From Natronospira bacteriovora (GTDB taxonomy: Bacteria > Pseudomonadota > Gammaproteobacteria > Natronospirales > Natronospiraceae), in assembly GCF_030848495.1 (NCBI RefSeq), contig NZ_JAVDDT010000010.1, positions 1 through 64,000 of the forward strand: 64,000 bases of DNA, written 5' to 3'. Below the pieces are notes generated by a model. It saw only the letters and a list, made by a program, of their open reading frames with translations. It did not search any database and was not told the DNA's origin. Positions 1 to 64,000 of the stretch are shown one piece after another (position 1 is the stretch's first letter; each line of letters starts with the position of its first letter). The position numbers were made by a program, and so were the translations under genes.

Positions 1-41
1 TCGCGTATAGAGGAATTCCCAGCCTGCTGAAGCCCTGCACC

Positions 42-986
42 CTATTCGTCCTCTTCCTTGCCGGAGATGAAGGCCAGTGAGAATGAGCCTGGCCCCAGGT
101 TGATGGCGGCCGTCGTGCTCATGATGGACAGCATGATGTCCACGCCGTGTTCATCACAGAACAGCTTGAAGTCCTTGTACATGGGCGTGTCCTGGATGAT
201 GCGCGGGTTGCCGGCGTAGCTCATGCAGACAATGTTGGTCTGCAGGCCGTGAAGGATCTCCTCCTTGGCGATGTTCATCATCTTCTGCACCGCGTTGTTG
301 AAGCCGGATACCTTGTCCACGGCCGCGGTTTCGTTCTTGTAGCCGCGCAGAATGGGCTTGACGTCCAGCAGCTGGCCTACATGGTAGGCAAGGAAGCCCA
401 CGCTGCGATCGCCCTTCTTTCTGGCCCGGTTTCTGACGTAGTAGAGATCATCGGGCACCAGGAAGGCCTTCACGTCCTGTGTCAGGCTCTCGATTCGCGG
501 CCGGAGTTCGTCAAAGGGCAGTTTTTCCTCGTAGGCCAGTCGACAGGCTTCATGGACCAGGACCGCTTCTCCGGTGAACATCGTCTTGCTGTCCAGCACC
601 CTCAGGGCAAAGCTGCCGCCTATGCCGGCCTTTTCCCGCCGCTCCTTGTAGTCGTTGAGAATCTGGTAGGACGCCTTGGTGGCATTGTCGTAGGTCGGGC
701 TGCGCGCACTGGAAACGGTGATGACAAGTACCCGGTCGTACTTCAGTGCCAGGTTGTCGAGAAAGAGATCCGTGATTTCCTGGACGCTCAGGGGTGCGGT
801 TTCGGCATCCAGATCCTTGTCTTTCAGATAGCGGCGATAGAATGCGAGCGTTTCCTGGGGGTCCCGAGTGTCCTTCAGTCGTTCACTGCCGATATTGAGA
901 CTGATGGGCATCATCTCCAGGCCGTGCTTTTCGATGAATTTCTGCGGCAGGTCGCAGGCCGAGTCAATGACAATGCCGATTTTCAT
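42..986 (-). CDS. DegV family fatty-acid-binding protein (copy 1)
   Basis: This 314-residue protein opens with MKIGIVIDSACDLP, the typical DegV start, where the SACDLP segment begins the fatty-acid-binding fold. DegV proteins bind one fatty acid between two domains; in some Gram-positives (FakB) they present it to a kinase, but no FakA-like kinase is visible here. Landmarks include VLVITVSSARS near residue 90, RVLDSKTMFTGEAV near 130 and the C-terminal STTAAINLGPGSFSLAF, which resembles the usual ligand-contacting HxGPG-type motif but lacks the histidine. It is close to a second DegV at 53205-54140 and the two are clearly paralogous along their whole length. It is transcribed away from the lipoprotein gene. 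The specific physiological role is unknown. Confidence 0.85.
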   Translation of the reverse strand: MKIGIVIDSACDLPQKFIEKHGLEMMPISLNIGSERLKDTRDPQETLAFYRRYLKDKDLDAETAPLSVQEITDLFLDNLALKYDRVLVITVSSARSPTYDNATKASYQILNDYKERREKAGIGGSFALRVLDSKTMFTGEAVLVHEACRLAYEEKLPFDELRPRIESLTQDVKAFLVPDDLYYVRNRARKKGDRSVGFLAYHVGQLLDVKPILRGYKNETAAVDKVSGFNNAVQKMMNIAKEEILHGLQTNIVCMSYAGNPRIIQDTPMYKDFKLFCDEHGVDIMLSIMSTTAAINLGPGSFSLAFISGKEEDE

Positions 987-1186
987 GGGAGGCGTCTCCA
1001 GAAATGCATTATGTAATGTGGATGGTGGTCGCCAGGGTGGCTTCCCGCATGGATTTCCCGTTTTGGCGATCCGGGCAGCTTCCTGTTGCTTTCTTCAAAA
1101 AGTAGCATATTGGCGACGAATCTGGTCGACCCCGATGTCCTGCTGTAGCCTTGATGCGAACCCGAATGCCAAGGATGTTCCGCTCA

Positions 1187-2665
1187 ATGTCCATGCCACG
1201 TCTCTGCTCGCGTCTGTCGCTGCTTTTGCTGACACCACTTCTTGTGGTGGGTGGTTGTGCATCCCTGCCCGACCGCCTGGCGCTTGAGGAGGTGGAGGCG
1301 CGAAATTGCCTGGCCGCGTTTCGGGCCAGTGATGCCCTGATTGCCGAGCAGGCACGCTTCGATCAGGGCGCCCACCGGGTTCCGGCATTCCCTTGGCTGC
1401 GAAGCAGCCGTTTTCTTGCTTCCTTCAGCAATGAGCTGGGTGACGACCGCGAGAAGTGGGGGCAGTGGCTGACACTGCTGGCTGAAGAAGACCGTCAGGC
1501 GCGTCGGCATGAAATGGCCAATGCCACCGCCCTGCCCCATGACAGTGGTCAGCTGGATGCCTTGATGGGCGATCTGGCGGCCTGTGGCGAAACCCTGAAC
1601 GAGGTGGTGATGGCGCGCAGGGACCTGCAGTCCGAGCTGCGTCAGGCGGTTCAGGTGCCAGATGATTACCGGACCGCCTGGCGCTGGCTGGGGGTGTATC
1701 CTGTGACGAGATGGTTCGTTCTGATCGGCGTCAATCGCCTTCATGCGGATCAGGAGGCGGCACTCTCCAGTGAGCATGAGCCCGCCGAGGCTGCCGAATG
1801 GTCCAGCTATCTGGCAAAGGACGGAAGGCGTTCAACGGCCAATGCCGCGGTGAACGCGCCCTTCTCCACTGACATACTGCGTATTCCACGGCCTTCCGCC
1901 GCAGAGGTTGAGGCGCTTTTTGCGCGGCATGCCCCGATCTGGCGCATTGAGGAGGCGAGTGAGTCGGATCGCATCGGTCGGGTGCGGCTCGCTTCGGATC
2001 GACACGCGCAGGTGGATACGGAGGAACCGGTGGAGTATCGGTTTCTCAGCTACACCCGCTTCGGCGACGAGATTCTCCTGCAGCTGAATTACATGGTCTG
2101 GTTGCCCGAGCGGCCCCGGGAAGGCGTTTTTGATCTGCTCGGTGGCTACATGGATGGTGCCATATGGCGTGTGAACCTGGATCTCGAGGGTCGCGTTGTT
2201 GCGGCTGAATCGCTTCATAATTGCGGATGCTATTACATGGTGTTTCCCGGTGAAGGGGCAGTCGCCACCCGGCAGGCACGAGGTGGCGAGCCGATCTTCG
2301 TCGGTCCGGCCCTGCCGAATCTGCGTGATGGTGAGCGCATCCGCCTCAGCCGCGAAGCGGGCAGTCATTATCTGATTGGCGTGGATCGGGCATCGCCGCA
2401 AGCCGACGTCATCATGCCGATCCGTGAGGCCGGGGAGCTGCGCAGTCTCTCCTCCGAGGGGCGGAGCGAGAGTCTTTATGCCCGGCACGGGCTGGTGCCC
2501 GAAACGGAGCGGCGCGAGCGCTGGCTGCTGTGGACGATGGGTGTGCCCTCGCCCGGCGCCATGCGCCAGCCAGGGCGCCACGCGATCGCCTTTGCGGGTC
2601 GGCGGCATTTCGATGCGCCGCGTCTGCTGGAAGAAAGCCTTCGCCCGCGTTCCCGGGAGGATTGA
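1187..2665 (+). CDS. Unrecognised lipoprotein
   Basis: I do not recognise a family. The N-terminus (from MSMPRLCSRL) has a basic stretch, a leucine-rich segment and a lipobox ending VVGGC, so the protein is probably a lipoprotein anchored in the envelope, with about 490 residues in the mature region mostly soluble. The start was set at the ATG at 1187 because AAGGA lies 11 bases upstream. An in-frame TTG/ATG pair at 1151/1154 would add 12 residues before the signal peptide, and an ATG at 1193 is also possible. The middle contains a cluster with two cysteines (NCGCYYMV, about residue 350). The next gene (LapA-like) starts about 70 bases downstream and may be cotranscribed. Function is unknown. 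Confidence 0.75.
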   Translation: MSMPRLCSRLSLLLLTPLLVVGGCASLPDRLALEEVEARNCLAAFRASDALIAEQARFDQGAHRVPAFPWLRSSRFLASFSNELGDDREKWGQWLTLLAEEDRQARRHEMANATALPHDSGQLDALMGDLAACGETLNEVVMARRDLQSELRQAVQVPDDYRTAWRWLGVYPVTRWFVLIGVNRLHADQEAALSSEHEPAEAAEWSSYLAKDGRRSTANAAVNAPFSTDILRIPRPSAAEVEALFARHAPIWRIEEASESDRIGRVRLASDRHAQVDTEEPVEYRFLSYTRFGDEILLQLNYMVWLPERPREGVFDLLGGYMDGAIWRVNLDLEGRVVAAESLHNCGCYYMVFPGEGAVATRQARGGEPIFVGPALPNLRDGERIRLSREAGSHYLIGVDRASPQADVIMPIREAGELRSLSSEGRSESLYARHGLVPETERRERWLLWTMGVPSPGAMRQPGRHAIAFAGRRHFDAPRLLEESLRPRSRED

Positions 2666-2735
2666 AGGCAGAAAGTGTTTCACGCTCATTAGGTTTCGAG
2701 AAAAAGCATGTAACGCCATGAAAAGGAGATTAAAT

Positions 2736-2957
2736 ATGACGGGTGCTCAGAAAGGAAAAGCGGTCATTGCAGCGGTTCTCGTGGCGCTTGTTATCGTGTT
2801 CGTGATCCAGAACCGGGAAACCGTTGGTGTGGAATTCCTGATCTGGACCTGGACCGCCTCAAGGGCGGTGGTTCTGTTCACGGTCTTCCTGGTCGGCGTA
2901 CTGGCCGGGTGGCTGGCCCGTGGTGCGGCGATCAAGCGAAAGCGAAGCGGGCTTTGA
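2736..2957 (+). CDS. LapA/DUF1049-like small membrane protein
   Basis: This 73-residue protein (from MTGAQKGKAV) has two hydrophobic helices, about residues 8-23 and 38-58, separated by the FVIQNRETVGVEFLIW segment. The FxIxN...V..... F pattern and the short C-terminal basic tail (IKRKRSGL) are typical of the LapA (DUF1049) family, which in E. coli acts with LapB in regulating lipopolysaccharide assembly. The start is set by a strong AAAAGGAGAT ribosome-binding site ending five bases before the ATG at 2736. A longer frame reading in from the upstream gene is a shadow. No lapB is next to it, so the LPS role is only inferred from the family. Confidence 0.75.
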   Translation: MTGAQKGKAVIAAVLVALVIVFVIQNRETVGVEFLIWTWTASRAVVLFTVFLVGVLAGWLARGAAIKRKRSGL

Positions 2958-3007
2958 AGCTTCCGCCGCTTCAGGGACGGGGCAGAATGAAGCGTATGAA
3001 TGAAAAA

Positions 3008-3028
3008 GGGCGGGCCATTGGCCCGCCC
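3008..3028 (-). terminator. Rho-independent terminator after the M16 peptidase
   Basis: A perfect 9-bp stem (GGGCGGGCC / GGCCCGCCC) with a 3-base loop is followed on the minus strand by a TTTTTC tract. It lies about 27 bases past the stop codon of the M16 peptidase gene. Read on the plus strand it would also form a hairpin downstream of the LapA-like gene, but without a good U-run. Confidence 0.85.
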
Positions 3029-3054
3029 TCTCCTTCTCTCGATGCCCGGGTGCT

Positions 3055-5838
3055 TCAGTCACCCATGGATTCGCCATCGTCGAAATCACCCGCGATGACG
3101 ATGGTGAGTCGCTCCGGCTTCAGGTGGCGCCGCGCCGCCTGATTCAGGGTATCCACGTCCAGCTCGCGGATGGCCTGATCGAGTGCGGCCTCCCGCAGCA
3201 TGTCACGTCCCACGGCCAGGTTGTTGTTGATGGTGCCGGCCAGTTCACGGTCATTGCCGCGGGATACTTCGCGGTTCTGCAGCCAACCCCGGCGTCCGGC
3301 TTCCAGTTCCTCTTCAGTGAAGCCCTCCTCGATCACCTTGTGCAGTTCCTCCCGAAGGGCGGCCAGCAACCGTTCCCGGTTCTCCGGTGCGTAGAAAGCG
3401 AAGGTCAGGAACTGTCCGGCGTCTTCATGGGAGCTGACAGACAGGTTGGAGCCCACCCCGTAACTGATCCCTTCCTGGTTGCGAATGCGTTCAGCCAGGC
3501 GTGAGCTCAGGAAGCCACCGCCGATCAGGTGGTTGGCCATGGCAACGGCCGGATAATCGTCGTGCTCGTCACTCAGCATTACCCGGTGCGCAGCGCCGAG
3601 AACCGCGTTGGCCCGATCCGGAGTGCGGATGACAATGGTCTTCCCTTCCGGGTCATGCTTCTCCTCCGGGATGCGCCGGTAGGCAACGTCTGCTTCCCAG
3701 TCACCGAAGAGGGATTCCATCTGTGCCAGAACGGCATCCGGATCGAAGCTTCCGATCAGTACCAGGGAGGCATCCCCCGCACCGTAGAAACGGTTGTGGA
3801 ATTGCTTCAGGGCGGCAAGGTCAAGCGCTTCCACCGCGGCCAGCTCCTCTTCCAGACTGGCCGCGTACTGGGGATGGTCACTGTCCCGTGAACCCATCGC
3901 CTGACCCAGTACATTGAAGGCGCGCTGCTGTGGCTGGGTCATGGCATCTCGCAAGGCATTAATGCGGCTACGACGAAGCTCCCGAAATTCGCTTTCATCG
4001 AAGGCGGGCTGTTTCAGGATCTCGGCACCAAGCCCAAGCACATCGGTCAGCTTGTCCTGCTGAGTGTCGATGCTGGTTACCGCCCGATTGACACCGCCAC
4101 TGACCGACAGGCTGGACTGCAGTTCATCCAGGCGATCCGAAATGCCTTGACGGTCTCGTTCACGGGTGCCGCGCATCAGCATGGCCGCGGTCATGTTGCC
4201 GGCAACGCGTTGGCCCCGAAGGCTGTCTTCGTCACCCATGCGCAGCACCAGAGTGCCAACCACTCGGTCACCCCGCGTCTGCTTCGGCAGCATTGAAACG
4301 CGCATGCCGTTGGACAGCTCAGCATGGACCAGACGAGCATGAACGTTTTCCGGCGTTGCCTCAAAGGCCTCACCGGCCACCCGCCCTTCTTCCGAGAATT
4401 CGTGCGCCGCCAGCATGGCGTTCAGATCCTCTATCTCGGGAATCTCGCTGCGTTTGGGGGAGGAGTCGGGAATGAAGCGGCCAATGGTGCGATTGTCACG
4501 ACGAAGGTATTTTTCGGCCACGGCTTCGACATCATCCTTCGTGGTCTTGCCGAGACGATCCCGGTGCAGAAACAGCAGGCGCCAGTCGCCACTGGCCGAC
4601 CATTCCGTGAGGCTGATGCCAAGGCGCTCGGAATCGTTCAGGGTGCCGGTCTCGAGAGCGCGCAGCCTGGAGCTTCGGGCGCGGGTGGCCTCTTCCTGGT
4701 CAATGCCGTCACGGGCCAGGTCATCCAGGGTCTCCCGGAAGATGCGCTCCACTTCGTCCAGATCCTGGTCGCTGGGCACCTCGGCAAATGCCAGCAGAAC
4801 ACCGGGTTCGCGCAGGCTGAAGGCAAAAGCCCCCACACTGGTGGCCAACTCGCTTTCCACCAGTGCCTTGTGCAGGCGGCCGGAAGGCTGGTTGCCGATC
4901 ACATGGGCCAGCAGATCCAGCGCGGCAAAATCCGGGTGTGCACCGGCAGGCACATGGTAGCTGGCCATCAGGTACTGGCTGTCACCGGAACGGCGAACGG
5001 TAACCGTGCGTTCCCCGTCCTGGGTCGGTTCGCGGGTGTAGGTATCCCAAATCCGGAGTTCCTCGGCCCGGTCAGGGGCGGGAATGCGGCCAAAGCTGTC
5101 CTCGATCAGCGCCAGGGCCTGTTCACGTTCGAAATTCCCGGATACCACCACCATGGCATTGTCCGGCTGGTAATAGCGACGATAGAAATCCCAAAGACGC
5201 TCGATGGGCACATTCTCGATATCCGAGCGGGCACCGATGGTACTGCGCCCATAGCCGTGCCATTCGTGGGCGGCGGCGAGAGTCCGCTGCATGAGGACCC
5301 GGAAGGGGTTGTTCTCGCCGATTTCGAATTCGTTGCGGACCACGCTCATTTCCGAGGCCAGGTCCTCGCCGTCAAAGGTCGCGTTGACCATGCGATCCGC
5401 TTCCATGGACAGGGCCCATTCCAGGTTTTCCCGGCTGGCCGGGAAGGTCTGGAAATAGTTGGTGCGATCGAACCAGGTCGTGCCGTTGGCGCGTCCGCCC
5501 TTCTCGGAAATCTCGTTGCGGATATCCGGGTGCTTCTCGGTGCCGTAGAACAGCATGTGTTCCAGCAGATGGGCCATGCCGGTCTCGCCATAGCCTTCGT
5601 GACGGGAACCGACGAAATAGGTGGTGTTGACCATGATGGAGCTGCGGCTCTGGTCCGGAACCAGCAACACCTGCATGCCGTTCGGCAGGCGATACTCCTC
5701 GATGCCCTCCACGGTGCGTACATGTTCCGCCGTGGTGTCGGTGCCGGGGCGCGGCTCGCCCATGGCGCAGGCCGTAATAAGGGCGGCCAAAAGCAGAAGG
5801 GCCGGTGCGGCCCAGCGGCCGAGTGAAGTCCTCGTCAT
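3055..5838 (-). CDS. M16 family zinc metallopeptidase, lipoprotein, two-repeat form
   Basis: This 927-residue insulinase/pitrilysin-family protease carries the inverted zinc motif HLLEH (His90, Glu93, His94), with the distal glutamate likely in the EMSVVRNEFE segment near residue 170. The N-terminus is a signal peptide with lipobox LITAC (Cys24), so it is expected to be a periplasmic lipoprotein that degrades peptides. The family layout is an active N-terminal half (about residues 50-470) and an inactive second half (about 500-920) that together form the clamshell chamber; the second half here has no HxxEH. A purine-rich GGGGGGAAAC precedes the ATG. It appears monocistronic and ends in a hairpin terminator. 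Confidence 0.9.
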   Translation of the reverse strand: MTRTSLGRWAAPALLLLAALITACAMGEPRPGTDTTAEHVRTVEGIEEYRLPNGMQVLLVPDQSRSSIMVNTTYFVGSRHEGYGETGMAHLLEHMLFYGTEKHPDIRNEISEKGGRANGTTWFDRTNYFQTFPASRENLEWALSMEADRMVNATFDGEDLASEMSVVRNEFEIGENNPFRVLMQRTLAAAHEWHGYGRSTIGARSDIENVPIERLWDFYRRYYQPDNAMVVVSGNFEREQALALIEDSFGRIPAPDRAEELRIWDTYTREPTQDGERTVTVRRSGDSQYLMASYHVPAGAHPDFAALDLLAHVIGNQPSGRLHKALVESELATSVGAFAFSLREPGVLLAFAEVPSDQDLDEVERIFRETLDDLARDGIDQEEATRARSSRLRALETGTLNDSERLGISLTEWSASGDWRLLFLHRDRLGKTTKDDVEAVAEKYLRRDNRTIGRFIPDSSPKRSEIPEIEDLNAMLAAHEFSEEGRVAGEAFEATPENVHARLVHAELSNGMRVSMLPKQTRGDRVVGTLVLRMGDEDSLRGQRVAGNMTAAMLMRGTRERDRQGISDRLDELQSSLSVSGGVNRAVTSIDTQQDKLTDVLGLGAEILKQPAFDESEFRELRRSRINALRDAMTQPQQRAFNVLGQAMGSRDSDHPQYAASLEEELAAVEALDLAALKQFHNRFYGAGDASLVLIGSFDPDAVLAQMESLFGDWEADVAYRRIPEEKHDPEGKTIVIRTPDRANAVLGAAHRVMLSDEHDDYPAVAMANHLIGGGFLSSRLAERIRNQEGISYGVGSNLSVSSHEDAGQFLTFAFYAPENRERLLAALREELHKVIEEGFTEEELEAGRRGWLQNREVSRGNDRELAGTINNNLAVGRDMLREAALDQAIRELDVDTLNQAARRHLKPERLTIVIAGDFDDGESMGD

Positions 5839-6035
5839 GTGTTTCCCCCCGCGGGTGTGAGCTTGAAGTGCATTAGTGTATTAAACCACCAGAATGAGTC
5901 AAGCAGAAACTCGCCGTTGCCGGTGGAACCGCCGCCTCATCAACTCACCATGTCTGGTCCGGGTCCTTGCCGCCGCTCGCGGACTGGCCGGGCTGGAAGC
6001 AGTGCATCCCCTGTCGGTGCAACCGCGGATGGACT

Positions 6036-7529
6036 TCAGCTTGCCGAGCGGGTGCCTGCCCGCCGTCCAAGGGTGGCCTGAAGCCAGCCCGTATCCAGAT
6101 GCTGTTCGACGGCATCGGCGAGCCGGTCGAGTTCCCCATGTCGGTGCTGCCCGTAGTCCACCGCTTCTCCCGGCGCGGACAGTCCCAGCCGGCCCAGCAG
6201 CGATTCACAGGCCTCGGCTTCATCGAACAGGCCGTGCAGGTAGCAGCCCATCACCTGCCCGTCGTCGCTGACGGCGCCGTCGTTCCGTGATGCCAGTTCG
6301 ATGAGCGGATTTTCCAGGGCCGGTCCCTCGCTGACCCCGTTGTGAATCTCGTAGCCACTGATCCGGACACCCTTCGGCAGCAGTCGGCCCTGGCAGCGAT
6401 GCAGCTGTTTGCCCACCACCAGGCGGGTGCGCATGTCGAGCCATCCCAGCCCCGGTGTATCCCCGGGCCTGCCTTCCACCCCGTCGGGATCCGACACGCT
6501 GTGTCCAAGCATCTGAAAACCGCCACAAATACCAAATACACGGCCGCCGTAGCGCAGATGCCGTTCCAGCACGGACACCCAGCCGGAGGCGCGCAGCCAG
6601 TCAAGATCGCTGCGGGTATGCTTGCTGCCCGGCAGGATGATCACATCGGCGCCGTCCATGGCATCGGGATCTCGCAGGAATTGCAGGTCCACCCGCGGGT
6701 GCAGGCGCAGGGGATCAAAGTCATTGTGATTGCTAATGCGCGGCAGGGCCGGCACGACCACCCGCAGGGCATTGGAGCCGGCAGGCTCGCCGCCAGGGCC
6801 GATGCTGTCCTCGGCGTCCAGCACCAGCTTCTGCAGGTACGGCAAGGTGCCCACTACCGGGCGGGCCGTTCGCTTCTCCAGCCAGTCCAGTCCGTCCTCA
6901 AGCAGGGCCATGTCACCTCGGAAACGGTTGATGACAAAGCCACGAACCCGTTTTCTTTCGCTGTCGGACAGCAGCTCCAGGGTACCCACCAGCTGGGCGA
7001 ATACCCCGCCCCGGTCGATGTCCCCCACCAGCAGCACCGGGCAGTCCGCGGCCTCGGCGAAGCCCATGTTGGCGATGTCGCCCTCGCGCAGATTGATCTC
7101 CGCCGGGCTGCCCGCGCCTTCCACGATGATCACTTCGTGACGGGCCGACAGTGCTTCCCAGGCGGCCATTACCGTGGCCCGGGCTTCGGCCTTGAAGGCG
7201 TGGTAATCCAGCGCGTTCATGTTGCCGTGCACACGACCCCGCAGAATCACCTGCGCCCCCACATCGGTCTGGGGTTTGAGCAGGACGGGGTTCATGTCGC
7301 TGTGGGGTTCCAGGCCGCAGGCCAGTGCCTGCAGGGCAGTGGATCGGCCGATCTCGCCCCCGTCGACGGTCACGGCGCTGTTCAGGGCCATGTTCTGTGG
7401 CTTGAAGGGCGCCACTGATATGCCCTGACGAGCCAGCCAGCGGCACAAGGCGGCCACCACGGTGCTCTTGCCCGCGTCCGAGGTGGTGCCCTGCACCATC
7501 AGGGTTCTGGCGCCGGGCCTGGCGCTCAT
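6036..7529 (-). CDS. cobQ: Cobyric acid synthase CobQ/CbiP
   Basis: This 497-residue enzyme performs the four ATP- and glutamine-dependent amidations (positions b, d, e and g) that turn adenosylcobyrinate a,c-diamide into adenosylcobyrate. The N-terminal half is a P-loop-like ATPase domain ([14 protein letters not shown], about residues 11-24; [10 protein letters not shown] near 43), and the C-terminal half is a type 1 glutaminase domain with the nucleophile in [10 protein letters not shown] (near residue 340) and a His in YLHGLFD. Its start overlaps the stop of cobB by four bases (ATGA), so the two are translationally coupled. It is the last gene of the riboswitch-controlled B12 operon. Length is normal for the family. 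Confidence 0.95.
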
Positions 7530-8869
7530 GAGCCGGCGGGAAGCAGGGACTGGCCGCCCGACTGGAAGAGTGTGGCGGTGGCTTCGGGGCAGGACGGGAA
7601 GTAGCTGTGAAAATAGCTGGCGGTGAGGCCCCGGTCGAGAAAGACGCCCTCCCCCGCGCTGTCGAAGCGTTGCCGCCGGGTGCGGGCGACGGGTCTGGCC
7701 GGACTGTCCAGGCGGGAATGATGGAAGGTATGCCCGCGCAGTGTGCCGCGGCGAGTCTCCAGTGACTGGATCCCGAGCCCGGTCAGGCGTTCGCTCATGT
7801 GGCAGGCCCCCGGCAGCAGGCCGGCCATGGCATGCGCCATCCCGCCCTGATCATGCAGTGTCTCCATGCAGGCCATCATGCCGCCGCACTCGGCGAGGAT
7901 CGGCCGGTCACCGGCGTGGTGCTGGCGCAGGGAATCCTGGAAACGCCGGGCCTGGCTGAGCGTGCCGGCATGCAGTTCGGGGTAACCGCCGGGCAGCCAC
8001 AGGGCGTCGGCGTGCTCGGGGACCGCCTCGTCCTTCTGTGGCGAGAAAAATTCCAGTTCGGCGCCCATGGCCTGCAGCAGGTCCACATTGGCCGGATAGA
8101 TGAAGGCAAAGGCCCGGTCGCGGGCAATGGCGATGCGGCGGCCGGCCAGGTGCTTCGGGACGTCGGCCGGGGCTTCGGCGGACAAGGTGACCCGCGCCGG
8201 CAGGCGTTCCAGCCCCGCTTTTTGCAGGACCTCGGCGGCGGCGTCCAGCTGCGCGTCCAGCTGATCGATTTCCTCCGCCTGCAGGATGCCCAGGTGGCGG
8301 TCCGGGATCGACAGGGCCGCATCCTGTGGCACGGCACCCAGCAGCTCCAGGCCCTCGCCCAGGCTTTCGGCCAGCATGTCGGCGTGGATCTGACCGGCCA
8401 CCCGATTGGCAATCAGCTGGCGGATCTCCAGGTCCTTGCGGTAGCGGGCCAGGCCCAGGGCCACCGCGCCGAAGGTCTGGGCCATGCCGAAGGCATCAAT
8501 CACGGGGATCGCGGGAATGCCGGCGAGCACCGCCAGTTCCGCGCTGGAGGGCTCACCGTCAAACAGGCCCATGGCCCCCTCCAGCAGGATCAGATCGGCC
8601 TCCCTGGCCGCCTCCGCCAGGCGCCAGCGACATTCCGCCTCCCCGGTCATCCAGGGATGCAGCTGGTAGACCGGATGACCGGAGGCCCTTTCCAGCACCA
8701 TGGGATCGAGAAAATCCGGGCCGAACTTGAACACCCGCACCCGTCGTCCGGCGTTGCGATGCAGACGCGCCAGGGCGGCGGTGATCAGGGACTTGCCCTG
8801 GCCGGAGCCCGGCGCGGTGATCATGGCCGCCGCGACCGAGGCAGTGATCCGCTGGTTGGCTTTTGGCAT
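7526..8869 (-). CDS. cobB: Cobyrinate a,c-diamide synthase CobB/CbiA
   Basis: This 447-residue enzyme amidates the a and c carboxylates of (hydrogeno)cobyrinate using glutamine and ATP. The P-loop APGSGQGKS lies near residue 20, and the class I glutaminase domain has its catalytic cysteine in AECGGMMAC and histidines in HTFHHS. The start was placed at the ATG at 8869 (MPKANQRI) because GGGAAGGGGAC sits directly upstream; a longer frame starting in the ABC gene lacks conservation. It lies 43 bases after btuD and overlaps cobQ. Its position after transporter genes suggests that imported, incompletely amidated corrinoids may be its substrate, although de novo synthesis genes could lie elsewhere. 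Confidence 0.93.
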
Positions 8870-8912
8870 GGTCCCCTTCCCTTTTCTCAGGCCGCGCTTC
8901 TCAACTCCGGCC

Positions 8913-9679
<767 letters not shown>

Positions 9680-9680
<1 letters not shown>

Positions 9681-10708
9681 CAGCGGCTGCGATACAGCAG
9701 GTAGAGGAAGGTGGGCACGCCCAGCATGGCGGTGATCACGCCGACCGGAAGCTGTTCCGGCGCAATAAGAGTCCGCGCCAGGGTGTCGGCCAGTACCAGC
9801 AGGATGCCGCCCCCCAGGGCGGAGGCCGGCAGGATCAGCCGCTGGTCATTGCCCAGCACCAGGCGCAGCATGTGTGGCACGATCAGGCCGATGAAGCCGA
9901 TGGTGCCAGCGGTGGTCACGGCCAACGCGGTCAGCAGGCTGGCAACGGCGTAGATTGTCCAGGTGAGTGGGCGCACGTTCACCCCCAGCGCTGCTGCCTG
10001 CATGGGTCCACGGGCCAGCACATTGAGGCTGCGGCCAAAGGGAACCATGAGGACACAGGCCACAATGACTGCAGTTAGCGCCGTCCAGGGTGCCCGGGCA
10101 TAGGCCAGATCCCCCATCAGCCAGTACAACATGCCGGGCAGCCGTTCGGTGGGGCTGACGGCCAGCAGGAAGGCAATCAGGGCGCCCCAGCCGGCGGCCA
10201 CCACCACGCCGGTCAGCAGCAGTCGGGTGGGCGTCCAGCTGCCGGTGCCATGGGCCAGGCCGAATACCACCACCACCGAAAGCATGGCCCCGGCAAAGGC
10301 CGAGCCGGACACCAGGGTCAGGCCAAGACCCGACAGCATGGCCAGCAAGGCGCCCACCGCGGCCCCGCCGGACAGGCCCAGCACATAGGGATCGGCCAGG
10401 GGGTTGCGCAGCAGCACCTGCATCAGGGCCCCGGCAATGCCCAGCAGGCCACCGGTGGCCAGGGCCGCCAGGGCCCGCGGCAGGCGCAGTTCCAGCACCA
10501 GGGTGCGATGCAGGCTGTCACCATCGCCGATCAGCACGGCCCAGAGCTCACCCGGCGCAATGCGCACGCTGCCAATGGCCACGGCCAGCAGCAGGGACAA
10601 TCCGGCCGCCACGATCAGCAGCAGCAAGGGTGGCAGAATGCGTGCCAGATCACCGCGATGCATGGCAGCGGCCTCGCGCAGGGATGGGTTGGCGTCAGCG
10701 ACGCTCAC
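9680..10708 (-). CDS. btuC: Cobalamin ABC transporter permease BtuC (FecCD family)
   Basis: This is a 342-residue FecCD-family inner membrane permease with about ten predicted hydrophobic helices, beginning at ILPPLLLLIVAAGLSLLLAV. Family motifs are GGLLGIAGALMQ (near residue 95) and GTIGFIGLIVPHMLR (near 265), the latter being the typical coupling segment for the ATPase. The GTG at 10708 is chosen because GGAG lies eight bases before it; this overlaps the end of btuF by 14 bases. An ATG at 10663 is an alternative. It would work with the upstream binding protein and the downstream ATPase to import cobalamin. Confidence 0.92.
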
Positions 10709-11591
10709 GGGCCTGCTCCAGTTTCTCGCACAGGCGTCGCATGCCGTCCACCATACGCGGTGTCGCCCGCTGAATCGACGAGGGCGGGATGAACAGCAAG
10801 TTGTCCTGTCGCACCGCCCGCAGGTCGCGGTAGCCACGCCAGGGTTCCAGCCAGCTCGGGTCGTCCTCCCCCATGCCGGCGGTCACGATCACTTCCGGGT
10901 CCCGGGCGAGGACCGACTCGCGATCCACCCGGGGCGTCAGGCGCGGCAGCTCGCCAAAGACATTCTTTCCCCCGCAGACCGCCGCCGCCTGGCTGATGAG
11001 GTGCTCATCGTTGACGGTCATCAGGGGGTCGTCCCAGATCTGGTAGAAGTAGCTGACGGTATCGGCCTCGCCATGACGTTGCCGCAAGGCCTCAATCTCG
11101 GCGAGAAATTCCGCGGCCACCTGTCGGGCCACGGTCTGGGTGCCGGCCAGTTGGCCGTAGCGCTCCAGGGTGTGGGCGATATCCTCGAAATCCCGCTCCT
11201 CACCCCAGTACACCGTCAGGCCCAGGGACTCCAGCCGTTCGACCTGCTCGCTGGGATTGCCGCTGATCCAGGCCAGCACCAGGTCCGGCCTCAGGGCCAG
11301 CAGGCGCTCCACATCCACCCGATTGTGGCTGCCAATGCGCCGGATCTCCCTGGCCGCTTCCGGGTAATCGCTGTAGCTGCTGGTGCCAACGATTTTCGAT
11401 CCCGCGCCCGCCGCGAAGAGCAGTTCGGTGATGCCCGGAGAGAGGGAGACAATGCGCTCGGCCGGAGCATCGAGACAGACCAGGCGCTTGAGATCGTCCT
11501 GGACACAGAGCGCGGGGCTTTCCACGGACAGGCCGCGGGCCGGCAGCAGGCAAAGCAAGGCCGTTGCCGCAATGAGGAACACTCTGGTCAT
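10695..11591 (-). CDS. btuF: Cobalamin-binding periplasmic protein BtuF-like
   Basis: A 298-residue substrate-binding protein with an N-terminal signal peptide (MTRVFLIAATALLCLLPARG). It has the class III periplasmic binding protein layout: RIVSLSPGITELLFAAGAG in lobe 1, a linking helix, and lobe 2 with IVTAGMGEDDPSW. SLSPxxTE is the usual BtuF/FhuD-type start of the fold. The ATG at 11591 is preceded by GGGAGGG. It lies between btuB and btuC in one operon, so cobalamin is the likely ligand. A perfect 12-bp hairpin separates it from btuB. Confidence 0.9.
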   Translation of the reverse strand: MTRVFLIAATALLCLLPARGLSVESPALCVQDDLKRLVCLDAPAERIVSLSPGITELLFAAGAGSKIVGTSSYSDYPEAAREIRRIGSHNRVDVERLLALRPDLVLAWISGNPSEQVERLESLGLTVYWGEERDFEDIAHTLERYGQLAGTQTVARQVAAEFLAEIEALRQRHGEADTVSYFYQIWDDPLMTVNDEHLISQAAAVCGGKNVFGELPRLTPRVDRESVLARDPEVIVTAGMGEDDPSWLEPWRGYRDLRAVRQDNLLFIPPSSIQRATPRMVDGMRRLCEKLEQARERR

Positions 11592-11616
11592 CGAATCAAG
11601 CCCTCCCAGGCCACGA

Positions 11617-11646
11617 CAGGGTGCCTCCATGTCCGGAGGCACCCTG
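11617..11646 (-). repeat. Intercistronic hairpin between btuB and btuF
   Basis: A perfect 12-bp inverted repeat (CAGGGTGCCTCC / GGAGGCACCCTG) with a 6-base loop sits in the 76-base gap between the btuB stop and the btuF start. No U-tract follows on either strand, so a full intrinsic terminator is unlikely. It may protect the upstream mRNA from 3' decay or set different expression levels for receptor and transporter. Confidence 0.7.
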
Positions 11647-11667
11647 CTGCCTGTCATCCCGACGAAA

Positions 11668-13533
11668 TCAGCGTCCGTAGGTCAGACTCAAATGAACGCT
11701 GCGGCCAGGTTGTTGGTAGTCGAAATCATTGAAACTGTCGCGCGCGGTGACGTAATCCCGGTCGAGGACATTGTCCAGCACCAGGCGGGCCGTCCAGGCA
11801 TCGGCAAAGTGCCAGGCCGTGCGCAGATTGAGCAGGCCGAAGCCGGCCAGCCGGTCCTCTTCCTCGGCATCGTCAAAGCGGTGACCCTGGGCCACCAGGG
11901 TCGCCCCCAGGGACCAGTCTCCCAGGTTGCGGTCGACTTCCAGGCGTCCGCTGTCGCGGGCCCGCCGGCGAAGACGATTGCCGCTGTCCCGGTCAATGGC
12001 CTCTGAACGGGTAAGGGCACCGTAGAAGGTCCACTCCCCCACCTGCAGACCGCTGCCGAGTTCGAGCCCTGTAATGCGTGCCCGGGCCACATTCTGCGGC
12101 AGGAAGGCGCCGCCCGAGAAGATGGTCTCGATCAGGTTCTCCACCTGGGTCTGGTACAGGGCCGCGTCCCAGAAGTACCGATCACGGTGGGCGGACAGCC
12201 CCAGTTCCAGGGAGCGGGAATTTTCCGGCTCCAGATCCGGGTTGCCGAAGCCCGGGAAGTACAGCTCATTGAAGGTCGGCGCGCGGAAGCCTTCGCCCAC
12301 GGAAAAACGCAGGCGCTGCCCGTTCTCGAAGCGATAGCTGGTCGCCAGGCTGCCGGTGGTCACGGTGCCATAGGACTGGTTGTCGTCCTGGCGAATGCCC
12401 ACTTCCACGACGGCCGGATCCAGGTCCACCGTGCTTTGCAGGAAGGCGCCCACATTGCTGCGACTCTTTTCGTCGTAGTCGGTGGTGCCATCGATCTGAT
12501 CGTACAGATAATCCAGGCCGATCACGTACTCGACACTGTCCGCCTGCACGATGTTCTGCCAGCGCGCGGACTGCCGGCGGCTGTCGAAGCGGCTGCCACC
12601 GAAGTCATCGAAGTTGTCGGCGGCATCCCGGCTTTCGCCGAGACTCAGGACGCTTTCCCAGGTCTCGCCCAGCGGCAGGGAAAGACGGGCGCCACTGGCC
12701 TGATGAACGAAGTCGGTGACGCCGCCGATGAACTCGGTGCGTCCCTCGGAGCGCAGACTGTGGACCGCCACCTGGTTGCCGTTATCAAAGTCGTGCTGAA
12801 TGCGTGCCAGGCCGGAGGTATTGTGAAAGCCCTTCTTCTCGCCCCCCGGGCGCAGGGCGATCCCGTCGGTGTGGAAATGGCTGGCTCCCACCGTGTAGTG
12901 GGTGTTGCCGTGGCTGCCCGAGAGGCCGCCACCGTACTGGTGGGTGCCGAAGGAGCCACCGGAGACCTGCGCCCAGGGCCCACTGTCGGCCCGATCCGGG
13001 TCGGTAAAGACTTCGATCACACCACCGATGGCATCAGCACCATAGACCGTACTGCGCGGTCCGCGAACGATTTCGGCGCGGTCGATCATCTGTGGCGGCA
13101 GGAACTGCCAGGTGGCGCCACCCGTGGTGATGCTACCCATGCGAATCCCGTCCACCAGCAGAATGGACTGAACGTTGCTGGTACCGCGCAGGAAGACACT
13201 GGTGACCTTGCCGAAGGGGCCGTTGCTGACCACGTCGACGCCGGGCCGGCCTCGCAGGAGCTCGCTGAACTCCCGGGGCTGCTGGCGCTCAATGGTATCC
13301 CTGTCGACGACGGTGACCGAGGACAGGCTGTCGTCCAGGCGACGTTCGGTGCGGGTGGCCGTCACCACCACCGGGTTCAGGGGCAGGCTGTCGTCCAGCT
13401 CAGAGGTACCCAGGGCAATGCTGCTGTCACCGGCGTTGGCGCCGCTGTCGATGGCCTCTTCGGCCACTGCGTTTGTGGAAAAGGCAAGTGTCGCCGCCAT
13501 GGTCATGGCGCCGATGAGATTGAATTCCTTCAT
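11668..13533 (-). CDS. btuB: TonB-dependent vitamin B12 receptor BtuB
   Basis: This 621-residue protein has a signal peptide (MKEFNLIGAMTMAATLAFST, cut near AVAEE), a TonB box region (NPVVVTATRTERR near residue 58), a plug domain (about residues 70-190, with LLRGRPGVDV and FLRGTSNVQSILLVDGIR) and a 22-stranded beta-barrel ending in the outer membrane signature HLSLTYGR. It would import cobalamin across the outer membrane. The start was placed at 13533 because GAGGGAAATC precedes that ATG. It is the first gene after the cobalamin riboswitch, which supports B12 rather than siderophore uptake. Confidence 0.93.
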   Translation of the reverse strand: MKEFNLIGAMTMAATLAFSTNAVAEEAIDSGANAGDSSIALGTSELDDSLPLNPVVVTATRTERRLDDSLSSVTVVDRDTIERQQPREFSELLRGRPGVDVVSNGPFGKVTSVFLRGTSNVQSILLVDGIRMGSITTGGATWQFLPPQMIDRAEIVRGPRSTVYGADAIGGVIEVFTDPDRADSGPWAQVSGGSFGTHQYGGGLSGSHGNTHYTVGASHFHTDGIALRPGGEKKGFHNTSGLARIQHDFDNGNQVAVHSLRSEGRTEFIGGVTDFVHQASGARLSLPLGETWESVLSLGESRDAADNFDDFGGSRFDSRRQSARWQNIVQADSVEYVIGLDYLYDQIDGTTDYDEKSRSNVGAFLQSTVDLDPAVVEVGIRQDDNQSYGTVTTGSLATSYRFENGQRLRFSVGEGFRAPTFNELYFPGFGNPDLEPENSRSLELGLSAHRDRYFWDAALYQTQVENLIETIFSGGAFLPQNVARARITGLELGSGLQVGEWTFYGALTRSEAIDRDSGNRLRRRARDSGRLEVDRNLGDWSLGATLVAQGHRFDDAEEEDRLAGFGLLNLRTAWHFADAWTARLVLDNVLDRDYVTARDSFNDFDYQQPGRSVHLSLTYGR

Positions 13534-13684
13534 GATTTCCCTCATTTGCCGTGCCCACCGCACGGTTTCATGCGAACGTGATGCACGCCGGAGGGAGATC
13601 GGGCGGAGAGATGGCTGGGCGAGAAGTCATCCGACCGGCCCGGCGCTGCCCTCCGCAGCGTGCGGCCAGGGATGTCATCACGCC

Positions 13685-13707
13685 GGTCGCTGCAGTGGGC
13701 AGCGACC
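13685..13707 (-). repeat. Hairpin just 3' of the riboswitch aptamer
   Basis: A 9-bp perfect stem (GGTCGCTGC / GCAGCGACC) with a 5-base loop lies about 25 bases after the aptamer. No U-run follows, so it is not a simple terminator. It may be part of the expression platform, together with a smaller hairpin (13549-13565) immediately before the btuB ribosome-binding site. Confidence 0.5.
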
Positions 13708-13730
13708 AATGGGCGCAAGCATCCCGCGCG

Positions 13731-13955
13731 TCCAGGCCGGTCTACGGGCTCACGAGTGGAGTCTGTTGCTCCGCGGGTGGCCGCCTTCCCATGCCCGAAG
13801 GCACAGTGGCGTGTGGTCATCCGCTACCGGCTTGATGCCGGTCACTCATTCACCGTTGCGGGGGCAGCGTCGGAATGGGGCCATCCGCGAGGACGACCCG
13901 GCACCGACTTCCCGTTTAATCCCTTTCTCGGAAAGAGTCAGGGACACCTGGTGCG
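13731..13955 (-). promoter_or_regulatory. Cobalamin riboswitch
   Basis: The minus strand carries, in order, the conserved pieces of an AdoCbl-type aptamer: GGTGTCCC, GGGATTAAACGGGAAGTCGG, CCCCCGCAACGGTGA, GCCACTGTG, CATGGGAAGGCGG and finally a B12 box GAGCCCGTAGACCGGCC at its 3' end (about 13735-13752). It lies roughly 200 bases upstream of btuB. By family knowledge, B12 binding lowers expression of the downstream genes; here those are btuB, btuF, btuC, btuD, cobB and cobQ. The expression platform is not a clear terminator, which suggests control of translation or a more distal effect. Confidence 0.93.
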
Positions 13956-13963
13956 AGGCGGCA

Positions 13964-13992
13964 AAACTATCAGCAAGGGAGGGTTTCGTCAA
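13964..13992 (-). promoter_or_regulatory. Candidate promoter of the B12 operon
   Basis: On the minus strand, TTGACG is followed after 17 bases by TAGTTT (or after 15 bases by GATAGT). Either would place the transcription start a few bases before the riboswitch. The -35 element abuts the stop codon of the upstream GGDEF/EAL gene. The -10 match is modest. Confidence 0.5.
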
Positions 13993-16191
13993 TCAGGGAA
14001 AGCCGTCGAGTGTGCCCAGGGCGCTGGACGACACCGGTCGGCTGAAATAAAAACCCTGTGCCTCCTCACAGCCCAGCTGAGACACGATGTGCAATTGCTC
14101 CTCGGTCTCGATGCCTTCGGCCACCACACGCAGATTCAGGTTGCGGGCCAGGTCGATCACGGATCGCACGATGGATTTGGCGTTGCCACTGTCATCGGCC
14201 AGGTCGGCAATGAAGGCCTGGTCGATCTTGAGGGTATCGATGGGCAGGTGACGCAGGTAATTGAGGGAAGAATAGCCGCTACCGAAGTCATCGATAGCGA
14301 TCTGGACGCCCGGCAAGGCCTGCTTGATGGTCTTGAGAACTTCCGTGGCCTGGTGGATATTCTCCATCAGCATGGATTCAGTGATCTCCAGCTCCAGCGC
14401 AATGCCCGAGTCGCCATAGCCACTCTGGATGGTTCTTACCAGGGTCTCGATATGCTGCACTTCGTACAGATCCCGTGTCGACAGATTGACGGCCATGCGC
14501 AGGTCGGGTGACCTTGCCACTACACCGGCCATTTCCCGGGCGCATTGTTGCAGCACCCAGTGGCCGATGCGGCAGATCAGGTCTGACCGCTCCGCCAGGG
14601 GCAGGAACTCGCCGGGGCTGAGAACACCGCGCTCCGGATGCTGCCATCGCACCAGTGCTTCCAGGCCACAGATACGACCGGATTTCAGATCGATACGTGG
14701 CTGATAGTCCAGAAACAATTGATCCGCAGCGATAGCCTGCCCCAGCTCATAACGCAGATTCAGCGTTTCCCGTGCCCTTTCTGTCATGACCGGATCGAAG
14801 AAGGCAAAACGATTCTTTCCGGCGTGTTTTGCGGCATACATGGCCAGATCGGCATTGGGCAGCAGTTTTTCGGCATCCGTGTCATCATCCGGGTACAGGC
14901 AGATGCCGATACTGGGATGCGTGATGATGCTTTCCTCCTGAATGATGGCGGGTGCACTCACGGCGTGCAGAGCCCTTTCGGCCAGGGCAGCAGCGTCAGC
15001 GGCATCGTCGATCTGCATCAGGAGAACGAATTCGTCGCCACCCAGTCGCGCCACCGTATCCCCGGAACGCAGAATGCTCCTGAGCCGTTGGGCAACCTGG
15101 CACAGCAGCTGGTCCCCGGCGCTATGGCTCAGGGTGTCATTGACGAGCTTGAAATCGTCCAGATCCAGCAACATGACGGCCATCCTGCGGCCGAGTCGAT
15201 CGCATTGCCGGGCCGATTGCGTGATCCGGTCCTGCAGCAACTGGCGATTGGGCAGATCGGTGAGCGGGTCATGATAGGCCAGATATCTGAGCTGTTCCGC
15301 CAGCCCCGCGGCTTCCTGGGCATTGGCAATGAGCTGACCCAGCAGGCGCAGATTGTCCCGCTGATCCTCGTTCCAGTATCGCTTGCTCCAGATGGCATCC
15401 AGCCCGAACAGGCCGGTCGGTTCTCCATTGCGAATCACGGGGACGATCACCAGGGACTTGATTCGCTGCCGTTTGTATTCCTCGCGTTCATGGGCAACGG
15501 AATCCGGCAATTCCTCCACGTCGGGAATGTGCGCCACTTCATGATTCAGGATACGCCGGATCAACCACGGAAAGGCATCAAAGGGAACATCCTGGAGGTT
15601 GTCGATCTCGGGGGCCACACCGTCGGCATACCATTCGTGGGTATTGCTGAAGGTCTCATTCTCGAGGTCAATCGAGAACAGATAGGTGCGCCCCGAATCG
15701 AAGAAATGGCCGATATCCCGAAGCAGGCCATTGATGACCTCGTCAACCTGATTCGGGTCGATGTTCACCAGGCGGGTCGAAATATCCAGAAGCAGCCGAT
15801 CGAAGGCGATACGTTGCTGGATGTTCTGCTCCAGCTTCATTCGCTCGCTGATTTCGCGAACCGCGGCCACGAACAGCTTCTGCCCATCATGCACGATGGG
15901 CGTCAGGTTGATTTCGATTGGAAACTCTTGGCCGTCACGGCGTCGATGCCATGCCGTAAACACCCGGTTTCGCTCGCCACTGTCGACCAGAGTTTCCAGC
16001 AGCTGGCTCAGCTCCTCAGGGCTTCGGTAGGGGTTGAGCTCGGAGACACTCATGCCGCGAAGCTCATCGTGGCTGTAGCCGGTGTAACTCGTGGCGGCGG
16101 GGTTGGCCTCGATGATGTGCCCCTGCTCGTCATGGACATAGACGGCGTCCGGCACCCCCTCCAACAGACGGCGATAGAAATCGTCACTCAT
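13993..16191 (-). CDS. PAS-GAF-GGDEF-EAL cyclic-di-GMP signalling protein
   Basis: This 732-residue protein has an N-terminal PAS domain (about residues 5-120, with GHIIEANPAA and a PAC-type segment), a GAF-like domain (about 130-295), a GGDEF domain (about 310-465; LGGDEFVLL) and an EAL domain (about 475-720; GLEALVRW, DDFGSGYSSL, KIDQAFI, VAEGIET). The intact GGDEF and EAL motifs predict that both cyclase and phosphodiesterase activities are possible. No membrane segment is seen, so it is probably cytoplasmic, sensing a ligand or redox signal through PAS/GAF. The PAS and GAF ligands cannot be read from sequence. Its end touches the B12 operon promoter region. Confidence 0.9.
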   Translation of the reverse strand: MSDDFYRRLLEGVPDAVYVHDEQGHIIEANPAATSYTGYSHDELRGMSVSELNPYRSPEELSQLLETLVDSGERNRVFTAWHRRRDGQEFPIEINLTPIVHDGQKLFVAAVREISERMKLEQNIQQRIAFDRLLLDISTRLVNIDPNQVDEVINGLLRDIGHFFDSGRTYLFSIDLENETFSNTHEWYADGVAPEIDNLQDVPFDAFPWLIRRILNHEVAHIPDVEELPDSVAHEREEYKRQRIKSLVIVPVIRNGEPTGLFGLDAIWSKRYWNEDQRDNLRLLGQLIANAQEAAGLAEQLRYLAYHDPLTDLPNRQLLQDRITQSARQCDRLGRRMAVMLLDLDDFKLVNDTLSHSAGDQLLCQVAQRLRSILRSGDTVARLGGDEFVLLMQIDDAADAAALAERALHAVSAPAIIQEESIITHPSIGICLYPDDDTDAEKLLPNADLAMYAAKHAGKNRFAFFDPVMTERARETLNLRYELGQAIAADQLFLDYQPRIDLKSGRICGLEALVRWQHPERGVLSPGEFLPLAERSDLICRIGHWVLQQCAREMAGVVARSPDLRMAVNLSTRDLYEVQHIETLVRTIQSGYGDSGIALELEITESMLMENIHQATEVLKTIKQALPGVQIAIDDFGSGYSSLNYLRHLPIDTLKIDQAFIADLADDSGNAKSIVRSVIDLARNLNLRVVAEGIETEEQLHIVSQLGCEEAQGFYFSRPVSSSALGTLDGFP

Positions 16192-16496
16192 GTCCGGACC
16201 CCGGATCGTCCTGGCCGGATGTGGACGCCTTCCAGCCCCTGGCCATGTACTTTACCGGCATTCTGCTCCCCTTCTGTCCTGAAACCGGTTATCGCATGCC
16301 GCGGGGCTGGTCGGTAACCCGCTTCCAGCGCCAGACGATTTCCCCTGTCGCCTGGCTTTCCAGAGCGTAGTGTCCAGGACGCCCTGAAGCAATGTGGAGA
16401 GGTCCGAGCACTGGTCACGGCCCATCGGATTCTCGACGTTGGCCCGGGTTAACGGCGGATGCACAGGCCGTCCAGGTTCGCCGCACCCACTGCACA
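16192..16496. other. Gap without a confident gene
   Basis: About 305 bases lie between the GGDEF/EAL start and the MaoC-like stop. Short open frames exist on both strands, including one of 76 codons on the minus strand that overlaps the GGDEF/EAL start by four bases, but I see no convincing ribosome-binding site or recognisable protein. It probably holds the promoter of the GGDEF/EAL gene. Confidence 0.4.
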
Positions 16497-17387
16497 TCAA
16501 AACGACTGTAATTGCCCCCACAAGGCGGGACGCCGGCGTTTGCGATCACGATCCACCTGGAACCAGTCACCATCGGGGCTGACATGCAGGCAGGTGGAAC
16601 CGGGCCAGAACAGTGGGGCCGTGAACCAGGCCTCCAGTTGCCTGCCCGAGAAATCGCCACCCTGGGGGCGCAGTCGCTCGATCTCGCCCAGGGCTCGTGC
16701 CAGGGTCCACATGCCGTGCACGATCGGGCATTGGAAACCGAACAGGCGGGCCGACATGCTGCTCAGGTGAATCGGGTTCCAGTCGCCGGATACGCGGGCA
16801 TAGCTGCGGCCCAGACCCGCGGGGCAGTCGATATCCAGTTCCAGGGCACCTTCCGGGGTCTCCGGTGTGTCCGGAGGCAGGCGGGCCATCTCGTCGCTGC
16901 CGGCGTCCACGCCACGGAACAGCAGGAGGCTCTCCCCTTCCCAGATAGCGATGCCGTCACTGTCCTGCCATTCCGTTTGCATGTAGAAGACCTGCCCACG
17001 CACATGCCCCGGCCCCGGGCGCAGGGTGGCAGAGAGGTTCATGCGCTCCTCCACGGGTCCCATGGGCCGGTGCCAGCGAACGGTCTGGCCCAGGTGGACC
17101 ACGCCGAGGCTGCGCCCGGGCAGGCCGGGGGTGGAGAGCAGTTGCAGATGAAGCGGCATGGCCGCAATTTGCGGATAAAGCGCCGGAAAGTGCCCGGATG
17201 AAGGCAGCTGGCAGATACGCCGATAGGCTTCGACACGTTCCCGCTGGATTTCCACCGGCGCGTGGCAATGCAGCGGGTAGGCATCCGCTTCCAGCGCCCC
17301 GCCACGTGCCGGCATCAGTTCATTGCCCAGCAGACGCGCATAGGCCCTTGTCAGCGAGGCCGGTTGGCCCCGTTGTTCCCTGATCAT
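16497..17387 (-). CDS. MaoC-like hot-dog domain protein (acyl dehydratase-like)
   Basis: The C-terminal part (about residues 190-290) carries the R-hydratase signature: RVSGDWNPIHL, then FGFQCPIVHGMWTLARAL, with the D-N-H residues expected for enoyl-CoA hydratase activity of the MaoC family. The N-terminal 180 residues look like a second, degenerate hot-dog repeat, so the chain is a double hot-dog of about 296 residues. It may hydrate enoyl-CoA or act on a related thioester. The ATG at 17387 follows GGGGAAGGGA with very tight spacing; a TTG 12 bases upstream is an alternative start. It stands alone between a signalling gene and a DUF6279 gene, so the pathway is not evident. Confidence 0.75.
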   Translation of the reverse strand: MIREQRGQPASLTRAYARLLGNELMPARGGALEADAYPLHCHAPVEIQRERVEAYRRICQLPSSGHFPALYPQIAAMPLHLQLLSTPGLPGRSLGVVHLGQTVRWHRPMGPVEERMNLSATLRPGPGHVRGQVFYMQTEWQDSDGIAIWEGESLLLFRGVDAGSDEMARLPPDTPETPEGALELDIDCPAGLGRSYARVSGDWNPIHLSSMSARLFGFQCPIVHGMWTLARALGEIERLRPQGGDFSGRQLEAWFTAPLFWPGSTCLHVSPDGDWFQVDRDRKRRRPALWGQLQSF

Positions 17388-17496
17388 TCCCTTCCCCAAT
17401 TCAGTGATCCAGAAGCGCTTGTCTCATGATCCACGGATCATGGTCGATGGGTTCATCATACCAGTCGGTGAACCGGGAGGAAGGGGTTGATCACGG

Positions 17497-18354
17497 TCAA
17501 TTGTTACGAAGCTGTTCGAGGTTGCGGGCGTAGCCGGTCAGCCGTTCAGCCAGCTTGTCACGCTGGCCCTGGTTCAGCGTCGGCAGCAGGTCGGCAAGGC
17601 AGGCAAGCGTTACCTGCTGACGTTCCTGTCTGGCCTGGCTGAGGGGTTCCGGCTGATCCCGGTAATGCAGCCACCAGCCCTCCAGGTAGTCATGGATCCG
17701 GTCCGCTGAATACCCGTCAGCGATCATTGCCAGCAGACGATTCTGGCGATCGATTTCCCATTCCAGCTGGGCGGCGGCCGTATCCGGCATGGCGTCCGCG
17801 CAGCGGGTTATCCGCGCTTTCTGCCCGGCAGTCAGGGAACCAAGGAGCGATTCAGCCCTTTCCAGGAAGCGCTCCCGGCGCTGTTCTTCCCAATCATCAT
17901 GTGCACGCCGTGCCAGTTCTTCCCGGCTTTCCTTACGTCGCTTCTCGAAACGCTGTTCCAGTTGGGCCTGCTGGCCCCGATCCAGGTCGGCCAGCACATC
18001 GGACACCAGGGGGAGGAGATCCCGCGTCATGTCGCCAAGCAGGGTTTCGGTCGTGGCAAGGTGCCCGGCAATGGTTTCCCGCTCATGGTGACCGGACTCG
18101 AGGTCGCTGATGGCGGATTCCAGCAATGCCTGGATCTGGGGTACCCGGACTTCCCGGTGGAACTCCCGATAGGTCGCCAGTTCGTCACGAATCTGTCGTC
18201 GTTGCTGGCGATCCAGGTCGAGGTAATTGGCCGCCCAGCGGGCACCGAACCAGTCGGCGCGCTCGTAGACGAATTCGGCCCGGCTGCAGGCAAGAAGAAA
18301 CAGGAAAATCAACAGCGTGGCGAATACGGGCCGAAGTTGACGAGACAGGCGCAT
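17497..18354 (-). CDS. DUF6279-type lipoprotein
   Basis: A 285-residue protein whose N-terminus (MRLSRQLRPVF, hydrophobic stretch, lipobox FLLAC) marks a lipoprotein. The mature start, with YERADWFGARW and YLDLDRQQRRQIR, matches my memory of the DUF6279 family, which is mostly helical and highly charged. The start at 18354 is supported by GGGGAGGGAAGTTC directly before the ATG. Its gene lies 67 bases after the end of ccmI on the same strand and may be read from the ccm operon. The function of the family is unknown; no link to cytochrome assembly should be assumed. Confidence 0.75.
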   Translation of the reverse strand: MRLSRQLRPVFATLLIFLFLLACSRAEFVYERADWFGARWAANYLDLDRQQRRQIRDELATYREFHREVRVPQIQALLESAISDLESGHHERETIAGHLATTETLLGDMTRDLLPLVSDVLADLDRGQQAQLEQRFEKRRKESREELARRAHDDWEEQRRERFLERAESLLGSLTAGQKARITRCADAMPDTAAAQLEWEIDRQNRLLAMIADGYSADRIHDYLEGWWLHYRDQPEPLSQARQERQQVTLACLADLLPTLNQGQRDKLAERLTGYARNLEQLRNN

Positions 18355-18421
18355 GAACTTCCCTCCCCTGATCGGAGCCAATTGGCTTCTCGGGATGCGA
18401 CCGTCTCCGGCCTGCCGGAGT

Positions 18422-19618
18422 TCAGAGGACTTCGTCGATCACGATGATGGCCGCGTCTTCCGAATGGGCTTCCACCCGAATGATCTCACGGCCCAGCAGG
18501 TCACCGTCGCGTGGCGTCGCCTCACCCGAACGGGAAACCCGGGCGATGATCTCGATCTGCTCATGGCCGCTGATCCGGTACCCATCCAGCATGGCGTTCT
18601 CGTCACCCAGGCGGAATTCCCCGGGCAGCGCCGAGATCGGCAGGCGTATGCCGGCCAGGGGTGGGCCGGCTGCCTCGTCGGCGGCGCGGGCAATGATGAA
18701 GACCACATCGTCCGGTGTCAGAGTCGCGGCCAGATCGTCACTGACCGACACCCGAACCATGACATGGGCAGAGGATTCCGCTTCCGTTCCGGGCCTGTCA
18801 CCCAATGCGCGACGGGCCGCACTCAGGCGTTCCTCCACGATTTCTCGAAAGCCCGGGGGCGGGTCCTGTTCCAGCAGGCGTTGCCAATGATCACGGGCGC
18901 TCGCGTAATCGCGTTCCTCAAAAGCGATCAGGCCGCTGTACCAGAGGCCCTTTGGCTGAGCAGGCTCCAGCTCCAGAACCCGGCGAAATAGCGGAGCGGC
19001 TTCAGTCAGCATGCGGCCGGGGTCAGCCAGTGATACGGCTTCGGCGTAGTTGGCCAGGGCCCGGGCGTTATCGTCGCCGGCCAGATCGAGGGCCTGACGG
19101 TAGGCCTCGACAGCGGCTTCGTACTCCCCCAGCGCAAGCCGGGTTCGACCCAGCATCATCCAGCCTTCCAGGTCATCCGGGTGGCTTTGCAGACGCTGCT
19201 CCAGCTGATGAATCGCCTGCTCCATGTCCATGTCATCCATGCTCATGGGCTCACGCTCGATCGCCTCCCATTCGCCGACCTGGAGATAAATCGCCGCGGT
19301 AAGCAGCGGAATGACAATGGCAAGGACGATGGCGGAAACCGGTGTTCCAGTGGTCCTGGCCGGGCCGGACTCAACCTGTGCCTGACTGTTGCTGGCTTCA
19401 CTTTCGATTTCCCGCCGCGACAGCTCGTAGGTCCGGTTGTCGATCTGCCCGTCTTCGAGTTCCTGTTCCAGCTCTTCCAGCTGTCGCTGGCGGGTCAGGG
19501 CAACCGCATCGACACCGGCCTGATCCACCGTTCCGCCCCGACGACGAATCAGGGGAGTGGCCACGAACAGCAGCGCGGCCACAACAAGCAGTGCACTGAT
19601 TACGACAAAAGCGGTCAT
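18422..19618 (-). CDS. ccmI: Cytochrome c maturation protein CcmI (CycH)
   Basis: A 398-residue protein with two N-terminal membrane helices (about residues 2-22 and 94-112) flanking a short cytoplasmic loop, then TPR-type repeats (about 130-260, for example LEGWMMLGRTRLALGEYEAAVEA split over two helices) and a C-terminal periplasmic domain. CcmI binds apocytochrome c and delivers it to the CcmF/H haem lyase. The start overlaps the ccmH stop by four bases. It is the last gene of the ccm cluster, and its full two-domain length corresponds to the separate CcmI form rather than the CcmH fusion found in E. coli. Confidence 0.9.
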   Translation of the reverse strand: MTAFVVISALLVVAALLFVATPLIRRRGGTVDQAGVDAVALTRQRQLEELEQELEDGQIDNRTYELSRREIESEASNSQAQVESGPARTTGTPVSAIVLAIVIPLLTAAIYLQVGEWEAIEREPMSMDDMDMEQAIHQLEQRLQSHPDDLEGWMMLGRTRLALGEYEAAVEAYRQALDLAGDDNARALANYAEAVSLADPGRMLTEAAPLFRRVLELEPAQPKGLWYSGLIAFEERDYASARDHWQRLLEQDPPPGFREIVEERLSAARRALGDRPGTEAESSAHVMVRVSVSDDLAATLTPDDVVFIIARAADEAAGPPLAGIRLPISALPGEFRLGDENAMLDGYRISGHEQIEIIARVSRSGEATPRDGDLLGREIIRVEAHSEDAAIIVIDEVL

Positions 19619-20058
19619 TCTCCATCCTCCAGCCGGGCTTCTTCTTCTGCTTCCAGGCGGGCGCGGCGGCGCAGGGTCACCACCAGCACGATGCCGCCAA
19701 TGAAAAGCAGAACCAGCGGACCAAACCAGAGTGGCAAGGTATCGGCGCGCATGGGCGGGCGATAAAGTACGAAGTCACCGTAACGATCGGTCATATACTG
19801 CTTGATTTCCCGGTCACTGGCTCCGTCCAGCAGCATCTCGCGCACCCGGCCCCTGAGATCGCGGGCCAGCTCCGCGTTGGATTCGGCGATGTTCTCATTC
19901 TGGCAGACGAGGCAGCGCAGTTCCGACACCAGGCGCTGATAGCGGGCTTCCAGTGCCGGGTCTTCCAGAGACTGGTCGCCACTCACCGCCGGCAGGCCGG
20001 CGCTGAATACCGCCAGCAATGCCGCAAGCAGGACTGCGCACAGCGATGGCTTGATCAT
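19615..20058 (-). CDS. ccmH: Cytochrome c maturation protein CcmH (CycL)
   Basis: A 147-residue protein with an N-terminal signal/anchor, the redox motif LRCLVCQN (Cys49, Cys52) and a C-terminal membrane helix (about residues 110-132). It reduces the CXXCH cysteines of apocytochrome c in the periplasm, passing electrons from CcmG. Overlapping ATGA junctions link it to ccmG on one side and ccmI on the other. Confidence 0.95.
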   Translation of the reverse strand: MIKPSLCAVLLAALLAVFSAGLPAVSGDQSLEDPALEARYQRLVSELRCLVCQNENIAESNAELARDLRGRVREMLLDGASDREIKQYMTDRYGDFVLYRPPMRADTLPLWFGPLVLLFIGGIVLVVTLRRRARLEAEEEARLEDGE

Positions 20059-20594
20059 GGCGTCTTCGCCTCCTCCTGCAGTCCGCGAATCAGCGGCAGC
20101 AGGCGTCTGTCGATGTCGTCGTGGGTAATGGGCCCGATGTGCTTGTGCCGAATCCGGCCCTGGTGGTCGAGCACGAAGGTTTCCGGGGCACCATACACGC
20201 CCCAGTCAATGGAGACCTGTCCGTCCGAGTCAAAACCGCTGACCTCAAAGGGGTTGCCCACCCGGCTGAGCCAGCGGATGGCCGCTTCCCGGTCGTCACG
20301 CAGATTGAGACCCACGATGCGAACACCCTCCTCTTGCGCCAGGCGCATGAGTTCCTCGTGCTCCTCGTGACAGCCGGGGCACCAGGTGCCCCAGACATTG
20401 AAGAGCGTGACCTCGCCGACCAGATCCATGTCGGTGACCAGGCGTTCGGGCTCGTGCAGGGCGGGCAGCGTGAACTCAGGCGCTTCCCGGCCTAGCAGTG
20501 GCGACGGCACCTCGCCCGGATTCAGGGAAAGGCCACGCCAGAAAAACAGCACCAGCACAGACAGGACCAGCAGGGGAATGGCATAACGCCACAT
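20055..20594 (-). CDS. ccmG: Thioredoxin-like cytochrome c maturation protein CcmG (DsbE)
   Basis: A 179-residue membrane-anchored thioredoxin: one N-terminal helix (about residues 3-20), then a periplasmic domain with active site WCPGC (Cys72, Cys75) and the family segment DWGVYGAPETFVLD, where the cis-proline region GAPE contacts the apocytochrome. It reduces CcmH or apocytochrome c. It sits between ccmF and ccmH with overlapping codons. The pair between the cysteines (PG) differs from the PT/VP commonly seen, but falls within known variation. Confidence 0.95.
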   Translation of the reverse strand: MWRYAIPLLVLSVLVLFFWRGLSLNPGEVPSPLLGREAPEFTLPALHEPERLVTDMDLVGEVTLFNVWGTWCPGCHEEHEELMRLAQEEGVRIVGLNLRDDREAAIRWLSRVGNPFEVSGFDSDGQVSIDWGVYGAPETFVLDHQGRIRHKHIGPITHDDIDRRLLPLIRGLQEEAKTP

Positions 20595-22558
20595 CAGCCT
20601 TCCACCTCCCCTTCATTCCGGCGACGACGCGGGCCGGATGCCAGGCGGTAGCGTCGATCGGCCACGGAAATCAGGCCGCCCATGGACATGACCAGGGCAC
20701 CAAGCCAGATATAGCGCACCATCGGCTTGTACTGGACGCGGACACTCCAGTAGTCGTTGCCCAGATAGTCGCCCATGGCAATGTAGAGATCCCGCCGCAG
20801 GCGGGGATGCAGCGCCACCTGGGCCAGGGGATCCGGGCGGGCCCGATAAATGCGTTTTTCCGGGAACATCCGGGTCACTTCCCGGCCATTGCGGGTGACC
20901 GTGAAGCGAGCCTGGATGCTGTCCCAGTTCGGGCCTTCCAGATCGCGAATGCCGTCGAACTCGAAGCGATAGCCGGCCACCTCGTAACTGTCACCCGGCT
21001 GCATGCGCATGTCCCGTTCCACGGAGAAGGTGGAGACGGAGGCCACACCCAGGGTCATCAGGCCGACGCCGGCATGGGCGATGAGCATGCCCCAGATGGA
21101 AGCCGGCATGCCGCTCACGCCTTTCCAGCCCTTCTTGCGGAAGCGTGATACGGGTTCCACGAAGACCGAGAAAACCACCCACAGACCCAACACCATGGCC
21201 AGCAGAACCATGACACCCGTCGGCCCGCCCAGCAGCAGAGTTCCGGTGACACCGAGGACCACGGCGGCCGCCATTACCGGCCACATGCGATTGCCCAGTT
21301 CCCGGGCATCCGAACGCTTCCAGCGCGCGTAGGGGCCGAAGCCGAGGAAGAACAGCAGCGGCAGCATCAGGGGCACGAACACGGCATTGAAGTACGGCGG
21401 CCCCACGGAAATCTTGCCCAGACCCAGTGCGTCCAGGAACAGGGGGTAGAGCGTACCCAGCAGCACGGCGGCGGTGGCCACCACCAGCAGCAGGTTGTTC
21501 AGCAGCAGGAAGGTCTCGCGAGAGACCAGCCGGAAGCCGCCACCTGGCGGCATGTGCGGGGCACGCCAGGCGTACAGGGCCAGCGACCCGCCCACGGTCA
21601 GCGCCAGGAAGATCAGGATATAGACACCGCGTGTCGGGTCAGTGGCAAAGGCGTGGACGGAGACCAGCACGCCCGAGCGAACCAGGAAGGCCCCCAGCAG
21701 TGCCAGGGCAAAGGCCGAGATGGCCAGCAGCACCGTCCAGTTGCGGAAAGCGCCTCGTTTTTCGGTGACGGCCAGGGAGTGAATCAGGCCCGTTGCCACC
21801 AGCCACGGCATGAAGGAAGCGTTCTCCACCGGATCCCAGAACCACCAGCCGCCCCAGCCGAGCTCGTAATAGGCCCACCAGCTGCCCAATGCGATGCCGA
21901 GGGTCAGGCAGACCCAGGCCACCACGGCCCAGGGCCGGGTCCAGCGCGCCCAGGTGGTATTGGATTCCAGGCCGATCAGGGACGACACGGCAAAGGCAAA
22001 GGGAATGGCCAGTCCCAGATAGCCCAGATACAGCATGGGCGGGTGCAGGATCATGGCCGGATCCTGCAGGATGGGATTCAGGTCGCGACCCTGTTCCGGA
22101 ATCGGAAACAGCCGCTCGAAGGGATTGGACGTCAGCAGGGTAAACAGGATGAAACCGGCACTGATGACGCCGAGAATGCCGATGGCCCGGCTGGTAAAGA
22201 CCCGTGGCAGGTTGCGGCTGAACCAGACGGCCGCCACCGTCCACACCGCCATGAGCGTACACCACAGCAGCAGGCTGCCCTCATGAGCGCCCCAGACCGC
22301 GGTCAGGCGATAGATCAGTGGCAGATCCGTGTTGGAGTTGTTGGCCACATAGGCAATGGAAAAGTCATTGACCACGAAGGCCGTGGTCAGGGCCACATAC
22401 GCCACGAAGGCGAACACCAGCTGCCCCAGTGCCATGCTGGGCAATGCCTGCATCCAGTCCAGCCGCTGGCGGGTCGCCCCGGCGATACCGAACCATGCCT
22501 GCGCCAGGCTGATCAGCAGAGCAAGGATCAGCGCGATCTGTCCGATTTCAGCAAGCAT
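20594..22558 (-). CDS. ccmF: Haem lyase subunit CcmF
   Basis: A 654-residue polytopic protein with about 14-15 membrane helices. The haem-handling WWD domain is present (GWGGWWFWDPVENASFMPW, near residues 235-255), with conserved histidines around it (for example WGAHEGSLLLW near residue 90). It attaches haem delivered by CcmE to apocytochrome c together with CcmH. The C-terminal periplasmic part and final helix (near 615-635) are complete. The gene shares one base with each neighbour. Confidence 0.96.
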   Translation of the reverse strand: MLAEIGQIALILALLISLAQAWFGIAGATRQRLDWMQALPSMALGQLVFAFVAYVALTTAFVVNDFSIAYVANNSNTDLPLIYRLTAVWGAHEGSLLLWCTLMAVWTVAAVWFSRNLPRVFTSRAIGILGVISAGFILFTLLTSNPFERLFPIPEQGRDLNPILQDPAMILHPPMLYLGYLGLAIPFAFAVSSLIGLESNTTWARWTRPWAVVAWVCLTLGIALGSWWAYYELGWGGWWFWDPVENASFMPWLVATGLIHSLAVTEKRGAFRNWTVLLAISAFALALLGAFLVRSGVLVSVHAFATDPTRGVYILIFLALTVGGSLALYAWRAPHMPPGGGFRLVSRETFLLLNNLLLVVATAAVLLGTLYPLFLDALGLGKISVGPPYFNAVFVPLMLPLLFFLGFGPYARWKRSDARELGNRMWPVMAAAVVLGVTGTLLLGGPTGVMVLLAMVLGLWVVFSVFVEPVSRFRKKGWKGVSGMPASIWGMLIAHAGVGLMTLGVASVSTFSVERDMRMQPGDSYEVAGYRFEFDGIRDLEGPNWDSIQARFTVTRNGREVTRMFPEKRIYRARPDPLAQVALHPRLRRDLYIAMGDYLGNDYWSVRVQYKPMVRYIWLGALVMSMGGLISVADRRYRLASGPRRRRNEGEVEG

Positions 22559-23040
22559 CAGTAATCGCCACCCTGGTATTCACCACCCTGCTCCCGTTCA
22601 CGTTGACGGCGCTGCCATTCGGCTTCCCGCAGTGACTCCTTCACTTCCGGGGCCATGTAGTTTTCGTCGTGCTTGGCCAGGATCTGATCGGCAACGAAGA
22701 CGCCCTGTTCATCGAAGCGGCCATGGGCAATGATGCCCTGCCCCTCGCGGAAGAGATTGGGCAGAATGCCGTCGTAGGCGATGGTGACGTACTCGAGCTC
22801 GTCGGTGACCTGGAACACCACGCCCAGTTCGCCCACTTCCCGTTGCACGGAACCGTCAACCACCAGGCCGCCGACGCGAATGCGGCGATCATCCAGCACA
22901 ATGTCGCCGGAAGCGATCTGGGAGGGGCTGTAATAGAAGAGAATATTGTCCTGGAACGCCTTGAGACCCAGGGCCACGGCAAGGCTGCAGCCCGCAACGG
23001 CACCGAGAACCATGAGCATGCGTTTGCGACGAGGTGTCAT
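22558..23040 (-). CDS. ccmE: Periplasmic haem chaperone CcmE
   Basis: This 160-residue protein has a single N-terminal membrane anchor (about residues 8-28) and an OB-fold that binds haem covalently. The haem-linking His124 and nearby Tyr128 are in LAKHDENYM, the family's HXXXY motif. It takes haem from CcmC/CcmD and hands it to CcmF. The start overlaps the ccmD stop by two bases. Confidence 0.96.
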   Translation of the reverse strand: MTPRRKRMLMVLGAVAGCSLAVALGLKAFQDNILFYYSPSQIASGDIVLDDRRIRVGGLVVDGSVQREVGELGVVFQVTDELEYVTIAYDGILPNLFREGQGIIAHGRFDEQGVFVADQILAKHDENYMAPEVKESLREAEWQRRQREREQGGEYQGGDY

Positions 23041-23198
23041 CGCGAACCTCCTGCTGCGTGATAGCGACGTACATGCTGGAGCATCTGGCGGTGGCGGCGC
23101 CGGATCAGCAGGGCGGCCAGGGTCATGATGAAGGCCGTGAGCCCGAAGGAGCTCCAGACCCAGAGGGCGAAGCCATCCATGTACAGAAATTCAGACAT
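23037..23198 (-). CDS. ccmD: Small cytochrome c maturation protein CcmD
   Basis: A 53-codon gene, found by translating the gap between ccmC and ccmE. It encodes MSEFLYMDGFALWVWSSFG followed by one membrane helix and a basic tail (RRRHRQML...). The MDGFAxxVWxSxG pattern is typical of CcmD, which helps CcmC load haem on CcmE and release holo-CcmE. GGGAGGT precedes the ATG by eight bases. It overlaps the end of ccmC by eight bases and the start of ccmE by two. Confidence 0.93.
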   Translation of the reverse strand: MSEFLYMDGFALWVWSSFGLTAFIMTLAALLIRRRHRQMLQHVRRYHAAGGSR

Positions 23199-23979
23199 CT
23201 ATTTTACCTCCCTGGACTGCACGAGACGAGGGGCCGCCGGAAACCAGGTCGGCGACCCACGACGCCCGTTTTTCCCGCAGCAGCAATTCCGAACGCAGCT
23301 GCAGCAGAAGAAGCCAGAAGAAATACAGCTTGAAACCCACCGCCATGATCAACAGCGGAATCAGCATGGCGGTATCAATGGAGGGTGCGCCGAATTTGGC
23401 AATGGTGGCGGGCTGATGCAGGCTGTGCCACCAGTCCACCGAGAAATGAATGATGGGCACATTGATCACCCCCACCACGGCCAGAAGACCACTGGCTCGA
23501 TCACCGCTGCGCTGATCCTGGAAGGCCCGGTTCAGGGCAATGAAGCCCAGGTACAGGAACAGCAGGATGAGCTGGGAAGTCAGGCGCGGATCCCAGGTCC
23601 ACCAGGTACCCCACATGGGCTGTCCCCAGAGAGAGCCGGTGGCCAGTGACAGGAAGGTAAAAGCCGCTCCCAGGGGCGCCGCGGCCACCGCTACGGCAAA
23701 GGCCACCTTCATGCGCCAGATCAGACCCACGGCGCAGGCCACGGCCATCATGGTATAGACGAACAGGGACAGCCAGGCCGAGGGCACATGCACATAGATG
23801 ATGCGAAAGCCGTCACCCTGCTCGTAATCCGGCGGCGCGAATGCCAGCCCCCACACCGTCGCCACGGCCAGAGCCGCCAGACCGAGGCCGCCCAGCCACG
23901 GTGCCATTGCCCCGGCAATGCGAAACACATGCGGTGGCGATCCCAGCTTGTGAAACCAGCGCCAGTTCTGTTTAGCCAC
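23191..23979 (-). CDS. ccmC: Haem exporter/transfer protein CcmC
   Basis: A 262-residue inner membrane protein with six predicted helices and the WWD haem-binding domain (QPMWGTWWTWDPRLTSQ, near residues 122-138), flanked by histidines such as YVHVPSAW and WWHSLHQP. It transfers haem to CcmE. About 118 bases separate it from the ccmB stop, the only sizeable gap within the ccm cluster. Confidence 0.95.
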   Translation of the reverse strand: MAKQNWRWFHKLGSPPHVFRIAGAMAPWLGGLGLAALAVATVWGLAFAPPDYEQGDGFRIIYVHVPSAWLSLFVYTMMAVACAVGLIWRMKVAFAVAVAAAPLGAAFTFLSLATGSLWGQPMWGTWWTWDPRLTSQLILLFLYLGFIALNRAFQDQRSGDRASGLLAVVGVINVPIIHFSVDWWHSLHQPATIAKFGAPSIDTAMLIPLLIMAVGFKLYFFWLLLLQLRSELLLREKRASWVADLVSGGPSSRAVQGGKIDV

Positions 23980-24096
23980 GCTTCATTTTCTCCAACTTCA
24001 GCATTCATCCATCGAGGTCAGGGCCAGCGCACACAGAGCGTGACACAGACCCCGGCCGGCCGGTTTGATCCAGGTCACAAAGCGACTGCCCCTTAT

Positions 24097-24762
24097 CTAT
24101 TCAAGGCTGATGCGCAAGGCCGCGGCAATGGCGGCGGGCCCCAGGCTGATGGCCAGCAGCATCAGGCTGGCCAGTGCCCACAGGCCGGTGACGGCATCAC
24201 CGTCCACGGCCTGAATCACCGAACGGCTTCCAAAGATCAGCACCGGGATCGTCAGCGGCAGCACCAGCAGGGCCAGCAGCGTACCGCCACCACGCAGGCT
24301 GACGGTCAATGCGGCTCCCAGAGCAGACAAGACAGTGAATACCGGGGTTCCCAGGAAAAGCACCAGCAGCAGCACCGGTACTGCCTCCCAGGGCAGATTC
24401 ATCATCAGTGACAGCAAGGGGGCAAGCAGAATCAGGGGAATGGCGGTGACCAGCCAGTGGCCCAGCAGGCGGGCCAGGACGTTCAGACTCAGTGGCTCCG
24501 GGCTCAGGGCGGCCAGTTCCAGGCCACCGCCATGATAATCATCCCGAAACAGCCGCTCGGCGCCCAGCAGAGAGGCCAGTAGTGCCGCCACCCAGATCAC
24601 GCCCGGCCCCACTGCCAGTAACAATTCCGGCCGGGGTTCCAGGCCCAGAACAAAGAGCATGCCCACCAGGATGAAGAACATCAGGGGGGTGGCCAGGTCC
24701 GCCCCGCGGCGCACGGCCAGGAGAAGCTCCCGTTTAAGGGTGGCGACGAAAACCCCGTTCAT
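24097..24762 (-). CDS. ccmB: Haem exporter permease subunit CcmB
   Basis: A 221-residue protein with six hydrophobic helices and family stretches such as LFVLGLEPRPELL, GVIWVAALLASLLGAERLF and DYHGGGLELAALSP. It is the membrane partner of the CcmA ATPase. The ATG at 24762 (MNGVFVATLKRE) follows GGGAGGGGAC; the frame extends upstream but without conservation. The start overlaps the ccmA stop by four bases. Confidence 0.94.
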   Translation of the reverse strand: MNGVFVATLKRELLLAVRRGADLATPLMFFILVGMLFVLGLEPRPELLLAVGPGVIWVAALLASLLGAERLFRDDYHGGGLELAALSPEPLSLNVLARLLGHWLVTAIPLILLAPLLSLMMNLPWEAVPVLLLVLFLGTPVFTVLSALGAALTVSLRGGGTLLALLVLPLTIPVLIFGSRSVIQAVDGDAVTGLWALASLMLLAISLGPAAIAAALRISLE

Positions 24763-25433
24763 TGCGTCCCCTCCCGGCCGATGCGCAGTTCGCGGATCGG
24801 CCCGGCGGACTCCGGCAGGGCCTGATGGCTGCTGACCAGCGCTGCCCCGCCCTGCCGGCAATGGTCGGCCAGCAGCCGGGCCACCAGCGTCTGCCCCTCC
24901 GCATCCAGGCTGGTCAGCGGTTCATCGAGACACCACAGGCGGGCTTCGGACAACAGCAGGCGGGCCAGCCCGGCGCGGCGTACCTGACCGGCCGAAAGGC
25001 TGTGACAGGGCTGGGCCTGGCGATCCCCCAGACCGACCAGGGCCAGGGCTTCTTCGATGCGGCGCCCGGACGGTCGCCCGCACAGGGGCAGCCAGGCCGC
25101 CAGGTTCTCATGGGGTGTCAGTTCCGGGCGCAGGCCGGGTTGATGTCCGCACCAGGCGGCATCGGCGAGAAAATCCGCCCGGGCCTCGCGGATATCGCGC
25201 CCGCACCAGCTAATCTGCCCGGCCTCCGGATGGGACAGGCCCAGGAGTATGCGCATGAGGGTCGTCTTGCCGGCCCCGTTGGGGCCGCGCAACCAGACCA
25301 GTTCGCCGGCATCGACATGACAGGAGAAGCCATTCAACAGCAGGGTTTCGCCACGCCAGATCTCGAGATCGCTGGCGGAAAGCCGGAAGGCTGTCTGGGA
25401 GGCATTCTGAGGCTGGGCCGTGATTTCGGACAT
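24759..25433 (-). CDS. ccmA: Haem exporter ATPase CcmA
   Basis: A 224-residue ABC ATPase with Walker A GPNGAGKTT (about residues 55-63), a signature read as LSAGQVRRAGLARL (the usual CcmA form LSAGQ rather than LSGGQ) and Walker B LWCLDEPLTSLD. Together with CcmB and CcmC/D/E it drives release of holo-CcmE. The start is the ATG at 25433 (MSEITAQ). It is the first ccm gene and begins only 51 bases after tRNA-Leu, with no obvious terminator in between. Confidence 0.93.
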   Translation of the reverse strand: MSEITAQPQNASQTAFRLSASDLEIWRGETLLLNGFSCHVDAGELVWLRGPNGAGKTTLMRILLGLSHPEAGQISWCGRDIREARADFLADAAWCGHQPGLRPELTPHENLAAWLPLCGRPSGRRIEEALALVGLGDRQAQPCHSLSAGQVRRAGLARLLLSEARLWCLDEPLTSLDAEGQTLVARLLADHCRQGGAALVSSHQALPESAGPIRELRIGREGTQ

Positions 25434-25484
25434 CCGCCTGAGTCTTGTCGGGTGGGGAACTGTCGGCTGACCAGGGCGGGAAAA

Positions 25485-25572
25485 TGGTGCCCGGAGCCGG
25501 ACTCGAACCGGCACGGCCCAAAGGGCCAGCAGATTTTAAGTCTGCTGCGTCTACCAGTTTCGCCACCCGGGC
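25485..25572 (-). tRNA. tRNA-Leu(TAA)
   Basis: An 88-base gene with encoded CCA. The acceptor stem pairs GCCCGGG with CTCGGGC-type 3' bases (CCCGGGC... TCCGGGCACCA), the anticodon loop reads CTTAAAA (anticodon TAA), there is a variable arm typical of class II tRNAs (GGCCCTTTGGGCC), and the T-loop is GGTTCGAGTCC. It is equivalent in position to leuZ in E. coli. Confidence 0.95.
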
Positions 25573-25612
25573 GTGGTGCCTACTCAGTCAGCCTGTCCGT
25601 AGGCGGAAAAAC

Positions 25613-25686
25613 TGGAGGCTCGGGCCGGAATCGAACCGACGTCCACGGCTTTGCAGGCCGCTGCATAACCACTCTGCCACCGAGCC
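25613..25686 (-). tRNA. tRNA-Cys(GCA)
   Basis: A 74-base gene with encoded CCA. The acceptor GGCTCGG pairs with CCGAGCC, the anticodon loop CTGCAAA gives GCA, and the T-loop GGTTCGATTCC is intact. It lies 40 bases upstream of tRNA-Leu and the two are probably one transcript. Confidence 0.96.
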
Positions 25687-25740
25687 ATAATCGGGTGCCG
25701 TTCAGGGCGCGAACTTTAGCACAGATTCGAGAAAATGGGG
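25687..25740 (-). promoter_or_regulatory. Possible tRNA-Cys promoter
   Basis: On the minus strand, TTCCCC is followed after 17 bases by CTAAAG and then a GC-rich discriminator (TTCGCGCCC), the arrangement typical of stable-RNA promoters. The hexamers match consensus poorly. A promoter is expected here because a terminator lies between tRNA-Gly and tRNA-Cys. Confidence 0.35.
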
Positions 25741-25960
25741 AACCCGTCTACTCCCCCCCAAAAACCCTCAGCTCCCCCGGCCCTCGTTGTCGTAATCGTA
25801 GTCGTAATCGTAATCGGCCTTTCCGCCTTTCTTCGAAAAAACCCGATTACGACTACGACTACGACTACGACTACGAGAAAACCCGGCGCCGGGACATTTT
25901 TCGGGTTTTTCCTCGTGACTCGATTGGGAAAAGCTCGACAACGACAACGACACAAATGCG
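25741..25960. repeat. Palindromic hexanucleotide repeat element, copy A
   Basis: Two 35-base arms built of GTCGTA/ATCGTA hexamers (25783-25817 and 25843-25877) are inverted copies of each other with 32 of 35 positions matching and a 25-base loop. They are followed by a small terminator-like block (AAAACCCGG...CCGGG...CGGGTTTTT) and by further ACAACG units to about 25950. The left flank (AAAACCCTCAGCTCCCCCGG) is related to the flank of the copy at 39905. The element lies inside the ancestral tRNA-Gly/Cys/Leu cluster. The apparent open frames across it encode only repeats and are not genes. Confidence 0.85.
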
Positions 25961-26085
25961 TCTGGAACGTATTTGAACTCGCGCTCTGCGCGAGGCCCCG
26001 ACCAACGGGAGGGGTAAGTCTCACGGATGAGACGCATAACGCCAACGATGGTCGCTGCCGGATTCGTGCGTTGGAGGGCGGGCAC
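25961..26085. other. Intergenic stretch next to copy A
   Basis: Apart from the repeat, the 440 bases between tRNA-Cys and tRNA-Gly hold this segment with no confident gene. It could be further decayed repeat or an unknown small RNA. It ends at the tRNA-Gly terminator. Confidence 0.3.
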
Positions 26086-26118
26086 AAAAAAGCCCCGATG
26101 CCGACGCATCGGGGCTTT
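26086..26118 (-). terminator. Terminator of the tRNA-Gly transcript
   Basis: An 11-bp perfect stem (AGCCCCGATGC / GCATCGGGGCT) with a CGAC loop, followed on the minus strand by TTTTTTG. It lies about 8 bases after the tRNA-Gly 3' end and would stop transcription before tRNA-Cys. Confidence 0.9.
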
Positions 26119-26125
26119 CCTGATC

Positions 26126-26201
26126 TGGAGCGGGAAACCGGATTCGAACCGGCGACCCCAACCTTGGCAAGGTTGTGCTCTACCAGCTGAGCTATTCCCG
26201 C
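26126..26201 (-). tRNA. tRNA-Gly(GCC)
   Basis: A 76-base gene with encoded CCA: acceptor GCGGGAA pairs with TTCCCGC, the anticodon loop TTGCCAA gives GCC, and the T-loop GGTTCGAATCC is intact. It occupies the place of glyW downstream of pgsA in E. coli. Confidence 0.96.
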
Positions 26202-26215
26202 CGAAAGAGGCGCCT

Positions 26216-26243
26216 ATTTTATGGCCCCAGAAAAAACTGTCAA
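26216..26243 (-). promoter_or_regulatory. Strong promoter of tRNA-Gly
   Basis: On the minus strand a perfect -35 TTGACA is followed after 16 bases by TAAAAT (five of six to consensus) and a GC-rich discriminator AGGCGCC. This is a sigma70-type stable-RNA promoter, ending a few bases before the tRNA 5' end region. Confidence 0.88.
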
Positions 26244-26286
26244 GGGGTCCGGGGCAAATTGTCGAAGACGATAGCGGATTAAAGCC

Positions 26287-26874
26287 TCAGACACCGGACT
26301 GGCTGTCGTCGTCCACCATTTCTTCACGCATGGTGGGCCAGGCCGCCTTGAGGTAACTGAACATGGACCAGAGCGTGAGAACCGTCGAAACGTACAGCAG
26401 CAGCAGGCCAAGTGAATAAACCGGGATCCAGCCAATGTCATAGCGCCACAGCAAAAGGAAGATGGCAATCATCTGGGCGGTTGTCTTCACCTTGCCCATC
26501 CAGCTGACGGCGATGCTGGAGCGCGATCCCAGTTCCGACATCCATTCCCGCAGGGCCGAAATGGCGATCTCACGCCCAATGATGACCACGGCCGGAATCG
26601 CCATCAGGGCACTGCCATCGTAATAGACGAGCAGCACCAGGGCAGCCACAACCATGAGCTTGTCGGCCACCGGATCGAGGAAAGCCCCGAAATTGGAAAA
26701 CTGCCCCAGCTTGCGTGCCAGATAGCCGTCGAGCCAGTCGGTGATGGCCGCCAGTGCAAAGATGATGGCACTGGCCGGCGCTGCCCATTTGAAGGGCAGG
26801 AAAAAGAACAGCATGAATACCGGAATCATGGCGATGCGGAAAAGAGTCAGGCTGTTCGGGATGTTCAGTGGCAT
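26287..26874 (-). CDS. pgsA: CDP-diacylglycerol-glycerol-3-phosphate 3-phosphatidyltransferase
   Basis: A 195-residue membrane enzyme that makes phosphatidylglycerol phosphate. The CDP-alcohol phosphotransferase signature D-x2-D-G-x2-A-R-x8-G-x3-D-x3-D is complete ([10 protein letters not shown], then [11 protein letters not shown], about residues 45-70), and there are four to five membrane helices. It starts six bases after the uvrC stop and is followed by tRNA-Gly, as in E. coli. Confidence 0.95.
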
Positions 26875-26880
26875 CGCTGC

Positions 26881-28707
26881 TTACTCCAGGCGGAATTCAT
26901 CATAGATACGCTGGGCCAGGGCCCGGCTGATGCCTTTGACGGCGGCCAGATCCTCCACCCCGGCCTGGCGAATGCCCTGCAAGCCACCAAAGGCCTTGAG
27001 CAATGACTGGCGACGCTTGGGCCCCAGTCCAGCGATGCCCTCGAGCGGCGACTGGCGACGGCTCTTGGCCCGGCGATGGCGATGGCCGGCGATGGCAAAG
27101 CGGTGTGCTTCGTCCCGGATACGCTGAATCAGGTGCAGGGCCGGAGAATCAGCCGGGAGTATAAGCGGAGCCTTGCGACCCGACAAGAATAGCTGCTCCT
27201 GCCCGGCCCGACGATCCCGTCCCTTGGCCACCCCCAGCAGGGTGACCCCTTCCACCTGCAGTTCCTGGAAGATCGCTTCGGCACGGGAAAGCTGGCCACG
27301 TCCCCCGTCCACGATGAGCAGATCCGGCAACTTGCCCTCGCCTTTCTGCAATCGGGTGTAGCGCCGTTCCAGCGCTTCGCCCATGGCGGCGTAATCATCG
27401 CCGGCCGTTTCACTGCGAATGTTGAAGCGTCGATAATCATTGCTGGCCGGTACACCATTCTGAAAGACCACGCAGCTGGCCACGGTGGATTCGCCGCTGG
27501 TGTGACTGATGTCAAAGCATTCCATGCGTGCGGGTGGCTCATCCATTCCCAGTGCCTCCGCCAGGGCGTCCAGGGCCTCCCGGGCATGGCGGTCGGTGGC
27601 CATGCGGCTGGCAATGGCCTGGCCGGCATTCTCCGCGGCCATGGTCAGCCAGCGCGCCCGGTCACCGCGAACCCGGTGGCGCAGCACCACCTTTCGCCCG
27701 GCCTGTTCCCGCAGGGTGGCCTCCAGCATGTCGCCGTCCGGCACTTCCACCGCCGTGATGATTTCACGGGGAGGGTCCCGGTCCAGGTAGTACTGGGGCA
27801 GAAAGGCCGCCAGCACATCCCGTTCATCCTGCTCCAGGGAAACCCGCGGGAAGAAGGTCTTGCTGCCCAGATTGCGCCCGCCCCGGATATAGATGATCGC
27901 AATACAGAACAGATCACCCTGGTGGGCGGCGGCCAGCACATCGAAGTCACCGTCGTCACCACTGACATACTGTCTGGCCTGGGCCTGACGCAGTCTTGCC
28001 ACCTGGTCCCTCAGCTCGGCGGCCTTCTCGAAATCCAGCGCTCCCGAGGCCGCCTCCATGCGATCAATCAGGCGCTGAATCACCTGATCGTTGCGCCCTT
28101 CCAGGAACAGGCTGGCGTTCTCCACGTCGCGGCCGTATTCCTCCGGCGTGATATAGGCAACGCAGGGTGCGGTGCAGCGATTGATCTGGTACTGAAGGCA
28201 GGGCCGCGTGCGATTGCAGAAGAAACTGTCACTGCAGGGGCGCAGGCGGAACAGCTTCTGCAGCTCGTTGATGGTGGCCCGCACGGCGGTGGTGCTGGGG
28301 TAAGGCCCGAAGAAGCGCCCCTTCTCCTTGCGCTGGCCGCGATAGAAGCTCAGACGAGGATATTCGTGACCGCTGATGTGGATATAGGGATAACTCTTGT
28401 CATCCCGCATCAGCACGTTATAGCGCGGCCGATGGGCCTTGATCAGGTTGTTCTCGAGAATGAGTGCTTCGGTTTCGGTGTGGGTGACCGTCACTTCCAC
28501 CCGATCCACCTGTTGCATCAGTGCCCGGGTCTTGGGGCTGTCGCTGTGCGTGCGGAAATAGCTGGCTACGCGGCGCTTGAGATTGCGGGCCTTGCCCACG
28601 TACAGAATGGTGCCGTCCCCGGCCAGCATGCGATAGACACCGGGGCCGTTGCTGAGGCTTTGCAGGAAGGCCTTGTGGTCGAAACTCGCGCCCGTGGCCT
28701 GGTTCAT
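26881..28707 (-). CDS. uvrC: Excinuclease ABC subunit C
   Basis: A 608-residue nucleotide excision repair nuclease. Domains in order: GIY-YIG nuclease (about residues 15-95; GVYRMLAGDG and ILYVGKARNLKRRV), a cysteine-rich region (RPCSDSFFCNRTRPCLQYQINRC split around 150-170), a UVR motif (about 205-240), the RNase H-like endonuclease domain (about 380-530; MECFDISHTSG, LLIVDGGRGQLSRA) and C-terminal tandem helix-hairpin-helix motifs (IAGLGPKRRQSLL). It makes both incisions around a lesion located by UvrA/UvrB. Confidence 0.97.
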   Translation of the reverse strand: MNQATGASFDHKAFLQSLSNGPGVYRMLAGDGTILYVGKARNLKRRVASYFRTHSDSPKTRALMQQVDRVEVTVTHTETEALILENNLIKAHRPRYNVLMRDDKSYPYIHISGHEYPRLSFYRGQRKEKGRFFGPYPSTTAVRATINELQKLFRLRPCSDSFFCNRTRPCLQYQINRCTAPCVAYITPEEYGRDVENASLFLEGRNDQVIQRLIDRMEAASGALDFEKAAELRDQVARLRQAQARQYVSGDDGDFDVLAAAHQGDLFCIAIIYIRGGRNLGSKTFFPRVSLEQDERDVLAAFLPQYYLDRDPPREIITAVEVPDGDMLEATLREQAGRKVVLRHRVRGDRARWLTMAAENAGQAIASRMATDRHAREALDALAEALGMDEPPARMECFDISHTSGESTVASCVVFQNGVPASNDYRRFNIRSETAGDDYAAMGEALERRYTRLQKGEGKLPDLLIVDGGRGQLSRAEAIFQELQVEGVTLLGVAKGRDRRAGQEQLFLSGRKAPLILPADSPALHLIQRIRDEAHRFAIAGHRHRRAKSRRQSPLEGIAGLGPKRRQSLLKAFGGLQGIRQAGVEDLAAVKGISRALAQRIYDEFRLE

Positions 28708-28792
28708 GAGTGGCTTACCGTTTCCTTGCTGTCATTCGTGAGGAATCTTACCGCAGCCGGGCCTCACGGTCTTCCGCATGAAAGTCCGTGAT

Positions 28793-29443
28793 TCAATCTT
28801 GTCCCAGTTCAACCGCTCGGCCGACCACCTGCCGGAACATGTCCGTAGTCAGCCGGCCCGTCTGGGTGTTGTAGCGGGAGCAATGATAGGAATCCACCAG
28901 AATCAGGCCGTCTTCAAGGGCGTGTTCCGCCGCATGGCCAAAGGGGTGGGCGCTGAGCTTGCAACCCAGTATCCGCAAGACAGAGTCATGGGCGATCTTG
29001 CCGAGGGCCAGCAGCACGCCGGGGCGCGGCAGGTTCTCGATCTCATGGCGAAGATAGGGGGCGCAGCGCTTGACCTCGTCCCCCGTGGGCTTGTTCTCCG
29101 GAGGCAGGCACTTGACCGCGTTGGTGATACGGCAACCCTTCAGACGCAGACCGTCGTCCACCGACTCCGCAACCGGCTGGTTGGCGAGCCCGAATTCATG
29201 CAGGGTTCGGTAAAGAAGAATACCGGCATAATCACCGGTGAAGGGGCGGCCGGTGGCATTGGCACCGTGCATGCCAGGCGCCAGACCGACGATCAGCAGA
29301 TGGCTGCGTGCCGGGCCGAAAGGCGCCACGGGTGCGGCGTGGTAATCCGGGTAGTCCCTGCGAACCGCAGTCAGGTGCCGGCGCAGCCTCGGGCAGGCGC
29401 GGCAATCCGGCCGGAAGGGCCGGCTGTCACGGGAAGCCGCCAT
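28793..29443 (-). CDS. Family 5-like (UDGb) uracil-DNA glycosylase
   Basis: A 216-residue protein with the motif GLAPGMHGANATGRPFTGD (about residues 53-71), characteristic of the UDGb/family 5 group, and the C-terminal motif SYHCSRYNTQTG (about 182-193). Cysteines at CRAC (14, 17), GCR and KCL/RCAP could hold a [4Fe-4S] cluster as in families 4 and 5. It would excise uracil or other deaminated bases. It is inserted between uvrY and uvrC, two genes that are usually adjacent, and lies two bases after uvrY. Whether it acts on uracil or hypoxanthine/xanthine is not readable. Confidence 0.85.
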   Translation of the reverse strand: MAASRDSRPFRPDCRACPRLRRHLTAVRRDYPDYHAAPVAPFGPARSHLLIVGLAPGMHGANATGRPFTGDYAGILLYRTLHEFGLANQPVAESVDDGLRLKGCRITNAVKCLPPENKPTGDEVKRCAPYLRHEIENLPRPGVLLALGKIAHDSVLRILGCKLSAHPFGHAAEHALEDGLILVDSYHCSRYNTQTGRLTTDMFRQVVGRAVELGQD

Positions 29444-29445
29444 GT

Positions 29446-30111
29446 TCAGCCGTTGTCGTTGGCCGAGAGCGGGCTGTCATCCAGCAGCCCGTGGCGAATG
29501 GCAAAGCGTGCCAGACCCACATCGTTTTCCACTTCCAGCTTCTGGAACAGCCGGTGACGATAGGTACTGACGGTCTTGGGGCTGAGAAACAGCTTGTCGG
29601 AAATGGCCTGGACACTGTGACCCTGGATGATCATCAGCATGACCTGAAGTTCGCGCTGGGAGAGTTGATCCAGCGGCGTGCCCTTGCCGCCGGAAAGCAG
29701 GCTGTCCGCCAGCTTTCTGGCCACCTCGGCCGACAGGTAACGTTCGCCGGCATGGACGCGCTTGACCGCGGTGATGATCTCGTCGCCGGAGCAGTCCTTG
29801 GTGAGATAGCCCTGTGCCCCGGCTTCAAGCAGGCGGGAGGGGTAAGGGTCCGTCGCATGAACGGAGACCACGATCACCTTGACGTCGGGGGCGGCCGTGG
29901 CGATCTTGCGGGTCGCCTCCATCCCGCCAATGCCGGGCATGTTGACGTCCATGAGGATGACATCCGGCTGTTCCTTGCGGGCCAGTTCCACGGCTTCCTC
30001 GCCGGATGAGGCTTCGGCCAGCACTTCGATGCCGGCTGCCTCGTCAAGAATATGCCGGATGCCCGTCCGCACCAGAGCGTGGTCATCGACCAGCAGCACT
30101 CGGATTGCCAT
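29446..30111 (-). CDS. uvrY: LuxR-type response regulator UvrY/GacA
   Basis: A 221-residue response regulator: receiver domain (about residues 1-120; acidic pair Asp9/Asp10, phospho-acceptor Asp55 in VILMDVNMPG, Lys105 in LTKDCSG) and a NarL/LuxR HTH domain (about 150-205; LSQRELQVMLMI, LSPKTVSTYRHRLFQKL). It is the GacA/UvrY type that activates small RNAs sequestering CsrA, in response to a BarA/GacS-like kinase not present here. The ATG at 30111 follows GGGGGAATA. The context uvrY-uvrC-pgsA is conserved in gammaproteobacteria, which supports the name. Confidence 0.92.
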   Translation of the reverse strand: MAIRVLLVDDHALVRTGIRHILDEAAGIEVLAEASSGEEAVELARKEQPDVILMDVNMPGIGGMEATRKIATAAPDVKVIVVSVHATDPYPSRLLEAGAQGYLTKDCSGDEIITAVKRVHAGERYLSAEVARKLADSLLSGGKGTPLDQLSQRELQVMLMIIQGHSVQAISDKLFLSPKTVSTYRHRLFQKLEVENDVGLARFAIRHGLLDDSPLSANDNG

Positions 30112-30205
30112 TATTCCCCCTGTTTTCAGTATCCGCTTGCGTCGTTCGGCAATCCCTGCCACTCGGATATGACGCCCTCCCTGCGTCAATCGGCGTGATC
30201 GCGGG

Positions 30206-31534
<1,329 letters not shown>

Positions 31535-31665
31535 GGGGCTCCTCACGCTTGAGGTGACGCCGGGCGCGGGAGATACCGGGGCGCTCGGTCAGCGAGGTTC
31601 CAACATGGCGATATTACCACAAGGCCGCCAATACCGGGCCCCGAGGGGCATTGACGGCCGCAACA

Positions 31666-31713
31666 GGGAAACCGCGTCACCCTTCCCCCTTCGACCGGGA
31701 TGACGCGGTTCCC
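31666..31713 (-). repeat. Hairpin between aceA and icd
   Basis: A 13- to 14-bp stem (GGGAAACCGCGTCA / TGACGCGGTTCCC, one bulged base) with a 21-base loop lies in the gap between aceA and icd. No U-run follows on the minus strand. It may limit read-through from aceA into icd or stabilise the mRNA. Confidence 0.5.
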
Positions 31714-31737
31714 GCACCTGGCTCAGCGCGCTTGCCG

Positions 31738-33045
31738 TCAGGAAGCCGCCTTGCGGCCGCCCTTGCCGTCGAACTGTTCGGCCTCGGTCGAGCCCTGCAG
31801 GGCAGTCAGCGACGACTGGCCGCCGCTGATGACCTGACTCAGGGCATCGAAATAGCCGGTACCCACCTCGCGCTGATGACGGGTGGCCGTGTAGCCATCC
31901 GCCTCCGCCGCGAACTCGGCCTCCTGCAGTTCCACATAGGCGGACATTTGGCGTTCGCGATAGCCCTTGGCCAGCTGGAACATGCTGTGGCTCAGGGCAT
32001 GGAAGCCGGCCAGGGTGATGAACTGGAACTTGTAGCCCATCGCCGCCAGCTCTTTTTGAAAGCGGGCAATGGTTACATCGTCCAGATGCTTGCGCCAGTT
32101 GAAGGACGGCGAGCAGTTGTAGGCCAGCATCTTGCCGGGGTATTCCCGGTGAATGGCCTCGGCGAAGCGCCGGGCTTCGTCCAGATCCGGGTGGGCCGTT
32201 TCGCACCACAGAAGATCGGCATAAGGGGCATAGGCCAGGCCGCGGGCAATGGCCTGATCCAGTCCGGCGCGAACCTCATGGAAGCCTTCCAGGGTACGTT
32301 CGCCGGTACAGAAGGGTTTGTCGCGTTCATCCAGGTCGGATGTCAGCAGGCCAGCGGCGTTGGCGTCCGTGCGCGCCACAATCAGGGTGGGCACGTCCAT
32401 GGTATCGGCGGCGAGACGGGCGGCCACCAGTTTCTGCACGGCCTCCTGTGTCGGGACCAGCACCTTGCCGCCCATGTGGCCGCATTTCTTGGCGGACGCC
32501 AACTGATCTTCAAAGTGCACACCGGCCGCCCCGGCCTCGATCATGTGCTTCATCAATTCATAGGCGTTGAGTACGCCACCGAAGCCGGCTTCCGCGTCGG
32601 CCACAATCGGGGCGTAGACTTCCTGATCGTTCACGCCTTCCATGGCATTGATCTGATCCAGCCGCCCGAGGGCACTGTTGATGCGTCGTACCAGGTTGGG
32701 CACGCTGTCCACCGGGTAAAGTGACTGATCCGGGTACATCTGCCCCGCTGTATTGGCGTCGGCCGCCACCTGCCAGCCGGAGCAGTAAATGGCCTTGAGC
32801 CCTGCCTTGACCTGCTGCATGGCCTGATTGCCGGTCTGGGCGCCGAGCGCGTTGACGAAATCTTCCTCCTTGAGCAGTTTCCAGAGGCGTTCCGCGCCGC
32901 GTCTTGCCAGGGTGTGCTCGATACTGACGGTGCCCCGCAGGCGCACCACATCTGCACCGCTGTAGTCCCGGCTGACGCCCTGCCAGCGCGGGTTCTCCTT
33001 CCAGTCTCGTTCCAGGCTGACGGCATCTCGGTTTTCAAGACTCAT
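31738..33045 (-). CDS. aceA: Isocitrate lyase
   Basis: A 435-residue enzyme that splits isocitrate into glyoxylate and succinate, the first step of the glyoxylate shunt. The catalytic loop [10 protein letters not shown] is intact, and the flanking family segments ([26 protein letters not shown]) match the E. coli AceA type. It starts four bases after the aceB stop and must be cotranscribed with it. The C-terminal lysine-type tail is replaced by GGRKAAS. Confidence 0.97.
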
Positions 33046-33049
33046 GGCA

Positions 33050-34660
33050 TTACCCTCTTGCGATCACGCGTTCATAGGCTTTCAGGGTGAGAAAGTCGGC
33101 AAAGTCTTCATCGAGGCACAGCTCGGTGAACAGTGCCGTGGCTTCCTCAAGGCATCCGGCCGGTAGACCGGACCGCTCCGCCTCACGGCGAAGATCGGGG
33201 CCGATTTCGTCCAGCACCGTGCGGACGAAATCGGCGGTGATGCGCTCTCCGTCGGTGGTGGTGGCGCCGTGGTGAATCCACTGCCACAACTGGGCGCGGG
33301 CAATCTCGGCGGTGGCCGCGTCTTCCATCAGATGGTTGATGGGCACGCAGCCCCGCCCGGCCAGCCAGGCCGCGATGTACTGGACGCCCACCGCGATGTT
33401 GTCGCGCAGCCCTTCTTCCGTGATGCGCCCTTCCGGGTGCTCCAGCAGCCGGGCTTGATCCACCTGCAGGTCCGGCAAAAGACGATCAAGCTGATTCGGC
33501 CCATCCAGGGCACGATCAAAGATCGCCATGGCGGTTTCGATCAGGCCGGGATGGGCGACCCAGGTGCCGTCATGCCCATCGGCGGCTTCCCGTTCCTTGT
33601 CGGCACGCACCTTGTCCAGGGCGGCCGCATGGCGATCCGGGTCGCCGCGTACCGGAATCTGGGCAGCCATGCCGCCCATGGCCAATGCGCCGCGCCGGTG
33701 GCAGGTATCGATCAGCAGTCGGGAATAGCTGCGCAGGAAAGGCTGGGTCATGCCGATACTGTGGCGATCCGGCAGAACTCGCTGCGGATCGGCATGAAAG
33801 ACCTTGGCGTAACTGAAGATGTAGTCCCAGCGGCCACAGTTGAGCGCGACAATATGATGTCGCATGGCATGCAGGATCTCGTGCATCTGAAAGACCGCCG
33901 GCAGGGTTTCGATCAGCACGGTGGCCTTGATGGTGCCATTGGCAAAGCCGAAGCGCTCTTCCGCAAATCGAAAGACATCGGCCCACATGCGGGCCTCGTC
34001 GTGATGCTCCAGTTTGGGCAGGTAATAATACGGCCCACGGCCCTGCTCATGCAGGGCGTGGGCGTTGTGGAAGAAATGCAGGGCAAAATCCAGCAATGCG
34101 CCGGGTATCGCCCGGCCATCCAGGGTAATGTGTGCTTCGGGGAGGTGCAGCCCGCGCACGCGGACAATCAGCAACGCTGGATCATCCTTCAGGCGGTAGG
34201 TCTTGCCGCTGTCGTCACTGAAGTCAATCTGACCACGGGTCGCGTCCAGGATGTTGCGCTGTCCCTGGATGAGGTTTTCCCAGGTCGGTGTACTGGCATC
34301 CTCGAAATCCGCCATGAACACCCGAGCCCCCGAATTGAGGCCATTGATGATCATTTTCCGGTCCACCGGGCCGGTGATCTCCACCCGCCGATCCCGCAGG
34401 GCCGGCGGAATCGGCGCCACCCGCCAGTCCCCTTCTCGAATCGACCGGGTGTCGGGCAGGAAATCCGGGCGCTCGCCCCGGTCGAAACGACGCTGACGCT
34501 CCTGGCGCCTGGCCAGCAAGGATTCAATGCGCGGGCCAAAGCGGTCGACCAGCGCTTCCAGAAAGGCCAGGGATTCTTCCGACAGGATGTGCTCACAGCC
34601 CCGGGGCGCTGAACGCATCAGTTTCAGTCTTGCTTCGCTTGTCGCGGCGGCTTCGGACAT
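33050..34660 (-). CDS. aceB: Malate synthase A
   Basis: A 536-residue enzyme that condenses glyoxylate and acetyl-CoA to malate. Motifs include the TIM-barrel core [42 protein letters not shown] (catalytic acidic site region) and [15 protein letters not shown]. The isoform A length and the adjacency to aceA indicate the normal aceBA operon. The upstream region faces a divergent LysR-type regulator, a natural candidate controller. Confidence 0.97.
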
Positions 34661-34705
34661 GGTGCAGGCCTCTTTCGGAACGACTTGCCAGCGACATTAA
34701 AACGG

Positions 34706-34723
34706 TTGTTTAATATCGAACAA
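34706..34723. promoter_or_regulatory. Inverted repeat in the aceB-LysR intergenic region
   Basis: TTGTT and AACAA form an inverted repeat with an 8-base AT-rich centre, 46 bases upstream of aceB. It could be an operator for the divergent LysR regulator. The 115-base gap is distinctly AT-rich compared with its flanks. Confidence 0.4.
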
Positions 34724-34745
34724 TGCAATTTCCATAATTTGAAAT

Positions 34746-34760
34746 ATCAGTAAATCTGAT
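34746..34760. promoter_or_regulatory. T-N11-A LysR-type operator candidate
   Basis: ATCAG-TAAAT-CTGAT is a perfect 5-bp inverted repeat containing the T-N11-A pattern of LysR boxes. It ends just before the GGAGG of the LysR gene, the place expected for autoregulation. Confidence 0.45.
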
Positions 34761-34774
34761 AATGGAGGCAGCTC

Positions 34775-35719
34775 GTGGCCCGCAGCGGACGTCAGAATCG
34801 TCTCACCCAGCTTCGCGGTTTCTGTGTAACGGCACAGACCGGCAGCATCAGCGCCGCGGCGGAACGCCTGGACTTGAGCCAGCCGTCGGTTTCCATGCAG
34901 ATCCAGGCCCTGGAGCGGGATTTTGGCGTGATGCTGTTCGAACGCCGTGGCCCGCGCATCAAGCTGACCCCGGAAGGCGAGAATCTGCTGGAGATCGCCC
35001 TGCCCATCGTGGAGGGCATGGACACCCTGCCCGAGACCTTTGCCGCCCGCTGCGGCAACCCGGCCCACGGGGATCTGGACATCGCCGCAGGCGAATCCAC
35101 CCTGCTCTACCTGCTGCCGCCCTTTGTCGAGCAATTTGCCCGCGAGTACCCGGCGGTTCAGTTCCGCCTCCACAACGTGACCGGCCGGGACGGCCTGAGC
35201 ATGCTGCGCGCCGACGAGGCGGATTTCGCGGTGGGATCCATGATCGATGTTCCCGATGACATCAGCTACCGACCTGTATTTCGCTACCAGCCCATGCTGA
35301 TCACGGCGCCTGAGCACCCTTTGGCCCGGCAGTCGGAAGTCACCCTGGAAGACATCAGCCGGCACGGCCTGATTCTCCCGCCACGGCATTTGAGTACCTG
35401 GCGCATGGTCAAGTCGGTCTTCGATCAGCACGAGCTGGAATATCAGGTACGGCTGGAGGCCGGTGGTTGGGAAGTGATCAAGAAATACGTTGAAATGAAT
35501 CTCGGCATCTCCATCGTCACCAACATCTGCCTGGATGGCAGCGAGAAACTGCATGCGCGCCCCATGGGCGACTATTTCCGGGATCGCAGCTATGGTGTGG
35601 TAACGCGACGGGGGAAGTTTCTCTCCCCGCAGGCCAAGGCATTCATCCGCCTGATGGACGATGACTTCTTCCATGGCAGCACCCGTGCGGAACGTGTCAC
35701 ACAGGAGCCGACAAGGTGA
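34775..35719 (+). CDS. LysR-type transcriptional regulator
   Basis: A 314-residue regulator with an N-terminal winged helix-turn-helix (about residues 8-66; SISAAAERLDLSQPSVSMQIQ is the recognition region) and a C-terminal LysR substrate-binding domain (about 92-300). The GTG start at 34775 follows GGAGG with six bases spacing. It is divergent from aceBA and overlaps the downstream patatin gene by four bases (GTGA). The domain resembles the CysB/CbL group loosely, but the effector cannot be read. It may control the glyoxylate shunt, a guess based only on position. Confidence 0.88.
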   Translation: MARSGRQNRLTQLRGFCVTAQTGSISAAAERLDLSQPSVSMQIQALERDFGVMLFERRGPRIKLTPEGENLLEIALPIVEGMDTLPETFAARCGNPAHGDLDIAAGESTLLYLLPPFVEQFAREYPAVQFRLHNVTGRDGLSMLRADEADFAVGSMIDVPDDISYRPVFRYQPMLITAPEHPLARQSEVTLEDISRHGLILPPRHLSTWRMVKSVFDQHELEYQVRLEAGGWEVIKKYVEMNLGISIVTNICLDGSEKLHARPMGDYFRDRSYGVVTRRGKFLSPQAKAFIRLMDDDFFHGSTRAERVTQEPTR

Positions 35720-36684
35720 ATAGAGACGTCAGGATTGGACTGGCACTGGGAAGCGGTTCGGCCCGCGGCTGGGCCCACATCGGGGTTCTGAGAGCGCTTG
35801 AGGAGCTGGGAATCCAGGTCGACGTGGTGGCCGGCAGCAGCATCGGTGCCCTGGTGGGCGCCGCTTATCGTACCGGAAGCCTGGACGAGCTGGAGGAATG
35901 GGTCACGGCTCTGGATCGGATGGATATCTTTCGTCTGCTGGATGCCCGGCTTCGAGGCGGCGGTTTCATGCGCGGCGACAAGCTCATGCGCGCCATCGAG
36001 CGGCGGGTGGGGGATCATCAGATCGAGTCACTGGACAAGGCTTTCGGTGCCGTGGCCACGGACCTCAACTCGGGACGGGAGATATGGTTGCGCAAGGGAT
36101 CGATTCTGGAGGCGGTGCGCGCCTCCATTGCCCTGCCCGGCCTGTTCTCACCGGTTCAGCGTGGTGAGCGCTGGCTGCTGGATGGCGGCCTCGTCAATCC
36201 GGTTCCTGTCTCCCTGTGCCGGGCCATGGGTGCGGATGTGATCATTGCGGTGAATCTGAACGGCGACATCGTCGGGCGAAATTTCGACAACCGCCCTCAA
36301 GCGACAGGTGACAAGGTGTCCGAAACGCAGACCGAGGATGGTGATGATTCCGAAGACCGTCATCATGAAGCGCATTTGTTCAAGCGCCTGGCGAGCACCC
36401 TGCGCAGTGGCCTCAGCGTGCGTCTGGATCAGCTCATTGCGTCCGCCACGCGACGGGGTGACGATGGCGGGCCCGGCCTGTTCGACGTCATGGCCGGGTC
36501 CATCAATGTGGTTCAGGATCGCATCACCCGCAGCCGCATGGCGGGTGATCCGCCGGATGTGCTGATTGCCCCGCGATTGGCCCATATCCGGCTGATGGAA
36601 TTCGACCGGGCCGAGGAAGCCATACGCGGTGGCCGGAAGGCGGTCGAGCGGGTTCGGGAAGAACTGGAAGTACTCCGGCCATAG
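35716..36684 (+). CDS. Patatin-like phospholipase (RssA-like)
   Basis: A 322-residue serine lipase-type protein with oxyanion motif GSGSARGWAHIGVL (about residues 12-25), nucleophile Ser42 in GSSIG and catalytic Asp156 in LLDGGLVNPVP, the Ser/Asp dyad of patatins. There is no signal peptide, so it is expected in the cytoplasm or at the inner membrane. It starts with GTG overlapping the LysR stop codon, and the two are translationally coupled. Substrate is not known; RssA in E. coli neighbours the RpoS regulator RssB but that context is absent here. Confidence 0.85.
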   Translation: MNRDVRIGLALGSGSARGWAHIGVLRALEELGIQVDVVAGSSIGALVGAAYRTGSLDELEEWVTALDRMDIFRLLDARLRGGGFMRGDKLMRAIERRVGDHQIESLDKAFGAVATDLNSGREIWLRKGSILEAVRASIALPGLFSPVQRGERWLLDGGLVNPVPVSLCRAMGADVIIAVNLNGDIVGRNFDNRPQATGDKVSETQTEDGDDSEDRHHEAHLFKRLASTLRSGLSVRLDQLIASATRRGDDGGPGLFDVMAGSINVVQDRITRSRMAGDPPDVLIAPRLAHIRLMEFDRAEEAIRGGRKAVERVREELEVLRP

Positions 36685-36732
36685 GCGCGGTCGGGCGATG
36701 GCCGGTCTTGCCTTCCCCGCCTCGCGGCAGGC

Positions 36733-38103
36733 TCAGGCGACCCGGTGATCGCTCTCCCGCAGCCGGTATCCGGCCACGCGCATGGCGAGCTCCAGCGCCT
36801 GATCGTAGTTGAGGCGCGGATCCACCTGGGAGCGGTAGGCCTTTTCCAGATCCTGCTCGGTCAGGCCGCTGGCGCCACCGAGGCATTCGGTGACATTCTC
36901 CCCGGTCAGCTCGATGTGGACACCACCCAGGTGGCTGTCATTGGCCTCGTGCAGGTGGAAGGCCTGCTCCAGTTCCGAGAACACATTCTCCACCCGCCGG
37001 GTCTTGATGCCGGATTGAGTAGTTTCGGTGTTGCCGTGCATGGGGTCGCAGGTCCACAGAACGCTGCGGCCCGTGCTCTGGACGGCCTCGATCATGGGCG
37101 GCAGCAGCTCCTTGATGCGGCTGGCACCCAGGCGGTGGATCAGCGTCAGCCTGCCCGCCTCATTGTCCGGGTTCAACACCCGCACCAGCTCCTTCAGGGT
37201 CTCCGGCGACATGCCCGGCCCGACCTTCACGGCAATGGGATTGGCGATGCCGCGAAAATACTCGATGTGCGCCCCGTCCAGCTCCGCCGTGCGCATGCCG
37301 ATCCAGGGGAAATGGGTCGACATGTTGTACCAGCGCCCGTTGGCCCGTACCCGATGGGTCTGAGCCTGCTCATAATGCAGCTGCAGGGCCTCGTGGCTGG
37401 TGAAGAAATCCACCCGGCCGCTGCCGGATACCCGGCCGCCGGCAATGGTTTCCATGAATTGCAGGGAATCGAGTACCGAATCGACGATGCGCCGGTATTC
37501 CTGCTTCATGGCCGAGCTGCGGACGAAATCCAGATCCCAGTTTTCCGGGTGATGCAGGTCGGCAAAACCGCCGTCCACCAGGGCGCGGATGTGGTTCAGG
37601 GTCAGCGCGGCGCGCTCGTAGCCCCGCAGCATCAGCTCCGGATCCGGCTCGCGGTCTTCCGCCGTGAACGGGGAACGGTTGATGAGATCGCCCCGGTAGC
37701 TCGGCAGCGTCACGCCGTCGCGGGTTTCGGTGTCGGCTGAACGGGGTTTGGCGTACTGCCCGGCGATGCGGCCCACACGGGTAATCCGCTTGCGCATGCC
37801 GGTCACCAGCACCAGGCTCATCTGGAGCAGGATCTTGAGCTTGTTGGCAATGTTTTCGGCAGTGCAGTCGTCGAAGCTCTCGGCGCAATCGCCACCTTGC
37901 AGGAGGAAGCGCTCCCCCCGGGACGCCTCGGCCAGCTGCTGCTTGAGCGCTTCAATCTCGCCGTGGGTCACCAGCTGGGGCAGGCGGTTGAGGCGGGCCA
38001 CCACCGAGTCCACCTGTTCGGGGTCACGATAGAGGGGCTGCTGGCCCGCTGCCTTGCGCTGCCAGCTTTCCGGGCTCCAGTCATTGTTCTTTTGATGGTT
38101 CAT
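36733..38103 (-). CDS. 3-deoxy-7-phosphoheptulonate synthase, class II
   Basis: A 456-residue class II (plant-type) DAHP synthase, the first enzyme of the shikimate pathway, joining phosphoenolpyruvate and erythrose 4-phosphate. The metal- and substrate-binding motifs GGDCAESF (about residue 70), KVGPGMSPE, CDPMHGN and HIELTGENVTECLGG are all present. The start is the ATG at 38103 (MNHQKNND); the longer open frame upstream lacks homology. It is convergent with the patatin gene and diverges from the aldehyde dehydrogenase gene. Class II enzymes are the alternative to the E. coli AroFGH type. Confidence 0.95.
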   Translation of the reverse strand: MNHQKNNDWSPESWQRKAAGQQPLYRDPEQVDSVVARLNRLPQLVTHGEIEALKQQLAEASRGERFLLQGGDCAESFDDCTAENIANKLKILLQMSLVLVTGMRKRITRVGRIAGQYAKPRSADTETRDGVTLPSYRGDLINRSPFTAEDREPDPELMLRGYERAALTLNHIRALVDGGFADLHHPENWDLDFVRSSAMKQEYRRIVDSVLDSLQFMETIAGGRVSGSGRVDFFTSHEALQLHYEQAQTHRVRANGRWYNMSTHFPWIGMRTAELDGAHIEYFRGIANPIAVKVGPGMSPETLKELVRVLNPDNEAGRLTLIHRLGASRIKELLPPMIEAVQSTGRSVLWTCDPMHGNTETTQSGIKTRRVENVFSELEQAFHLHEANDSHLGGVHIELTGENVTECLGGASGLTEQDLEKAYRSQVDPRLNYDQALELAMRVAGYRLRESDHRVA

Positions 38104-38308
38104 GATTTGAAGTCTACACGGATTGTCAGGGGCGGAAAACTGGCGAAATGAGCGCATTCTTGGCACAATGTGCGCCATCCCGTCGGACACATCGGGAACC
38201 GGGGGTGTTCCCGACTCTGATGAATTTTCTCCGCCATCGCGCATTCGTCTGCCGGGCACCGAACAGGTGCCGGGTGGCTGACATTTTCCAATACTCCGGG
38301 AGGACTGC

Positions 38309-39850
38309 ATGAGCAAGCTTGATCCCAAATCCATTCTGGCGGCCTTCGGCCTTGAGGCCGAGAACGCCGGCACCTATGCCGCCAAGTCGGGCTGGCTGGA
38401 AGACAAGAACGCCCGTTTCCTCGAGTCCTACAACCCGGCCACCGGCGAACTGCTCGGCAAGGTGCGTGTGACCACGGAAGCCGAGTACGAGACCGTGATC
38501 ACCGAAGCCAAGGAACTGTTCCTGGAATGGCGCAAGATTCCCGCCCCCCAGCGCGGCGAAGCCGTTCGCCTGATGGGTGAAGCCCTGCGTGCCCGCAAGG
38601 ACGAGCTGGGCAGCCTGGTCTCCCTGGAAATGGGCAAGATCAAGCAGGAAGGTGACGGTGAAGTCCAGGAAATGATCGACATTGCCGATTTCGCCGTCGG
38701 CCAGTCGCGCATGCTCTACGGCATGACCACCCACTCCGAGCGCCCGGATCACCGCCTCTTCGAGCAGTGGCATCCCCTGGGCCTGGTGGGCGTGATCACC
38801 GCCTTCAACTTCCCGGTGGCGGTGTGGTCCTGGAACACCTTCATCTCCGCGGTCTGCGGCAACACCAATGTCTGGAAGGGTTCCCCCAAGACGCCACTGA
38901 TTTCCGTGGCCGTGCAGAAGCTCTGCAATGAAGTGCTGGAAAAGAACGGCTTCCCGGCCATCTTCACCCTGTTCACCGACGACACCAACGAACTGGCCAA
39001 GCGTTTCGTGGAAGACGAGCGGGTCAACCTGCTTTCCTTCACCGGTTCCAGTGAAGTCGCCAAGAAGGTGGCCCCCACCGTGGCCAGCCGCCTGGGACGC
39101 TATTTGATCGAGGCCGGTGGCAACAACGCCATCATCGTGGACGAAACCGCCAATCTCGACATGGCCATTCCCGCCATCGCCTTCGGCGCCGTGGGTACTG
39201 CCGGCCAGCGTTGCACCTCCACCCGCCGCGTCATCGCCCACGAGAGCATCGTGGACGAGCTGACCGAGAAGCTGGTGGGCGCCTACAAGACCGTGCGCAT
39301 CGGCAACCCACTGGCTGCCGACACCCTGATGGGCCCGCTGGCCGATGAGACGGCCGTGAAGAACTATGAAGCGGCCATCGAGACCATCAAGGGCGAGAAG
39401 GATGCCGAGATTCTGTGTGGCGGCAAGCGCATCGACGGTGACGGTCATTTCGTTGAGCCCACCATCGTCAAGGCGCGCAATGACATGGCCATCGTGCAGG
39501 CCGAAACCTTTGCGCCGATTCTCTACATCATGTCCTACAAGACCCTGGACGAGGCCATCGAGATGCAGAACGGCGTGCCCCAGGGCCTGTCGTCCGCCAT
39601 CTTCACCGACAAGCTTCAGAATGCCGAGCGCTACCTCTCCTGCGAAGGTAGTGACTGCGGTATCTCCAACGTCAATATCGGCACCTCCGGCGCCGAAATC
39701 GGCGGCGCCTTCGGTGGCGAGAAAGACACCGGCGGCGGCCGGGAATCCGGCTCTGACGCCTGGAAGCAGTACATGCGCCGTCAGACCAACACGGTCAACT
39801 ACGGCACCGAACTGCCGCTGGCCCAGGGCATCAAGTTCGACCTGGGTTGA
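38309..39850 (+). CDS. ALDH7-type aldehyde dehydrogenase (aminoadipate semialdehyde dehydrogenase-like)
   Basis: A 513-residue NAD(P)-dependent aldehyde dehydrogenase of the antiquitin (ALDH7) family. The catalytic Cys302 is in GQRCTSTRR, the general base Glu in EAGGNNAI, and the family hallmark [17 protein letters not shown] is present near the C-terminus, as are [12 protein letters not shown] and YMRR. Family members oxidise L-2-aminoadipate 6-semialdehyde in lysine catabolism (AmaB) or related semialdehydes. No lysine-catabolism partners are adjacent, so the substrate is inferred only from family. The gene ends in a strong terminator. Confidence 0.9.
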
Positions 39851-39877
39851 TTCACATCGATCCTTGATTGTCCCGAT

Positions 39878-39904
39878 AAAGGCCCGCCTCGGCGGGCCTT
39901 TTTT
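39878..39904 (+). terminator. Terminator after the aldehyde dehydrogenase
   Basis: An inverted repeat AAAGGCCCGCC / GGCGGGCCTTT with a 2-base turn, followed by TTTT, about 28 bases after the stop codon. Confidence 0.92.
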
Positions 39905-40000
39905 ACACCCCCAGAACCTTCAGTTACCCCGGCCCGCGTAATCGTACGTCGTAGTCGTAATCGGCATTTACCAGGCTTTCCTCAAAAAAAACCGGACACA
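39905..40000. repeat. Hexanucleotide repeat element, copy C (partial)
   Basis: This contains GCGTAATCGTACGTCGTAGTCGTAATCGG (29 bases, 39936-39964), the same hexamer units as copy A, with related flanks: CCAGAACCTTCAGTTACCCCGG to the left and GGCTTTCCTCAAAAAAAACC to the right. The matching right palindrome arm is missing or decayed. It lies between the aldehyde dehydrogenase and the ATP-grasp gene. Confidence 0.75.
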
Positions 40001-40131
40001 CTCACGACGGCAAACACCCCCCCTTCCCGCCACACCAGCATGCCGAGCCGCGGTTCGCACTCCTCCGCCAAGGGGTGTAAGGTAAATCAACCACCCGCGC
40101 GCAATCATGGAAGCCATGGGAGGTTCATCCG

Positions 40132-41355
40132 ATGAAGAAGAATCCCGATAAAGGCTATATCGCATTGCTGGGCTGGAGCCTCAACGCCATTGAGGCACTG
40201 GATGACTTTGATCGCCGATATGTCGTCGTCGCCCCGCCCTGGGCGGAGGAATACTGCCAAAAACACGAAATCCCCTATATTCCCTGGGATTTCGAACGCC
40301 TCAATGACCGCTCCATGGAGATCGCCCAGACCCTGAAGAAAGAAGGGGTGGACGTGGCCATTCCCCTGTTCGAGGAAACCGTGGAATGGGCCGGCGCCAT
40401 CAACTCCGTGCTGATGGACAATCCCCGCCTGTACGGCCAGGCGATTCTCATGCGCGACAAGGCCCTGATGAAGCGCCGCGCCCAGCTGGGGGGCATCCGC
40501 GTGGGTATTTTCGAGGAAGCCCATGACCGGGATGATGTGGTGCGCTTCCTCAAGCGCGTCAACCAGACGCTGCTCAAGCTGGATGGCGACCCGAATGACC
40601 CCATCCATCTCAAGGCCTTCGACAAGGCCGGTTGCCTGGGGCACCGGGTCATCCGCACACCGGATGAAGTGGACCTGATCCCGGAAGAGGAATTTCCGGT
40701 GCTCATGGAGAGCCACCTGGACGGCTGGGAGTTCGCCGTGGAGGCCTGGGTCTACAACGGCAAGATCAAGTTCCTGAACATCTCGGAGTACGTGACGCTG
40801 GGCTATTCGGTGTTCGTGCCCGCCACGCTCGAACTGGAAAGCTGGCGCGAGGGTATCACCCGCGAGATCGAAAAGCTCATCAAGACCTTTGACATCCAGT
40901 TCGGCTTCATTCACCCGGAGTATTTCGTCACCAGTGACGGCACCATGTACTTCGGCGAAGTGGCCTACCGCCCGCCGGGCTTCAAGGTCTTCGAGCTGCT
41001 GGAGCGGGCCTACGGCTTCAATGCCTATCAGGCCCTGGTGCTGTGCTTCGACCCCAAATCCACGGAAGAGGAAATCGACAACTTCTTCCCCCGGGAAGTG
41101 GTGGACGCCAAGGGCCATGCCGGCTGCTTCGGCGTCTATCCCCGCCGCCGCGTGGTGAGCAAGCTGGAGATACCGGAGGAAACCGAAAACCACCCCTATT
41201 ACGAGTGGCATGACCTGAACGAGCCCCTGGCCAATACCGTAACCAAACGCACGGCGTTCGGTACTCACTGGGGTCTGGTGTATTTCTTCGGTGACGACCC
41301 GCACAAACTAAGGGATCTGCTGAAGGCGCAGGAAGAGCTGGACTACTACGTCTGA
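40132..41355 (+). CDS. Orphan ATP-grasp domain protein
   Basis: A 407-residue protein. The N-terminus (GYIALLGWSLNAIEALDDF) resembles the pre-ATP-grasp nucleotide-binding-like fold, followed by an ATP-grasp region with the sequence MESHLDGWEFAVEAWVYNGK (about residue 195) and a C-terminal metal/ATP-binding segment TMYFGEVAYRPPG (about residue 283). Such enzymes join a carboxylate and an amine or thiol through an acyl-phosphate. No partner, carrier or biosynthesis genes adjoin it, so the substrate is unknown. GGGAGG precedes the ATG. It sits between two hexanucleotide repeat copies. Confidence 0.7.
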   Translation: MKKNPDKGYIALLGWSLNAIEALDDFDRRYVVVAPPWAEEYCQKHEIPYIPWDFERLNDRSMEIAQTLKKEGVDVAIPLFEETVEWAGAINSVLMDNPRLYGQAILMRDKALMKRRAQLGGIRVGIFEEAHDRDDVVRFLKRVNQTLLKLDGDPNDPIHLKAFDKAGCLGHRVIRTPDEVDLIPEEEFPVLMESHLDGWEFAVEAWVYNGKIKFLNISEYVTLGYSVFVPATLELESWREGITREIEKLIKTFDIQFGFIHPEYFVTSDGTMYFGEVAYRPPGFKVFELLERAYGFNAYQALVLCFDPKSTEEEIDNFFPREVVDAKGHAGCFGVYPRRRVVSKLEIPEETENHPYYEWHDLNEPLANTVTKRTAFGTHWGLVYFFGDDPHKLRDLLKAQEELDYYV

Positions 41356-41356
41356 T

Positions 41357-41530
<174 letters not shown>

Positions 41531-41543
41531 GGCCTTTGGCCGG

Positions 41544-42056
41544 TTAAAGGCCCTCGAAGCGATTCGTTTCCCGGTTCTTGCGTACCTGCCCTGCCGGGAA
41601 TACCTGACCGTTCATGAACACCCAGGTGCCGGGCGGCAGGGCCTGCACGGCGGCGAATGCCGCGCCGATATTGAAGATGGCGTCCGTGGAGCGGAAACGG
41701 GCCGGGCTCAGGGAGCCGGTCAGGACCACGACCTTGCCGCAGGTATCACCGATGGCCGCTGCCGTGTCGCTCATGGTGTCGGTGCCGTGGGTAATGAGAA
41801 TGTGACGTTCGCTTGAGGAATGCACGGCCTCACGGATGCGCTCCCGGTCCTGGTCGCTCATCTCCAGGCTGTCCTTCTGCATCAACGGCTCGATCACCCA
41901 GGGCAGGCCCACCAAGGCTTCTTCCAGCACGGTGCCGATGACCGGATCGCCCACCTCGAATTCACTGCGGGCATCGAAATAGATCTTGTCGATGGTGCCG
42001 CCGGTAGTAATGATACGTACACAATCGGGGGACGGGTTCGGCCGGTTTTCGCTCAC
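41544..42056 (-). CDS. Asparaginase-like one-domain protein
   Basis: A 170-residue protein covering only the N-terminal, catalytic half of type I/II asparaginases: ITTGGTIDK (first catalytic threonine), THGTDTM (second Thr-Asp pair) and VVLTGSLSPARF are present, but the C-terminal domain that completes the active site in the dimer of the ~330-residue enzymes is absent. Stop and start codons look normal and there is no decaying downstream frame, so it appears to be the stand-alone short family rather than a truncation. Whether it hydrolyses asparagine is unknown. Confidence 0.8.
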   Translation of the reverse strand: MSENRPNPSPDCVRIITTGGTIDKIYFDARSEFEVGDPVIGTVLEEALVGLPWVIEPLMQKDSLEMSDQDRERIREAVHSSSERHILITHGTDTMSDTAAAIGDTCGKVVVLTGSLSPARFRSTDAIFNIGAAFAAVQALPPGTWVFMNGQVFPAGQVRKNRETNRFEGL

Positions 42057-42096
42057 GACAACCTCGCTGGATCACAGATTGGGAAAGGCGGCGATT

Positions 42097-44337
42097 CTAC
42101 CATGTTGCCGATGCAGGTCTTGGCCGGTGGATGGGCAGGCCCAGGGTCAGGAAGACGCCCCGGTCGCCGTCTTCTCTCAATGTCAAACCGAACACCGCCG
42201 GGCCCAGGGGCGTATCGGCTCCCAGAAAGGCTTTCCCGCCGTGAACCAGCTTGTCACTGCTGAAACCCTCGCCATGCTGCCAGGCGCCGCCGGAGGCCAG
42301 GCCGATGCCGGCATAGAGCGCTCCCCCGCGTCCGGCCACATCCGCCGAGCCCAACTGACGAAACCACAGGCCGCGCAGGGCCGCAACGCGCTCACCACGA
42401 AGCTCTCCCCGACGATACCCGCTGATCGAGAACGGGCCGCCAAGCTCAAGGTGTTGCTGGAACGGTAACGGTGCATTGAATTCACCCCACTCCATGCCGA
42501 GCAGCAGGCGGTTCTGATTGACGGCCCAGTACTGGGCATACTCGGCCGTGGCCAGACGGTAGCTCTGATCGGCACCCCAGCCCGTCCTCGTACCTTCCAG
42601 ATTGGCACTGAGTAGCTGCCCTTCCTGGGGCCATTCCGCGTCGTCCAGGCGATCGAAATTCAAGGCTACCCGCCAGCCACCCAGATCCCGTTCAAGGCCA
42701 CCCTCGCTGCCGTCACCAATTCGGGATTCGGAACTGATCCGGCTGCGCCAGGCACCCAGGCGGAGTTCGCCATGCGGGCCGAGGGCAGACCCAAGATCAA
42801 TCCCCGCACGCGTTCTCCGGCGACTGAACTCCGCCCGTCCCTCCCCTTCGTCATACACCGCAAAGGTCTCCGCCTCATGAAAAGCGGGAAGCGCCAGGAA
42901 CAGGCGTCCACCGGGTGACAGCGGCTGGTAGAACTCGGTCCGAAGCCCCCGCTGCCGGCCAATCTGAGCTTCATTGCGCCATTCGGCACCCAGGCGGTTG
43001 ATGCTGGGGCGTGTATGCCCCATTCGCAGGTTGTACTGGGCACTGCCGTCGAACTCATCGAATACTTCCAGACCCAGGCGAACATGGTGCAGGCCCCTGT
43101 CCCGTTCCCGAATGTTCAGCTCGAGCGTGATCCCGTTCTCGGACTCCACCGTGCGAAAATCCACCGCCGCAATCTCTCCCATGCGCTGCAGCCGCCCTAG
43201 GTCTGACTGCAGTCGATCAAGCGCAAGTTCCTCCCCCTCCCGGGTTTCCATCAGGGCCAGAACACGGTTTTCGGACAGGCGCTGGAGACCGCTGATGCGG
43301 ATCGCCTCGAGGGTGCCAATCTCATTGCTGGGTCGCCGCTGTCGTTCCAGAAAGCGCTCGAATGTGGCTTCATCCCGGCTGAGTGTTTCCAGCTGGGAAC
43401 GCGCCTGCCGGGCTGCTCGTTCACCGTGCGCCGCGGCCTCACGGCTGCGCTCGAACTGCTGTCCACCGATGCCCTCAAGCTCGGGCTCGATGAGCACATC
43501 CTGCGGTTCCAGCAGCCCCATGGATTCCCTGGCATTGCGGTGGGTAATCAAGCTGGTGACCTGTCCGGAAAGGGCAAAAATGTCACCAAGCTGCTCCCGC
43601 TCCAGCAGTTTGGCGCCCACGTTCACCGCGATGATCACATCCGCACCCATGTCCAGGGCCACGCTCACGGGGAGGTTTTCCGCCAGGCCGCCATCGGCAA
43701 GCAGGCGCCCGTCCAGCTCGACAGGGGAAAAAACGCCCGGTACCGCCATGCTGGCACGGATGGCGTGTGACAGCCGCCCCTTGTCCAGGATCACCTTGTC
43801 GCCGCTCTCCAGATCCGTGGCAACGGCCCGGAATGGAATGGGCAGGCGGTCGAAATCGTCGATCTCGGCCGTTCGCGACGTCGCCTGTTCCAGTATGAAT
43901 GCCAGATTCCGCCCCTCGATCAGGGCCTGGGGCAACGTCAGCCGCCCCTCGCTGACCCCGATCTCCAGATCGAAAAGAAAGCGTGCATCATCCTGCTTGG
44001 CGCGATAGGCAAGCCGGCGGCGTGGCAAGCGGTCGGAGAGGGCCACCTCCCAGTCCATTGTGTCCAGCCATTCGGCAATTTCGTCCGGTGACCAGCCACC
44101 GGCGTAGAGCCCCCCGATGATGGCGCCGCCGCTGGTTCCCACGATCATATCCACGGGAATATTCAGCTCTTCCATTACCCTGAGCACACCCACGTGGGCC
44201 GCACCCCGAGCCCCGCCACCGCTCAGAACCAGGGCCACACGGCCCTCGAATTCGGTTTCTGCCTGATCCTGCGCATGACTCTGCGAGCCAAGCGGCAGTA
44301 TGATCAGGCACATCAGCATCCAGAAACGTCCGGGCAT
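42097..44337 (-). CDS. PlpD-like patatin with Omp85 barrel
   Basis: A 746-residue outer membrane protein with a signal peptide (about residues 1-22), a patatin domain (about 34-320; GGGARG at 40-45, nucleophile Ser69 in GTSGG, catalytic Asp215 in LLADGG), a single POTRA-type segment (about 345-420) and a C-terminal 16-stranded Omp85 barrel (about 425-746). This is the layout of PlpD of Pseudomonas, a type Vd autotransporter that displays a phospholipase. The barrel domain ends in LPIHRPRPASATW. It would act on phospholipids outside the cell or at the outer membrane. Confidence 0.88.
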   Translation of the reverse strand: MPGRFWMLMCLIILPLGSQSHAQDQAETEFEGRVALVLSGGGARGAAHVGVLRVMEELNIPVDMIVGTSGGAIIGGLYAGGWSPDEIAEWLDTMDWEVALSDRLPRRRLAYRAKQDDARFLFDLEIGVSEGRLTLPQALIEGRNLAFILEQATSRTAEIDDFDRLPIPFRAVATDLESGDKVILDKGRLSHAIRASMAVPGVFSPVELDGRLLADGGLAENLPVSVALDMGADVIIAVNVGAKLLEREQLGDIFALSGQVTSLITHRNARESMGLLEPQDVLIEPELEGIGGQQFERSREAAAHGERAARQARSQLETLSRDEATFERFLERQRRPSNEIGTLEAIRISGLQRLSENRVLALMETREGEELALDRLQSDLGRLQRMGEIAAVDFRTVESENGITLELNIRERDRGLHHVRLGLEVFDEFDGSAQYNLRMGHTRPSINRLGAEWRNEAQIGRQRGLRTEFYQPLSPGGRLFLALPAFHEAETFAVYDEGEGRAEFSRRRTRAGIDLGSALGPHGELRLGAWRSRISSESRIGDGSEGGLERDLGGWRVALNFDRLDDAEWPQEGQLLSANLEGTRTGWGADQSYRLATAEYAQYWAVNQNRLLLGMEWGEFNAPLPFQQHLELGGPFSISGYRRGELRGERVAALRGLWFRQLGSADVAGRGGALYAGIGLASGGAWQHGEGFSSDKLVHGGKAFLGADTPLGPAVFGLTLREDGDRGVFLTLGLPIHRPRPASATW

Positions 44338-44440
44338 CAGGCGTCCTCTCCTGACAGGGGGTTTGTGTTGATGCTCGCCATTATGCTTTTATGGCGATTG
44401 AGAACAAAGGTACAGCCAACTTCTGCCGATCGGGGGCACC

Positions 44441-45847
44441 ATGAAACGCCAAGGAATCAGCGCCGCCCTGCTCTTCATTGTCACAGGAACCCTGCTCCTG
44501 GCCACGGCCTGGCTGGGTGCGGAAGAATCAGGTGATCCGGTTCCGGAGCAGGAACGTGGCGGCCACGGGGTGATCCTCCAGGTGCAGGGGGCCATCGGCC
44601 CGGCCACACTGGATTACGTCCGGCGCGGCATTGCCGACGCCGAAGAGGCGGGCAGAAAACTGGTGATCCTGCAGATGGATACCCCGGGCGGTCTCGTGGA
44701 CACCACCCGGGAAATCAACAAGGCCATTCTTGCCGCTGAGATCCCGGTGGCCACTTTCGTCTACCCGTCCGGCTCCCGCGCGGCCAGCGCCGGCACCTTC
44801 ATCATGTATGCCAGCCATGTTGCCGCCATGGCACCCGCCACCTCGCTGGGTGCAGCCACCCCGGTCCAGATTGGCGGCGCACCCGGCGAACCCGCCGACG
44901 AGGACGAAGAAGACCGGGAACGGTCGCAGCCGCGGGGAGATGCCGAGCGCAAGGCCCTGAATGATGCCGTCAGTTACATTCGCAGCCTTGCCGAGCGGCG
45001 GGATCGAAATGCCGACTGGGCTGAAAAGGCCGTGCGTGAAGCCGCTACCCTGAATTCCCGCGAGGCACTGGAACAGAACGTGATCGACGTGGTCGCCAAT
45101 GACTTCGAGGATCTCCTGACACAGATTCACGGCATGGAAGTGGATGTCGCTTCCGGGAAGATCCGCATTAACACGGAGGGCATGTCCCTGGAACGGCAGG
45201 ATCCGGACTGGCGCACAGAGCTGCTCAGTGTCCTGACCAACCCGACGGTGGCCTACCTGCTGATGCTGATTGGCATCTATGGCCTCATTTTCGAGGGTTA
45301 CAACCCGGGGGCGATTGTGCCCGGCGTGGTCGGCGCCATCTGTCTGCTCCTTGCGCTGTTCGCATTCCAGATTCTGCCCGTCAACTACGCCGGATTCGCA
45401 CTCATCGCGCTGGGCCTGATTCTCATCATCAGCGAAGCCTTCGTGCCCAGTTTCGGCATACTGGGTATCGGTGGGCTCATCGCCTTCGTCATAGGGTCGA
45501 TCATACTCATGGATACTGACGTGCCCGGCTTTGGCATTCCCCTTCCGCTGATCGCCACGGTGAGCATTATCGGCGGCCTGCTGACCTTCTCCATCATTGG
45601 CTTTGCCCTGCGGGCCCGACGATCGCCGGTTGTCTCCGGCCACGAGGAAATGATTGGCCTGGTGGCCACGGCGCGGGAGGACTTCGAGGAAAGTGGCCAG
45701 GTCTGGGTTCGCAGCGAATTGTGGCGGGCACGATCCACAAAGCCGGTCCGTAAGGGTGATAAACTGCGCGTCACCGACCTCAACGGCCTGGTGCTGGAAG
45801 TGCAGCCGCTGGACGAAGAACAGGAAACTGTCGAATCAACCCGGTAA
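44441..45847 (+). CDS. NfeD family membrane-bound serine protease
   Basis: A 468-residue long-form NfeD (NfeD1b). The signal peptide is followed by a ClpP-like domain (about residues 42-240) with the nucleophile in AASAGTFIMY (Ser116) and a likely catalytic lysine near 171 in the ERKALNDAVSY region, then four to five membrane helices (about 255-400) and a C-terminal OB domain (about 405-468). Family members cleave stomatin/slipin C-termini, and a slipin gene follows directly. GGGGG precedes the ATG. It diverges from the PlpD-like gene. Confidence 0.9.
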   Translation: MKRQGISAALLFIVTGTLLLATAWLGAEESGDPVPEQERGGHGVILQVQGAIGPATLDYVRRGIADAEEAGRKLVILQMDTPGGLVDTTREINKAILAAEIPVATFVYPSGSRAASAGTFIMYASHVAAMAPATSLGAATPVQIGGAPGEPADEDEEDRERSQPRGDAERKALNDAVSYIRSLAERRDRNADWAEKAVREAATLNSREALEQNVIDVVANDFEDLLTQIHGMEVDVASGKIRINTEGMSLERQDPDWRTELLSVLTNPTVAYLLMLIGIYGLIFEGYNPGAIVPGVVGAICLLLALFAFQILPVNYAGFALIALGLILIISEAFVPSFGILGIGGLIAFVIGSIILMDTDVPGFGIPLPLIATVSIIGGLLTFSIIGFALRARRSPVVSGHEEMIGLVATAREDFEESGQVWVRSELWRARSTKPVRKGDKLRVTDLNGLVLEVQPLDEEQETVESTR

Positions 45848-45883
45848 TGATTTCATTCCCGTGAATCCAACAGGGAGCAGATA

Positions 45884-46645
45884 ATGTCCACATACATTCT
45901 TTTCGGCGTGATCGGGATCATCATCCTGCTGCTCGTCAGCATGTTCAAGATCCTGAACGAATACGAACGCGGCGTGATCTTCATGCTCGGCCGCTTCTAC
46001 AAGGTCAAGGGCCCCGGCCTGATCATCGTGATCCCGCTCATCCAGGAAATGGTCAAGGTCGACCTGCGCACCATCGTGCTGGATGTGCCCAGTCAGGATG
46101 TCATTTCCCAGGACAACGTCTCGGTCAAGGTCAATGCGGTGATCTACTTCCGCATCATCGATCCGGAAAAAGCCGTCATCCAGGTCGCCAATGTCTTCGA
46201 CGCCACCAGCCAGCTCGCCCAGACCACTCTGCGCTCCGTCCTCGGCAAGCACGACCTGGACGAAATGCTCGCCGAGCGTGACAAGCTGAACGCGGATATC
46301 CAGAGCATCCTGGATAGCCAGACCGACGCTTGGGGCATCAAGGTCACCAACGTGGAGATCAAGCATGTGGATCTCGACGAAAGCATGATCCGCGCCATCG
46401 CCAAGCAGGCCGAAGCCGAGCGTAACCGGCGCGCCAAGGTCATCCACGCCAAGGGTGAGCAGCAGGCCGCCGAAAACCTGGTGGAAGCCGCCAACATGCT
46501 GGTCACCAACCCCCAGGCCATGCAGCTGCGCTATTTGCAGACCCTGGGCGACGTCGCCGGCGAGAAGAGCTCCACCATCGTCTTCCCCCTGCCCATGGAC
46601 CTGCTCAAGCCCCTCATGGCCAGGCTGGAAGGTGACAAGAAGTAA
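45884..46645 (+). CDS. Slipin (stomatin-like membrane protein)
   Basis: A 253-residue member of the SPFH superfamily: one N-terminal membrane hairpin (about residues 3-20), the SPFH/band 7 domain (about 25-190; [45 protein letters not shown]) and a C-terminal helical region (about 190-253) that is the target of NfeD-type proteases. It forms ring complexes in the inner membrane. GGAG precedes the ATG. A duplicate of its 3' end lies at 47120-47366. Confidence 0.95.
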
Positions 46646-46671
46646 CGCGCCGCCATATCCTGCAAATGCAA

Positions 46672-46702
46672 AAAAAGCCGCGCTTGGGCGCGGCTTTTTT
46701 TT
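46672..46702 (+). terminator. Terminator after slipin
   Basis: AAAAAGCCGCGC / GCGCGGCTTTTTTTT around a TTGG loop, about 27 bases after the slipin stop. Confidence 0.93.
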
Positions 46703-46734
46703 GATTGTTCATCCCTTGGGCCTCAGCATCTTAG

Positions 46735-47040
46735 CTAGTCGGGTGTTGGCCAAGCAATTCGCGCGGGCTTTCTACAAGGGCCTCGGCTTTGCCCGGCAGT
46801 TGTTTCCTGAGCCTGGTTAGGCCTGCCCCTCTAAGCATCCAATTCACATACCTGCTGCCGACCAAGGCGAACCTCGCCTGTCTGGCTCTCGCGGATCGAC
46901 CCAGCTCCTGCCCCATTTCAGCTGAATGACGCCAAACTTATTGGCCGACCCCCACTGAAGAAGCGACTAGCCGATGGGGACATTCCATCGGACACAAAAG
47001 CAGCCCAGAAAAGTAATGGATGTCCTTGTTCTTTCCTTTT
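46735..47040 (+). mobile_element. Transposase 3' end remnant with element end, copy 1
   Basis: The first 85 bases encode the frame FARAFYKGLGFARQLFPEPG followed by a stop at 46818-46820, which matches the last residues of the transposase remnant at 47500-47940. The following 220 bases (to about 47010) are repeated after that remnant at 47941-48140 with high similarity, including a palindrome CCGATGG/CCATCGG and the boundary CAGAAAAGTAATGGATGTC. This is the 3' piece of an IS200/IS605-type or REP-associated element with its end, no longer functional. Confidence 0.7.
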
Positions 47041-47095
47041 TTCAAGGGCCTGGGGTTTGCCCGGCAATTGTTTCCTGAGCCCGGTTAGGCCTGGC
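47038..47095 (+). mobile_element. Transposase 3' end fragment, copy 2
   Basis: A third, short copy of the same transposase tail (TTCAAGGGCCTGGGGTTTGCCCGGCA), joined directly to the end of copy 1 and cut off at about 47090, just before the slipin duplicate. Confidence 0.65.
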
Positions 47096-47119
47096 CGACT
47101 CGGACCGTTGAATCCAACC

Positions 47120-47366
47120 CCCTATTGCCGAAGCGGAACGTACCCGTCGCGCCAAGGTGATTCACGCCCAGGGTGAGCAACAGGCCGCCGAAAAGCTGGT
47201 GGAAGCCGCCGACATGCTGGTAGCCAACCCACAGGCCATGCAGCTGCGCTATCTGCAGACCCTGGGGGACGTGGCCGGCGAAAAGAGCTCCACCATCGTC
47301 TTCCCGCTGCCCATGGATCTGATCGAGCCTTTAATGAGCAAGCTCAAGGGCGGCAAGGACAAGTAA
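47120..47366 (+). pseudogene. 5'-truncated duplicate of the slipin gene
   Basis: From about 47120 the reading (GCCGAAGCGGAACGTACCCG, then IHAQGEQQAAEKLVEAADML) matches residues about 170-253 of the full slipin 1 kb upstream; the aligned 67 C-terminal residues differ at only about ten positions. Upstream there is no SPFH domain; instead transposase remnant sequence abuts. It retains a stop codon and its own terminator, so it was copied with its 3' flank and then truncated. A 69-codon open frame remains, but I consider it non-functional. Confidence 0.85.
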
Positions 47367-47381
47367 GCCCGAGAAACTCCC

Positions 47382-47413
47382 AAAAAAAAGCCGCGCTCAT
47401 GCGCGGCTTTTTT
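47382..47413 (+). terminator. Terminator after the slipin duplicate
   Basis: AAAAAAGCCGCGC / GCGCGGCTTTTTT around a TCAT loop, the same stem as the terminator of the complete slipin gene and part of the duplicated segment. Confidence 0.9.
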
Positions 47414-47499
47414 ATGGCGCTCACTAACCCAATCGGATTGACGAGAAAAGCGCCCTACTCTATAGCACTGGGAGCGCCTGTTCTCGCTCCCCGTTCTCG

Positions 47500-47940
47500 T
47501 CCAGCGCTATATCGCTGAAACACCCGAAAAATCCGATCACACGGCCATTCAGCAGCGGATTCGGGAGGTTATGGGGAAAGACCGGGCTCAACGGGCTGAA
47601 GAAACACCCCGCTTGCTGGATTTCGCCGGGGATGAGCGCCGGGATGGGCCGGATGGTCTCCCCTTCTGTCTGGACGACTACATCGAGCTTGTTGACTGGA
47701 GCGGGCGGATTGTCCGTGAAGGCAAGCGCGGAGCCATACCGGAGGACCTGCCACCCATTCTGGACCGCCTGGAGGTCGACGGCCGTACCTGGATGCGCGC
47801 CATCCGCCGGGGGGCAGAGACTACAGTTCCATCACGCGGTAGGGCGGGCTTCAGCCATCCGGGTAGCGGCCGAACAATTCGGAAGAGCCTTTTTCAAGGG
47901 CCTGGGCTTTGCCCGGCAGTTGTTTCCTGAGCCCGGTTAG
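47500..47940 (+). pseudogene. Frameshifted transposase remnant (IS200/IS605-like)
   Basis: In frame 1 the sequence reads RYIAETPEKSDHTAIQQRIR, then LDDYIELVDWSGRIVREGKRG and PPILDRLEVDG, the C-terminal region of a transposase family I recall with DYLELVDWTGR-type motifs. Around 47820 the reading moves to the next frame for the end FHHAVGRASAIR and FKGLGFARQLFPEPG with a stop at 47938-47940. The N-terminal catalytic part (HUH/Y1) is missing. It is a dead fragment oriented on the plus strand. Confidence 0.75.
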
Positions 47941-48200
47941 GGCAAATCCTCAAAACCCCAGATTCACACACCTGCCGCCAACCAAGGCGAGCCTCCCCTG
48001 CCTGGCTTTCGAGGATCGACCCCGTTGCCCCCCAATTTCAGCTGAATGAGGCCAAACTTATCGTCCGATCCCCACCGAACAAGCGATTAGCCGATGGGAA
48101 CATTCCGGCGGACGCAAAAAGCACCCCAGAAAAGTAATGGATGTCTCTGTTCTTGCTGTTCTTTCTTGCTGTTCTGTGTTCTGTGAATGCCTGTCGCTTT
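47941..48200 (+). mobile_element. Element 3' end, copy 3
   Basis: This is the repeat of 46821-47040, including GCTGAATGAGGCCAAACTTAT, the palindrome-like CCGATGGGAACATTCCGGCGG (imperfect here) and CAGAAAAGTAATGGATGTC, followed by pyrimidine-rich low-complexity sequence (TTCTTGCTG repeats) to about 48230. It has no gene. Confidence 0.7.
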
Positions 48201-48230
48201 CTTTCCTTCCTGTTCCTTCCTGCCTTCATT

Positions 48231-49043
48231 CTACTGGCATTCAGACTCAGGCATAGACACCCCTCTATCACATAACCATACAATAACCTCCTTGTACGCC
48301 TTTTCAGTGCTACTTCCAGCCTTAAACGCACCTTGATAGCTGGCGACTAAATCAGCCAGCGTATCACCTCTATCGCTCTCAATTCGGAAATCTGCGCCGC
48401 TTTCGAGAAGGAAGAGCACAATGTCAAATTGCGCCAGGTCTGCTGCTTCCATAACAGGAGTAATTCCACCGCCAATTCTTCTATCGCCGAGCTTCCACCC
48501 GCGCTTCTGCGCGTCGATGTTTGCTCCTGACTCCAATAAGATTTCTATCGCTCGCCTGTTGGTCAAAGCACGAAAAATGGGCGTAATCCCTTCTTCCCCG
48601 GCCACTAAATTGGGGTCGCCACCAAACTCCAAAGCTGTCTTCAGGATGTCAGAATCCTCTGCCCGTGCTGCCCAATGCATTACGGAGCCACCATCGTCGA
48701 ACACGACATTTGGATTGGCGCCATGTTCCAACAACCTACGAAACCCAGCCGCATTCTGCATCGCCCAAAACAGAGGCGTTGCGCCCCGGCGACCCTGATA
48801 ATTTACATCAATGCTTTTCTCAACAAGCCCATCAATACGGTCAATGCTCCCCCTCCCGGCCGCTCTTGCTAATGCCCGAACCCGCCTATCTGGAAACATC
48901 TCCCTAGCGGACATATGCGCAACAGGTTTTGAATCTACCTCGCTTCCCATGGCGTTCTCACCAGAAATAGAGTTTGATCCCAGCACCACTGCAATAGTCA
49001 AAGAAACTGCAGTGAAAGCCATCACATAGATGAATGTTCTCAT
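48231..49043 (-). CDS. Ankyrin-repeat protein, candidate immunity protein
   Basis: A 270-residue protein with an N-terminal hydrophobic signal or anchor (MRTFIYVMAFTAVSLTIAVV) and four to five ankyrin repeats (about residues 58-245, for example GATPLFWAMQNAAGFRRLLE, HGANPNVVFDDGGS and ITPVMEAADLAQFDIVLFLL). Its start lies three bases after the stop of the lipase-domain gene, on the same strand. Ankyrin immunity proteins to lipase effectors are known in type VI secretion; here the exported N-terminus would place it in the periplasm. Base composition is visibly lower in GC than the flanking core genes. The immunity role is inference from pairing. Confidence 0.65.
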   Translation of the reverse strand: MRTFIYVMAFTAVSLTIAVVLGSNSISGENAMGSEVDSKPVAHMSAREMFPDRRVRALARAAGRGSIDRIDGLVEKSIDVNYQGRRGATPLFWAMQNAAGFRRLLEHGANPNVVFDDGGSVMHWAARAEDSDILKTALEFGGDPNLVAGEEGITPIFRALTNRRAIEILLESGANIDAQKRGWKLGDRRIGGGITPVMEAADLAQFDIVLFLLESGADFRIESDRGDTLADLVASYQGAFKAGSSTEKAYKEVIVWLCDRGVSMPESECQ

Positions 49044-49046
49044 GAG

Positions 49047-49676
49047 TCAGCATCCCATCGCTCTACAAACGCCCCGCATCCCATGAAGCCCAGCGGGTCC
49101 CAAAGATCTTTGAGTGCCTGGCACGCTAGCCGGTGTTAATGCATTACCGGCTCTCAATGCATCCGTCGAGCTGTAATAATGCGTAACGCTACCTCTTTCG
49201 CTAGAGAAATCACCCAACGTATTATCATGCAAGCCTGCAGCATTGAACACACGAGCGCTCGCGTCCGTGTGAATGGCAGCAGCGGCGGCCAAACCGCCAC
49301 CTAGAGAATGGCCTGTAAATCGAATGTTTCCACCATAATCCCTATGCAGCTGCCGTGCAGTTAAAATAGCAGACTCGTACTGACTACTTGCTAAGCCAAA
49401 TGCCTGCCTGAAATTGGCTATCCAGTCCCGAATACTAAAAAATCTGGTTCCTCTAAAAGCGAGAACCGCACTCCCTTCTTCGTTGACAAATAGAGCGGCT
49501 CTCAGGCCTGTGTCATTTTCATATCTTCTGGCTAACTCGTACCCGTCAGCGCCTGTGCAACTGGAATCGGCTACGCACCTTGAAAGACGAGCATCTGTGA
49601 CGGCTTCGCTTGATACGCTGGCCACGGTTCCGCTCTGAGCCGCCTGCCCAACCGCAAAAGCAAACGCCGCACTCAC
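49047..49676 (-). CDS. Lipase class 3 domain, orphan polymorphic-toxin tip
   Basis: A 209-residue frame starting with GTG, without a good ribosome-binding site. It carries TGHSLGGGLA (nucleophile Ser124), candidate Asp172 and His198, the triad of class 3 lipases (DUF2974-like). Upstream in frame the reading continues as ALVFTNGAVSAAFAFAVGQA to a stop near 49725; (F)xNGAVxxAF is like the linker that precedes toxin tips in Rhs/polymorphic toxins. No Rhs body, VgrG or PAAR gene is present. It looks like a displaced toxin C-terminus next to its immunity gene; expression is uncertain. Confidence 0.7.
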   Translation of the reverse strand: MSAAFAFAVGQAAQSGTVASVSSEAVTDARLSRCVADSSCTGADGYELARRYENDTGLRAALFVNEEGSAVLAFRGTRFFSIRDWIANFRQAFGLASSQYESAILTARQLHRDYGGNIRFTGHSLGGGLAAAAAIHTDASARVFNAAGLHDNTLGDFSSERGSVTHYYSSTDALRAGNALTPASVPGTQRSLGPAGLHGMRGVCRAMGC

Positions 49677-50009
49677 CGCCCCATTTGTGAAAACCAGCGC
49701 ACCTGACGCCCGTCATAGCGAGAGCAGTGATTTTTCCCTGATGCTTCCTCTACTTAGCCGCCGTTTTTCCCGACGCGAATGCCGGGGCCGAAAAATTTTC
49801 CTAGAGGCGGTTTTTCAGCCCGAGGCACGGTTTTCTTCTGAGGTTCAGTGTAGCGGTAAAGCGTGACGCTGGCACCCCAGGGCGGGTGGCCGGGCCGCTC
49901 AAGGCGGGAGCGTAAGCCGGCCTCTGGCCGGGTGGGGATCAAACCAAAGAGCGGCGAAGCCGCACCTTACGGCGGACGCAGCGAAGCGGAGTTCGCCGCG
50001 CGGCCAGGT

Positions 50010-50116
50010 GAACATAGTGCGGATTATGCGGCGAAGCGGACAGGCGGGCGGCGGCGCCGGGCGAGCAGCCCGAGTGCCGCCGGCCGACTGCGCATAATCC
50101 CCCGCATTATGTTTGG
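50010..50116. other. Pair of inverted dif-like sites
   Basis: Site 1 (50010-50031) reads GAACATAGTGCGGATTATGCGG. Site 2 (50090-50116) reads GCGCATAATCCCCCGCATTATG followed by TTTGG, and is an inverted, slightly longer version of site 1. The arms GCGCATAA and TTATGTT resemble the XerC and XerD arms of dif. A tyrosine recombinase gene lies about 0.8 kb away, so these may be its recombination sites. The spacers (7 and 9 bases) differ from the 6 bases of dif. Confidence 0.45.
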
Positions 50117-50154
50117 CTGGCCGCCAAAGCCCCCTTGAGGGGGATGGGGGGTGT

Positions 50155-50193
50155 GGCCCGGCACAGTCTCGCCCCGCGAGTCTGTGCCGGGCC
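50155..50193. repeat. Long hairpin in the non-coding region
   Basis: GGCCCGGCACAG pairs perfectly with CTGTGCCGGGCC (12 bp) and an inner CTCG/CGAG pair continues the stem. No U-run follows. Confidence 0.7.
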
Positions 50194-50428
50194 TTAACCA
50201 ATCAAACGCCCGCGAGCGAAGCTGGCGGGCACCGACTCTTTCCAGGGCGGTCAACGAAGTCGATGCATGGGCGGCGGGCACGAGGGGAGCCCGGCGCGGC
50301 GCTTGCGGGCGGCCGGCGCCGCGGAAGACGCGGAGCGGCTGAAGCGCTGCGCCGGGCGCACTGTGCAAGCGCCGTGACGGGCGGGTCGGAGGGTCGAGGG
50401 CGGCTAAGAGGAAAAAACCGTCGGTCGG

Positions 50429-50728
50429 CTACAGCTCGTCCAGACGCCGGGGCAGCAATCGGCGGGTATCGCGCACGGTGAGGATGTCGATGCGGTCGTC
50501 GGCGATCAGGTAGATGATCCGATACGGCGATTCGATGAGTTCTCGGATGTCCTCGCGCTGGTAGCGTTCAACCACGCGTCCCAGGCGGGGATGCTCAAGC
50601 AATGGCTCGACACGGCGGGTGATGCGCTCGACGACGCGCTCGGCATTGAGGGGGTGATCTTCTCGGGCGATATAGCCGTGGATCTGGCGCAGACGGGCCC
50701 GCGCCCGGGCGGTCCAGACAAGCCTCAC
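50429..50728 (-). CDS. RelE/ParE-family toxin
   Basis: A 99-residue basic protein with the RelE/ParE fold pattern: VWTARARARLRQIHGYIA (helices 1-2), a central strand segment ESPYRIIYLIADDRIDILTV and the final RDTRRLLP. Members cleave ribosome-bound mRNA or inhibit gyrase; the ParE type is favoured by the RxxPxxYRIIY form. It overlaps the antitoxin stop by four bases, the normal antitoxin-toxin order. Confidence 0.85.
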   Translation of the reverse strand: MRLVWTARARARLRQIHGYIAREDHPLNAERVVERITRRVEPLLEHPRLGRVVERYQREDIRELIESPYRIIYLIADDRIDILTVRDTRRLLPRRLDEL

Positions 50729-50919
50729 TTGTCCAGTCCAAACTCGCGCAGTACCTCGGCGTGGTCGGTCACGCGACCGGCCGCGCTGTCGGCCAGACCG
50801 GCCTCGATGTCGAGGATGGTCTCGACAGTCTCGGCCAGATCCTCCCAGCCCGCCGTTTCCGGCAACCGGTCGATCAGCTCGTGGGCCTGTTGTTTAAATG
50901 TCGTCGCCATGATTGCCAT
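50725..50919 (-). CDS. Cognate antitoxin of the RelE/ParE toxin
   Basis: A 64-residue acidic protein (MAIMATTFKQQAHELIDRLP...) upstream of and overlapping the toxin gene. The pattern fits small antitoxins that neutralise ParE-like toxins; no clear DNA-binding motif is seen. GGAG inside the end of the recombinase gene lies seven bases before the ATG at 50919, so the pair is coupled to the recombinase. Confidence 0.75.
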   Translation of the reverse strand: MAIMATTFKQQAHELIDRLPETAGWEDLAETVETILDIEAGLADSAAGRVTDHAEVLREFGLDK

Positions 50920-50920
50920 T

Positions 50921-51997
50921 CTAGCGCTCCTCTTCGTTGTCTTCCATCGCTTCGCGGTCCAGGGCGTCTAAGACATCCTGGGCGGTGGGTTCGTCGTCCG
51001 AGGCCTCACCCCGGGCGGTCTTGAGCCGGTCGGCGACGCCTTCCGGCAGGGTTGCCGGGTGGGTGGCGCTGTGGATCTGTTTCAGTTTGTGAATGGCCAC
51101 ATGGGTGTAGATCTCGGTCGTGGACAGGTGGGCGTGACCCAGGATCTGCTGGATGTAGCGCAGATCCGCCCCGTTCTCCAGCATCAGCGTGGCCATGGTG
51201 TGGCGAAAGAGATGACAGCGGCCTTCCTTCTCCACACCGGCCTGGCCAATGTACTTTTTCACGGCTCTGGAGACCCGGTGCGGGTCCAGCGGGCGGCCCG
51301 TCTCGTCCACAAACACCGGGCCGGTCTCGGTGGCCGGCACGGCGCGGCCGTCGTCGAGGTATTTGTCGATCCAGGCGAGCGCCCGCTCGCCGATGGGCAC
51401 GAAACGGTCCTTGCGGCCCTTGCCCTGGCGGATGGCCAGAATCCCGGCGGCGTGGTTGATGTCGGCCAGCTCCAGGTTCAGAAGCTCGGCCCGGCGGATG
51501 CCGGTGGAATACAGCACTTCAAGCATCGCTCTGTCACGCAGCCCGGCCGGGGTGCCGACATCCGGCTGGCTCATGATCTTTTCGGCCTCCTCGGCGGTGA
51601 GCGTGTGTTTGGGCAGGCGCTTTTCCCGCTTGGGCAATTCCAGCTCAGAGGCCGGGTCGTAGAGGATCAGGTTCTCGCGCATCAGGAACTTGAACCAGGT
51701 GCGAATCGCCGTGAGGCGATTGCACTGGCTCTGGACGGATAACGGTTTTCCGTTGCGGCCAAGGGCGTGATACAGGTGGCGCTGATAGCGTTGCAGCACC
51801 GGGCGGGTGATCTCGTGGATTCTTTCAATGCCCCGTTCCCGGCACCAGTCCAGAAACCAGATCAAGGAGGCGCGCTTGTACTGCACGCTCTGGCGGGCGT
51901 AGTGACGGGCCGTCAGATGCTCGATGTAGGCGTGCACATAGGCCTGAAGCGAGCGCGGGTCCGAAGGCGGGGCCGGGTTGCGGTCCACATACGGCAT
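50921..51997 (-). CDS. XerC-like tyrosine recombinase
   Basis: A 358-residue phage-integrase-family recombinase with a SAM-like N-terminal DNA-binding domain (about residues 15-105) and a catalytic domain (about 130-305). Catalytic residues: Arg168 (STGIR), Lys196 (GKGRK), His262 and Arg265 (HLFRH), His288 (LGHAH) and Tyr297 (TEIYTHV). It has an acidic C-terminal tail of about 50 residues (to EDNEEER). It lies immediately after the truncated replication gene and before a toxin-antitoxin pair, and may have mobilised the local region. Confidence 0.93.
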   Translation of the reverse strand: MPYVDRNPAPPSDPRSLQAYVHAYIEHLTARHYARQSVQYKRASLIWFLDWCRERGIERIHEITRPVLQRYQRHLYHALGRNGKPLSVQSQCNRLTAIRTWFKFLMRENLILYDPASELELPKREKRLPKHTLTAEEAEKIMSQPDVGTPAGLRDRAMLEVLYSTGIRRAELLNLELADINHAAGILAIRQGKGRKDRFVPIGERALAWIDKYLDDGRAVPATETGPVFVDETGRPLDPHRVSRAVKKYIGQAGVEKEGRCHLFRHTMATLMLENGADLRYIQQILGHAHLSTTEIYTHVAIHKLKQIHSATHPATLPEGVADRLKTARGEASDDEPTAQDVLDALDREAMEDNEEER

Positions 51998-53037
51998 CAG
52001 GCGCTCCGCGTGGCCCGGGCGGTGGGTTGTGGTTTTTCATCCTTAGCAGCTAAAGCGGCTAAAGAAGAAGTACGGTATGACGCGCTCGTTTTTTTGCTCC
52101 CGGGATATGCGTTTTCAGGCTCCGAGACAATGGAATCGCCGGAGGCCTTGCCGTTGCTGGGCTTGGCCGGATTTTCAGCACTCCGTTCCTGCCCCGAAAG
52201 CAGCCCGGAAGTACCCCGGAAGCAGGCCGGAAGCGTGTCTTCCAGGTCCGAAAGGTTCGCCGTCGCAGCCAGTTTTTCGGGATCAATCAGCCCCGGCAGC
52301 CGGCGGCCGTCGTCGGCGATCTCGCCATCAAAGAGCAGTTCATAGACAAACCGCCGGCCGTTGCGGCCGTGGTGGAGGGCCAGGTACTCGTACTCGACCA
52401 GCCGGTCCAGGTGCAGGGCCACCTGGCTGTTGGACAGGCCCGAGGCTTCCCGGATATCGCGCCGGGTAAAGCGCACCTCGGCCCGCTCCAGCTTTTCCGC
52501 CTGCATTTTCTCGTCCACCCAGGCACAGATCACGCCCAAGACCTGTCGCGTCTGCGGCGGCAGTTCATCGAGACTGCGGCCCAGCACTTCATGGGCCAGG
52601 CGGTTGGCCAGGGCGATGTCAGAAGGTTCGACTTCCACATACTCGACCGCCCGGCCCCGGTGCTCGACGGTTTTGATGGACCGCTGATGCTGGTGCAGCA
52701 GGGCAATGGCATCGATCAGGGTCAGGTATTTTTGGTGGTCTCGTCGGGTTCTTGTTCGCTCGTCCAAAAAACTCAAATGCTCGGCGTAAGGATTGACCAC
52801 GGCCAAGGGTTTTAGCAGACGCTGGGCGTTGCGGTGGAGCGTTCTCACTGCTTCGGCCGTCTGCCCGGCCAAGAGGCCATCGAGGGTGCGGGCCTGTCGC
52901 TGCCGGGCCTGGATTCGGCGGGTCTGGTCGCGGCTCTCGTCCACGGTCAGCACCAGGCAGCGATTTAACAGCTCTTCGTCGATGTCGATGGCCGTGGTGG
53001 TCAGCATCAACATCACCGGGCCCTCGACCACAGCCAA
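51997..53037 (-). pseudogene. 5'-truncated replication-type AAA+/winged-helix protein
   Basis: The frame of 346 codons starts mid-domain: VEGPVMLMLTTTAIDIDEEL and NRCLVLTVDESRDQTRRIQ resemble the sensor-1/arginine-finger part of an AAA+ ATPase, of the type found in CHC2 primase-helicase genes of integrative elements. A winged-helix follows (about 195-250; FTRRDIREASGLSNSQVALHL), then a Ser/Lys-rich tail. The reading frame is stopped at about 53055 and no upstream ATPase P-loop or zinc finger is present. It overlaps the recombinase gene by one base. I regard it as a fragment of a larger gene. Confidence 0.65.
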
Positions 53038-53204
53038 TGCCGGAAACCTTTTTTACCCTAGCCAAGGAAAATGAAAATCGCAAGCCTGGCTATGGTCGGT
53101 TGCTCCCAGGTGAGGAAGCGCCGGGCCGAAGCGACCACGGTTAAGTAGCTGACGGGCCGAAGGAAAAAGGGAACCGGGTGAGCGTGAGTGACACGCCAGG
53201 CAGA

Positions 53205-54140
53205 TCATTCCTTCTTGATATAAGCCAGTGAGAAGGAGCCCGGGCCGACGTTGATGCCGGCGGTGGTGCTCATGACGGCGAGCATGGTTTCGATGCCGTG
53301 TTTTTTGGTCAAGCGGGCCAGTTCCATGTACTTGGGGTGTTTCTTGATGACTTCCGGGTTGCCGGCATAGCTCATGCAGATGGTGTTGGTCTTGAGCTCG
53401 TCGTTGCGGATTTTCTCCATGGTGTCGTCGAGGAGCACGGAGACGGCGCTGTCGAAGCCCTGGATCTTCTTGATGGCTTCACTCTCGCCCCGGTTCATCT
53501 GGATGATGGGTTTCATGTCCAAGGCGGAGCCCAGCTTGAAGCTGAGCCAGCTGACGCTGCGATCACCCTTGGTGCGGGCCCGGTGGTAGACGTAGTGGAG
53601 GTCTTCGGGGATGAGGTAGCCGTAGACGTTCTCACTGAGGGCCTCGATCTCGGGCCGCAGTTTCTCCAGCGGAAGATTTTCCTTGCGGATCATCTTGAGG
53701 GTTTCGTGAATGAGAACGGCCTGGCCGGTGAACAGGGTCTTGCTGTCCAGCACCCGCATGGCGAAGGGGCGGTCGATGCCGTTCTTTTCCCGTACGCCCT
53801 TGTATTCATTCATCACGCCATAGGAGGCCTGAGTGGCGTTCTCGAAGGTCAGGCTGCGGGATTTCGACAGGGTGATCACCAGCACCCGGTCGTACTCGAG
53901 TACGAGCTTGTCCAGAAAGAGCTTCTTGATCTCGTCCGGACTCGGTGGTTCGGTCTCGGCTTCGGTTTCCTTGTTGGCCAGGTAGCGCTGGTAGAAGCGC
54001 ATGGTGGCCTGGGGGTCCCGCTCGTCCACGAAGAGCTCGTCACCGAAATGCAGGCGAATGGGCAGGATGCTCAGGCCGTATTTGTCGATGTAGCTTCTCG
54101 GCAAATCGCAGGCGGAGTCGATGACCACACCGATTTTCAT
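53205..54140 (-). CDS. DegV family fatty-acid-binding protein (copy 2)
   Basis: A 311-residue DegV paralogue of the gene at 42-986. Common segments are MKIGVVIDSACDLP, RVLDSKTLFTGQAVLIHE, ARTKGDRSVSWL and STTAGINVGPGSFSLAY. The predicted role is binding a fatty acid between two lobes. GGAGAAAGGG precedes the ATG at 54140. It marks the return to core sequence beside the accessory region. About half of the residues match copy 1, with the strongest conservation at both ends. Confidence 0.88.
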   Translation of the reverse strand: MKIGVVIDSACDLPRSYIDKYGLSILPIRLHFGDELFVDERDPQATMRFYQRYLANKETEAETEPPSPDEIKKLFLDKLVLEYDRVLVITLSKSRSLTFENATQASYGVMNEYKGVREKNGIDRPFAMRVLDSKTLFTGQAVLIHETLKMIRKENLPLEKLRPEIEALSENVYGYLIPEDLHYVYHRARTKGDRSVSWLSFKLGSALDMKPIIQMNRGESEAIKKIQGFDSAVSVLLDDTMEKIRNDELKTNTICMSYAGNPEVIKKHPKYMELARLTKKHGIETMLAVMSTTAGINVGPGSFSLAYIKKE

Positions 54141-54273
54141 CCCTTTCTCCTTTCTTCGCGGCCTGGGGCCGGCAGCCGTGGCAATGGAATTCGCAAGCAA
54201 TTCGTACCAGCTTAATCCCAGCCGCCTGAAATTTCATCCTCCGGGACGATCAGACCAATCGACAATTGGCCCA

Positions 54274-57200
54274 TCAGTAATTGGCCCAGGCGCGATCCAG
54301 GCGCTGGGCCGAGACCGGGATATCGGTACCGAGCTCCTGGGCGAACAGGGACACGCGGTATTCCTCCACCATCCAGCGGTAATGCAGCAGCGGTGAGTCC
54401 GGGTCGTGTCGGCATTGGTCCGCCGCTTCGGGGAATCGCTGGCGCAGGCGTTCCTGGTGCGGACGAATCGCCGCGGAGAGCTTCTGATCCCTGGGGTTGC
54501 CCTGCTCCAGGCGATCCAGGCGTTTTTCCACCGCCTGGAGATAGCGGGGATAGGCGCTCAGGCGCTGGCGGGCGATGCCGTCGAGAAAACCCGGGAAGAT
54601 CAGATAGTCCAGCTGCTCGCCGATTTCCCGGGCGGCCTTGAGCAGTACCGGATTCATGCGGCCCGAGAGGCGGCGCCGGATATCGTCATGCTGTTTCATG
54701 ACCGTCTCCAGCCAGTCGCGCCAGCGCTCGCCGGTGGGGATGATGTCGGCGGAATGCTGGCGACAGAGGGCCTCGAACCCGGCCTCGTCACGCGGCTGCT
54801 CTTCCCCGTCCAGCACGGCCTCATCCAGCGTCAGCCGCAGCAGGGCCTCTTCCAGTGTCTTGCGGTCACCCAGCTTGCGAAAGCGAAGGGCAATGCGATC
54901 GAGCCCCTTGAGCTTGCGCACGGCATCCGCCTGCTGCTTGAGGCGCAAGGCCACGAGACGCCGGATGCCGCCATGGCTCAGGGCATCGGCGCTGGGCCGG
55001 TCATCATGCAGCACCAGTTCCACCTCGCTGCCGGTATCACGCAGCGCGGGCCAGGCGGTCACGGTGACGCCGTGGCGCTCCACCGCTACTTCATTGGGAA
55101 TGCGGCCGAAATCCCAGTGGCGCGTCTTTCGCCGCGGCCATTCATCGGATTCGGCACTGGCAAGGGATTCACTGGCCCGGTGGCCATGGCGTGCCTGCAG
55201 CGCGGACAGGTCGCTGCCTTCATCGACGGCCCTGCCCTGCCCGTCCACCAGGCGAACCACCACATGCAGGTAATCGGGTACCTGCTCGTCGCGCCAGGCG
55301 TCCTGCGGGATTTCGGTGCCGCTCATGCGCTGCAGCTGTCGCCCCAGGGCGAGCTTCATCGGCTCGCCGGGCTGCATGGCATCCAGGGCCGCGCCGGCGA
55401 AATCCGGGGCCGGCACGAACTGACGCCTCAGCGCCTTGGGCAGGGAACGGATCAGAGCCGTGGCCCGTTCCGTGCGCCAGCCGGGAATCATCCAGTCCAG
55501 ATCCGCCTGGCTGATCTGGTTGATCAGAGCCAGGGGCAGCTCCAGGGTGGCCCCGTCACGCTCCCCGCCCGGCTCGAAATGGTAGTCCACCGCCACGGGG
55601 ATGCCCTGGATTTTCACATGGTCTGGGAAACTCGCTTCCAGGCTTTCCACTTCCCGCGCCATGACATCGTCCTGGCGCATGCGCAGGGCCTTGTCCCCGG
55701 CCCCGCCCTGTTTCTTCAGCCAGGCACGCAGGCCGGGCCAGTCATGAATATCGGCCGGCACTGCCCGGTCATAGAAGGCGGCCAGTTCCTCTTCTTCCCG
55801 CAGCAGATCCCGTCGGCGGCGCTTGGCTTCCAGCTCCCGCACTTCCTCGATCAGCCGCTGGTTATGGGACAGAAAGGCGGGCGTCTCGGGCAATCGAGCC
55901 GCCACCAGGCCCTCGCGGAGAAAGACTTCCCGTGCTTCCTGCGGGCGCACGCGGCCGAAGTTGATGCGCCGCTTCGCCACCAGGTCCAGACCAAACAGGC
56001 TCACCCGCTCGTAGGCGGCCACCCGGCCCTTGCCGGCCTGCCAGTGGGGTTCGAAATACTCGCGCTTGACGATGTGACCGGCCGCCTGCTCGATCCATTG
56101 CGGCTCCACCCCGGCCACCGTGCGGGCGAAGGTGCGGGAGGTCTGCACCAGTTCGGCCGCCATGAGCCACTTGGGCGATTTCTGGAACAGGCCGGAGCCC
56201 GGGAACACCCAGAACTGCTGGCCGCGCGGCCCTTCATAGGCGTGACCCTCGCCCTTGCGACCCACCTGGGTCAGCAATCCGGACAGCAGCGCCCGGTGAA
56301 TTTCCGGGTACTCCGCCGCCTGCTCACTGCCCTTCAGCCCCATGTCACGGAGCGCGAGACGCAGCTGGCGCAGCAGATCGCCCCACTCTTCCATGCGCAT
56401 GGGGGCGAGAAACTGCCGGCGCGCCCATTTGCGGCGCTGATTGCGGGATAGACCAGCGGTTTCTCGCCGGTAGCGCTGCCAGAGATTGAACAGGGCCAGA
56501 AAGTCCGATCGGGGGTCGCTGTCCACGGCATGGCATTCATCCGCCGCCTGCCGCGCCGTGGATGGGCGCTCGCGCGGATCCTGGATGCTCAATGCCGCCA
56601 CGATCACGAGCACTTCGGCCAGGGAACCCAGGCGACCGGCTTCCAGCAGCATCCGGCCCTGGCGCGGATCCACCGGCAGGCGCGCCATGCGGCGCCCGTC
56701 CTCGGTCAACTGGCGCCGCTCATCCAGGGCCCTGAGTTCTTCCAGCAGGCGAAACCCGTCGCGAATGAGGCCTTCCTCGGGGGGATCGACAAAGGGAAAG
56801 TCATCCGGGTCACCAAGCTTGAGCAGGCGCATCTGCAGTATCACGCTGGCCAGATTGCTGCGCTGGATTTCCGGCTCGGTGAAGGCCGGCCGGGATTCGA
56901 AATCCTCCTCCGAATACAGGCGAATGCAGATGCCGGGGCCCAGGCGGCCACAGCGCCCGGAACGCTGATTGGCACTGGCCTGCGACACGCCCTCGATGGG
57001 CAGGCGCTGAACCTTGCTGCGGTAACTGTAACGGCTGAGCCGAACCAGGCCGCTGTCGATGACGTAGCGAATGCCGGGCACGGTGAGGGACGTCTCGGCC
57101 ACATTGGTGGCCAGGATGACCCGGCGGCTGCGCCCGTCCGGGTGAAAGACCCTGTCCTGGTCCTTCGAGGACAGGCGCCCGTACAGGGGCAGAATCTCGC

Positions 57201-58134
57201 TGTTACGCAGGGACTGCTTGCCCAGGTAGTCGGCGGCATCGCGGATCTCCCGCTCCCCCGGCAGGAAGACCAATACATCTCCCGGCCCTTCACGCCAGAG
57301 CTCGGTGAGGCCGCGGGCAATGCCCTGGGACAGGGTAAGGTCCTCTTCATCCGCCTCCGGGTCGCCCAGGGGACGGTAACGCAACTCCACCGGCCAGGTT
57401 CGTCCGGACACTTCGATGACCGGGGCATCCGCAAAATGCTTCGAGAAGCGTTCGGTGTCCAGCGTGGCGGAGGTAATGATGATCTTGAGCTCCGGCCGCC
57501 GCGTCATCAGGCGGCGCAGATAGCCGAGCAGGAAATCGATGTTGAGGCTGCGTTCATGGGCCTCGTCGATGATGAGGGTGTCGTAGGCGAGCAGATCCCG
57601 GTCGGACTGGGATTCGGCCAGCAGCATGCCGTCGGTGAGCAGCTTGACCCGGGTGCTGTCGCTGACCCGGTCGGCGAAACGCACCCGATAGCCCACCAGC
57701 TGGCCCAGCTCGGTGCCGGTTTCCTCGGCAATGCGGGCCGCCGTGCTGCGGGCGGCCACCCGGCGCGGCTGGGTATGGCCGATGGTGCCGCGAATGCCCA
57801 GGCCCAGCTCCATGCAGATCTTGGGCAGCTGGGTGGTCTTGCCGGAGCCGGTCTCCCCCGCCACGATTACCACCTGGTGGCTTTCGATGGCCTCGCGGAT
57901 GTCATCACGGCGCTCGCTGACCGGCAGCTCTTCCGGGTAGTCCAGGCGAACGGGCTGGGCCGCCCGGGAACGAGCCCGGGCCATCGACTGTTCCAGCTGT
58001 TTTTCCAGCCGGGCCAGCTCCGCCGCACGGTCACGGGCGCGCTTGAGGCGCCCCAGGCGCTTCTGCAAGCGCCGGGCGTCCCGCAGCATGCACTCGTCCA
58101 GGCGGCTTTCAATCGCTTGAATCAGCTCTCTCAT
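54274..58134 (-). CDS. hrpA: ATP-dependent RNA helicase HrpA
   Basis: A 1286-residue DEAH-box helicase of the HrpA family. Motifs: GETGSGKTTQLPKI (Walker A, about residues 90-103), LIIDEAHERSL (DEAH), ITSATLDTERF (SAT) and ATNVAETSLTVPGIRYVIDSG, followed by winged-helix, ratchet and OB-fold parts (about 430-660) and a DUF3418-like C-terminal half. HrpA resolves stalled ribosomes on certain mRNAs in E. coli. Length agrees with that enzyme (about 1300). It starts 18 bases from the mscS stop, in the same direction. Confidence 0.96.
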   Translation of the reverse strand: MRELIQAIESRLDECMLRDARRLQKRLGRLKRARDRAAELARLEKQLEQSMARARSRAAQPVRLDYPEELPVSERRDDIREAIESHQVVIVAGETGSGKTTQLPKICMELGLGIRGTIGHTQPRRVAARSTAARIAEETGTELGQLVGYRVRFADRVSDSTRVKLLTDGMLLAESQSDRDLLAYDTLIIDEAHERSLNIDFLLGYLRRLMTRRPELKIIITSATLDTERFSKHFADAPVIEVSGRTWPVELRYRPLGDPEADEEDLTLSQGIARGLTELWREGPGDVLVFLPGEREIRDAADYLGKQSLRNSEILPLYGRLSSKDQDRVFHPDGRSRRVILATNVAETSLTVPGIRYVIDSGLVRLSRYSYRSKVQRLPIEGVSQASANQRSGRCGRLGPGICIRLYSEEDFESRPAFTEPEIQRSNLASVILQMRLLKLGDPDDFPFVDPPEEGLIRDGFRLLEELRALDERRQLTEDGRRMARLPVDPRQGRMLLEAGRLGSLAEVLVIVAALSIQDPRERPSTARQAADECHAVDSDPRSDFLALFNLWQRYRRETAGLSRNQRRKWARRQFLAPMRMEEWGDLLRQLRLALRDMGLKGSEQAAEYPEIHRALLSGLLTQVGRKGEGHAYEGPRGQQFWVFPGSGLFQKSPKWLMAAELVQTSRTFARTVAGVEPQWIEQAAGHIVKREYFEPHWQAGKGRVAAYERVSLFGLDLVAKRRINFGRVRPQEAREVFLREGLVAARLPETPAFLSHNQRLIEEVRELEAKRRRRDLLREEEELAAFYDRAVPADIHDWPGLRAWLKKQGGAGDKALRMRQDDVMAREVESLEASFPDHVKIQGIPVAVDYHFEPGGERDGATLELPLALINQISQADLDWMIPGWRTERATALIRSLPKALRRQFVPAPDFAGAALDAMQPGEPMKLALGRQLQRMSGTEIPQDAWRDEQVPDYLHVVVRLVDGQGRAVDEGSDLSALQARHGHRASESLASAESDEWPRRKTRHWDFGRIPNEVAVERHGVTVTAWPALRDTGSEVELVLHDDRPSADALSHGGIRRLVALRLKQQADAVRKLKGLDRIALRFRKLGDRKTLEEALLRLTLDEAVLDGEEQPRDEAGFEALCRQHSADIIPTGERWRDWLETVMKQHDDIRRRLSGRMNPVLLKAAREIGEQLDYLIFPGFLDGIARQRLSAYPRYLQAVEKRLDRLEQGNPRDQKLSAAIRPHQERLRQRFPEAADQCRHDPDSPLLHYRWMVEEYRVSLFAQELGTDIPVSAQRLDRAWANY

Positions 58135-58152
58135 ACGGGATCAGGCATGTCC

Positions 58153-59016
58153 TCAGGAACCGCCCTCGCCTTCGGCAGGAGGCCGATCGCTGTCACCACC
58201 GACAAGACGAATGGGAAAGGGATCGGTGACGGAACCCGTATAGAGTGTCCGGTGGGGGAAGGGAATCTCGATGCCCGCTTCATCAAAGGCGTTCCTCACC
58301 TTCTCGGGGATGTTGTTGCGCAGCTCGAGAAAGTTCTCGCGCGTTGCCCAGACATTGAACTGCAGGTCGAGCGAGGAATCGCCGAAACCCAGGAACAATA
58401 CATTGGGCTTGGGTTCGGTCAGACACAAATTATATTCGTCCGCCACATTGAGCAGGACTTCACGCACCCGGGCCAGGTCTTCCTTGTAGGCCACCCCCAC
58501 CTTCAATTCCAGGCGACGGATGGAAAAGCGGGTGAGGTTGACGATTTCGGATTTGATCAGGGTTTCATTGGGTACGCGGACATACAGGTTGTCGAAGGTG
58601 CGCAGTTTGACCGACAGGAGATCGATGGACAGCACTTCCCCCAGGGTTTCGCCGACCCGGATGACATCACCGATGCGAAATGGTTTTTCCCCGATCAGAA
58701 AGAGACCGCTGATGAGATTGGAAGCGGAGGTCTGTGAAGCAAAACCCAGGGCTACGGAAAGAATGCCGGCCGCACCCAGAATCACCGTCAGGCTGAAGCC
58801 CAGCTGATGCAGGGCCGACATCAGGGTCAGAATGACAATGCCGTAGAAGACCACACGCCGCAGCAGGGCCGTCTGCTGGGGCTCCAGATACGGTTCACTC
58901 AGCCGTCGCGTGATCACCGAACCGATCTTGGCCATGATCAGGCCCAGGATCATGAGTACCCCGGCACGCAGTACCTGAAGGCCCTTCTCGGACAGCAGAA
59001 ATTCAGTGGCTTCCAT
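58153..59016 (-). CDS. MscS-family mechanosensitive channel
   Basis: A 287-residue small-conductance channel protein with N-terminal helices (about residues 15-32, 50-68 and 75-95), the pore helix pattern LGAAGILSVALGFASQTSASNL (about 78-99) and the cytoplasmic beta domain (PFRIGDVIRVGETLGEVLSIDL) plus the vestibule (about 180-270). It releases solutes on hypo-osmotic shock. It follows a DUF432 gene, a pairing I recall in other genomes. Confidence 0.93.
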   Translation of the reverse strand: MEATEFLLSEKGLQVLRAGVLMILGLIMAKIGSVITRRLSEPYLEPQQTALLRRVVFYGIVILTLMSALHQLGFSLTVILGAAGILSVALGFASQTSASNLISGLFLIGEKPFRIGDVIRVGETLGEVLSIDLLSVKLRTFDNLYVRVPNETLIKSEIVNLTRFSIRRLELKVGVAYKEDLARVREVLLNVADEYNLCLTEPKPNVLFLGFGDSSLDLQFNVWATRENFLELRNNIPEKVRNAFDEAGIEIPFPHRTLYTGSVTDPFPIRLVGGDSDRPPAEGEGGS

Positions 59017-59045
59017 GATTGCTCCGCAATTGGCTCAGGGGGTCG

Positions 59046-59876
59046 TCAGGCAAACAGGCTTTCCAGGGCCCGCAGCAGGCCGTGCTTTGGCGGTTCCTGC
59101 CGGGCCTCGCTGATACGCGTGACCTCCAGGCCGGCCGGCAGCTGCATCTCTTCCAGCTTGAGCGCCCCCTGTTTACCGTCCGCGCTGCGCTCCATGACCA
59201 TCGGCTGTGTCCACAACTGGTTTTGCCTGCTGGCATACAGGGGCAGCAGTGGCACCGGCACGCTGAGCCGCTCGATGAGCAGCGCGTCCTCGGCCTTGTT
59301 GCGCACGGTCACCGGCGACACCACCCGATGGGGGCGCTGAATGACTTCATCCAGGCGCAGACGGGCCAGTGAACGGGAGGCATAGCACAACTCGCCTTCC
59401 CGGGTATTGGGCCCGAACCAGGAGTCCGAGGGCCGGTAACTGGGGATTTCCGTCAGGGTGGCGGTTTCCTCGGCATTCATCACCTGCACCCAGATCGAGG
59501 TGCTGACGTAAATCACCGTTTCCTCGCCACCCGGGACATACAGGGGAATGTCCGGCCGAACCACCACCGGGCGGTCCGCCAGCCTCGGTTTGAGATACAG
59601 GCCGCGACTGCTGTCGCTGAAGGCATAGCGGGCCACGGTATGGCCCTCTTCATCAAGCTCGTCCAGGGGACCGTGTTCCAGGGTGGTGGAAAGCGGGTCT
59701 TCGCCTTCCCGCCAGGCCAGGCGCCACTCCTGCCGCCAGCGACGGGCCTGCAGCTGCAGCGGGCCGATGCGCCATTGCATTCCCGTCTGCCCTTCGTCCA
59801 GGTCATAACGCCCCCACCAGGGGCGCGCCGGGGCTTCGGTGGCTTCCAGTACTTCGCTCAGTTCCTCGGCACTCAT
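59046..59876 (-). CDS. DUF432 protein
   Basis: A 276-residue soluble protein with the segments PSDSWFGPNTREGELCYASR and IYVSTSIWVQVMNAEE in the middle, typical of DUF432. Family members are often next to MscS genes, as here (29 bases upstream of mscS on the same strand). No signal peptide or membrane segment. The function is unknown; a role in channel or osmotic response is inferred from gene pairing only. Its start overlaps the mazG stop. Confidence 0.75.
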   Translation of the reverse strand: MSAEELSEVLEATEAPARPWWGRYDLDEGQTGMQWRIGPLQLQARRWRQEWRLAWREGEDPLSTTLEHGPLDELDEEGHTVARYAFSDSSRGLYLKPRLADRPVVVRPDIPLYVPGGEETVIYVSTSIWVQVMNAEETATLTEIPSYRPSDSWFGPNTREGELCYASRSLARLRLDEVIQRPHRVVSPVTVRNKAEDALLIERLSVPVPLLPLYASRQNQLWTQPMVMERSADGKQGALKLEEMQLPAGLEVTRISEARQEPPKHGLLRALESLFA

Positions 59877-60676
59877 GCGTCCTGCTTCCCCTGCTGCTTG
59901 GCTTCGTCCCAGAGCGCGTCCATTTCATCCAGGTCCGCGCTCTCGGTGCTGCGACCCTGCTCGTTCAGCCGCCGCTCCACGTGCCGGAAGCGCTCTTCAA
60001 AGCGGGCATTGCAGCCCCGCAGCGCCTTCTCCGGGTCCACCTTGAGATACCGGGCGAGGTTGGTCACGGCGAACAGCAGATCGCCGATTTCTTCTTCGAG
60101 TCGGCGCCTGTCACCGCCGGCGGCCATCTCCGCTTCGATCTCGCCCACTTCCTCGTGAATCTTGTCCACGACGCCACGGGTATCCGGCCAGTCAAAACCC
60201 ACCCGGCTTGCCCGCTTGCCCAGCTTGGCCGCCCGCTTGAGCGCCGGCAGGGCCAGGGGCACGTCGTCCAGCGCGGAATGGTCACCCTTCTGTGCCCGTT
60301 CACGGGCCTTCATGGCTTCCCAGTCCGCCGTCTGTTCCTCTTCAGAAGCATAGCTGGCGTCGCCGAATACATGAGGGTGACGCCGCCACAGCTTGTCGGC
60401 AATGGCATTCGCCACGGCATCGAAGTCGAAATCACCCTGCTCTTCGGCCATGCGCGAATGAAACACCACCTGCAGCAACAGATCACCCAGTTCATCACGC
60501 AAGGCCCCCATGTCGCCACGGCGAATGGCGTCATCCACCTCGTAGGCTTCCTCGATGGTGTAGGGGGCAATGGTGGAAAAGTCCTGGGCCTGATCCCAGG
60601 GGCAGCCGCCCGGGCCACGCAGGCGCGCCATGATATGCCGGAGTCGATCAATGGGAGATTCAGCGGAATCGCTCAT
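59873..60676 (-). CDS. mazG: Nucleoside triphosphate pyrophosphohydrolase MazG
   Basis: A 267-residue protein with two MazG domains (about residues 14-120 and 140-255). The first contains GGCPWDQAQDFSTIAPYTIEE and the EEAYEVDDAIR/ELGDLLLQVVFHSRM metal-binding residues (EExxE...DxxD); the second EEVGEIEAEM and EEIGDLLFAVTNLARYL. It hydrolyses NTPs to NMP and pyrophosphate, and in E. coli moderates ppGpp-linked responses. Overlaps DUF432 by four bases. Confidence 0.95.
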   Translation of the reverse strand: MSDSAESPIDRLRHIMARLRGPGGCPWDQAQDFSTIAPYTIEEAYEVDDAIRRGDMGALRDELGDLLLQVVFHSRMAEEQGDFDFDAVANAIADKLWRRHPHVFGDASYASEEEQTADWEAMKARERAQKGDHSALDDVPLALPALKRAAKLGKRASRVGFDWPDTRGVVDKIHEEVGEIEAEMAAGGDRRRLEEEIGDLLFAVTNLARYLKVDPEKALRGCNARFEERFRHVERRLNEQGRSTESADLDEMDALWDEAKQQGKQDA

Positions 60677-60683
60677 GGGCTCC

Positions 60684-61316
60684 TCAAGGTCTCAGCACCT
60701 GGCTCAGGCCCACCAGCATGGCCGCGGTGGCGCCCCAGATGCGATAGCCCTGCCAGTCAATCTGATAATAGGCCAGATCATGGCCTCGAACCGACATGCG
60801 CACGATCTCGTGATTGGCCGGATCCATCAGAAAAGACAGCGGGGCCTCAAACACTTCGGCCACCTCGGACGGATCCGGGCGGGCCTGATAATCCGGCCGC
60901 AGCAGCCCCACGACGGGCGCCACCGCAAAGCCGGTGATGGTGAGGTATGGCGGCAGGTAGCCGCTGACCGTCACCGCCTCGGCACCCACGCCCACTTCCT
61001 CTTCCATTTCGCGCAGGGCCGTGGCCACGGCGTCTCTGTCGTGGGCTTCGAAACTGCCACCGGGAAAAGAAATCTGCCCGGGGTGATCGGGCAGATCATC
61101 CGTGCGGACGGTGAGCATCACCGTCAGGGCATCGACATGATCCACCACCGGCACCAGTACGGCGGCCGATTTGGGCTGCTCCACCCGGGCCAGCGACGGC
61201 GGCACATCACCGTGCACGCCCAGCCTGGCCTCACGGACAAGATCCGCCGGCAGGCGGCTGCCCGCCAGCGAACTCAGCAATCGCTGCCGCAAGCCCGGGT
61301 CGGAGACGGTGGCCAT
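60684..61316 (-). CDS. Nudix hydrolase of CoA pyrophosphatase type (NudL-like)
   Basis: A 210-residue Nudix enzyme with the NuCoA-type lead-in LTVRTDDLPDHPGQISFPGG, directly followed by the Nudix box (GGSFEAHDRDAVATALREMEE...). This arrangement marks CoA diphosphohydrolases, which cleave CoA to 4'-phosphopantetheine and 3',5'-ADP. The start is the ATG at 61316; the upstream frame overlaps fumC and is not conserved. It adjoins fumC with a one-base gap. Confidence 0.88.
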   Translation of the reverse strand: MATVSDPGLRQRLLSSLAGSRLPADLVREARLGVHGDVPPSLARVEQPKSAAVLVPVVDHVDALTVMLTVRTDDLPDHPGQISFPGGSFEAHDRDAVATALREMEEEVGVGAEAVTVSGYLPPYLTITGFAVAPVVGLLRPDYQARPDPSEVAEVFEAPLSFLMDPANHEIVRMSVRGHDLAYYQIDWQGYRIWGATAAMLVGLSQVLRP

Positions 61317-61317
61317 A

Positions 61318-62706
61318 TCAGCCCTTGATGCCGCCCTTGGTGAGCTCCACCGCGTCCAGCAGACGCTCCAGCTCACTCTCCGGCAGGTCGGTTTCATCCC
61401 GGGCCACGTCGCGGATCGGGCGGCCTTCGGCGTAGGCCTTCTTGGCAACGGCCGCGCCCTTCTCGTAACCGATCACCGGGTTCATGGCGGTGACCAGGAT
61501 GGGGTTCTTTTCCAGGGCGTCCTTGAGGTTGTCCTCATTGACCTTGAAGCCGGCGATGGCGCTGTCGGCCAGCTGGGTGCTGCCGTTGGCCAGCAGCTCG
61601 ATGCTCTGCAGCAGGTTGTAGCCGATCACCGGCAGCATCACATTGAGCTCGAAGTTGCCGGACTGGCCGCCCACGGTAATGGTGGTGTCATTGCCCATGA
61701 CCTGAGCCGACAGCATGCACACTGCTTCGGGGATCACCGGGTTGATCTTGCCCGGCATGATGCTGGAACCGGGCTGCAGGGCCGGCAGGGTGATCTCGCT
61801 CAGGCCGGCCAGCGGGCCGCTGTTCATCCATCGCAGATCGTTGGCGATCTTCATCAGGGAAACGGCCACGGTCTTGAGCTGGCCGGACAATTCCACGGCC
61901 GTGTCCTGGGTGGCGATCACCTCGAACTTGTCATCGGCGGAGAAGAACTCCAGGCCGCTGCGCTCGGACAGATGCCGGGCGAAGCTGTCGGCGAAGTCCT
62001 CATGGGCATTGATGCCGGTACCCACGGCGGTGCCGCCCTGGGCCAGGCCATAGAGGCGCGGCAGGGTGGCTTCCACCCGCTGGCAGCCACGGCGGATCTG
62101 GGTGGCCCAGGCGCCCATGGTCTGGTCGAAGCGCACCGGCATGGCGTCCATCAGATGAGTGCGGCCGGTCTTGGCGATGCCGGCCAGTTCGCCGGCGCGG
62201 CGCTCGGTGGTGCCGGCCAGGTGACGCAGGGCCGGCAGAAGGCGCTCGTTGACTTCCAGTGCGGCGCTGACATGAATCGCGGTGGGGATCACATCGTTGC
62301 TGCTCTGCCCCATGTTGACATCGTCATTGGGGTGCACCTTCTCGCCCAGCTTGTCGGTGGCCAGGCGGGCAATCACCTCATTGGCGTTCATGTTGGAGCT
62401 GGTGCCGGAACCGGTCTGGAACACATCCACCGGGAAGTGGGCGTCGTGGCGGCCTTCGGCCACCTGCTCGGCGGCAAACTGGATGGCGTCGGCGCGGGCA
62501 TCGTCGAGCAGGCCCAGCTCCCGGTTGGCGGCGGCGGCCGACCACTTGATCAGGCCCAGGGCGCGGATGAAGGCGCGCGGCATGTGCAGACCACTGATGG
62601 GGAAGTTCTGCACCGCCCGCTGGGTCTGGGCACCCCAGAGCGCCTCTTCGGGCACCTTGAGTTCACCCATGCTGTCCTTCTCGATCCGGAAACCCTTGTC
62701 CGACAT
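61318..62706 (-). CDS. fumC: Fumarate hydratase, class II
   Basis: A 462-residue fumarase converting fumarate to malate. Signature GSSIMPGKINP (about residues 317-327) and other superfamily regions: TGSGTSSNMNANEV, GQSSNDVIPTAIH and GRTHLMDAMPVRF. It is the iron-independent class. It is divergent from purB, another member of the same superfamily. Confidence 0.97.
   Translation of the reverse strand: MSDKGFRIEKDSMGELKVPEEALWGAQTQRAVQNFPISGLHMPRAFIRALGLIKWSAAAANRELGLLDDARADAIQFAAEQVAEGRHDAHFPVDVFQTGSGTSSNMNANEVIARLATDKLGEKVHPNDDVNMGQSSNDVIPTAIHVSAALEVNERLLPALRHLAGTTERRAGELAGIAKTGRTHLMDAMPVRFDQTMGAWATQIRRGCQRVEATLPRLYGLAQGGTAVGTGINAHEDFADSFARHLSERSGLEFFSADDKFEVIATQDTAVELSGQLKTVAVSLMKIANDLRWMNSGPLAGLSEITLPALQPGSSIMPGKINPVIPEAVCMLSAQVMGNDTTITVGGQSGNFELNVMLPVIGYNLLQSIELLANGSTQLADSAIAGFKVNEDNLKDALEKNPILVTAMNPVIGYEKGAAVAKKAYAEGRPIRDVARDETDLPESELERLLDAVELTKGGIKG

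Positions 62707-64000
<1,294 letters not shown>

Follow-up and report, generated by a model that had tools for sequence, protein, structure and literature searches.

Intergenic arrays of a short unit are found in cyanobacteria as short tandemly repeated repetitive (STRR) sequences, and the small dispersed cyanobacterial repeats of Elhai are said to sit in tandem repeats. To our knowledge, small repeats settling inside other repeats have seldom been documented outside cyanobacteria. The TAACTGA sequence of Beggiatoaceae forms direct heptamer repeats, which lie mostly just upstream of start codons (PMC4679880). As a further system of comparison, we considered the REP, REPIN and BIME elements (PMC3116915, PMC3733652). 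Here we describe a family of hexamer-armed palindromes of Natronospira bacteriovora, starting from a copy located in a tRNA-Gly/Cys/Leu cluster within a stretch of 64,000 nucleotides, referred to as the window.

Results

Arm anatomy of the palindrome at the tRNA locus

A sequence-only reading of this locus had described two inverted arms of 35 bases, and 32 of the 35 positions were confirmed to match between them (Table 1). Within the window, a degenerate arm pattern was matched 16 times against 0.04 expected. In addition, the 220-nt stretch carrying the arms folded far better than its shuffles on both strands (z = -7.5 and -8.0), in agreement with the hairpin capacity attributed to it, and the three tRNA genes were found where they had been placed. 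The foreign stretch, however, reaches farther to the right than had been noted, to about 26045, and appears to hold half of a second palindrome as well. The same compound layout can be read at C4:160759, C5:65662 and C5:104012. C runs or a similar C-rich leader lie 5' of the left arm in several elements (window 25750-25783, C1:353332, C1:136070), the similarity of these leaders among elements being below the shuffled threshold.

The window holds two other copies. The one at 41359 is fuller than the copy at the tRNA locus and begins about 4 nt past the stop codon of a gene. A cobalamin riboswitch is located on the minus strand at window 13717-13966. The predicted genes at 45884-46645 and 47157-47366 match one single gene of the relative G002, the second only part of it, which suggests a partial duplication.

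Table 1. Features of the tRNA locus and of the other two copies (positions in the window).
Feature	Position	Strand	Description
tRNA-Leu	25485-25572	-	
tRNA-Cys	25613-25686	-	
Left hexamer arm	25783-25817	+	units TG.AA.AG.AA.AA, then TCGG loopward
Loop of short hairpin	25818-25842	.	CCTTTCC...GAAAAAAC
Right hexamer arm	25843-25877	-	units AG.AG.AG.AG.AA, then TCGG loopward
Likely half class-2 interior	25878-25935	.	AAAACCCGGCGCCGGG...CTCGTGACTCGA...AAAAGC; read by eye from the sequence
Outer hexamer array	25936-25951	-	CGACAACGACAACGAC; adjoined by the 90-bp repeat
Separate 90-bp three-hairpin repeat	25952-26041	+	beside hexamer arrays, in fixed register
tRNA-Gly terminator	26088-26120	-	in all three relatives; outside the element
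tRNA-Gly	26126-26201	-	
Eroded copy	39935-39995 (near 39949)	+	downstream of a gene terminator common to both congeners
Full class-2 copy	41359-41528	+	hexamer arms, inner heptamer arms, GC-rich centre

The family is numerous and nearly restricted to one genome

A lack of further copies would have counted against the earlier reading as an insertion, but many were found: the exact arm 18-mer TCGTWRTCGTWRTCGTWR occurs 455 times in this genome of 3.0 Mb and 15 contigs, where the reversed control gave no match. Exact arm 18-mers numbered 0 to 3 per genome in 383 other gammaproteobacterial genomes, specifically 3 (at a single locus) and 0 in the two congeners and 0 to 2 in the others searched. A longer arm pattern, present 94 times in this genome, was found in none of 397 other genomes of the phylum. 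Extrapolation from 24 elements along 641 kb of contiguous DNA gives about 110 loci genome-wide; the stretches analysed cover some 804 kb of the genome, and part of them were picked around matches. Three exact arm matches in viral contigs, with no inverted second arm in the 450 bases around each, are probably due to chance. Rfam returned only sub-threshold matches for the hexamer element, with no family at gathering level; literature searches for the arm sequences led only to unrelated papers, and general repeat searches to papers on REP, TAACTGA and SSR.

Hexamer elements favour gene 3' ends

None of the 75 located elements overlapped a predicted gene, the predictions coming from a simple gene finder of our own making. 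In this sample, which was partly fetched around matches and whose context figures carry that bias, 28 elements lay in convergent, 42 in tandem and 5 in divergent gaps, compared to 62, 230 and 78 gaps overall; convergent gaps were over-represented and divergent ones under-represented (p = 1.3e-4 and 3e-3). Within tandem gaps, the elements lie closer to the preceding gene, at a median of 30 nt from its stop codon as against 71.5 nt to the start of the following gene. The elements are therefore intergenic and favour gene 3' ends.

Such a position might suggest bidirectional intrinsic terminators with decorated stems, as might the internal GC stem and T run of copy 41359 and a heptamer array of the congener G001 that lies next to a clear terminator just past a stop codon (L240). 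We regard this explanation as very unlikely, since the signature of an intrinsic terminator, a GC-rich stem followed by a T run, is not a feature of the family: a T-rich tail follows 8 of 90 outer flanks, and a GC stem with a T tract was seen in none of the 29 short loops and in two of the 16 long ones. Moreover, both the tRNA-Gly gene and the site at 39949 already have a separate native terminator. A terminator function is thus unlikely for most copies.

Unit order, arm length and loops

Forty-five parsed hairpins, spanning 55-216 nt, have arms averaging 4.6 and 5.0 units, with maxima of 9 and 10. The arms are composed of TCGTTG, TCGTAG and TCGTAA, in which the TCGT core is fixed and the last two bases vary. 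In both arms the order inward is the same, with homogeneous TG runs outermost, followed by AG and AA (AA beside the loop) and then by TCGG; transitions from TG to AA occur 33 times, against two from AA to TG. The fixed core, the variable last two bases and the six-base spacing could point to binding-site arrays for a chromosome-organising or RNA-binding protein. The sites of such a putative protein are near-absent from the congeners and track gene ends in their position, so that we give this idea hardly any credence.

In-register identity between paired arms was not above that of permuted pairs (p = 0.21), which fits independent slippage of the arms. In one duplicated pair, the arms measure 8 and 8 units (C2:27833) and 3 and 5 units (C2:31491), so that the expansion and contraction proposed for the arms is visible as a length change between two copies. 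Based on this pair and on the independent composition of the arms, the two arms of an element seem to change length independently through slippage. The two bases that follow TCGG covary only weakly between arms (overall p = 0.024, without significance in either loop class taken singly), and this was kept out of the evidence.

The 29 short loops (16-50 nt) resemble one another no more than shuffled sequences do, in a comparison to which only about 10 nt of each loop are informative. Most of the 16 long loops (85-124 nt) have a common interior whose heptamer arms are inverted, the class-2 core: 95 of 120 pairs of interior cores exceed the shuffled 99% level, in a comparison that takes in the low-complexity heptamer arms, and their flanks are mostly unrelated. 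This core was found at 11 places in this genome, where dispersed copies are 88-98% alike at unrelated sites, and at three places in G001 (with 85% identity on C92); G002 and 53 further genomes gave no match. G001 carries the inner core without the hexamer shell, and in the explanation favoured below the heptamer-armed inner palindrome is the older of the two. Three short loops (C1:545016, C5:103372, C5:162143) seemingly hold remnants of the class-2 interior, which suggests that short forms may derive by internal deletion.

Empty sites in the relatives

The spacer between tRNA-Gly and tRNA-Cys is 439 nt long here versus 142, 122 and 100 nt in the relatives G001, G002 and G003, where it is repeat-free, as looked for in an empty site. 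The copy at the tRNA locus therefore arose within this lineage, being either inserted or grown locally. Both a repeat and a terminator had been said to separate Gly from Cys-Leu; the repeat is lineage-specific, but the terminator, present in all three relatives, is ancestral and lies outside the insertion. The stretch directly before tRNA-Cys (TTCGCGCCCTG) is shared by this genome with G001 and G002. The insertion reading is thus supported by the further copies and the short spacers; that the hexamer palindrome is mobile is our inference.

Seventeen orthologous gaps that hold a hexamer element here were seen in G001. Nine of them are short and without any array; the others contain GCTCG heptamer palindromes (three), an ACTCAG palindrome (one), palindromes of eight-base units (two) or other DNA (two). 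The element is absent at many orthologous sites, in congener intergenic DNA too diverged for placing its junctions. The G001 heptamer unit GCTCGTN forms long arrays, with 23 matches against none in this genome, the heptamer and ACTCAG counts coming from strict patterns that miss eroded copies. At C1:316136, an inverted heptamer array is present in both species, with GCTTGTA here and GCTCGTN in G001. A site-sharing test with G001 gave an odds ratio of 9 (p = 0.015, uncorrected for multiple tests), with p = 0.038 after removal of one contig fetched for its array and p = 0.17, not significant, for heptamers alone. In G001, palindromes of CGCAAAGACGCCAAGACGC-like eight-base units lie at gene gaps on C103 and C51. 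From the different heptamers at one orthologous site, and from heptamer versus hexamer shell at others, it might be speculated that the hairpin is kept at some gene gaps between sister species, while all units in both arms are replaced and the arms corrected against each other; we hold this only tentatively, as rather improbable.

Iterated-unit palindromes with different units in both species are also what would be left by growth in place, in which slippage and template switching would lengthen short hairpins already present at 3' ends and nothing would move between loci. The homogeneous outer TG runs are compatible with this, and the dissimilarity of the short loops in 29 hairpins would follow from it equally well. 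Nevertheless, about 110 sites here have TCGT units and the TCGG end in common, against almost none in the congeners, and the inner core is dispersed among unrelated sites; growth in place is thus a rather unlikely explanation.

A 90-bp repeat beside the hexamer arrays

The 90-bp repeat has 13 matches genome-wide, namely 12 copies of full or nearly full length, which occupy 11 loci (one of them with a tandem pair), and one 28-nt fragment outside any array. At all 11 full-length loci a hexamer array ending in CGAC lies directly to the left, in the same register, and at seven of them the right side continues with ACAACGA. Other gammaproteobacterial genomes contain partial relatives of its first part, and two such relatives, in G263, follow a CCCTCTCCCTCTGGG repeat. 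The 90-bp element appears to settle in other repeats. It was not found in the plasmids, phages or viral contigs searched. An attC site, considered from its ends, was dropped by eye, as the core-site motifs do not fit. In a second family of long palindromes (L221 1480-2035, L261-L264), about 350-450 nt separate the ACTCAGC heptamer arms, and some members are nested with hexamer and GATTCAC/GCCTYAC arrays.

Discussion

Taken together, these data lead us to favour, with a confidence a little above even, a family of palindromic repeats at gene 3' ends that is non-autonomous and specific to this lineage, REP-like in behaviour without being a REP. A copy consists of a pair of inverted polar arms, in some cases enclosing the presumably older heptamer-armed palindrome. 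The arms would lengthen by replication slippage, and a trans-acting enzyme would have copied the whole palindrome from site to site; the dispersed core and the empty sites argue for such movement. The place after stop codons may be one where the elements are tolerated, not one where a function requires them, and protection of RNA 3' ends could be a side effect. A genome-wide transposase search, which covered the Y1 family, linked no transposase to the hexamer family. As a countable lineage-specific burst with empty sites in sequenced congeners, the family makes movement and slippage separable by strain comparison.

Among the known classes, the inverted hexamer arms provide the terminal inverted repeats of a MITE. 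Like STRR sequences, the family forms intergenic arrays of a short unit; unlike these tandem heptanucleotide arrays, its main arms have a period of six (heptamers being confined to the class-2 inner arms), they are inverted pairs closing a hairpin, and the host is a gammaproteobacterium. Judged by description alone, the 90-bp repeat resembles the Elhai-type repeats in sitting at tandem arrays, here of hexamers, and differs from them in being 90 bp long with three hairpins.

With REP, REPIN and BIME elements the family shares its intergenic and frequent occurrence, the polar module in inverted pairs, the ability to form hairpins and the location near gene ends (PMC3116915, PMC3733652), and the genome does encode one RAYT, its only Y1_Tnp match (L187 7432-7956). 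However, this gene is flanked by GTGGGAG-type REPs (GTGGGAGAGGCTTTAGCCTCGA-type repeats) and by no hexamer arrays, and the arms are tandem TCGTNN repeats of variable length instead of a 20-40 bp palindrome with a GTAG or CGTC tag, the tag being judged by eye. That the hexamer elements are a REP/REPIN family moved by this RAYT is accordingly highly improbable. GTGGGAG-type REPs occur in G001 too. Finally, the family resembles TAACTGA in its many short-unit intergenic arrays in gammaproteobacteria, and differs from it in that the hexamer arms are inverted and favour 3' ends (PMC4679880).
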